Source: Bacteroidales bacterium Bact_13 | Lineage (GTDB): Bacteria > Bacteroidota > Bacteroidia > Bacteroidales > UBA932 | Direction: 5' to 3' | DNA: 35,108 nucleotides | Assembly: GCA_001602845.1 (NCBI GenBank) | Contig: LUZE01000003.1 | Location: 1 to 35,108, forward strand | Shown: positions 1 through 35,108 of the stretch, one piece after another | How the letters are laid out: each line of letters begins with the position of its first letter | How positions within the stretch are numbered: the stretch's first letter is position 1 | The notes under the pieces: generated by a model | The model's input: the letters and a program-made list of their open reading frames with translations, nothing else | Database searches by the model: none | Told to the model about the DNA's origin: nothing | Program-made: the position numbers and the translations under genes

Positions 1-456
1 GGGACCCGGGAGGTGACCCATTGGATGCAACCGCTCATCAAGGATGTCCATGTCGGATTGCTGGCCTTCGTCTGTCAGGAGATCGACGGCGTGCTGCATT
101 TCCTGGTGCAGGCCAAGGTCGAACCGGGTAACATGGATATCATCGAACTGTCTCCGACCGTGTCGTGTTCCAATTATGAAGATGTGCAGACGCGCCCTGT
201 ACGCCCCTTCCTGTTCGATGAACTGTTCGGCCGTGACGCCCGCGTCCACTATGATACGCTGCAGTCCGAGGAGGGTGGCCGCTTCTATCAGTGGCAGAAC
301 CGGAACATGATCGTGGAACTTCCGCCGGAAACACGGCTCTCCCTGCCGTTCAACTATGTCTGGATGTCGCTGGGCCAGATGAAAGAGTTCATGCGGTACG
401 GCATGTTCAGCATCGAGGCACGGAGCATCATTTCAAGTATCAGCTTCATCGATTGA
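1..456 (+). CDS. NDP-hexose 2,3-dehydratase family protein (EvaA/TylX3-like), C-terminal part, 5' truncated by the window edge
   Basis: Frame 1 is open from base 1 (GTREVTHWMQPLI...). The REVxxWxQPLI motif and the following 'LLAFVCQEIDGVLHFLVQAKVEPGN..ELSPTVSCS' are typical of this family. The GTG at 13 is probably internal. Confidence 0.85.
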   Translation, partial: GTREVTHWMQPLIKDVHVGLLAFVCQEIDGVLHFLVQAKVEPGNMDIIELSPTVSCSNYEDVQTRPVRPFLFDELFGRDARVHYDTLQSEEGGRFYQWQNRNMIVELPPETRLSLPFNYVWMSLGQMKEFMRYGMFSIEARSIISSISFID

Positions 457-457
457 T

Positions 458-1423
458 ATGGAATCCATCTTATTCCTGGGCTATTCCAATCTGGTCAAGA
501 CACGGATCCTGCCCATCATCCACCAGGCCGGCTTTGACGAAGTGGCCATTGCCAAGTACGAGGGACAGATGTGGGACGATGCCTGGCAGTCCTGCCAGGT
601 TCCGGTCGTCCGGTACGACGATTATGCGGAAGGACTGGCCCGGTTCCAGGGTCAGCTCGTCTATGTCTCGACCGTCAACAGCGGGCACGCCTTCTGGGCA
701 CGGGCGTCCCTTACGGCCGGATTCCATACGGTTATCGACAAGCCTGCGACAAGCACGGCCGCGGAGGCGGAGGAACTGCTCTCTCTGGCGCGCTCGAAGC
801 ATCTGCTGCTGGCGGAATCGACCGTCTATCTCTGCCATCCCCAGATGGCGGCCGTCCGGCAGCTGTTTAATGACTTTGAAGATGCCCCGAAGCTGATGAC
901 CGTCCATTTCTCGATGCCACCTTTCAAGATGGACAATTTCCGCTATCAACGCTCGCTCGGCGGCGGGGCAATCATGGACACGGCGCCGTATGCGGTTTCC
1001 GTCGGCCGTTTTTTCTTCGGGACGAAGCCCCTGTCGGTGGACTGCATTGTAACCGAGCGCCAGCCGGACGGCCTGGACATAGAATACAGCCTGCTGATGC
1101 AGTATCCGTGCGGGCGCACGCTCATCGGCCATTTCGGCTTCAATACCGAATACATCAACCGGGTCCAGCTGATGGGGAACCGGACCAACGTCTCCCTGGA
1201 CAGGGTGTTCACGATTCCCGACACGCTCGAGAATACGATCCGGGTCCGGCACATGAACGAGGAATCCGTCGTGACGGTCCCCTGCGGTAACAACTTTTTG
1301 CTATATTTGAAGCAGATTCGTCAGCGGATCGCCGCCGGAGCGTTTGAGGACGCCTATGCGGCCCTGTTGATGGATGCAGAAGTGAAAGATGCTGTCCTGG
1401 ACAGCGCTAATCCAAAAGAATGA
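458..1423 (+). CDS. Gfo/Idh/MocA family oxidoreductase (possible NDP-hexose 3-ketoreductase)
   Basis: Full ORF. N-terminal Rossmann-like start, 'HTVIDKPATSTAAEAEELLSLA' (Gfo/Idh EKP-type motif), 'GGGAIMDTAPYAV'. One base after the 2,3-dehydratase stop. Confidence 0.85.
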   Translation: MESILFLGYSNLVKTRILPIIHQAGFDEVAIAKYEGQMWDDAWQSCQVPVVRYDDYAEGLARFQGQLVYVSTVNSGHAFWARASLTAGFHTVIDKPATSTAAEAEELLSLARSKHLLLAESTVYLCHPQMAAVRQLFNDFEDAPKLMTVHFSMPPFKMDNFRYQRSLGGGAIMDTAPYAVSVGRFFFGTKPLSVDCIVTERQPDGLDIEYSLLMQYPCGRTLIGHFGFNTEYINRVQLMGNRTNVSLDRVFTIPDTLENTIRVRHMNEESVVTVPCGNNFLLYLKQIRQRIAAGAFEDAYAALLMDAEVKDAVLDSANPKE

Positions 1424-2526
1424 TGGAAAAGATTACAGTTTGGAGCTATCTGAAGGAATATGAGGAGACGAAAGACGAAATCCTCAAGGCAGTGACCGAT
1501 GTCTTCGAGTCGGGGATCCTGATCCTGGGACAGAAGGGAAAGGATTTCGAACGGGCTTATGCAGATTATATCGGAACGCAATACGGCGTGGGCTGCGACA
1601 ACGGAACCAACGCCATCATCCTGGCACTGTATGCGCTCGGCGTCGGCGCGGGAGATGAGGTGATTACGGTGTCGAACACGGCCATTCCGACGGTCTCGGC
1701 CATCGTGACTACCGGTGCGACGCCGGTATTCGTGGATATTGATCCCCGCACGTACCTGATGGACGTCAGCCAACTGGAAGCTGCCATCACGCCCCGGACC
1801 AAGGCAATCCTTCCCGTCCACCTGTTCGGCCAATGCGCGGACATGGATCCGATCCTGGAGATCGCGCGCCGGCACGGCCTGTATGTCCTGGAAGACTGTG
1901 CGCAGGCACAAGGCGCTGAATATCAGGGGAAGAAGGCGGGCAGCATGGGCGATATCTCCACGACCTCTTTCTATCCGACCAAGATCCTGGGTGCCTACGG
2001 CGACGGAGGCATGGTCAATACGAACCGGGAAGAGTGGGACCGGAAATTGCGCCGGCTGCGTTTTTATGGCGCCGAAAAGACCTACTACGCGATGGAGCAC
2101 GGCTACAATTCCCGCCTCGACGAGGTCCAGGCCTCCATCCTGCTGACCAAGCTTCCCAAGATCGAGCAGTATATCGCCCGTCGCCGCGAGATTGCCGCGC
2201 TGTACGGCAAGTTGCTGGCCGATACGGGCTTGACGCTCCCTGCTGAAGCGGCGTACGGCCGTCACGCCTATTATATCTATGTCGTGCGTCATCCCCGCAG
2301 GGACTGGATTCTGGAACAATTGCGCGAAAACAATATTTTCGTCAATATCAGCTATCCCTGGCCCATCCACACGATGACGGCTTACCGGCATCTGGGCGCA
2401 GGGGAAGGGTCGCTCCCCCAGACGGAGCAGGCGGCCAAAGAGATTTTCTCCCTGCCCATGTATCCTTCGCTTACAGACGCGCAAGTGGAGCGGGTCAGTG
2501 AAGTGCTTCATTCCCTGGGCATCTGA
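1420..2526 (+). CDS. DegT/DnrJ/EryC1/StrS family PLP-dependent sugar aminotransferase
   Basis: 'VGCDNGTNAIILALYALGVGAGDEVITVSNTAIPTVSAI', 'EDCAQAQGAEYQGKKAGSMGDISTTSFYPTKILGAYGDGGMV' (PLP lysine region), 'HGYNSRLDEVQASIL'. 4-bp overlap with the upstream gene. Confidence 0.93.
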   Translation: MMEKITVWSYLKEYEETKDEILKAVTDVFESGILILGQKGKDFERAYADYIGTQYGVGCDNGTNAIILALYALGVGAGDEVITVSNTAIPTVSAIVTTGATPVFVDIDPRTYLMDVSQLEAAITPRTKAILPVHLFGQCADMDPILEIARRHGLYVLEDCAQAQGAEYQGKKAGSMGDISTTSFYPTKILGAYGDGGMVNTNREEWDRKLRRLRFYGAEKTYYAMEHGYNSRLDEVQASILLTKLPKIEQYIARRREIAALYGKLLADTGLTLPAEAAYGRHAYYIYVVRHPRRDWILEQLRENNIFVNISYPWPIHTMTAYRHLGAGEGSLPQTEQAAKEIFSLPMYPSLTDAQVERVSEVLHSLGI

Positions 2527-2535
2527 TCCTGCCGT

Positions 2536-3594
2536 ATGAAGACGACGCTCTGCACGCTGTTCAATTTCTATTACCTGGACAAGGGCCTGGCGCTGTATGA
2601 GTCGCTGGAGAGGGTTGCAGGCGATTTCGTGCTGTATGTGCTGACGATGGACGACGACTGCTATGCGTACCTGAAGGATTGCGGCTTTGCCCGGCTGGTT
2701 CCGGTCCGCTTGTCGGACTTTGAGGACGAGGCGCTGCTGGAAGCGAAGAAGAACCGTTCCTTCGGCGAGTATTGCTGGACTTGTTCGGCATCCTTGATCC
2801 GTTATGTGCTGACGCATTATGGGGAAGAAAGCTGCGCCTACATCGACGCTGACATGCTCTTTTACGCGGATCCCGCTATCCTGTTCGCGGAGATGGACGA
2901 GCGCGGTGCTTCCGTGCTGCTGACAGGGCATCGTTTCAACCGCCACGAGCGCTACCGGGAAGAGATTGAAGGCCGTTTCTGCGTGGAATTCAATCTTTTC
3001 CGGAACGAGTCCAAGGCGCGGGCACTGCTCGACAGCTGGATCGGACAGTGTCTGGCGGGCTGCTCTTCCGATAAGGATTCCGGTTCTTTCGGCGACCAGA
3101 AATACCTGAACCGCTGGGTGGAAGAAAACGACTGTGTGGTGGAGACCCGCCACCTGGGCGCAGGCGTTGCGCCGTGGAACATCGCGCAGTACAAACTGGT
3201 CGCGCATGATGCCGGAAAAGGAACCTGGCGGCTGTTCGTCCGCGGCAGGGAGACGGATTTGCTGTTCTTCCATTTCGCGAGTCTGAAGCACATCAGCCGG
3301 CAGGTGGCCGACATCGACCTGTACCGGTACTGGGGCATTGACGACCGGTTCGTCGTCCCGCTGTACACGGAGTATCTGCAGCTGCTGGAAAAGTACAAGC
3401 AGCAGGTGCTCGAGAAGACCGGCAGGGAGATTCTCCTGAAGTCGCATCCGGCGTTCGAGACGGGTGAGCGCTCGCGAGCCGACCGCATGAAAGCACTGGC
3501 ACGCCGCCTGGCAGCGCCCCACGGCCTTTCCCATTTCTTCCGGGTGGAACTGCCCCAGAAACTGCTCCGGAAAAAGAATTACATTGCCTTGTAG
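2536..3594 (+). CDS. Putative nucleotide-diphospho-sugar (glycosyl) transferase
   Basis: 352-aa ORF; 'SLERVAGDFVLYVLTMDDDCY', 'AYIDADMLFYADPAILF' (DxD-type motif). In a glycan cluster. Confidence 0.75.
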   Translation: MKTTLCTLFNFYYLDKGLALYESLERVAGDFVLYVLTMDDDCYAYLKDCGFARLVPVRLSDFEDEALLEAKKNRSFGEYCWTCSASLIRYVLTHYGEESCAYIDADMLFYADPAILFAEMDERGASVLLTGHRFNRHERYREEIEGRFCVEFNLFRNESKARALLDSWIGQCLAGCSSDKDSGSFGDQKYLNRWVEENDCVVETRHLGAGVAPWNIAQYKLVAHDAGKGTWRLFVRGRETDLLFFHFASLKHISRQVADIDLYRYWGIDDRFVVPLYTEYLQLLEKYKQQVLEKTGREILLKSHPAFETGERSRADRMKALARRLAAPHGLSHFFRVELPQKLLRKKNYIAL

Positions 3595-4385
3595 TACTTC
3601 GCGAGCAAGCGGAACACCGGCCGGGAGATCCAGCCGGGTGCATGCTTCCGGAACGCGGCGACCATCTTGATGTGGCGGAGTTTCCGCCGCATCTCGTGTT
3701 TTACGTCAAAGCCTTGTGCGAGCAGGATGGAATAGATTTCCTTCTCGGATGCGTAGTGGTTCTCGTGCGTGACACCCGAACTCAGTTCCACGCGGGAGAC
3801 CAGCCGGTCGAAATGCAGGAATTTCCGGCCTTCCAGCGCGAAAGAGGTAGACTGCTCGAAATCGGCCGCAAACCGGTACTGAAGATCGAACGGGTGCGAA
3901 TTGTGCAGGGCTGTCTTCACGAAAGTGGCCTGCGGGGAGATGCACATTTTGTGGTTGACATAGGCCTCGGCGGGGGCGGAGACCACCGTCCCATAGTCCC
4001 ATACCTGCTCGGTGTTGCCATAGACCACATCGGCCTCGGGATGGGCCTCGATGAAGGCGGCCACGTCGGCCACGACGTCCTGGTCGATGAACACGTCGTC
4101 GGCGTTCATGAAGAGGATCCATTCTCCGGTCGCCAGCCGGGCGCCCTTGTTCATGGCGTCGTAGAGGCCCTTGTCGGGTTCGCTGACGATGCGCCCGCAG
4201 CGTTCGATGCGCGCACGATAGCGTTCGACGATGGCCATCGTGCCGTCCTTGCTCGCCCCGTCGATGATCAGGTACTCCAGATTGTCGTATGTCTGCCCGA
4301 CAACCGACAAGAGGGTCTTTTCAACGACCTTTTCGGCGTTGAACGTCACGGTGATGATGGATATGCGGGGATGTGTGGCTGCCAT
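3579..4385 (-). CDS. Glycosyltransferase family 2
   Basis: Start chosen at [49 protein letters not shown]; 'NADDVFIDQDVV'. The track ORF extends upstream into fcl. TAATG junction with fcl. Confidence 0.9.
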   Translation of the reverse strand: MAATHPRISIITVTFNAEKVVEKTLLSVVGQTYDNLEYLIIDGASKDGTMAIVERYRARIERCGRIVSEPDKGLYDAMNKGARLATGEWILFMNADDVFIDQDVVADVAAFIEAHPEADVVYGNTEQVWDYGTVVSAPAEAYVNHKMCISPQATFVKTALHNSHPFDLQYRFAADFEQSTSFALEGRKFLHFDRLVSRVELSSGVTHENHYASEKEIYSILLAQGFDVKHEMRRKLRHIKMVAAFRKHAPGWISRPVFRLLAKYYKAM

Positions 4386-5326
4386 TATCGTTCTGCCCGC
4401 ATGGGGTTGTGGAGGAAATCTTCGTAAGCTAGGCGGATGCCGTCTTCCAGCTCGGTCTTGTACGTCCAGCCCAGGGCCGTGGCTTTCGAGACGTCCAGCA
4501 GTTTGCGGGGCGTGCCGTTGGGACGCGTGGTATCCCATTCGATGCGGCCGTGATATCCGACGACCTTTGCGACCAGCTCGGTCAGCTGCTTTATGGTGAG
4601 CTCCTTGCCCGTCCCGGCATTGACCGTTTCGTTGCCGGAGTAGTTGTTCATCAGGAACACGCAGAGGTTGGCCAGGTCGTCAACGTAGAGGAATTCGCGC
4701 AGCGGGCTGCCGTCGCCCCAGCAGGTGACGCTCCCGGCGCCGGAGACCTTCGCCTCGTGGAACCGCCGGATGAGGGCGGGGAGGACGTGGCTGTGCTCCG
4801 GGTGATAATTGTCGTTCGGGCCGTACAGGTTGGTGGGCATGACGGAAATGAAATCCGTCCCGTACTGGCGGTTGAGGTATTCGCAGTATTTCAGGCCGCT
4901 GATCTTCGCCAGGGCGTAGGCTTCGTTGGTCTGTTCCAGTGATCCGGTGAGCAGGCATTCCTCTTTCATCGGCTGCGGAGCGAGGCGCGGGTAGATGCAC
5001 GAGGAGCCGAGGAATTCCAGTTTCTTGCAACCGTTCTGCCAGGCGGCGTGGATGACGTTCATCTCCAGGACCATGTTGTCGTACATGAAGTCCGCCAGGG
5101 CCTTCTGGTTGGCGACGATACCGCCCACCTTCGCCGCGGCCAGAAACACGTATTCAGGTTTCTCGGCTTCAAAGAAAGCTTCGACTTCGGCCTGGCGCGT
5201 AAGATCCAGCTCCCGGTGCGTACGGACGACCAGGTTCGTGTAGCCCTGCCGCTGCAGTTCGCGGACGATGGCACTTCCTACCATCCCGCGATGCCCGGCG
5301 ACGTATATCTTGCTATGCTTCTCCAT
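4385..5326 (-). CDS. fcl: GDP-L-fucose synthase
   Basis: '[20 protein letters not shown]', '[89 protein letters not shown]'. The ORF could start at 5332. Confidence 0.97.
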
Positions 5327-6386
5327 GGGCATAGAGTTTCTTCACCTTTTTCATGTCGTGGGCCACCATGATGCGGACCAGCTCCTCGAACGGGGTCTTG
5401 TGAGGATTCCAGCCGAGCTGCGTGCGGGCCTTGGTCGGGTCCCCGAGCAGTTGCTCGACTTCGGTGGGGCGGAAGTATTTCGGGTCGACTTCCACCAGCA
5501 CGCGCCCCATGGCAGCATCGATGCCCTTTTCCTCCACGCCTTCGCCCTCCCAGCGGAGCGTGATGCCCACTTCCCGGAAAGCAAGGGTGCAGAACTCGCG
5601 CACACTGTGGGACTCGCCCGTGGCGATGACATAGTCTTCCGGGGTGTCTTGCTGCAGCATCAGCCACATGCACTCCACATAGTCCCGGGCATAGCCCCAG
5701 TCGCGCAGGGCGCCGAGGTTGCCCAGATACAGCTTGTCCTGGTATCCCTGGGCGATGCGGGCGGCGGCAAGGGTGATCTTCCGCGTGACGAACGTTTCGC
5801 CGCGGCGCTCGCTCTCGTGGTTGAAGAGGATGCCGTTGACGGCGAACAGCCCGTAGGCCTCGCGGTAGTTCTTGACGATCCAGAATCCGTATTGCTTGGC
5901 CACGCCGTAAGGGCTGCGGGGGTAGAAAGGCGTATTCTCGTTCTGGGGCACTTCGGCCACCTTGCCGAAAAGCTCGGATGTGGAAGCCTGGTAAAGACGG
6001 GTTTTCTTCTCCATGCCCAGGATGCGGATGGCTTCCAGGAGCCGGAGCGTACCCACCGCATCGGCTTCCGCCGTGTATTCCGGGCAGTCGAACGACACCT
6101 TCACGTGGCTTTGGGCGGCGAGGTTGTACACTTCGTCGGGCTGGACCTGCTGCAGGATGCGCACCAGCGAGCTGCTGTCGGTCATGTCGCCGTAGTGGAG
6201 CTCGATGGTCTTCTTCTGCTTCATGTCGCGCACCCATTCATCGAGATAGAGGTGCTCGATGCGTCCGGTGTTGAATGAACTGCTGCGGCGCATGATGCCG
6301 TGGACGGCATAGCCTTTCTCGAGAAGGAATTCGGCCAGGAACGATCCGTCCTGTCCCGTAATGCCGGTGATCAGTGCTGTCTTCAT
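5313..6386 (-). CDS. gmd: GDP-mannose 4,6-dehydratase
   Basis: '[47 protein letters not shown]', '[74 protein letters not shown]'. Confidence 0.98.
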
Positions 6387-7363
6387 TTCATTTTTCGGAT
6401 TTGGATGTACCGCTTGAGGGATGCGATGATTCCCCACGGGCTGAATTGGTAGAGCTTTTCTTTCAGAAGGGCCCTTTTCTGGCAGGTGGCGCGGGCCTGT
6501 GAACGGTTGGTGCGGCGGGCGTTTTCAACCGGGCGGTCGAAGATGCCGTACAGGAAGGCCTGCAGGTTCTCTTCCATCCGGTCGATGTCACGCTCCGGCC
6601 CGGTGAGGGCGGACGCCCGCATCATCTTCAGGTAAAGTTCGTCGCTGTTGTCGATGCGGCGGACGGCCTCGACCACTTCGTCCCAGGTGCGGAAGTCGTG
6701 GCAGTTCACGAAGGCCTGCGTGTTGAACTCCCGGCCGATGAAGGGATTGCCCCAGTAGATGGGAATGGTCTGCGCGGCAAGTGCCTTCATCAGGATGTCA
6801 GACGTGTATCCGGGATGGCTGCACTCCTCGAAGGCGATGCTGAACTTGTAGTTCGACAGGAACTGGTGCTGCTCCGTGACCACGCCTTCCAGATTGTTGT
6901 GGAGAAGCCCGCCCGATTCGACGGGGCGGTAGTCGGACAGCCGCTTGAAGAACAGGTCCCGCTCCGGCGTTTCTTCGTCGATATCATAATAGAATCCGCA
7001 GAATCCGCCCTTGCTCCGGATGTTGTCGGACGTGAAGTAAGTCTTGTCGTTCATCAGTTCGAAAGCTTCGCGGTCCAGGTAGTAGGCGGGGAAGCGGAAG
7101 TAGCGGTCGCCGAGCGTCAGGTAGTCGAAACCGATGGCATAGTCGCAGTCGTTGAAGTCGGGGGCGATGTTCTCCCGGGTATAGAAGATCCGGATGCCGT
7201 TGTATTTCAGGTGACGCTCCCCGTAGTTCGAATAGAAGACGTAGTCGGGCTCCTTGCTCAGCTCAACGGAGTAGCGCTGGAGCAGCGTCCGGTAGAGCAG
7301 GCTCTTCTCCGGAACGAATCCCGGCTCGAAATCCACGAAGGCGACTTTGATCAGTTTTCCCAT
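6383..7363 (-). CDS. GT10 family glycosyltransferase (alpha-1,3/4-fucosyltransferase-like)
   Basis: '[57 protein letters not shown]' matches the GT10 donor-binding signature. Adjacent to gmd and fcl. Confidence 0.93.
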
Positions 7364-7364
7364 A

Positions 7365-8192
7365 TTATCGTTGGAACAGGTTGTTTTTCAGGTAATCCCG
7401 GATGGCGAGCAGTCTTCCTTTCTTGAAGGAGATCCATCGGATGGTGCGCCGATGGCCCGGATAAAGCCCCTTGTCACGGGCATATTGCACGAAGGCTTCC
7501 AGGCTGCCCAGCCGCTGGCGCCAGCGTTCCGGGTCCCGGCGGACGCTGAGCGAGGCGGGTGCTACGAAATAGTTGTACAGCGGCTCTTTCACGCGGGCGG
7601 CGCTCCGGGCGGACAGCCAGCTGCAGCAGACGAGGCAGGTGTCTTCTGCGCTGTGGAAGGGCGGGAACTGGATTCCGTTCTCCTGCAGGAACGCCCGGCG
7701 GAACAGGTAGGTCCACAGGTACGTGACCATCTGGCGCAGGATGCGTCCGCGTTCCGTTTCGTCGAGCGGGCCGGACGGGAAGTCCGGATTTTGCAGGGTT
7801 TCGGTGCCGGAGAGGCTGTATTGCGTGGCGTCGCAGCAGGCCAGGTCGGCGTTGACGGCCGCAGCGGCGGCGTAGAGTTTTTCGCAGAATCCGGGTTCGA
7901 GCGTGTCGTCGCTGTCGAGGAAGGCCAGATACTCGCCCGTGGCGGCCTGGATGCCGACGTTCCGTGCGACGCCCGGGCCGGAGTTGGACGGGGTCTCCAG
8001 GAACCGGAACCGGACCGGACCGGCGTAGTCCGCCAGATGGCGGCGGGCCTTCTCGACGGTGTCGTCTCCGCCGTGGTCGTCCACCAGGAGGACTTCCAGG
8101 TCGCCGAGGGTCTGGGCCGTCACGGAATCCAGGCAGGCGGCGATGGTTTCCTTTGACTTGTAAACGGGTATGATGATGGAGATCCTAGGCAT
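7365..8192 (-). CDS. Glycosyltransferase family 2
   Basis: 'MPRISIIIPVYKSKETIAACLDSVTAQTLGDLEVLLVDDHGGDDTVEKA', 'NVGIQAATGEYLAFLDSDDTLEPGF'. The track ORF starts at 8204; MPRIS at 8192 is preferred. Confidence 0.92.
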   Translation of the reverse strand: MPRISIIIPVYKSKETIAACLDSVTAQTLGDLEVLLVDDHGGDDTVEKARRHLADYAGPVRFRFLETPSNSGPGVARNVGIQAATGEYLAFLDSDDTLEPGFCEKLYAAAAAVNADLACCDATQYSLSGTETLQNPDFPSGPLDETERGRILRQMVTYLWTYLFRRAFLQENGIQFPPFHSAEDTCLVCCSWLSARSAARVKEPLYNYFVAPASLSVRRDPERWRQRLGSLEAFVQYARDKGLYPGHRRTIRWISFKKGRLLAIRDYLKNNLFQR

Positions 8193-8997
8193 GTCGTGCG
8201 GCACGCTTGCGCGCGATTTTTCGTTTCAGTTTGCCGGGCCACCGGGAGATGCGCTGCGGCACCTTGATGATCCAGCGGATGATCTTGTTGCCGGCGAAGG
8301 CCAGCCGGTCCGTCCAGCCGAAAGCCGGGACGTCCTTTCCGCGGGTGGCGTAGGCTTCGCGGATGACGGCGTCGATGCGCGCTTTCTGCGTGCCTTGCGC
8401 GGGTTCGATGCGGCGCACGATCCACGAGGGCATGGAGTAGAACCGGGAAAACCAGGTATGCAGGCAGATGGGATTACCTTCCGGGTCGAGGGCGACGGTC
8501 GTGGTGCCGTCCGCATGCCGCCGGGCGGGCAGGTACAGGGTCGGGAACGTGGCCGCCATCCAGTGGAAGAAGGGGTAATAGGGTTCGGCATCCTCAAGCT
8601 TGCGCTGCATTTGGGAACGGTCGAATTTCGTCCGGATGAGCGCCAGGTCGAAGACGTTGAAGAACGGGTTCGTCACGACGGGATCGCGCCCCGTCGTGGC
8701 GGCGTCGCCGTCGGAGCAGCCGATGTTCGCATAGCCGCCCTCGCGAAGCGTATCCACCAGGCGGAGCATCGCCTGGGGATCGACGATGAAGGCATCTTCG
8801 TCGATATTGATGGCAATGTCGCACTCGCGGTCACGCAGCATCGTATAGAAATAGCCGTCCGCGCTCTGGTCGGTCAGCCGCACGCAGGGAATGGGATTCC
8901 CCGCCGCATCTTCCAGGCCTTCGAAAAGGCCTTTGGCGAGGCGGTAGAGTCGCAGGTCGAACGACCGGGTGAATATCTTAATGCGCGGCGGCTGCAT
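8185..8997 (-). CDS. Uncharacterised protein, possible glycosyltransferase
   Basis: 270-aa ORF in a glycosyltransferase string; 'CDIAINIDEDAFIVDPQAML' resembles an acidic DxD-like site. Family not recognised with certainty. Confidence 0.6.
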   Translation of the reverse strand: MQPPRIKIFTRSFDLRLYRLAKGLFEGLEDAAGNPIPCVRLTDQSADGYFYTMLRDRECDIAINIDEDAFIVDPQAMLRLVDTLREGGYANIGCSDGDAATTGRDPVVTNPFFNVFDLALIRTKFDRSQMQRKLEDAEPYYPFFHWMAATFPTLYLPARRHADGTTTVALDPEGNPICLHTWFSRFYSMPSWIVRRIEPAQGTQKARIDAVIREAYATRGKDVPAFGWTDRLAFAGNKIIRWIIKVPQRISRWPGKLKRKIARKRAARHA

Positions 8998-11440
8998 TTT
9001 TCCGGTTCTTGGTGCAACGAAAGATGCCCAGGACGATGGCCGCCAGGATCAGCGCGTACATCAGCACCACGCAGGCCGTGGCGATGGCGTCGCCCTTCCG
9101 GACACTGTCCGGGTCGAAGAGGAAGGTGATGTGATGGGTGCCGGCCGGCACGTTCATGGCGCGCAGGGTATAGTTGGCGCGGAAGTGCTCGGCGGGCTGG
9201 CCGTCGATCGATGCCTTCCATCCGTGCGGGTAGTAGATCTCCGAGAAGACGACGGTTCCGGGCTGCGACGAGGTGCAGGTGTAGTCCAGCTGTTTCGGCG
9301 TGCAGGCGATGAGGCGTATCGAGGCGTCATCCGCAACGCCCGGCTCCGGATCCGTGACGAAGCGCTCGAAGGGGCGGTCCACCACGGCCGTCGTGGCCAG
9401 GTCGATCGTGCCGAGGGCGTCGCTTTCGGCATTGGCGCCGTCTACGACCTGTATCTTTTCCACGAACCAGGCGTTGCCCAGTGCGTAGGGGTTGTGTTCC
9501 ACGTGTGCCCCGCCGTCCTCGCCCGGGATGATGAGGTACTTGGCATTCAGCATGCCGATGACCGGCCAGTGCATCGGGGCGAGATGCTCGTCGATCAGGT
9601 CCTGGTAACGGCGCAACTTGGCGGCGTGATATCCGCCGATCGACTTGAGCCGGTACGAGGTGCGCGATTCGTTGAACGTATTCGTCGTCAGGTTCATCAC
9701 GCGGAAGTTCGGGTCGGGATCCTGGAGGATGGCCGTTTCCCAGGGCTGTTCGGCGAAGGTGTTCTGGGAAGACTTGGGCGACTTGAACCAGCTGTCGTTG
9801 AAGTAGCGGCGGTCAACGGGCCACATGTCGGCCAGGACCAGCACGCCGAGGATGGCGACCATCCAGCCGGACTTGATCTTCTTCTCATTGAAGAGGAAGA
9901 GCAGGACGCCCGCTGCCAGGATGAACAGGAAGCTCCGCCATGCATCCGCACGGAGCAGGGCGGCCCGGTCTTCGACCAGCGCGCTGAAGACGGAATCCGG
10001 CAGTTGCGAAGCCAGCCTTGCGTCGCCTGCACCCGTAAAGCTCATCAGCGATCCGCCCAGCAGGGCGATCAGCAGGCACAGCCCGGCGGTGACGCCTCCG
10101 GCGATGAAGATGCCCTTGCGGGCCTTCTCCTTCGGCACGCTGCCATCCATCAGGGCCTTGACGGACAGGAATCCGAGCAGCGGCATCGCAATCTCGGCCA
10201 CGATCAGGATGGACGACACTGCGCGGAATTTGTTGTACATCGGGAAGTAGTTGAAGAACAGCCGCGTGAGTCCCATGAAGTTGCTGCCCCAGGCCAGCAT
10301 CGTGGAGAGCACGGTGGCAGCCAGCAGCGCCCATTTGTAGGGGCCGGGTACAAGCAGGCATCCCAGCAGGAAGAGGAAGCAGACGATGGCGCCCATATAG
10401 ACGTTGCCGGCCGTGAAGGGCTGGTCGCCCCAGTAGAGAGGCGCGCCGGCGCAGAACTCCCGTGCCGTGGACGCCGGCATGCCGAGTTTCACGATAGACT
10501 GGTAGGTGTGCGACTTGTTGCCCAGCGGGTAGTTCGAGGATCCGCCCTTGAATCCCGGAATCAGGAACGAGAACGTCTCGTCAATGCCGTAACTCCACTG
10601 GGTGGCATAGTCAATGTCGAGGCCCGATTCGTTCTGGACGGTTTCGCCTTCCCTGACCAGGTCGGAGTGGCCGCCGCGCATCGTTTCGGCTGCGTATTCG
10701 CGGTTGGCGAAGATATTGGCGCTGCCCGTTCCCAGGCCGATGCCCAGGGACGCAACGAAGATGAGGGTGGCGATGCCGAAGTCTTTCCAGCGTTTTTCAC
10801 GGGCGTGGATCCAGAGCTCCGCCAGGAAGAAGAGCCCGATCATCATGAACAGGTAGTAGGCCATCTGCGGGTGGATGCTGAAGCCCATGGCCGTGAAGAA
10901 CATCGCGAAGATGGCGCCGAGCACGTATTTCTTCCGGTAGATCAGGTAGAATCCGGCGGCCACCAGCGAGATGTAGGAGATGGCGATGGTCTTTCCGCCA
11001 TGTCCTGCTGCGATGATGACGATGAAATAGGACGACAGGGCAATGGCGATTGCTCCGGCAATCGACAGCCAACGGTCCACGCCGAAGCTCCGCATCAGGA
11101 TGAAGAAGCAGATGAAATAGAAGATCAGGATCCAGGCGGGATGGGCGGGGCCCCGGTGCAGGAAGCCCAGGACGGGTGCCAGCAGCCTGTCGGCGCGGTA
11201 CTCTCCGCCGCCGATCTGGTAGGCGGGCATTCCGCTGAACAGGGAGCTGTTCCACCAGGAATGGTCGCCGGTCTGCTGCGTGTAGCGGATGGCTTCCTGG
11301 ACGGCGGACTGGGCGTTGACGTCATCGCCCGACTGCAGCACTTTGCCGCTCAGGACGGGTTTGCAATAGACGAAGGCCAGGACGACGAACAGGACGGCCG
11401 CCACCAGGTAGGCTGCATATTTCTGGAAAAACGTTTTCAT
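8978..11440 (-). CDS. YfhO family membrane protein (GT-C-like)
   Basis: 820 aa, many TM segments; N-terminal 'GKVLQSGDDVNAQSAVQEAIRYTQQTGDHSWWNSSLFSGMPAYQIG' and C-terminal 'VVFSEIYYPHGWKASIDGQPAEHFRANYTLRAMNVPAGTHHITFLFDP' are characteristic of YfhO. Confidence 0.93.
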   Translation of the reverse strand: MKTFFQKYAAYLVAAVLFVVLAFVYCKPVLSGKVLQSGDDVNAQSAVQEAIRYTQQTGDHSWWNSSLFSGMPAYQIGGGEYRADRLLAPVLGFLHRGPAHPAWILIFYFICFFILMRSFGVDRWLSIAGAIAIALSSYFIVIIAAGHGGKTIAISYISLVAAGFYLIYRKKYVLGAIFAMFFTAMGFSIHPQMAYYLFMMIGLFFLAELWIHAREKRWKDFGIATLIFVASLGIGLGTGSANIFANREYAAETMRGGHSDLVREGETVQNESGLDIDYATQWSYGIDETFSFLIPGFKGGSSNYPLGNKSHTYQSIVKLGMPASTAREFCAGAPLYWGDQPFTAGNVYMGAIVCFLFLLGCLLVPGPYKWALLAATVLSTMLAWGSNFMGLTRLFFNYFPMYNKFRAVSSILIVAEIAMPLLGFLSVKALMDGSVPKEKARKGIFIAGGVTAGLCLLIALLGGSLMSFTGAGDARLASQLPDSVFSALVEDRAALLRADAWRSFLFILAAGVLLFLFNEKKIKSGWMVAILGVLVLADMWPVDRRYFNDSWFKSPKSSQNTFAEQPWETAILQDPDPNFRVMNLTTNTFNESRTSYRLKSIGGYHAAKLRRYQDLIDEHLAPMHWPVIGMLNAKYLIIPGEDGGAHVEHNPYALGNAWFVEKIQVVDGANAESDALGTIDLATTAVVDRPFERFVTDPEPGVADDASIRLIACTPKQLDYTCTSSQPGTVVFSEIYYPHGWKASIDGQPAEHFRANYTLRAMNVPAGTHHITFLFDPDSVRKGDAIATACVVLMYALILAAIVLGIFRCTKNRKNAAAAH

Positions 11441-11886
11441 AGGATGTCGATGTTATCGAAGCGGCCGCCCCGCGACAGCGGAACGGACGGCTCCTGCTCG
11501 AAGGCGATGAGGTCTCCGATGCGGTATGAGATATGGCGGGATATGCGCACCACGTGGCCGGTCATGCGCTGCAGTTCGGCCGGGTCGAGTTCCGTGACAG
11601 GGTGGAAGGTTCTTTCCACGACGGTGGCACGGTCAAGATAGGGGGTGAGGGTGCCGTCGACGGTGCAGCCGTACATCAGGATGCCGCCTGCCCAGCTGTT
11701 GAAATAGCGTGAAGCGAATTTCTCTTCGAGGGCTTTCCCCGCCTTCTCGATGCGGAGGCAGCGGGCGCGGCGGGCCAGGGCGCTCTGGCAGTCGTCGGGC
11801 AGGCAGAAGCGGTCGGCATCCCGGACGAGCGTGATGTCGGGTCGGGTGTACCAGCTTCCGTCGGTTCTGACGACCACGATGTCCAT
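11437..11886 (-). CDS. Hypothetical protein, possibly a divergent/truncated fumarylacetoacetate-hydrolase-like domain
   Basis: 149-aa ORF, coupled on both sides (1-bp and 4-bp overlaps). 'RPDITLVRDADRF..PDD' and 'IEKAGKALEEKFASRYFNSW' resemble FAH-family 'KPDTALL...PDF' and 'INRVGKxIEEKFAHRYYD'. Confidence 0.6.
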   Translation of the reverse strand: MDIVVVRTDGSWYTRPDITLVRDADRFCLPDDCQSALARRARCLRIEKAGKALEEKFASRYFNSWAGGILMYGCTVDGTLTPYLDRATVVERTFHPVTELDPAELQRMTGHVVRISRHISYRIGDLIAFEQEPSVPLSRGGRFDNIDIL

Positions 11887-12674
11887 TACAGGGCGAGTTT
11901 AATCTTGGTCAGCTGCTGTTTGGTGTCCAGCGTGAAGTCGCCGTCCATCATCCAGCTGTAGTACGAAGGTTCTTTCCGCAGGACTTCCGCCACCGGCCTG
12001 CCCTTGTGCTTGCCGAAGTTGAACACGGGCACATCCTCATCATTGAGCACGATGCGTCCGGCATAGTCCACGAAGCGGGTCTGGCTGGAGTACTTGGCGA
12101 GGAAGCCCACGTCATTCTGCAGCGGCTCTTCCTCGTCGGCGGCGTAGCGGTCGAGCTGCGCTTCGAGCACCTGGTAGGTGGCCATCGTGTCGGCTTCCGC
12201 GGAGTGGGCGTTGTCGAGGTTCTGTCCGCAGTAGAACTTGTAGGCGGCCTTGAGCGTGCGCTGCTCCTTCTTGTGGAAGATGTTCTGGACGTCGATCAGG
12301 TTGCGTTTGCGGAAATCGAATTCGACGCCGGCGCGCAGGAATTCCTCGGCCAGCAGCGGGATATCGAACTTGTTGGAATTGTATCCGGCGATGTCGCAGC
12401 CCTGCATGAACTGTGCGAGCGACTTGGCGAGCTGCCGGAAAGTCGGTTCGCCGGCCACGTCCGCATCACTGATGCCGTGGACGGCCTGTGCCTCGGGCGG
12501 AATCGGGATGGTGGGATTGATACGCCGGGTCTTGACTTCCACCTTGTTGGGCTCGCCGGGCGCACCGGGCGACACCTTGACGATGGAGATCTCCACGATG
12601 CGGTCGGACGCGACGTTCAATCCTGTGCTCTCGATGTCGAAGAACAGGAGCGGGTTTTTGAGTGCGAGCTGCAT
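11886..12674 (-). CDS. 3'-5' exonuclease / DNA polymerase III epsilon subunit-like
   Basis: 'LLFFDIESTGLNVASDRIVEISIVKV' (ExoI DxE), 'IAGYNSNKFDIPLLAEEF' (ExoII), 'NAHSAEADTMATYQVLEAQL' (ExoIII-like). Confidence 0.93.
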   Translation of the reverse strand: MQLALKNPLLFFDIESTGLNVASDRIVEISIVKVSPGAPGEPNKVEVKTRRINPTIPIPPEAQAVHGISDADVAGEPTFRQLAKSLAQFMQGCDIAGYNSNKFDIPLLAEEFLRAGVEFDFRKRNLIDVQNIFHKKEQRTLKAAYKFYCGQNLDNAHSAEADTMATYQVLEAQLDRYAADEEEPLQNDVGFLAKYSSQTRFVDYAGRIVLNDEDVPVFNFGKHKGRPVAEVLRKEPSYYSWMMDGDFTLDTKQQLTKIKLAL

Positions 12675-12683
12675 GGGAACCCT

Positions 12684-13811
12684 TTATGCGTTGATCATCA
12701 CAGGCATCAGCAGGGCGCGGATGTCTTCGCCGGGACGGGCTTCGTCGGCCGAGACGATGAGGGCGGCGCGTGCCGGGTCCGCCAGCTCCATGCAGATGTT
12801 CTGGTAGGGGAGGTTGCCGAGGATTTCGAGCAGGAACGGCGCCTTGAAGCCGATCTCCATCTCCTGGCCGTCGTACTGGCAGGGCAGCGTCTCGTGGGCG
12901 GACATCGAGAAGCCGAGGTCCTGTGCCGAGATGAGTACCTCGTTGAGGCTGAGTTTCAGGCGGATCTGGTTCGAAATCTGGTTCGAGCAGACGGCGATGC
13001 GCTTGACCACGCCCAGCAGGTCGGCACGGCCGATGACGAGCTTGTTGTTGTTATTCTTCGGAATTACGCTCCGGTATGCCGGATAGTTGCCTTCGATCAG
13101 GCGGCAGACGAGGATGGTGCTGCCGAAGCTGAAATAGGCGTTCTTGTTGTCGTAACGGATGGTAATGTCTTCCTCGGTCCGTGCAAGGATGCTCTTGAGG
13201 ATGGAAGCGGGCTTCTTGTGGAGGATGAAGTTCGACTTCTGCGAGAGCTTGGCGCCGACAAAGCTGTAGCAGATGAGCTTATGGGCGTCGGATGCCACCA
13301 GCGTGGTAACCTCGGGGTCGATGTCGAAGAAGATACCGTTCATCACCGGGCGGAGCTCTTCTTCTGCCGTGGCATAGATGGTATTGTTGATGCCGCTCAG
13401 CAGGGTGGCGGCGGGAATGATCACGCTTTCCGATATTTCACCGATCTGCGGGAGTTCCGGGAAGTCGGCTGCGTCGAAGCACGGGATCTTCGAAGCGCCG
13501 CTGGCCCAGACGATATCCATCACGGAGCTGCCTTCATCCACGCTGAAAGCGAGCGGCTGGTCGGGGAACTCCTTGAGGGAGTCGGTCAGCAGCTTGGCGG
13601 GCACGGCGGTGGCGCCTTCCTGGATGACCTGTGCGATCGGAATGTCGGTCTTGAGCGTGGTTTCACCATCCGAAGCGGTGACCGTAAGGGTGTTGCCTGC
13701 CAGCTGGAAGAGGAAATTTTCCAGGATGGAATTGGTGGGTTTCGGAACGATGACTTTGGAAACGGACATCAGTCCGTTCAGCAGTTCGGAACTGGATACT
13801 GAAAATTTCAT
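12684..13811 (-). CDS. dnaN: DNA polymerase III beta subunit (sliding clamp)
   Basis: 'MKFSVSSSELLNGLMSVSKVIVPKPTNSILENFLFQLAGNTLTVTASDGETTLKT', 'RPVMNGIFFDI', C-terminal 'ALLMPVMINA'. Confidence 0.97.
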   Translation of the reverse strand: MKFSVSSSELLNGLMSVSKVIVPKPTNSILENFLFQLAGNTLTVTASDGETTLKTDIPIAQVIQEGATAVPAKLLTDSLKEFPDQPLAFSVDEGSSVMDIVWASGASKIPCFDAADFPELPQIGEISESVIIPAATLLSGINNTIYATAEEELRPVMNGIFFDIDPEVTTLVASDAHKLICYSFVGAKLSQKSNFILHKKPASILKSILARTEEDITIRYDNKNAYFSFGSTILVCRLIEGNYPAYRSVIPKNNNNKLVIGRADLLGVVKRIAVCSNQISNQIRLKLSLNEVLISAQDLGFSMSAHETLPCQYDGQEMEIGFKAPFLLEILGNLPYQNICMELADPARAALIVSADEARPGEDIRALLMPVMINA

Positions 13812-13879
13812 ATTTGGTATAATTTTTATATTTCTATTACCATCTGTTCGAATTACAAATATAATAAAAATAGCACAAG
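13812..13879. promoter_or_regulatory. AT-rich divergent intergenic region between dnaN (-) and the HtrA-like protease gene (+)
   Basis: 68-bp AT-rich gap between divergent starts. Must hold both promoters unless other promoters lie within genes. Confidence 0.6.
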
Positions 13880-15013
13880 ATGGGTAAAAAAATTCTTTAC
13901 GTACTGCTAATCATCGTAGTATCAGGACTTACGGGGTGTTTTACGGCGCATCGGACCGTGGAGCGCGACCAGCGGGAGCGGGACGAGGCGGCCGGCCTGG
14001 TCGAGTCGGTGTCGGGTGACAAAACGTCAGTTCCCCAGCGCCGTGTCGTTGTGACGAACGTGCCCAGTTTCTCGGATGCGGCCGAAATGGCCGTACAGGC
14101 TGTCGTCTATGTGAAAGTGACGCAGAAGGCCAATTATCAGCAGTCCGGTTCGCTGTTGGACCTGTTGTTCGGTTTCGTCCAGACGCCGCGTGACCAGGTC
14201 GGCCTGGGTTCCGGCGTGATCATCCGTCCGGACGGTTACATCGTGACGAACAACCATGTGGTTGCGGGTGCCGACGTCATCGAGGTGACCCTGGAGAACA
14301 ACCGGGTCTATCCCGCCACGCTGGTGGGGACCGATCCGGCGACGGACATCGCCCTGATCAAGATCGATGCAGATGACCTTCCGACCCTGCCGATCGGCAA
14401 TTCGGATGCCTTGCGGCTGGGCGAGTGGGTGCTGGCAATCGGCAGTCCATACGATCTGCGGTCGACGATCACGGCAGGCATCGTGAGCGCGAAAGGCCGT
14501 TCGATGCCGAATTATGACGGCCAGTATCGTGTGGAGTCGTTCATCCAGACCGATGCGGCCGTGAATCCGGGTAACAGCGGCGGCGCGTTGGTCAACGCTG
14601 CGGGCGAGCTGGTGGGCATCAACACGTCGATCGTCTCCCGCACGGGTTCCTACACGGGCTATTCGTTCGCGGTTCCCGTGGCGATCGTGAGCAAGGTTGT
14701 GGACGATTTCATCCAGTACGGCGCCGTACAGCGGGCGATGCTGGGTGTGGGTATTTCCGACGTGAATGCACAGATTGCAGCGCAGGCGAACCTGACGGAA
14801 ATCGATGGTGTCTATGTGGCGAGCGTCCAGAAGGACGGGCCTGCGTCGAAGGCGGGTGTGCAGGAAGGGGATGTCATCAAGGAGATCAACCTGAATCCGG
14901 TGCACAACAGTGCGGCGCTCCAGGAGCAGCTCAGCCGTCTCCGTCCCGGCGAAAAGGCTGTCGTCACGATCCTCCGCGACGGCAAACAGCACGAAATCAT
15001 CGTCGCGCTCTAA
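13880..15013 (+). CDS. HtrA/DegQ-like trypsin-fold serine protease with one PDZ domain, predicted lipoprotein
   Basis: Lipobox 'VSGLTGC'; catalytic motifs 'IVTNNHVV', 'ATDIALIKI', 'NPGNSGGALVN'; C-terminal PDZ 'GVYVASVQKDGPASKAGVQEGDVIKEIN'. Confidence 0.94.
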   Translation: MGKKILYVLLIIVVSGLTGCFTAHRTVERDQRERDEAAGLVESVSGDKTSVPQRRVVVTNVPSFSDAAEMAVQAVVYVKVTQKANYQQSGSLLDLLFGFVQTPRDQVGLGSGVIIRPDGYIVTNNHVVAGADVIEVTLENNRVYPATLVGTDPATDIALIKIDADDLPTLPIGNSDALRLGEWVLAIGSPYDLRSTITAGIVSAKGRSMPNYDGQYRVESFIQTDAAVNPGNSGGALVNAAGELVGINTSIVSRTGSYTGYSFAVPVAIVSKVVDDFIQYGAVQRAMLGVGISDVNAQIAAQANLTEIDGVYVASVQKDGPASKAGVQEGDVIKEINLNPVHNSAALQEQLSRLRPGEKAVVTILRDGKQHEIIVAL

Positions 15014-15131
15014 CCGGCGCGCCATCGGTCGTCGCTCCGCTAGCGGCTGATGCCGCCTGGAGCACCCGAGCCGAAGGCGAGAGCACGACCGCAGGGAGTA
15101 ACATCCACCCAGAGCGCCAAGCAAGCAAACA
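15014..15131. repeat. Intergenic foldback-rich element A; shares a 26-nt terminal segment (inverted orientation) with element B at 19274-19426
   Basis: 15106-15131 CACCCAGAGCGCCAAGCAAGCAAACA is the reverse complement of 19274-19299 with 24/26 identity. Contains CCGCTAGCGG (15037-15046) and GCGGC-TGAT-GCCGC (15043-15056). Outer left boundary uncertain. Confidence 0.7.
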
Positions 15132-15173
15132 GAAGAGTAATGTGAAACAATCTGAATAATTGTTCGTATAAAT

Positions 15174-15208
15174 AAGTGCCGCGAAAAATTTTTGCGGCAC
15201 TTGATTTT
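15174..15208 (+). terminator. Stem-loop followed by a T-rich run directly upstream of rpoD (terminator or 5' regulatory hairpin)
   Basis: AAGTGCCGC (15174-15182) pairs with GCGGCACTT (15194-15202); the loop GAAAAATTTTT can extend pairing; followed by GATTTTTC. The rpoD ATG is at 15214. Confidence 0.65.
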
Positions 15209-15213
15209 TCTAT

Positions 15214-16074
15214 ATGCGTCAATTAAAGATTACAAAGTCGATCACCAATCGTGAGAGTGCATCGCTTGACAAGTATCTCCAGGAAATCGGCCGGGAAGAA
15301 TTGATTACAGTTGAGGAAGAAGTGGAACTCGCGCAGCGCATCAAGAAGGGCGACCAGACCGCCCTCGATAAGCTGACCCGCGCCAACCTCCGTTTCGTCG
15401 TGTCCGTGGCCAAGCAGTACCAGAACCAGGGCATCAGCCTGCCTGACCTCATCAACGAGGGTAATTTGGGCCTGATCAAGGCCGCCGAAAAATTCGACGA
15501 AACCCGCGGCTTCAAGTTCATTTCCTACGCCGTGTGGTGGATCCGCCAGAGTATCCTCCAGGCACTGGCCGAGCAGAGCCGCATCGTGCGCCTGCCGCTC
15601 AACCAGGTCGGATCGCTCAATAAGATCAATAAGGCCCTCTCGCAGTTCGAGCAGCAGTACGAACGCCAGCCGTCGCCCGACGAACTGGCTGATATGCTTG
15701 AGATTCCCCGCGAGAAAATCGCCGATACCCTCCGCGTCAGCGGCCGCCACGTCTCCGTGGACGCACCGTTCGTGGACGGTGAGGACAATAGCCTGCTCGA
15801 CGTGCTGGTGAACAATGACTCACCGAATGCCGACAAGGGACTGGTCAACGAATCGCTCAACACCGAGATCGAACGCGCCCTCTCCACGCTCACCGAGCGC
15901 GAGCGCGACATCGTGAAGTATTTCTTCGGCATCGGCTGCCAGGAAATGACCCTCGAGGAGATCGGCGAGAAATTCGGCCTTACGCGCGAGCGTGTACGCC
16001 AGATCAAGGAGAAGGCCATCCGCCGGCTCCGCCACAGCGCCCGCAGCAAACTGCTCAAGGGATATCTCGGCTAA
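15214..16074 (+). CDS. rpoD: Primary sigma factor of RNA polymerase (Bacteroidota SigA/RpoD type)
   Basis: '[43 protein letters not shown]', '[41 protein letters not shown]', '[30 protein letters not shown]'. Confidence 0.97.
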
Positions 16075-16086
16075 ACCGGTTCGGCT

Positions 16087-17487
16087 ATGGACGGCTTCTG
16101 GGCATCCATCGGAAACGGCATCGCCGCGTTCAGCGACTTTATCTGCGGCTATCCGCTGTTCTTCCTGCTCATCGGCGGGGGACTTTTCTTCCTCGTATAT
16201 TCGAAGTTCGCGCCGCTGCGTTACTATGGCCGTGCCATCGGCGCGCTGCGGGTGAAAGATGACGGGGCGGCGGGACAGATCTCGTCGTTCGAAGCGCTGA
16301 CCAGCGCCATCGCCGCGACGGTCGGCATGGGCAACATCGCCGGCGTGGCGGTCGCCCTGTCGATCGGCGGGCCAGGCGCCATCTTCTGGATGTGGGTGAG
16401 CGCTGTCGTCGGCATGGCGACGAAGTTCTTCGAAGGGACGATCGCCGTGATGTACAAGGGAAAGGACGATGCCGGCGAAACGCAGGGCGGCCCGATGTAC
16501 ATGATCATGCAGGGGCTCGGCCGGAAGTGGAAGCCGCTGGCGGTCTTCTTCTCCATCTTCGGCCTGATCGGCACGCTCTGCGTGATGCAGGCCAACCAGC
16601 TCACTGAATCCGTGACGACGCTCTTTTTCACGGACGCACAGAACACCGTGACGCTCCGCGCCATCATCGGCGTGTGCATCTGCGTCATCGTGTCGGCCGT
16701 GGTCATCGGCGGCATCCGGCGTATCTCGAAGATCGCCACGAAGCTTGTCCCGACCATGGTTGCGCTGTATTTCATTCTGGTGCTCTACATTCTGATCCGG
16801 CACATCGGCCTGGTTCCGGGCGTGTTCCGCGATATCTTCGTGGGAGCCTTCACGCCCCGCGGCGCGCTGGGCGGTGGCATCGGCTCGATCGTGATGATCG
16901 CCCTGACGGGTGTCCGCCGGGCCGCGCTGGTCAACGAGGCCGGCGTGGGTACCGCCTCGATGATGCATGGCGCCTCGAAGAACAACGAGCCTGTCCGTGA
17001 GGGACTTGTGGCGATGATCGGCCCGTCCATCGACTCGGGCCTGGTGTGCACGCTCACGGCGCTGGCCATCCTCATCGGCGCGACCCTCAATCCGGCCATC
17101 ATGCCGGAAGCCTCGGGCATGGGCTCGATGGAGGGCCTCAAGCTCGCCCTGAACGCTTTCAGTGCCGCCATCCCCGGAGTAGGGAACTACCTGCTCTTCG
17201 TGATGGTGATCCTGTTCGCCTTCAGCACGATGTTCTCGTATTCCTACTATGGACAGAAATGTACCGGCTTCCTGTTCGGCGCCCGGTACGCCAAATACTA
17301 TAATTACTTTTTCCTGGCGATGCTCGTGGTAGCCGCCATCATCCCGCTCAAGGTGGCCGTCAGCCTGATCGACGCCGCCTACGCGCTGATGGCTTTCCCC
17401 ACTATGTTCACGCTCTTCTGCCTGGCGCCCAAGGCCCGCAAGGAGATGGACCGTTATTTCGCTCGCGATACCCAAAAGAAACAATAA
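16087..17487 (+). CDS. Alanine/glycine:cation symporter family (AGCS) protein
   Basis: 'FEALTSAIAATVGMGNIAGVAVALSIGGPGAIFWMWVSAVVGMATKFFEGTIAVMYK', 'NEAGVGTASMMHGASKNNEPVREGLVAMIGPSIDS'. Confidence 0.95.
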   Translation: MDGFWASIGNGIAAFSDFICGYPLFFLLIGGGLFFLVYSKFAPLRYYGRAIGALRVKDDGAAGQISSFEALTSAIAATVGMGNIAGVAVALSIGGPGAIFWMWVSAVVGMATKFFEGTIAVMYKGKDDAGETQGGPMYMIMQGLGRKWKPLAVFFSIFGLIGTLCVMQANQLTESVTTLFFTDAQNTVTLRAIIGVCICVIVSAVVIGGIRRISKIATKLVPTMVALYFILVLYILIRHIGLVPGVFRDIFVGAFTPRGALGGGIGSIVMIALTGVRRAALVNEAGVGTASMMHGASKNNEPVREGLVAMIGPSIDSGLVCTLTALAILIGATLNPAIMPEASGMGSMEGLKLALNAFSAAIPGVGNYLLFVMVILFAFSTMFSYSYYGQKCTGFLFGARYAKYYNYFFLAMLVVAAIIPLKVAVSLIDAAYALMAFPTMFTLFCLAPKARKEMDRYFARDTQKKQ

Positions 17488-17488
17488 G

Positions 17489-19267
17489 ATGAATCCGCTC
17501 GAATATATCACCGCTGCGGCCCGCAAGGCCGTTGTCGCGCTCTACGGCACGGAACCCGCTGACAATCTGGTCCAGGTCCAGCCCACCCGCAAGGAATTCG
17601 AGGGCGACGTGACGCTCGTCGTATTCCCGCTGCTGAAGACCAGCCACAAGGCTCCGGAGGCTACGGCCACGGAGATTGGCACCTGGCTGCAGGAGAACGA
17701 CCCGCAGGTGGCCGGTTTCAACGTGGTGAAAGGCTTTCTCAATATCAAGATTTCCGGTGCTTACTGGTCGCAGGCGCTCGCCGCGATCGCTGCACAGCCG
17801 GATTATGGTCAGCTTCCTTCGTCCGGCAAGACCGTGATGGTGGAGTTTTCGAGCCCGAACACCAACAAGCCGCTGCACCTGGGCCATATACGCAACAACC
17901 TGTTGGGCTGGTCGGTGAGCCGGCTGCTCGCCGCGTGCGGACACAGGGTGATGAAGGTCAACCTGGTCAACGACCGTGGCATCCACATCTGCAAGTCGAT
18001 GCTGGCCTGGTTGCGTTGCGGAAACGGTGCGACGCCTGAATCGACGGGCATCAAGGGCGACCATCTCGTGGGCGATTACTATGTGAAGTTCAATGACTTG
18101 CTGAAAGCCGAGGTTGCGGAGCTGGTGGCGGGCGGCATGGATCCCGAGGAAGCGGAGAAGAAGGCGCCGATCCTGCAGGAGGCGCAGGCCATGCTGGTCA
18201 AATGGGAGCAGGGCGATCCCGGGGTCCGGTCGCTCTGGGAGAAGATGAACGGCTGGGTGTACGCCGGCTTCGACGAGACGTACCGACGCCTCGGCATCTC
18301 GTTCGACCGCATCTATTACGAGTCCCAGACCTACAAGGATGGCAAGTCTCTCGTGGAGGAGGGCCTGGCGAAGGGCGTGCTGTACCGGCGCGACGACGGT
18401 TCGGTATGGTGCGACCTGCGTGCGGACGGGTTGGACGAGAAGCTGCTGCTGCGGCGCGACGGCACGTCAGTCTACATGACGCAGGACCTGGGCACGGCGA
18501 AACAGCGTCACGACGAGTATGGTTTCGACGAGATGATCTACGTGGTCGGCAACGAGCAGAACTATCATTTTCAGGTGCTGAAGCTCGTGCTGGGCAAGCT
18601 GGGCTTCGACTGGGCGGAGACGATCTATCACATGTCGTACGGCATGGTGGAACTGCCGGAAGGCAAGATGAAATCGCGCGAGGGCACGGTGGTCGATGCG
18701 GACGACCTGCTTGACCGGATGTACGATACGGCGAAGGAGACGTCGCTGGAGCTGGGCAAGCTCGAAGGGATGTCGGAGCAGGAGCAGGATGCGTTGTTCA
18801 CGATGTTGTCGCTCGGTGCGCTGAAGTATTTCATCCTGAAGGTCGATCCGCGGAAGACGATGTTGTTCGATCCGAAGGAGTCGATCGATTTCAACGGCAA
18901 TACGGGTCCGTTCATCCAGTACACACATGCGCGCATCTGCTCGATCCTGCGCAAGGCGGCCGAGGCGGGCTACACGCCTGCGGCGACGGGAGCGGCGCTG
19001 CTGCCGAAGGAGGAGTCGATTGTGCAGATCCTCAGCGGCTATCCCGACAAGATCCGCGAGGCGGGTGTGGCGCACTCGCCGGCGCTGGTGGCGAACTTCG
19101 CCTACGATCTGGCGAAGGAGTTCAACCAGTATTATCATGACACGCAGATCCTGCGCGAGGAGGACGCCGCGGTGCGCGACCAGCGGCTCTGCCTGATCTC
19201 CGTTATCGCCCGTACCCTCCGTCATGCCATGGACATCCTGGGCATCGCCCTCCCGTCCAGAATGTAA
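17489..19267 (+). CDS. argS: Arginyl-tRNA synthetase
   Basis: 'VMVEFSSPNTNKPLHLGHIRNNLLGWSVSRLLAACGHRVMKVNLVNDRGIHICKSM' (HIGH-like motif), C-terminal DALR region. Confidence 0.98.
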   Translation: MNPLEYITAAARKAVVALYGTEPADNLVQVQPTRKEFEGDVTLVVFPLLKTSHKAPEATATEIGTWLQENDPQVAGFNVVKGFLNIKISGAYWSQALAAIAAQPDYGQLPSSGKTVMVEFSSPNTNKPLHLGHIRNNLLGWSVSRLLAACGHRVMKVNLVNDRGIHICKSMLAWLRCGNGATPESTGIKGDHLVGDYYVKFNDLLKAEVAELVAGGMDPEEAEKKAPILQEAQAMLVKWEQGDPGVRSLWEKMNGWVYAGFDETYRRLGISFDRIYYESQTYKDGKSLVEEGLAKGVLYRRDDGSVWCDLRADGLDEKLLLRRDGTSVYMTQDLGTAKQRHDEYGFDEMIYVVGNEQNYHFQVLKLVLGKLGFDWAETIYHMSYGMVELPEGKMKSREGTVVDADDLLDRMYDTAKETSLELGKLEGMSEQEQDALFTMLSLGALKYFILKVDPRKTMLFDPKESIDFNGNTGPFIQYTHARICSILRKAAEAGYTPAATGAALLPKEESIVQILSGYPDKIREAGVAHSPALVANFAYDLAKEFNQYYHDTQILREEDAAVRDQRLCLISVIARTLRHAMDILGIALPSRM

Positions 19268-19273
19268 TGCATT

Positions 19274-19426
19274 TGTTTGCTTGCTATGCGCTCTGGGTGT
19301 TGCTCCAGAACCGTCTCGCTACGCTCGACCCCTCCCAAGCTTTGCTTGGGCCCCTCCCTCTTACGGTGCCGAGGGTGGCACGGGTTCTGGACCAACAACC
19401 CACCCGCGCTAAGACGCAAGCAAACA
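19274..19426. repeat. Intergenic foldback element B: large imperfect inverted repeat with a central perfect hairpin
   Basis: TGTTTGCTTGC (19274-19284) / GCAAGCAAACA (19416-19426); CCAGAACC (19305-19312) / GGTTCTGG (19383-19390); central CCCAAGC-TTT-GCTTGGG (19334-19350). Shares its end with element A. Confidence 0.8.
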
Positions 19427-19440
19427 CATAAGTATTCAGG

Positions 19441-20340
19441 ATGAAACACGAGCAGCTTTTCGGACATCTGGCGGTAGCCGGGGCATATACGATCTTCGGG
19501 CTGAACATCGTCTTCAATAAGGACGTCGCCAACTCCGGGACCATTTCCCCCATGCTGCTCTTTACGTTTCGCGCCGGCGGCGCAGCACTCCTGTTCTGGC
19601 TCATCTCCCTCTTCACGCCCCGCGAACCCGTCGCTCCGCGAGACTTCGGCCTCATTATCCTGGCCTCGCTCGTCGGACTCTTCACCCCGCAGCTGACCTT
19701 CCTGTATGCCATCACGATGAGCACATCCATCGACACCTCCGTGGTGGCTACGCTGTCGCCGATCTTCACGATGTTCTTCGCCTTTCTCTTCCTGAAAGAA
19801 CCCATTACCTGGAAGAAGGCACTGGGCGTGGCGGTCAGTTTCGCCGGCATCCTGCTGCTCATCTTCAATTCGGTCCGTAACACCGGCGGCGTCTCGCGCA
19901 CGGAACCGCTCGGCTTCGTACTGCTGTTCCTGAACAGCCTGAGCTTCGCCCTCTATCTGGGCGCCTTCCGGAAAGTCATCTCTCGATACAGCGTGGTGAC
20001 TTTCATGAAGTGGACCTTCCTTGTTTCGCTGCTGGTTTCGCTGCCGTTCTCGGTCCGCGACCTTTTCTCGACCGACTATTCCGCCATCTCCGGCATCGTA
20101 TGGTGGGAGATCGCCTATGTCGTCGTGTTCGCCACCTTCGTGGCCTATTTCCTCATCCCGTACGGGCAGAAACGCATCCGCCCCACGCTGGTGAGCATGT
20201 ACACCTACCTGCAGCCCATCATCGCCGCCATCGTGAGCATCATCACCGGCCTCGATATCCTCACATGGCAGAAACTCCTGGCCACTCTGCTGGTTTTCGC
20301 CGGCGTCTTCCTCGTCATCCGCTCCCGCGCCGCCGCATAA
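19441..20340 (+). CDS. DMT/EamA family transporter
   Basis: ~10 TM segments; 'FLKEPITWKKALGVAVSFAGILLLI' and 'VSIITGLDILTWQKLLATLLVFAGVFLVI' are typical EamA repeats. Confidence 0.93.
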   Translation: MKHEQLFGHLAVAGAYTIFGLNIVFNKDVANSGTISPMLLFTFRAGGAALLFWLISLFTPREPVAPRDFGLIILASLVGLFTPQLTFLYAITMSTSIDTSVVATLSPIFTMFFAFLFLKEPITWKKALGVAVSFAGILLLIFNSVRNTGGVSRTEPLGFVLLFLNSLSFALYLGAFRKVISRYSVVTFMKWTFLVSLLVSLPFSVRDLFSTDYSAISGIVWWEIAYVVVFATFVAYFLIPYGQKRIRPTLVSMYTYLQPIIAAIVSIITGLDILTWQKLLATLLVFAGVFLVIRSRAAA

Positions 20341-20350
20341 CGGTTTTTCT

Positions 20351-20414
20351 CGTTTTGACAGTCCCCTGCACGTTTTGAAAGTACAGGATTTTCCTTTTTG
20401 ATTCCTCGGGAATC
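20351..20414. promoter_or_regulatory. Candidate operator region: 12-bp direct repeats spaced 20 bp plus a perfect inverted repeat
   Basis: CGTTTTGACAGT (20351-20362) and CGTTTTGAAAGT (20371-20382), 11/12 identical, exactly 20 bp apart; GATTCC-TCG-GGAATC (20400-20414). Confidence 0.55.
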
Positions 20415-20451
20415 GGGACGGAAAGTAACTTTATGCATCAAATTGTACGAT

Positions 20452-20595
20452 ATGAAAACGACAGAAAAACTAACTTATGAAACTCCCTCGACCGAGGTGC
20501 TCGAGGTGGTACAGGGAGGCGTAATTTGCGCCAGCGAAACACGGACGGATGGAGCTCCGTATTACAACCCGTTCAATGATGAAGAAGAGTGGTAA
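20452..20595 (+). CDS. Small ORF, 47 aa (Bacteroidales-type small peptide with a Gly-Gly motif)
   Basis: Internal ATG of the track ORF gives MKTTEKLTYETPSTEVLEVVQGGVICASETRTDGAPYYNPFNDEEEW. 15 bp before the lipoprotein gene. Resembles short Bacteroidales peptides of the 'YExPxxEVxEV' type, from memory. Confidence 0.65.
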   Translation: MKTTEKLTYETPSTEVLEVVQGGVICASETRTDGAPYYNPFNDEEEW

Positions 20596-20610
20596 TGGGA
20601 GGATTTAGTT

Positions 20611-21900
20611 ATGAAGAAGTTTTTTATTGTGCTTATCGCATCTTTGGTAGCGCTTGTGTCATGCGAAAAGGGGATTCTTGAACCGGAGAACGGAATTGAT
20701 GATGTAACGGTAAATCCCATCACTTTCAATCTCACGGCAAATCATCCGGATGCAACTAAGGCTATTAAGAGTGGCTGGGAAGACGGTGACGTTATTTTCG
20801 TGTTCTTCAACAATGTCCCTGCTCCGAAGTATTTGAAAATGAGTTATAACGGAACGACATGGACGAGTGCCGAGATGTATGGCGGTACGGTCACGGCTGG
20901 TGCTCTTGACCTGAAAAACGGAGATAACGGCTCGATGCGGGCTGTGTTCCTGCCTTTCGGTAGCGATGCGACAGTGTCTGCCAGCGGTACGGACTTCGTG
21001 TTCAACAAGACCTGGTACGCCTATTATCTGACAGCAACGCTTGATTATACTGTTGTAAATAACACTGTGTCCGGCGCTTTCAATATGACGATCCCGGATG
21101 ACTATGTACAGTTCTTCATAGATGACGCTACTGCCACCGACGAGGCCTATATGTTGGGCTGTGATGCCGTCGTCCCTACGGGCGTGGCTTCCATCTCCGC
21201 TGCCGGCACTGTCATCGAGACTAGCAACAAGACTGCTACCGACGACATGCCCGGCTATGCCTATAGTGGCGGATACCTGTTTAGCGGAAAGCTCGGCTCT
21301 TGGGGATATGGCTCAAACTATTACTTCGCCAAGACCAAGGTCGCAGACAATTCCCGCGCAGACTATTTCGTTACCGGCAAGACCCTCTCCAGCCACAGTG
21401 CCGTGAAACTGCCAGCTAACGATAACATCTATGCGGTAGTGGCCGGAACACCGAACGAGGGGAAATGGGTTCCCGTTGGCAGTGGAATTACTGTAGGGCT
21501 ATATGCCTCAGATCTGACCACTTCTCTCGGTACGTGGCATACCTGCAACTACAATCAGTCTGTGCCAGAATCTTATGGCACGTTCTACCAATTCAACGAA
21601 GCCAACGCTCAGAGTGTCACATTGCCAACAAAAGAACAGTTTGACTTGATTAACAATGCCGGCAATTGTTCCTATACCTGGATAAGGGTTCATGGTCTGG
21701 ATGGTACTGTAGTCAAGGCCTCCCGGGGTTTCCTATTTATGCCTAAACAGCCCAACGAAGATTGGCAAGGCGGCTATTGGTCTTGCACAGAGGGTGGCGA
21801 CGATTCCTACGGGTGGTGCTTCGTAATCGGCGGCAGCACCCACTATGTGTCAAACGTTGCCCGTATACGCAGTTATGCCATACGTCCCGTCTTAAATTAA
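20611..21900 (+). CDS. Predicted surface lipoprotein: fimbrillin-like N-terminal region plus FISUMP/C-type-lectin-like C-terminal domain
   Basis: SPII signal 'MKKFFIVLIASLVALVSC'; 'DATKAIKSGWEDGDVIFVFF' (fimbrillin-like); C-terminal 'VTLPTKEQFDLINNAGNCSYTWIRVHGLDGTVVKASRGFLFMP...GGYWSCTEGGDDSYGWCFVIGG...VARIRSYAIRPVLN'. Preceded by GGGAGG at 20597-20602. Confidence 0.75.
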   Translation: MKKFFIVLIASLVALVSCEKGILEPENGIDDVTVNPITFNLTANHPDATKAIKSGWEDGDVIFVFFNNVPAPKYLKMSYNGTTWTSAEMYGGTVTAGALDLKNGDNGSMRAVFLPFGSDATVSASGTDFVFNKTWYAYYLTATLDYTVVNNTVSGAFNMTIPDDYVQFFIDDATATDEAYMLGCDAVVPTGVASISAAGTVIETSNKTATDDMPGYAYSGGYLFSGKLGSWGYGSNYYFAKTKVADNSRADYFVTGKTLSSHSAVKLPANDNIYAVVAGTPNEGKWVPVGSGITVGLYASDLTTSLGTWHTCNYNQSVPESYGTFYQFNEANAQSVTLPTKEQFDLINNAGNCSYTWIRVHGLDGTVVKASRGFLFMPKQPNEDWQGGYWSCTEGGDDSYGWCFVIGGSTHYVSNVARIRSYAIRPVLN

Positions 21901-21917
21901 AGTGGGGATTATTTGCG

Positions 21918-21925
21918 TATCTTTG
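21918..21925 (+). promoter_or_regulatory. Bacteroidota -7 promoter element TATCTTTG upstream of the AraC-type regulator
   Basis: Exact TAnnTTTG match, 5 nt before the ATG at 21931. No well-placed -33 TTTG seen. Confidence 0.55.
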
Positions 21926-21930
21926 CAAGG

Positions 21931-23649
21931 ATGAGATATATCCGGTTCATAGGCGTCGCTTTGCTGGCGACGATGCTGGTCTGCGCGCAAGGCGCAGCGG
22001 CGGATGGTTTTCGGGCTGGACGGCATTTTTCTGCCGGCCAGGACGAAAACCAGAGCCGCGGAGCCTTCCAGCCATTGCGCGTCGAGCGGCTGCCGGACCT
22101 GAATGTACCGCGGAGCGGGCATTTCCTGGCATTTGTCAATGGGGAACTGACTGTCTTTGGCGGACACACGACAGGCTTTATTCCCACAGCCACGGCCGAG
22201 TACTATCGCGACGGGAGCTGGCATCTGATGGATATGTATTTCCCGCACGATTCCGGCTTCGGTGTGATTCTCCCTTCTCAAGAAGTACTCGTGGGAGGCG
22301 GCTGCGCCGAGCCTTTCGGTATCGGACAGACATGGGCCGTGGAACTGTACGATCCCGCGACGCACAGTTTTTCTCCGCTCCCCATACTGGATGTTAAACG
22401 CGGCGCAAATGCAAGTGCCGCGCGACTCTCGGACGGCCGTGTCATCGTGGCCGGCAACTGGTATGCGGAGGATATGATTTCAGTATATTCCCCTGAATTC
22501 GGTGGGGAATCCCTGCGTGTGCCTGTGCTTGGCCGTTCGATGCCGCTCATCCTGCAGACCGCCCCTGACAATGCCTTGATACTTAGTTCTTCCGGTACGC
22601 GGGGGAAGAATCTTGATCCCGTGGCAGACCGCTTGAAAGGAGAACCCGTCGAAGTACCGCTGCTGCAGGAATGGGAGTCGTGGATACGTCCCGATGTCTC
22701 TCAGATAAGCAATTATTTCATCGGCGATGAAACTGTGGGCGGTTATGCCTGGATTTTTCCTGCTATCCGGAAGGAAGACGGGCAATTAGGACTGATCAAG
22801 GTGGTTGGCGAGGAGTTCTCCGTATTGGAGACGGAAAGGCCCCTGCCTATGGCAACGCCGGAAGGTGAGGCCCTGACTCCCGGTGTCACCCTGCTTGCAG
22901 ACAGGGCGACTAGATGTGCATGGATCATCCGGACTGTCAAAGGGACTGGGCTGATTGATTTGGTCAAGGTAGATTACGGCGAAGCGCTTCATGGAGGGAA
23001 GGCCCCTATAAGCCTCTACAGGGCAGAGACGCCTGACGGCCGTCCCATTTATTCGATAGGGACGGCTCTGATGCCCGGTGGAGATATTGCGTTCGTCGGC
23101 GGCCTGGCAGACTCCGACAATTATCACCCTGACAGCATAGCATTCATACTTCACACAGAGCCGGTCGTGAAGTCCGGTTTCCCCGTGTGGCTGATTCTGG
23201 GAATCATCCTGGCTTTCGGCGTCGTCCTGGCAGGAGCTTTCGGGCGAATCCGGAAAGAATCCCGGAAAACGGTTCCCGTCCCGTCCTCGGACGACCAGGC
23301 CGTTGATCCGATGGACGAGCTGATGGCACGGATTACAGCACAGATGGAAACGGAGCATCTGTTCCTTAAAAACGGACTGAAGAAAGAAGACCTGGCACGG
23401 GCCGTCGGCTCGAACTCGCGCTACGTCTCTGACTGCATCAACCGGAATGCCGGATGCTCCTTCATCGATTATGTTAACGATTACCGCATCCGCTACGCCC
23501 AGCATCTGCTCTACGAGAACCCCGATATGCGCCTGTCGGAAATCAGCGAGGAATCCGGCTTCTCCAGCGAAGTTACCTTCTACCGCAACTTTAAGGCCCG
23601 CACCGGTCAGACCCCCGGCGAATGGCTCGCCAGCCAGTCCCGCTCCTAA
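21931..23649 (+). CDS. Transmembrane one-component regulator: signal peptide, predicted periplasmic kelch-like beta-propeller, TM helix, cytoplasmic AraC-type HTH
   Basis: 'MRYIRFIGVALLATMLVCAQGAAA' signal; repeats such as 'FLAFVNGELTVFGGHTTGF' and 'AARLSDGRVIVAGNW'; TM 'FPVWLILGIILAFGVVLAGAFG'; C-terminal 'DLARAVGSNSRYVSDCINRNAGCSFIDYVNDYRIRYAQHLL...SEISEESGFSSEVTFYRNFKARTGQTPGEW' (AraC HTH). Start chosen at 21931 rather than 21913. Confidence 0.85.
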   Translation: MRYIRFIGVALLATMLVCAQGAAADGFRAGRHFSAGQDENQSRGAFQPLRVERLPDLNVPRSGHFLAFVNGELTVFGGHTTGFIPTATAEYYRDGSWHLMDMYFPHDSGFGVILPSQEVLVGGGCAEPFGIGQTWAVELYDPATHSFSPLPILDVKRGANASAARLSDGRVIVAGNWYAEDMISVYSPEFGGESLRVPVLGRSMPLILQTAPDNALILSSSGTRGKNLDPVADRLKGEPVEVPLLQEWESWIRPDVSQISNYFIGDETVGGYAWIFPAIRKEDGQLGLIKVVGEEFSVLETERPLPMATPEGEALTPGVTLLADRATRCAWIIRTVKGTGLIDLVKVDYGEALHGGKAPISLYRAETPDGRPIYSIGTALMPGGDIAFVGGLADSDNYHPDSIAFILHTEPVVKSGFPVWLILGIILAFGVVLAGAFGRIRKESRKTVPVPSSDDQAVDPMDELMARITAQMETEHLFLKNGLKKEDLARAVGSNSRYVSDCINRNAGCSFIDYVNDYRIRYAQHLLYENPDMRLSEISEESGFSSEVTFYRNFKARTGQTPGEWLASQSRS

Positions 23650-23688
23650 TACACCGCAAAAACCGGCAGTTTTGTACGCGAGATTCAT

Positions 23689-23696
23689 TATCTTTG
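23689..23696 (+). promoter_or_regulatory. Bacteroidota -7 promoter element TATCTTTG before the YgiQ-type gene
   Basis: Exact TAnnTTTG match followed by CAAA and ATGATG at 23701. Confidence 0.6.
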
Positions 23697-23700
23697 CAAA

Positions 23701-25227
23701 ATGATGAGTCCGTTCCTGCCGACATCGAAAAAAGAGATGGAGGCGTTGGGCTGGGAGCAGCCCGACGTCATCCTTTTCATGGGCGACGCCTACGTCGACC
23801 ATCCGTCGTTCGGCGTTCCGGTCATCGCACGGGTACTGGAAGCCAAAGGCTATAAGGTCGCCGTGGTGCCGCAGCCCAACTGGCGCGACGACCTGCGCGA
23901 CTTCCGGAAACTGGGACGGCCCCGCCTATTCTTCGGCGTGGGCGCGGGAGCGATGGACTCGATGGTCAACCACTATACCGCCGCCAAGCGCCTCCGCAGC
24001 GACGACGCCTATACGCCTGACGCCCGCCCCGGCGCCCGCCCGGACCGTGCCACGATCGTCTATACGCGCATTCTCAAGGAACTGTGGCCCGACGTGCCCG
24101 TGGTCATCGGCGGCATCGAGGCCTCCCTGCGCCGGGAACGGCACTACGATTACTGGGACGACTGCATGAAACCGCCCATCCTCGAGGAGAGCGGCGCGGA
24201 TATCCTGATCGCCGGGATGGGAGAGAAAGCCAATATCGAAGTGGCACGTGCCTGCGAAAACGGTACGCTGGACAAGCTGCCCCGCATCCTGTACGGTCCC
24301 GCCCTGACAACTGAGGAAATGGACTGGATCTACGACCTGCCGTTCACGCGGCTCCCGCATCCCCGCTACAAGGGCAAGCGCATCCCGGCCTACGACATGA
24401 TCAAGTTCTCGATCACCACGCACCGCGGCTGCTTCGGCGGTTGCAACTTCTGCGCGATTACGGCGCACCAAGGCAAGCAGATCCAGTCGCGCAGCGAAGA
24501 ATCCATCCTCCGCGAGGTCGAGCGGCTGACGCACCATCCCGAATGGAAAGGCACCATTACCGACCTGGGCGCCCCGACCGCCAACATGTACCGTATGGGC
24601 GGACGCGACCGCAGCCTCTGCGAGAAATGCAAACGGCCGTCGTGCCTGTATCCGAACTTGTGCCGTAACCTCGACCATGACCACGCCCCGCTGCTGCAGC
24701 TTTATGAAAAGGTGCTCAAGGTGCCCGGGGTCAAGCACGTGTACATCGGCAGCGGCATCCGCTACGACCTGTTCCTCGACGAGAACGGCTTCCTCGATGC
24801 GACCGGACGCCGCTACTTCGAGGAACTCGTGACCAAACACACGGGCGGGCGACTGAAGATCGCACCCGAACACACGGTCGACCACGTGCTCGATGCGATG
24901 GGCAAGCCCTCCTTCAAGCTCTTCGAACGGCTGGAGAAGGAGTTCTACAAGCTGACCCGCGCACGTGGTCTGAAATACGAGATCATACCTTATTTCATTT
25001 CGGCCCACCCGGGCTGCACAATGCAGGACATGGAAGCCCTCGCGAAGCATCCCGCCCTGCGCGGCATCCGCACCGAACAGGTGCAGGATTTCACGCCGAC
25101 ACCCATGACCGTCTCGACCGAAATGTTCCATACCGGACGCGATCCGCGGACCGGGAAAAAGCTGTTCGTAGAGCGTTCCATCGAGAAAAAACAGCGGCAG
25201 AAGTCCTTTTTCTTCAAGAAACGCTAA
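23701..25227 (+). CDS. YgiQ family radical SAM protein
   Basis: 'LPTSKKEMEALGWEQPDVILFMGDAYVDHPSFG', radical SAM 'HRGCFGGCNFCAITAHQGKQIQSRSEESILREVERL', 'HPGCTMQDMEALA'. Confidence 0.95.
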   Translation: MMSPFLPTSKKEMEALGWEQPDVILFMGDAYVDHPSFGVPVIARVLEAKGYKVAVVPQPNWRDDLRDFRKLGRPRLFFGVGAGAMDSMVNHYTAAKRLRSDDAYTPDARPGARPDRATIVYTRILKELWPDVPVVIGGIEASLRRERHYDYWDDCMKPPILEESGADILIAGMGEKANIEVARACENGTLDKLPRILYGPALTTEEMDWIYDLPFTRLPHPRYKGKRIPAYDMIKFSITTHRGCFGGCNFCAITAHQGKQIQSRSEESILREVERLTHHPEWKGTITDLGAPTANMYRMGGRDRSLCEKCKRPSCLYPNLCRNLDHDHAPLLQLYEKVLKVPGVKHVYIGSGIRYDLFLDENGFLDATGRRYFEELVTKHTGGRLKIAPEHTVDHVLDAMGKPSFKLFERLEKEFYKLTRARGLKYEIIPYFISAHPGCTMQDMEALAKHPALRGIRTEQVQDFTPTPMTVSTEMFHTGRDPRTGKKLFVERSIEKKQRQKSFFFKKR

Positions 25228-25232
25228 ATTTT

Positions 25233-25263
25233 TTTGCGGGACGGAAAAAATGCTTTATACTTG
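25233..25263 (+). promoter_or_regulatory. Candidate Bacteroidota promoter: TTTG (-33) and TATACTTG (-7-like, one mismatch), 19-nt spacing
   Basis: TTTG at 25233-25236, TATACTTG at 25256-25263, 24 nt before the ATG at 25288. Confidence 0.55.
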
Positions 25264-25287
25264 CACCATCAAACACACTATCTGACG

Positions 25288-25641
25288 ATGGCAGGACAAA
25301 ATATTCCTAAGAAACGGGCTGTAATCAGCTATGAAAACATGTCGGAAGAGCTCCAGGATGCTTTTCGCGAGAAATATCCGCATGGCTACGCCGACTACAT
25401 GGGAGATATTTTCAAGGTGGACAAACCGGACGGCACGTCTTTCTATGCCGTCACGCTGGAAATTCCGGACGCGCTTTACCTGGTGAAGATCAAGGTGAAG
25501 GTGGACGACTACGACGATGCGGAAGAAGTTTTCAAGAATGAGGATGGAGATGAGGACGAGGAGGGAGAAGGCGGAAGCTTCCCGGCATCTGACGATGACA
25601 TCGCCGCTGCCGAAGCCGCCCAGGAAGAAGGTGAAGACTGA
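25288..25641 (+). CDS. Conserved-looking hypothetical protein with an acidic C-terminus
   Basis: Start chosen at MAGQNIPKKRAVISYENMSEELQDAFREKYPHGYADYMGDIFKVDKPDGTSFYAVTLE; tail EDGDEDEEGEGG...EEGED. Downstream of the candidate promoter. Confidence 0.8.
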   Translation: MAGQNIPKKRAVISYENMSEELQDAFREKYPHGYADYMGDIFKVDKPDGTSFYAVTLEIPDALYLVKIKVKVDDYDDAEEVFKNEDGDEDEEGEGGSFPASDDDIAAAEAAQEEGED

Positions 25642-27379
25642 AAAGAAAAGAATCTTATCTGAAAAAACCAGACTGCTGCTTCTCGCAGTATTGGTGGGAT
25701 TGCTGTGCGGATGCGCGGCAATCCTGCTGAAAACCCTGATCCATTGGATCCAGACGGGACTTACGTCGTGGTTCCGTTCTTCTGCCGACGGCCTGTTGCT
25801 GCTGGTCTATCCCGGCATCGGTATGCTGCTGTCGCTCATCTTCGTGCGCAAGATGCTGAAAGATGATATCGGCCACGGCGTGACGAAAGTGCTGCAGGCG
25901 GTCTCGAAGAACGATTCGAACATCAAGCCGCACAACATGTGGTCGTCCATCGCGGCGAGTTCCGTGACCATCGGTTTCGGCGGCAGCGTCGGAGCCGAGG
26001 CGCCGATCGTCTATTCGGGCGCGGCCATCGGCTCGGTGGTCGCCCGGAAAGCGGGACTGTCCTACCGGAACGTGACGATGCTCCTGGGATGCGGCGCGGC
26101 CGCGGCCATCGCGGGCATCTTCAAGGCGCCGCTGGCCGGCGTGCTGTTCACGCTCGAGATCCTGATGTTCAACATGTCGATGAACGCCATCCTGCCGCTG
26201 ATGCTCTCATCGGTCACGGCGACGGTGGTCACGTACCTCTTCATGGGTACGGATGTCCAGTTTGCCGGTACGATCGAGGCGTTCCGGATGTCCCGGATTC
26301 CGTTCTATCTGCTGCTCGGCGTGTTCTGCGGCTTCATGTCGCTGTATTTCATCCGCGTTACGCTGAAGGTCGAAGACCGCATGCGGCGTTTCCGCAGCCC
26401 GTACTGGCGCTGGGTGCTCTGCGCCGCGCTGCTGGGCCTGCTGATCTTCCTGTTCCCGCCGCTGTACGGCGAGGGATACCGCTCGCTTTCGCTGATGCTC
26501 AACAACAACCCGGGTGAAGTGGCATCGCCGTTCTTCGGCGAGTTCCTGTTCTCCAACAAGTGGCTGTTCCTGCTGTATTTCGGTGCGATCATGCTGCTCA
26601 AGGTCTTCGCAACGGCTTTCACCAATGCCGGTGGCGGCGTGGGCGGAACGTTCGGTCCGACGCTGGTCAGCGGCGGCCTGGCCGGCTTCTTCATCGCCCG
26701 CCTGATCAACCTGACGGGCATCGCCGTGGTGCCGGAAGCCAATTTCGTGCTGGTGGGCATGGGCGGCCTGATGGCCGGGGTAATGCAGGCGCCGATGACC
26801 GCCATCTTCCTGATCGCCGAGATCACGGGCGGCTACGAACTGCTGATTCCGCTTATCGTGACGTCGGCCGTCAGTTACGGCACGATCCGATTCTTTGAAC
26901 AATACTCCATCTATACCAAGCGCATCGCCGCGCAGGGCGAACTCCTGACGCACGACAACGACAAGGCCGTGCTCACCCTGCTCAAGACCTCCGAGCTCGT
27001 GGAGAACGACTTCACGCCGGTCCGCATCGACGGCACGCTGGGCGACCTGGTGCAGATCATCTCCACGTCGCGCCGCAATCTCTTCCCCGTCCTGGACAAG
27101 GAAGACCATTTCTGCGGCATGGTGACGCTCGACGATGTGCGCGAGGTGATGTTCGACCGCTCGAAATATGAGACCACGAAAGTGAGCACCCTGATGAAGA
27201 GCGCGCAGGCCTTCGTCTACCAGGACGATAAGATGGAGAGCGTAATGGACAAGTTCGAGACGACGCAGGCCTGGAACCTGCCCGTGCTCGACGATGAAAA
27301 CAAGTATCTGGGCTTCGTTTCGAAGAGCATGATCTTCTCTTCGTACCGGGAACAGCTCAGGGAGGTATCCCATGAATAA
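25631..27379 (+). CDS. ClC-type chloride channel/transporter with C-terminal CBS domains
   Basis: 'GFGGSVGAEAPIVYSGAAIGS', 'GGGVGGTFGPTLVSGGLAGFF', C-terminal CBS pair 'LFPVLDKEDHFCGMVTLDDVREVMF' and 'WNLPVLDDENKYLGFVSKSMIF'. GTG at 25631 is the most plausible start; the track ORF begins inside the upstream gene. Confidence 0.93.
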   Translation: MKTEKKRILSEKTRLLLLAVLVGLLCGCAAILLKTLIHWIQTGLTSWFRSSADGLLLLVYPGIGMLLSLIFVRKMLKDDIGHGVTKVLQAVSKNDSNIKPHNMWSSIAASSVTIGFGGSVGAEAPIVYSGAAIGSVVARKAGLSYRNVTMLLGCGAAAAIAGIFKAPLAGVLFTLEILMFNMSMNAILPLMLSSVTATVVTYLFMGTDVQFAGTIEAFRMSRIPFYLLLGVFCGFMSLYFIRVTLKVEDRMRRFRSPYWRWVLCAALLGLLIFLFPPLYGEGYRSLSLMLNNNPGEVASPFFGEFLFSNKWLFLLYFGAIMLLKVFATAFTNAGGGVGGTFGPTLVSGGLAGFFIARLINLTGIAVVPEANFVLVGMGGLMAGVMQAPMTAIFLIAEITGGYELLIPLIVTSAVSYGTIRFFEQYSIYTKRIAAQGELLTHDNDKAVLTLLKTSELVENDFTPVRIDGTLGDLVQIISTSRRNLFPVLDKEDHFCGMVTLDDVREVMFDRSKYETTKVSTLMKSAQAFVYQDDKMESVMDKFETTQAWNLPVLDDENKYLGFVSKSMIFSSYREQLREVSHE

Positions 27380-29498
27380 ACTGTATACGGATTATATCGC
27401 CGGGCAGCTCCAGGTGGCTGTCTGGCAGGTGGAGCATTGTGTCGAACTGTTCGAGGAAGGCGCTACCGTGCCGTTTATCAGCCGCTACCGCAAGGAGCGG
27501 ACGGGTGCACTCGACGAAATGCAGGTGGCGGCGGTCAAGCATTATTACCAGCGGTTTTCCGACCTGGAAAAGCGCAAGGAAGCCATCCTCAAGAGCATCG
27601 GGGAGCAGGGCAAGCTCACGGACGAGCTGCGCACGGCCATCGAGAACGAGGTGGACGGCCAGACGGTGGAAGACCTGTATCTCCCGTACCGGCCCAAGCG
27701 TCGCACGCGGGCTTCCGTGGCCCGCGAGAAGGGTTATGAGCCGCTGGCGCTGAAGCTCTGGGCGATGGAACTCGACCATCCGGAGCGCGAGGATGCGGAA
27801 GCCCTTGCCGGCGCCCGCGACATCGTGGCCGAAATGGTGGCGGACCTGCAGCCCGTCCGTGCACAGTTGCGGGATCTCTATACCCGCTGGGGAACCATCG
27901 GTTCCCGGGTGATGCGGGGCAAGGAGGAAGAGGAACAGGCGCAGAACTATGCGAACTATTTCGACTTTTCGCAGCGCATCGACAAGATTCCGTCGCACCG
28001 CCTGCTGGCGATGCTGCGGGCCCGCAACGAGGGATTCGTGAGCGTGCGGGTGGAAGTGAACCCGGCCCATGCCCTGGAACGGATTCAGCGCTGTGTATAT
28101 GACCGGAAGCGGCGTCCTTCGCCGGGCTGCCGCGCCCAGATGGACGAGGCGCTGGAAGATGCGTACAAGCGCCTGCTGCATCCCTCCATCGAGAACGAAG
28201 TGATCGCGGCGGCCCGCGAAAAGGCCGATATCGAAGCCATCCGCGTGTTCGGGGAGAACCTGCGGCAGCTTTTGCTGGCTCCTCCGGTCGGGCAGAAGCG
28301 CACCCTGGCCATCGACCCGGGTTTCCGGACGGGCTGCAAGGTGGTCTGCCTCGACGCACAGGGCACGCTCCTGTGCAACGATACCATCTATCCGCACCCG
28401 CCCGTGAACGAGAAGATGGTGGCGATGCGGAAGATTTCCCATCTGGTGGAGGCCTACAAGATCGAGGTCATCGCCATCGGCAACGGCACGGCCGGCCGGG
28501 AGACGGAGGCTTTCATCCAGAAGATCGCGCTCCCCGAGGGCGTGCGGGTGTTCTCCGTGAGCGAGGACGGCGCATCAGTGTATTCGGCATCGGATGCGGC
28601 CCGCGCGGAGTTTCCGGACTACGACGTGACGGTGCGCGGTGCCGTGTCGATCGGACGCAGGCTGATGGACCCGCTCGCCGAACTGGTGAAGATCGACCCC
28701 AAGAGCATCGGGGTGGGGCAGTACCAGCACGACGTGGATCAGACGCTGCTGAAGGAGCGGCTCGACGAGACGGTGGAAAGCTGCGTCAACAGCGTGGGCG
28801 TCAACCTGAACACGGCCAGCAGCTGGCTGCTGCGGTATGTGTCGGGCATCGGCCCGGTTCTGGCGGGCAACATCGTCGATTACCGGACGGAGAACGGTCC
28901 GTTCTCGTCGCGCGAGCAGTTGTTGAATGTCAAGCGGCTGGGTGCCCGGGTCTTCGAGCAATGTGCAGGCTTCCTGCGTATTCCGGGTGCCGCCAATCCG
29001 CTCGATGACAGCGCGGTCCATCCCGAGCGCTATGCTCTTGTGGAGCAGATGGCCTCGGATGCCGGCGTGGGTGTTCGTGACCTGATGGCGGATGAGCGGC
29101 TGCGTGCGTCCGTGCCGCTCAGGAATTATGTGTCGGGCGATGTGGGCATGCCCACGCTCACCGACATCATGACGGAACTCTCCAAACGGGGCCGCGATCC
29201 GCGCGGCACCATCCACGTGTTCGAGTTTTCGCAGGAGATCCAGTCGATCGAGGACGTGAAGGTAGGCATGGTCCTGCCGGGCATCGTGACCAACGTCACG
29301 GCCTTCGGAGCGTTCGTGGACATCGGCATCCACGAGCATGGCCTGATCCACGTCTCCCAGATGGCCGACAAATATGTGTCCGACCCGTCGAAGGTGCTCA
29401 AGGTGCACCAGCAGCTGGAGGCCCGCGTGATCAGCGTGGACCTGGACCGCCGGCGGATCGGCCTCTCACTCAAAGAATTGAAGAAAGATGAAAGGTAG
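27372..29498 (+). CDS. tex: Tex family transcription accessory protein with S1 RNA-binding domain
   Basis: 'ATVPFISRYRKERTGALDEMQVAAVKHYY', 'LAIDPGFRTGCKVVCLDAQG', 'SIGVGQYQHDVDQTLLKERLDETVESCVNSVGVNLNTASSWLLRYVSGIGPVLAGNIV', S1 'GMVLPGIVTNVTAFGAFVDIGIHEHGLIHVSQMAD'. Confidence 0.97.
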   Translation: MNKLYTDYIAGQLQVAVWQVEHCVELFEEGATVPFISRYRKERTGALDEMQVAAVKHYYQRFSDLEKRKEAILKSIGEQGKLTDELRTAIENEVDGQTVEDLYLPYRPKRRTRASVAREKGYEPLALKLWAMELDHPEREDAEALAGARDIVAEMVADLQPVRAQLRDLYTRWGTIGSRVMRGKEEEEQAQNYANYFDFSQRIDKIPSHRLLAMLRARNEGFVSVRVEVNPAHALERIQRCVYDRKRRPSPGCRAQMDEALEDAYKRLLHPSIENEVIAAAREKADIEAIRVFGENLRQLLLAPPVGQKRTLAIDPGFRTGCKVVCLDAQGTLLCNDTIYPHPPVNEKMVAMRKISHLVEAYKIEVIAIGNGTAGRETEAFIQKIALPEGVRVFSVSEDGASVYSASDAARAEFPDYDVTVRGAVSIGRRLMDPLAELVKIDPKSIGVGQYQHDVDQTLLKERLDETVESCVNSVGVNLNTASSWLLRYVSGIGPVLAGNIVDYRTENGPFSSREQLLNVKRLGARVFEQCAGFLRIPGAANPLDDSAVHPERYALVEQMASDAGVGVRDLMADERLRASVPLRNYVSGDVGMPTLTDIMTELSKRGRDPRGTIHVFEFSQEIQSIEDVKVGMVLPGIVTNVTAFGAFVDIGIHEHGLIHVSQMADKYVSDPSKVLKVHQQLEARVISVDLDRRRIGLSLKELKKDER

Positions 29499-31881
29499 AT
29501 TGACCTGCTGGCTTGCCGCGGTAACTGCGGCACTGCTGGCAGCGGCGGCGCCGGACGCCGCCGCGCAAAAGAAAGTGACGGTCAGCGGCTATATGACCGA
29601 CGCCTCGTCGGGCGAGTCGCTGATCAGCGCCACCGTGCTGGAAACGGCTTCCCGCCAGGGCACGGTGACGAACAACTATGGATACTACACACTGACGCTC
29701 CCCGCCGGCGAGGTTTCGCTGGAGTATTCCTATATGGGATACGAGACGGTGGAGCACGCTTTCACATTGACGCGCGACACGGTGATTCACGTCGCATTCC
29801 GTCCGGCTCCCGAGATGCTGTCCGGTGCTGCGGTCACCGCCTCCCGTTCCGAAATGGGCGTGCGCGGCACGCAGATGAGCGCCGTCGAAATCCCCGTCCA
29901 CCAGATCAAGCTGGTGCCGGCCCTGGGCGGCGAGGTGGACGTGATCAAGGCCATCCAGCTGATGCCGGGCGTGCAGTCGGGCACCGAGGGTTCCGCGGGC
30001 CTGTATGTCCGTGGCGGCGGTCCCGACGAGAACCTGCTGCTGCTCGACGGCGTGCCTATTTACAATGTCAATCACATGCTGGGCTTCTTCTCGGTGTTCA
30101 ATGCGGACGCCATCAAGAACGTGACGCTCTACAAGGGCAGTTTCCCGGCCCGCTTCGGCAGCCGCCTCTCCAGCATCGTGGACGTCCGCATGAAGGACGG
30201 CAATGACAAGGAATTCCACGGCAGCGCCTCGATCAGCAACCTGGCGGCCAAGTTCCAGGTGGAAGGCCCCATTATCAAGGGGAAGACCACCTTCAACGTT
30301 TCGGCCCGCCGGACCTATTACGACGTGCTGTCTCAGCCGCTGCTCCTGCTTTACCAGAAGATCGCCAAGAGCGAAAGCACGGTGACGGCGGGCTACTATT
30401 TCTACGACATCAACGCCAAGGTGACGCATACTTTCTCGAACCGCGACAAGCTGTACGCCAGCTACTACATGGGCGATGACAAGGTGTATGCAAACGTCAA
30501 GATGGGCGACGAGAGCACGGACTACAAGTTGAAACTGGGCTGGAACTGGGGCAACATCGTGGGCTCCGTCCGCTGGAACCACGTGTTCGGCCCGCGACTC
30601 TTCGTCAATACGACCGTCAACTATACGCAGTACCGCCACAAGCTCGACATTACGGGCAGCGAGCGGTACCTGGGCGGCAAGGACACCGAAATGACGCTCG
30701 CGTACCATTCGCTGATCAACGACCTGTCCGGGGCGGTGGATTTCGAGTTCAATCCCACGCCCGCGCACGACATCCGTTTCGGCGCGACCTATATCCGACA
30801 CACGTTCAAGCCCTCGATCACGACGATCCGCTACAAGGACGAGGATTCCGCGAACGCCGCCATCGACACGACGTTCGGCGACAAGAATCTCTATACGAAC
30901 GAGGCGGCCCTCTACGCCGAGGACAACTGGTCGCTGGCCCCGTGGCTGAAGGTCAACTTCGGCCTGCGGTATTCGCTCTACGCCACATCGGGCAAGACCT
31001 ATCATTCGCTGGAGCCCCGCCTGAGCCTGCGTGCGCTCTTTACGGACGACTTCTCGTTCAAGGCTTCGTATTCCAAGATGAGCCAGGCCGTCCACATGTT
31101 GAGCAACAGCAATATATCGCTTCCCACCGACCTCTGGGTCCCCTCGACCGACCTGATCGAGCCCATGCGGTCGCGGCAGGTCGCGGCGGGCCTGTTCTAC
31201 AGCCTGGGCCCGGTGGACTTTTCGGTAGAGGGCTACTACAAGGGCATGGACAACGTGCTGGAATACCGCGACGGCGCTTCCTTCCTCGGCTCTTCCACGG
31301 GCTGGGAGGCGAAGGTCGCCAAGGGCCGTGGCTGGGCTTACGGCGTGGAATTCCTGGCCCAGAAGAAGAGCGGAAGGCTCACGGGCTGGATCGGGTACAC
31401 CTGGTCGAAATCCATGCGCCAGTTCAACCGCGAGGGCAACATCATCAACCTGGGCCAGCCGTTCCCGGCCAAATATGACCGCCGGCACGACCTGAGCGTC
31501 ACGGCTTCGTGGGCGGTCAGCAAGAAGATCGACCTGGCGGCCACGTTCGTCTTCGGAACAGGCATCTGCGGCTCGCTGGCCATGCAGAAGCTCAACCTGC
31601 TTCCGGGCTACAGCTACCAGTTTGACACGTATCTTTCGACTGTGACGGTCGATTACCTGGAAGGCCGGAACAACTACCGGATGCCTTCCTACCAGCGGCT
31701 GGACCTCGGCATCAATTTCAACCGTACCTTCCGCAACGGGAACCACCGCACCATCAGCGTGAGCGTCTACAACGCGTACAACCGCAACAATCCGTTCCTG
31801 GTGTACCGCGACGGGCAGCACCTGAAGCAGCTTTCCATATTCCCGATCATGCCGTCGGTTTCGTATACGTATGAATTTTAG
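29488..31881 (+). CDS. TonB-dependent receptor with N-terminal CarboxypepD_reg-like domain
   Basis: Signal peptide; 'VSGYMTDASSGESLISATVLETASRQGTVTNNYGYYTLTLPAGEV'; plug 'DVIKAIQLMPGVQSGTEGSAGLYVRGGGPDENLLLLDGVPIYN'; beta-barrel to 'VSYTYEF' C-terminus. Confidence 0.95.
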   Translation: MKGRLTCWLAAVTAALLAAAAPDAAAQKKVTVSGYMTDASSGESLISATVLETASRQGTVTNNYGYYTLTLPAGEVSLEYSYMGYETVEHAFTLTRDTVIHVAFRPAPEMLSGAAVTASRSEMGVRGTQMSAVEIPVHQIKLVPALGGEVDVIKAIQLMPGVQSGTEGSAGLYVRGGGPDENLLLLDGVPIYNVNHMLGFFSVFNADAIKNVTLYKGSFPARFGSRLSSIVDVRMKDGNDKEFHGSASISNLAAKFQVEGPIIKGKTTFNVSARRTYYDVLSQPLLLLYQKIAKSESTVTAGYYFYDINAKVTHTFSNRDKLYASYYMGDDKVYANVKMGDESTDYKLKLGWNWGNIVGSVRWNHVFGPRLFVNTTVNYTQYRHKLDITGSERYLGGKDTEMTLAYHSLINDLSGAVDFEFNPTPAHDIRFGATYIRHTFKPSITTIRYKDEDSANAAIDTTFGDKNLYTNEAALYAEDNWSLAPWLKVNFGLRYSLYATSGKTYHSLEPRLSLRALFTDDFSFKASYSKMSQAVHMLSNSNISLPTDLWVPSTDLIEPMRSRQVAAGLFYSLGPVDFSVEGYYKGMDNVLEYRDGASFLGSSTGWEAKVAKGRGWAYGVEFLAQKKSGRLTGWIGYTWSKSMRQFNREGNIINLGQPFPAKYDRRHDLSVTASWAVSKKIDLAATFVFGTGICGSLAMQKLNLLPGYSYQFDTYLSTVTVDYLEGRNNYRMPSYQRLDLGINFNRTFRNGNHRTISVSVYNAYNRNNPFLVYRDGQHLKQLSIFPIMPSVSYTYEF

Positions 31882-31893
31882 GAGGACAGGACG

Positions 31894-32853
31894 ATGAAAA
31901 AGATACTGAGTATGATTTGTGCGGCCCTGATGATCCTGGCGGGCACCGGCTGCGAAAAAACCATCGAATTCAAGGGCGAGGAGACCCGGCCCTGCCTGAC
32001 GGTCTCGTCGGAAGCCGAGGCCGGGCAGCCGCTGGAAGTGTACGTGGCTTCGTCCCTTTTCTTCCTGGCGAATGAAAAGGGCGGTGCGGCCTTTACGGAG
32101 GGCCTGGACACGCTGCGCGGCCAGGTCCGCTGCTATGTGAACGGGGAAAAGGAGCCGAAGCGGTTGACCCTCCATGCCGATGAGAACAATCTTACGGGGC
32201 TCCGTTACGTCTCGGATGACTTTGCGCCCGCTCCCGGCGACCGCCTTCGCCTTGAGGCGGAATTCCCGGGCTTCGACCCGGTGTGGGCGGAAACCACCGT
32301 GCCGCGCATGCCCGCGTTCCAGCTCATCTCGTCGAAATGGCATGAGATGGACAGATCCAACGATTATCCGTTCGAAGAGGGGGAAGTGTATCACGAGCTG
32401 GACCTGACGATGGCCGTGACGGACGACCCGGCCTACGAAAAATACTATTTCGTGCAACCCGTGCTGGAACAGTATTTTCCTTATCTGGAAGAAATGATAA
32501 GGTACTCAATGACTTTTACAAGCAACGATATCCTTTTCCGCCAGATGAGCGGAAGCAACGCCATGCAGCTGGTCGACGGAGACGGCAACTACTTTTCCGA
32601 CGAACTGGTCAAGGGTCAGCGCCGGGTATTCACGATCACGATCTCCTATGTTCCGCAGAAGGAGGAGGACATGCACCTGTATATACATGTGGCGGCGGTC
32701 AACGAGAACCTGTACTGGTACGATTACTCCTATTCGCAGCTCATGGGCGACATGGGGCTCTTCTCGGAAGGCGTGACGCTTTATTCCAATGTGAACGGCG
32801 GTTACGGCGTTTTCGGCGCGGCGGCTTCGCAGTGGCTGGAGGTAGAATGGTAG
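31894..32853 (+). CDS. DUF4249-like lipoprotein
   Basis: Lipobox 'LMILAGTGC'; directly downstream of a TonB receptor, as is usual for DUF4249; N-terminal 'PCLTVSSEAEAGQPLEVYVASSLFF'. Confidence 0.82.
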   Translation: MKKILSMICAALMILAGTGCEKTIEFKGEETRPCLTVSSEAEAGQPLEVYVASSLFFLANEKGGAAFTEGLDTLRGQVRCYVNGEKEPKRLTLHADENNLTGLRYVSDDFAPAPGDRLRLEAEFPGFDPVWAETTVPRMPAFQLISSKWHEMDRSNDYPFEEGEVYHELDLTMAVTDDPAYEKYYFVQPVLEQYFPYLEEMIRYSMTFTSNDILFRQMSGSNAMQLVDGDGNYFSDELVKGQRRVFTITISYVPQKEEDMHLYIHVAAVNENLYWYDYSYSQLMGDMGLFSEGVTLYSNVNGGYGVFGAAASQWLEVEW

Positions 32854-32865
32854 GAAAATAATTGC

Positions 32866-32873
32866 TATATTTG
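32866..32873 (+). promoter_or_regulatory. Bacteroidota -7 promoter element TATATTTG upstream of the Dpm1-like gene
   Basis: Exact TAnnTTTG match, 25 nt before the ATG at 32899. Confidence 0.55.
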
Positions 32874-32898
32874 CAAGTTAAGTCAATTTTTGGGCAAC

Positions 32899-33624
32899 AT
32901 GGACAAGAAAGTCATCATCATCCCGACCTACAACGAGAAGGAGAACATCGAAAAGATGGTCCGTGCCCTCCGGGCGCTGGACGGCGATTACCACATCCTG
33001 GTGATCGACGACGGATCGCCTGACGGCACCGCTTCAATCGTCAAGTCATTGCAGTCCGAATTCCCGACGCAGCTCCACCTGGTGGAGCGTGCGGGCAAGC
33101 AGGGCCTCGGCACGGCGTATATCGCCGGGTTCCGCTGGGCGCTCGAGCACGGCTACGACTACATCTTCGAGATGGATGCCGACTTTTCCCACAAACCGTC
33201 CGACGTGCCGCGCCTCTATGCCGCGTGTGCGGAGGATGGGGCAGACCTGTCCATCGGCTCGCGTTATTGCAACGGCATCAGCGTGATCAACTGGCCCATC
33301 GGCCGCGTCATCATGTCGTACTACGCTTCGGCGTACGTGCGCACGGTGCTGCGGATGAAAGTGTATGACACCACGGCGGGCTTTAAGTGCTATTCGCGCA
33401 AAGTGCTGGAAACCATTGACTTCGATCGCGTCAAGATGCATGGTTACGGCTTCCAGATCGAGATGAAATACAACGCCTACAAGCTGGGCTTCAAGATTGC
33501 CGAGGTCCCGATCATCTTCGAGGACCGCAAGGAGGGTACGTCCAAGATGAGCTCCAGCATTTTCGGCGAGGCGTTCTGGGGCGTGATCAAGCTTCGTTTC
33601 CGTAAAATCCGTCCGCGCAAGTAA
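32899..33624 (+). CDS. Polyprenol monophosphomannose synthase-like GT2 (Dpm1-like)
   Basis: 'KKVIIIPTYNEKENIEKMVRALRALDGDYHILVIDDGSPDGTASIVKSLQ', 'FEMDADFSHKPSDVPRL', 'DTTAGFKCYSRKVLETIDF', 'IIFEDRKEGTSKMSSSIFGEAFWGVIKLR'. Confidence 0.96.
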   Translation: MDKKVIIIPTYNEKENIEKMVRALRALDGDYHILVIDDGSPDGTASIVKSLQSEFPTQLHLVERAGKQGLGTAYIAGFRWALEHGYDYIFEMDADFSHKPSDVPRLYAACAEDGADLSIGSRYCNGISVINWPIGRVIMSYYASAYVRTVLRMKVYDTTAGFKCYSRKVLETIDFDRVKMHGYGFQIEMKYNAYKLGFKIAEVPIIFEDRKEGTSKMSSSIFGEAFWGVIKLRFRKIRPRK

Positions 33625-34538
33625 TGGGGAAGGGACATGGCATCGGCTGGGTCTGGTACCTGGGAATTCTGGTTACGGTGTTTTTCTGGGGGATGTCATT
33701 CCTCTGGAGTGATGCCGTCCTGGACCAGAATGTGCCGGTGTTTACCTTCATTTTCACGCGGATGATCCTCGCGGCCTCGGCGCTGACGCTGTTCAGCCTG
33801 CTGACGGGACAGTTGCAGCGTATCCGCAAGGGTGACCTGCGGTGGTTCGCGGCCATGACGGCCTTCGAGCCGTTCCTTTATTTTCTGGGGGAAACTTTCG
33901 GCCTGAAGATCACGGGTTCACCGACGCTCTGCTCGGTGATCATCGCGACGATTCCGGTATTCACCCTTATCGTGGGACAGATTTTCTTCAAGGAAAAACT
34001 TTCCCTGCTCAACCGGATCGGCATCTTCGTGGCCGTGGCGGGCGTCATCAGTTTTATCCTGATTGGCGGATCCCTGCATACGGAGTATTTGTACGGCATC
34101 GCCATCCTGTTCCTGGCCGTCATCGGCTCGACAGGCTATACGGCTATCTGCAAAAGACTGATCGACCGGGGGTACAACGCATGCTCCATCGTTACCTGGC
34201 AGTTCATCCTGGCCATCGGCTTTTTCCTGGTACCGTTCCTGCTGTTCGACGCCGCCTCCTGGACGCCCGCGTATCTGGCGTGGCCGGTCCTGCGGCCGAT
34301 CCTGGCGCTGGCGGTCCTCTGTTCGGGCGTGGCGTTCGTGCTCTATGCGGCCTGCGTCCGGCACATCGGGATGACCCGTACCGTGGTTTTCCTGCCGCTG
34401 GTGGCGATCGTCTCGGCGGTGGCGGCCCTGATCCTGGGCCAGGATACGCTGAAACCCCTGCAGATGGTCGGCATCGTCGTGGCGATGGCCGGCGTGGTGA
34501 TGGCACAATATACGAAAGGAGAAACAGACAATGCATAG
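33624..34538 (+). CDS. DMT/EamA family transporter
   Basis: ~10 TM segments; 'FFKEKLSLLNRIGIFVAVAGVISFILIGG', 'LGQDTLKPLQMVGIVVAMAGVVMAQY'. Confidence 0.93.
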   Translation: MGKGHGIGWVWYLGILVTVFFWGMSFLWSDAVLDQNVPVFTFIFTRMILAASALTLFSLLTGQLQRIRKGDLRWFAAMTAFEPFLYFLGETFGLKITGSPTLCSVIIATIPVFTLIVGQIFFKEKLSLLNRIGIFVAVAGVISFILIGGSLHTEYLYGIAILFLAVIGSTGYTAICKRLIDRGYNACSIVTWQFILAIGFFLVPFLLFDAASWTPAYLAWPVLRPILALAVLCSGVAFVLYAACVRHIGMTRTVVFLPLVAIVSAVAALILGQDTLKPLQMVGIVVAMAGVVMAQYTKGETDNA

Positions 34539-35108
34539 CAACGGATTGACATTGGGTGTACTGGGTGGCATGGGACCCGCCGCGACGGCCGAGTTCCAGC
34601 GGCTGCTGGCTGAAAAGGCGCCGGCCGGATGCGACCAGGATCACCCGCGCATGATCGTCTATTCACATACGGTGACTCCCGACCGGACCACCTACCTGCT
34701 GGGCAAGGGGCCGGATCCCGAACCGTATCTGCTCGACGGGCTGAAGACCCTGGAGCGTTGGGGCGCCGACCGACTGGCGGTGACCTGCAACACGGCCCAT
34801 TTCTTCATCGACAAGTTCCTCTCGCAGGGGCTGCTGGACGTGCCGGTGATCCACATCATCGACGAGACGGTCCGCACCTGCCGGGAACGCAGTCCGCAGG
34901 GCGCCTGGCTGACGGCCACGCTCGGTACCATGAAGACGGGCCTGTACCAGGAGCATGGTGCGGCATCCGGTTACCGTTTCCGGGTTCCGGACCCGGCGAT
35001 GCAGGAGAAGATCCATGCCGTGACCGACCTGGTCAAGGCCGGCCGGCAGGAAGAGGCGGGCGCCCGCTACAAGGTGCTCGTGGAACAATTGTGGGCCGAG
35101 GAACGGCT
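34531..35108 (+). CDS. Aspartate/glutamate racemase family protein, 3' truncated by the window edge
   Basis: Open frame from ATG 34531 to the end: 'MHSNGLTLGVLGGMGPAATAEFQRLLAEKAP...DQDHPRMIVYSH', 'LAVTCNTAHFFIDKF', 'VPVIHIIDETV'. Absent from the ORF track because it has no stop in the window. Confidence 0.93.
   Translation, partial: MHSNGLTLGVLGGMGPAATAEFQRLLAEKAPAGCDQDHPRMIVYSHTVTPDRTTYLLGKGPDPEPYLLDGLKTLERWGADRLAVTCNTAHFFIDKFLSQGLLDVPVIHIIDETVRTCRERSPQGAWLTATLGTMKTGLYQEHGAASGYRFRVPDPAMQEKIHAVTDLVKAGRQEEAGARYKVLVEQLWAEER

Follow-up and report, generated by a model that had tools for sequence, protein, structure and literature searches.

A candidate adhesin operon with exchangeable cargo and its own predicted membrane sensor in a Bacteroidales genome

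Within the window, the 35,108-nucleotide stretch that was analysed, from a contig of a 2.1 Mb Bacteroidales genome whose named relatives are mostly ruminant MAGs, three genes probably constitute a self-contained, locally regulated adhesin operon with swappable cargo, a membrane sensor, an operator of three half-sites and an RRE-linked peptide. This reading is comparison-based, drawing on gene association, on operator conservation and its tracking of the regulator HTH, on cargo exchange, and on peptide-RRE co-occurrence. The regulator would be a one-component inner-membrane sensor, with a periplasmic Kelch propeller, a TM helix and a cytoplasmic AraC HTH, that binds the direct-repeat operator of three half-sites just upstream of the operon. 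In response to a periplasmic or envelope signal the regulator would activate the peptide-lipoprotein promoter, while itself being transcribed at a basal level from a separate promoter. Strains would swap the adhesin and the peptide gene by recombination within a stable frame made up of operator and regulator, and the peptide would be recognised at its YxxP by the genome's PqqD-RRE and exported via an S24-peptidase/ABC cluster. The predicted features are as follows.

20352..20362, + strand: half-site 1, GTTTTGACAGT, predicted operator, GTTTTGA-type
20372..20382, + strand: half-site 2, GTTTTGAAAGT, predicted operator, at an exact 20-bp spacing from half-site 1; homology of the DNA to the related locus L007 stops here
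20395..20405, + strand: half-site 3, degenerate TTTTTGATTCC, predicted operator
20426..20433, + strand: Bacteroidota -7 box TAACTTTA, TAnnTTTG-like, for the transcript of peptide and lipoprotein, ~30 bp downstream of half-site 3
20452..20595, + strand: YxxP peptide, 47 aa, Y9 and P12 invariant; probable RRE-recognised precursor
20611..21900, + strand: lipoprotein, 429 aa, lipobox Cys18; predicted fimbrillin-fold adhesin
21918..21925, + strand: -7 box TATCTTTG, 5 bp before the regulator ATG
21931..23649, + strand: regulator, 572 aa, with signal peptide 1-19, Kelch propeller ~50-410, TM 419-440 and AraC HTH ~460-571

The block is flanked by genes for an EamA transporter and a YgiQ-type radical SAM protein. 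As the first-pass annotation had it, the block is AT-rich and its 47-aa ORF, lipoprotein and regulator genes are collinear: all are on one strand, with gaps of 15 bp (peptide-lipoprotein) and 30 bp (lipoprotein-regulator), and the GC content is 0.414 in the upstream region (20341-20451), 0.486 in the peptide gene, 0.501 in the lipoprotein gene and 0.574 in the regulator gene, compared with 0.595 for the window. GC3 in these genes is 0.51-0.64, against 0.82-0.83 in the neighbouring ones. The YgiQ-type gene at 23701 has a clear Bacteroidota promoter of its own, as read from the sequence (23671-23696; TTTG at 23671, TATCTTTG at 23689), so that the block probably ends before it.

The regulator and its predicted operator

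The proposed architecture of a propeller joined through one TM segment to an AraC HTH is borne out by a Pfam scan, a structure model and Foldseek. The HTH is matched by HTH_18 (PF12833, E=1.9e-18; 66.9 bits against a cut-off of 33.6) and has the C-terminal double-HTH character of AraC/XylS proteins. The model (mean pLDDT 86.8, from a 32-sequence alignment) contains, in order, a signal peptide, a beta-propeller, a TM helix at residues 419-440 and an all-helical AraC domain. Kelch falls below the Pfam threshold, yet is clear in the model, and Foldseek relates the propeller at probability 1.00 to KLHDC10, NS1-BP, Keap1 and galactose oxidase, consistent with a Kelch-type fold. Histidine kinase and receiver domains are absent from the regulator in both the Pfam scan and the model. 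Matches to the regulator at E<=1e-40 are present in 33 of the 300 family genomes (a few of them partial), and outside the family full-length matches were found only in three genomes of two families, within a 393-genome sample of the order. The window's own genome carries a second regulator paralog, interrupted by a contig end (L002, 1495-2625), and two other loci (L074 and L075) encode relatives whose Kelch propeller follows a long N-terminal extension, with Ig-like repeats as judged by eye, and which have no HTH.

The direct repeats reported upstream of the operon hold up statistically. Half-sites 1 and 2 agree at 11 of 12 positions, counting the preceding base, a similarity reached at period 20 in 0/5000 dinucleotide shuffles and at any period from 18 to 25 in 14/5000, and a degenerate third copy follows. 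The same half-site pair precedes eight related loci (L007, L009, L010, L014, L077, L079, L080 and L081) in differing chromosomal surroundings, and the operator is known from only about nine loci; the third site is more or less degenerate across the eight, with a perfect copy at 22 bp in L079 and L080, and half-site 1 is degenerate in L080. A search for the period-20 operator gave five sites in 40 genus genomes, all at modules, and eight sites with exact 20-bp spacing in 300 family genomes, 8/8 of them heading modules with a regulator; allowing a spacing of 19-21 bp raises the number to 12, and the remaining four (spacing 19 or 21) match no listed regulator location. The paired operator occurs once in the window's genome, which points to a local circuit and led us to reject a genome-wide regulon.

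The strongest point for the operator is a natural domain swap among the relatives. The motif is present at L079-L081, where the regulators are 71-79% identical to that of the window in the HTH and 49-51% in the propeller, and is absent at L013 and L078, where the HTH is 47-48% and the propeller 60-62% identical; in these alignments the predicted operator thus tracks the HTH and not the propeller. A second regulator clade (L083, L085 and L090) has a different repeat of its own, TTTAAARGAATTGTCC-like in two copies at period 22. Both observations are what direct operator binding by the regulator predicts, and they provide comparative evidence for AraC/XylS-type binding of direct repeats near a promoter. 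Since motif and HTH go together, the upstream repeats, and through them the peptide and lipoprotein genes, are very probably the regulator's target, and the suggestion that it controls both is well supported by the comparison. In some regulator clades there is no clear repeat upstream of the nearest gene, and at L012 a related regulator (propeller 64% and HTH 52% identical) has no adhesin operon upstream.

The half-site positions argue for activation rather than repression. AraC proteins usually activate from upstream sites such as those seen here, at roughly -40, -65 and -85. A TATCTTTG or TAACTTTG is present at the equivalent -7 position in L010, L014, L079 and L080, and in L010 and L014 it has no good -33 partner, in keeping with a promoter under activation. 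Repression of the operon by the regulator through the operator, in which half-site 3 lies closest to the promoter, with release on ligand binding, is unlikely; the direct repeats do stop some 30 bp short of the -7 box, but both the activator-type layout and the missing -33 box weigh against it. As to the regulator's own expression, a TAnnTTTG box lies near its start in 36 of 47 loci, compared with 4% of random windows, and a separate, near-leaderless promoter is probable; the basal transcript would keep the sensor present before induction.

The small peptide and the RRE cluster

The 47-aa ORF belongs to a family that is dispersed through the genus at 0-26 copies per genome and has YxxP in 103/103 distinct members. 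YxxP is a characterised RRE recognition sequence (PMC12710340, PMC10368454). The ORF had been labelled a GG-peptide, a description that does not extend to the family: GG before V/I/L/F/M occurs in 8/103 peptides, and a double-glycine (C39) leader was rejected for this reason. Among the evaluable peptides, 84/96 precede a gene for a signal-peptide protein (71 of them lipoprotein-like), compared with 146/1725 random short ORFs, and the family precedes secreted lipoprotein genes with or without the Kelch-TM-AraC regulator.

PqqD-type RREs are present in 34 of the 40 genus genomes, and in the genomes inspected they are mostly found in a cluster with a ScmC/PEPCK-like protein, an S24-like peptidase and an ABC exporter; the window genome's own cluster, with the same four components, is on another contig (L212 7302-10526, G000:C164). 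Across 255 family genomes, nearly all of them MAGs in which absences are uncertain, 62 have both peptide and RRE, 10 the RRE only, 12 the peptide only and 171 neither, with the RRE cut-off (E<=1e-25) set after seeing the data; at a cut-off of 1e-6 the counts are 70/51/4/130 (p=2e-24). A within-genus permutation reaches 62 in 0/20000 trials, and the association persists once regulator genomes are removed, with the caveat that the RRE is present in 24/26 of these. At one locus (L241, genome G054) the RRE cluster has two peptide-lipoprotein pairs immediately in front of it. Elsewhere, a YxxP peptide adjoins a PqqD-RRE and a radical SAM gene in a more classical RiPP layout (L242 4130-5680, G211), and at L175 9383-11611 the peptide is in frame with the following lipoprotein as a single 742-aa ORF, either a fusion or a sequence error.

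The YxxP motif and the co-occurrence with the PqqD-RRE/S24-peptidase/ABC-exporter cluster together suggest that the 47-aa ORF is probably an RRE-guided exported precursor, the family having both the leader motif and the genomic RRE that mark an RRE-dependent RiPP precursor. There is perhaps a one-in-several chance that it instead acts in translation or attenuation, as a leader for the lipoprotein gene, and yields no exported product, as would fit its stop codon 15 bp before the lipoprotein ATG and the nearly constant pairing; conservation of YxxP at the protein level and co-occurrence with an unlinked RRE cluster are both unexpected, however, if the product is irrelevant. Less probable still is a pheromone loop in which the Kelch propeller would sense the exported peptide, sensing of the peptide being one of several options raised in the first-pass annotation. 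The peptide family is present in 25/26 regulator genomes and the exporter would place the peptide on the side of the membrane where the propeller is, but L007, L009 and L081 keep operator and regulator without a peptide and 49 genomes have peptides without the regulator. The idea that the peptide is specific to the regulator fails on the same grounds, and we rejected it as the regulator's private partner.

Beyond the probable precursor role of this one ORF, the small peptides may form a new Bacteroidales RiPP-like class, in which one RRE/peptidase/kinase-like/exporter cluster per genome serves up to ~20 precursors, each encoded at the start of one of the scattered surface-adhesin operons, and in which a subset of those operons are swappable cassettes with their own Kelch-TM-AraC sensor; we regard the chances of this wider proposal as evenly balanced.

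The lipoprotein and its exchange between strains

The lipoprotein matches by Foldseek 3ufi (E=5.9e-7) and 4eps (E=3.9e-6), solved Bacteroides cell-adhesion and fimbrial proteins, at modest TM-scores (0.22-0.45), and its lipoprotein signal and modelled beta-sandwich fold place it in the fimbrillin superfamily. It had been described as fimbrillin/lectin-like, and the fimbrillin part stands; the lectin-like part has its support in the relatives, 10 and 7 of 21 of which match Lcl_C (PF07603) and FISUMP (TIGR02145), respectively, at E<=0.01, a threshold at which the window protein matches neither. A VanW match (E=0.0036, below cut-off) is regarded as chance. In Legionella the Lcl C-terminal domain, which is C-type-lectin-like, is a binder of sulphated glycans (PMC11162425); for the window lipoprotein a glycan ligand is something we only infer.

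A neighbourhood search, the test by which the first-pass annotation's reading could have been refuted, found the three families together in related genomes. A same-strand lipobox lipoprotein is located within 160 bp upstream of 29/47 regulators inspected, by a strict criterion that leaves out L007 and L009; in most loci the lipoprotein is immediately 5' of the regulator, and in some others it is divergent or downstream. The peptide directly precedes that lipoprotein in 20/47 loci and is somewhere in the fetched locus in 30/47. The regulator-linked lipoproteins vary from ~230 to 1320 aa, and their matches to Lcl_C, LamG, FISUMP and fimbrial families suggest that many are surface adhesins.

Relatives at the same chromosomal position conserve the operator and regulator around an unrelated lipoprotein, from which we conclude, on these alignments, that the adhesin is swapped between strains while its predicted operator and regulator stay. 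DNA homology between the window and L007 covers 20210-20382 (82%) and resumes from 21905 (80%), with nothing between, and that with L009 extends up to 20401 and resumes from 22067. L080 shares 65% identity with the window in the lipoprotein but only 50% in the regulator, and L007 shares 79% in the regulator, with a lipoprotein that is barely similar. The homology breaks adjoin half-sites 2 and 3, as they would if the repeats served a mobile cassette in recombination or transposition and were not an operator, but this is very improbable given that the motif tracks the HTH sequence, lies at a similar distance before the promoter in most loci and is not found at the module's other end, and that no recombinase was seen within modules.

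Relationship to known systems and implications

The predicted sensor has parallels among the SusR-like regulators of Bacteroides, which are also inner-membrane one-component proteins with a periplasmic sensor and a cytoplasmic DNA-binding domain, and have predicted direct-repeat operators whose motif similarity follows regulator similarity (PMC3878776). In SusR the repeats are spaced 67 or 77 bp and the DNA-binding domain has no similarity to a known family (PMC3878776), whereas the module here has a period of 20-23, a true AraC HTH and a Kelch sensor, placing it outside the SusR family, and carries adhesin cargo in place of glycan uptake. The Bacteroides HTCS share a large periplasmic sensor domain, a TM segment, an AraC-type output and local targets (PMC3878776), but the regulator here is no HTCS, having direct TM coupling without histidine kinase or receiver. 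The lipoprotein shares the fold of its N-terminal part with fimbrillin-type adhesins (3ufi, 4eps), and its relatives share the Lcl C-type-lectin-like domain (PMC11162425); unlike fimbrillin-type adhesins, it has no pilus assembly genes seen beside it and would be carried as cargo by a regulated, swappable cassette. Lasso and other YxxP-leader RiPP precursors (PMC10368454, PMC12710340) have in common with the peptide the YxxP, the PqqD-type RRE and the kinase-like and exporter genes in the genome, but here the precursor genes are spread out in front of surface-protein genes, most of them well away from the RRE cluster. YxxP would fit a lasso peptide, but the B2 protease (PF13471) is over cut-off in 1/40 genus genomes, not the window's, and that assignment was rejected. 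In the literature searched, with most subscription papers outside its scope, there is no named system of this make-up and no match for the combinations of kelch, AraC and fimbrillin or of PqqD, S24 and Bacteroides.

The first-pass annotation missed the cargo swapping, the peptide's link to the RRE and export genes, and the regulator's own promoter. The tie to the RRE/export cluster gives a candidate function to a large family of unannotated small proteins. The module predicts matched regulator-operator pairs and would offer a testable route for adhesin exchange in uncultured rumen Bacteroidales with regulation kept intact, and the swap may be how these gut bacteria change what they adhere to.
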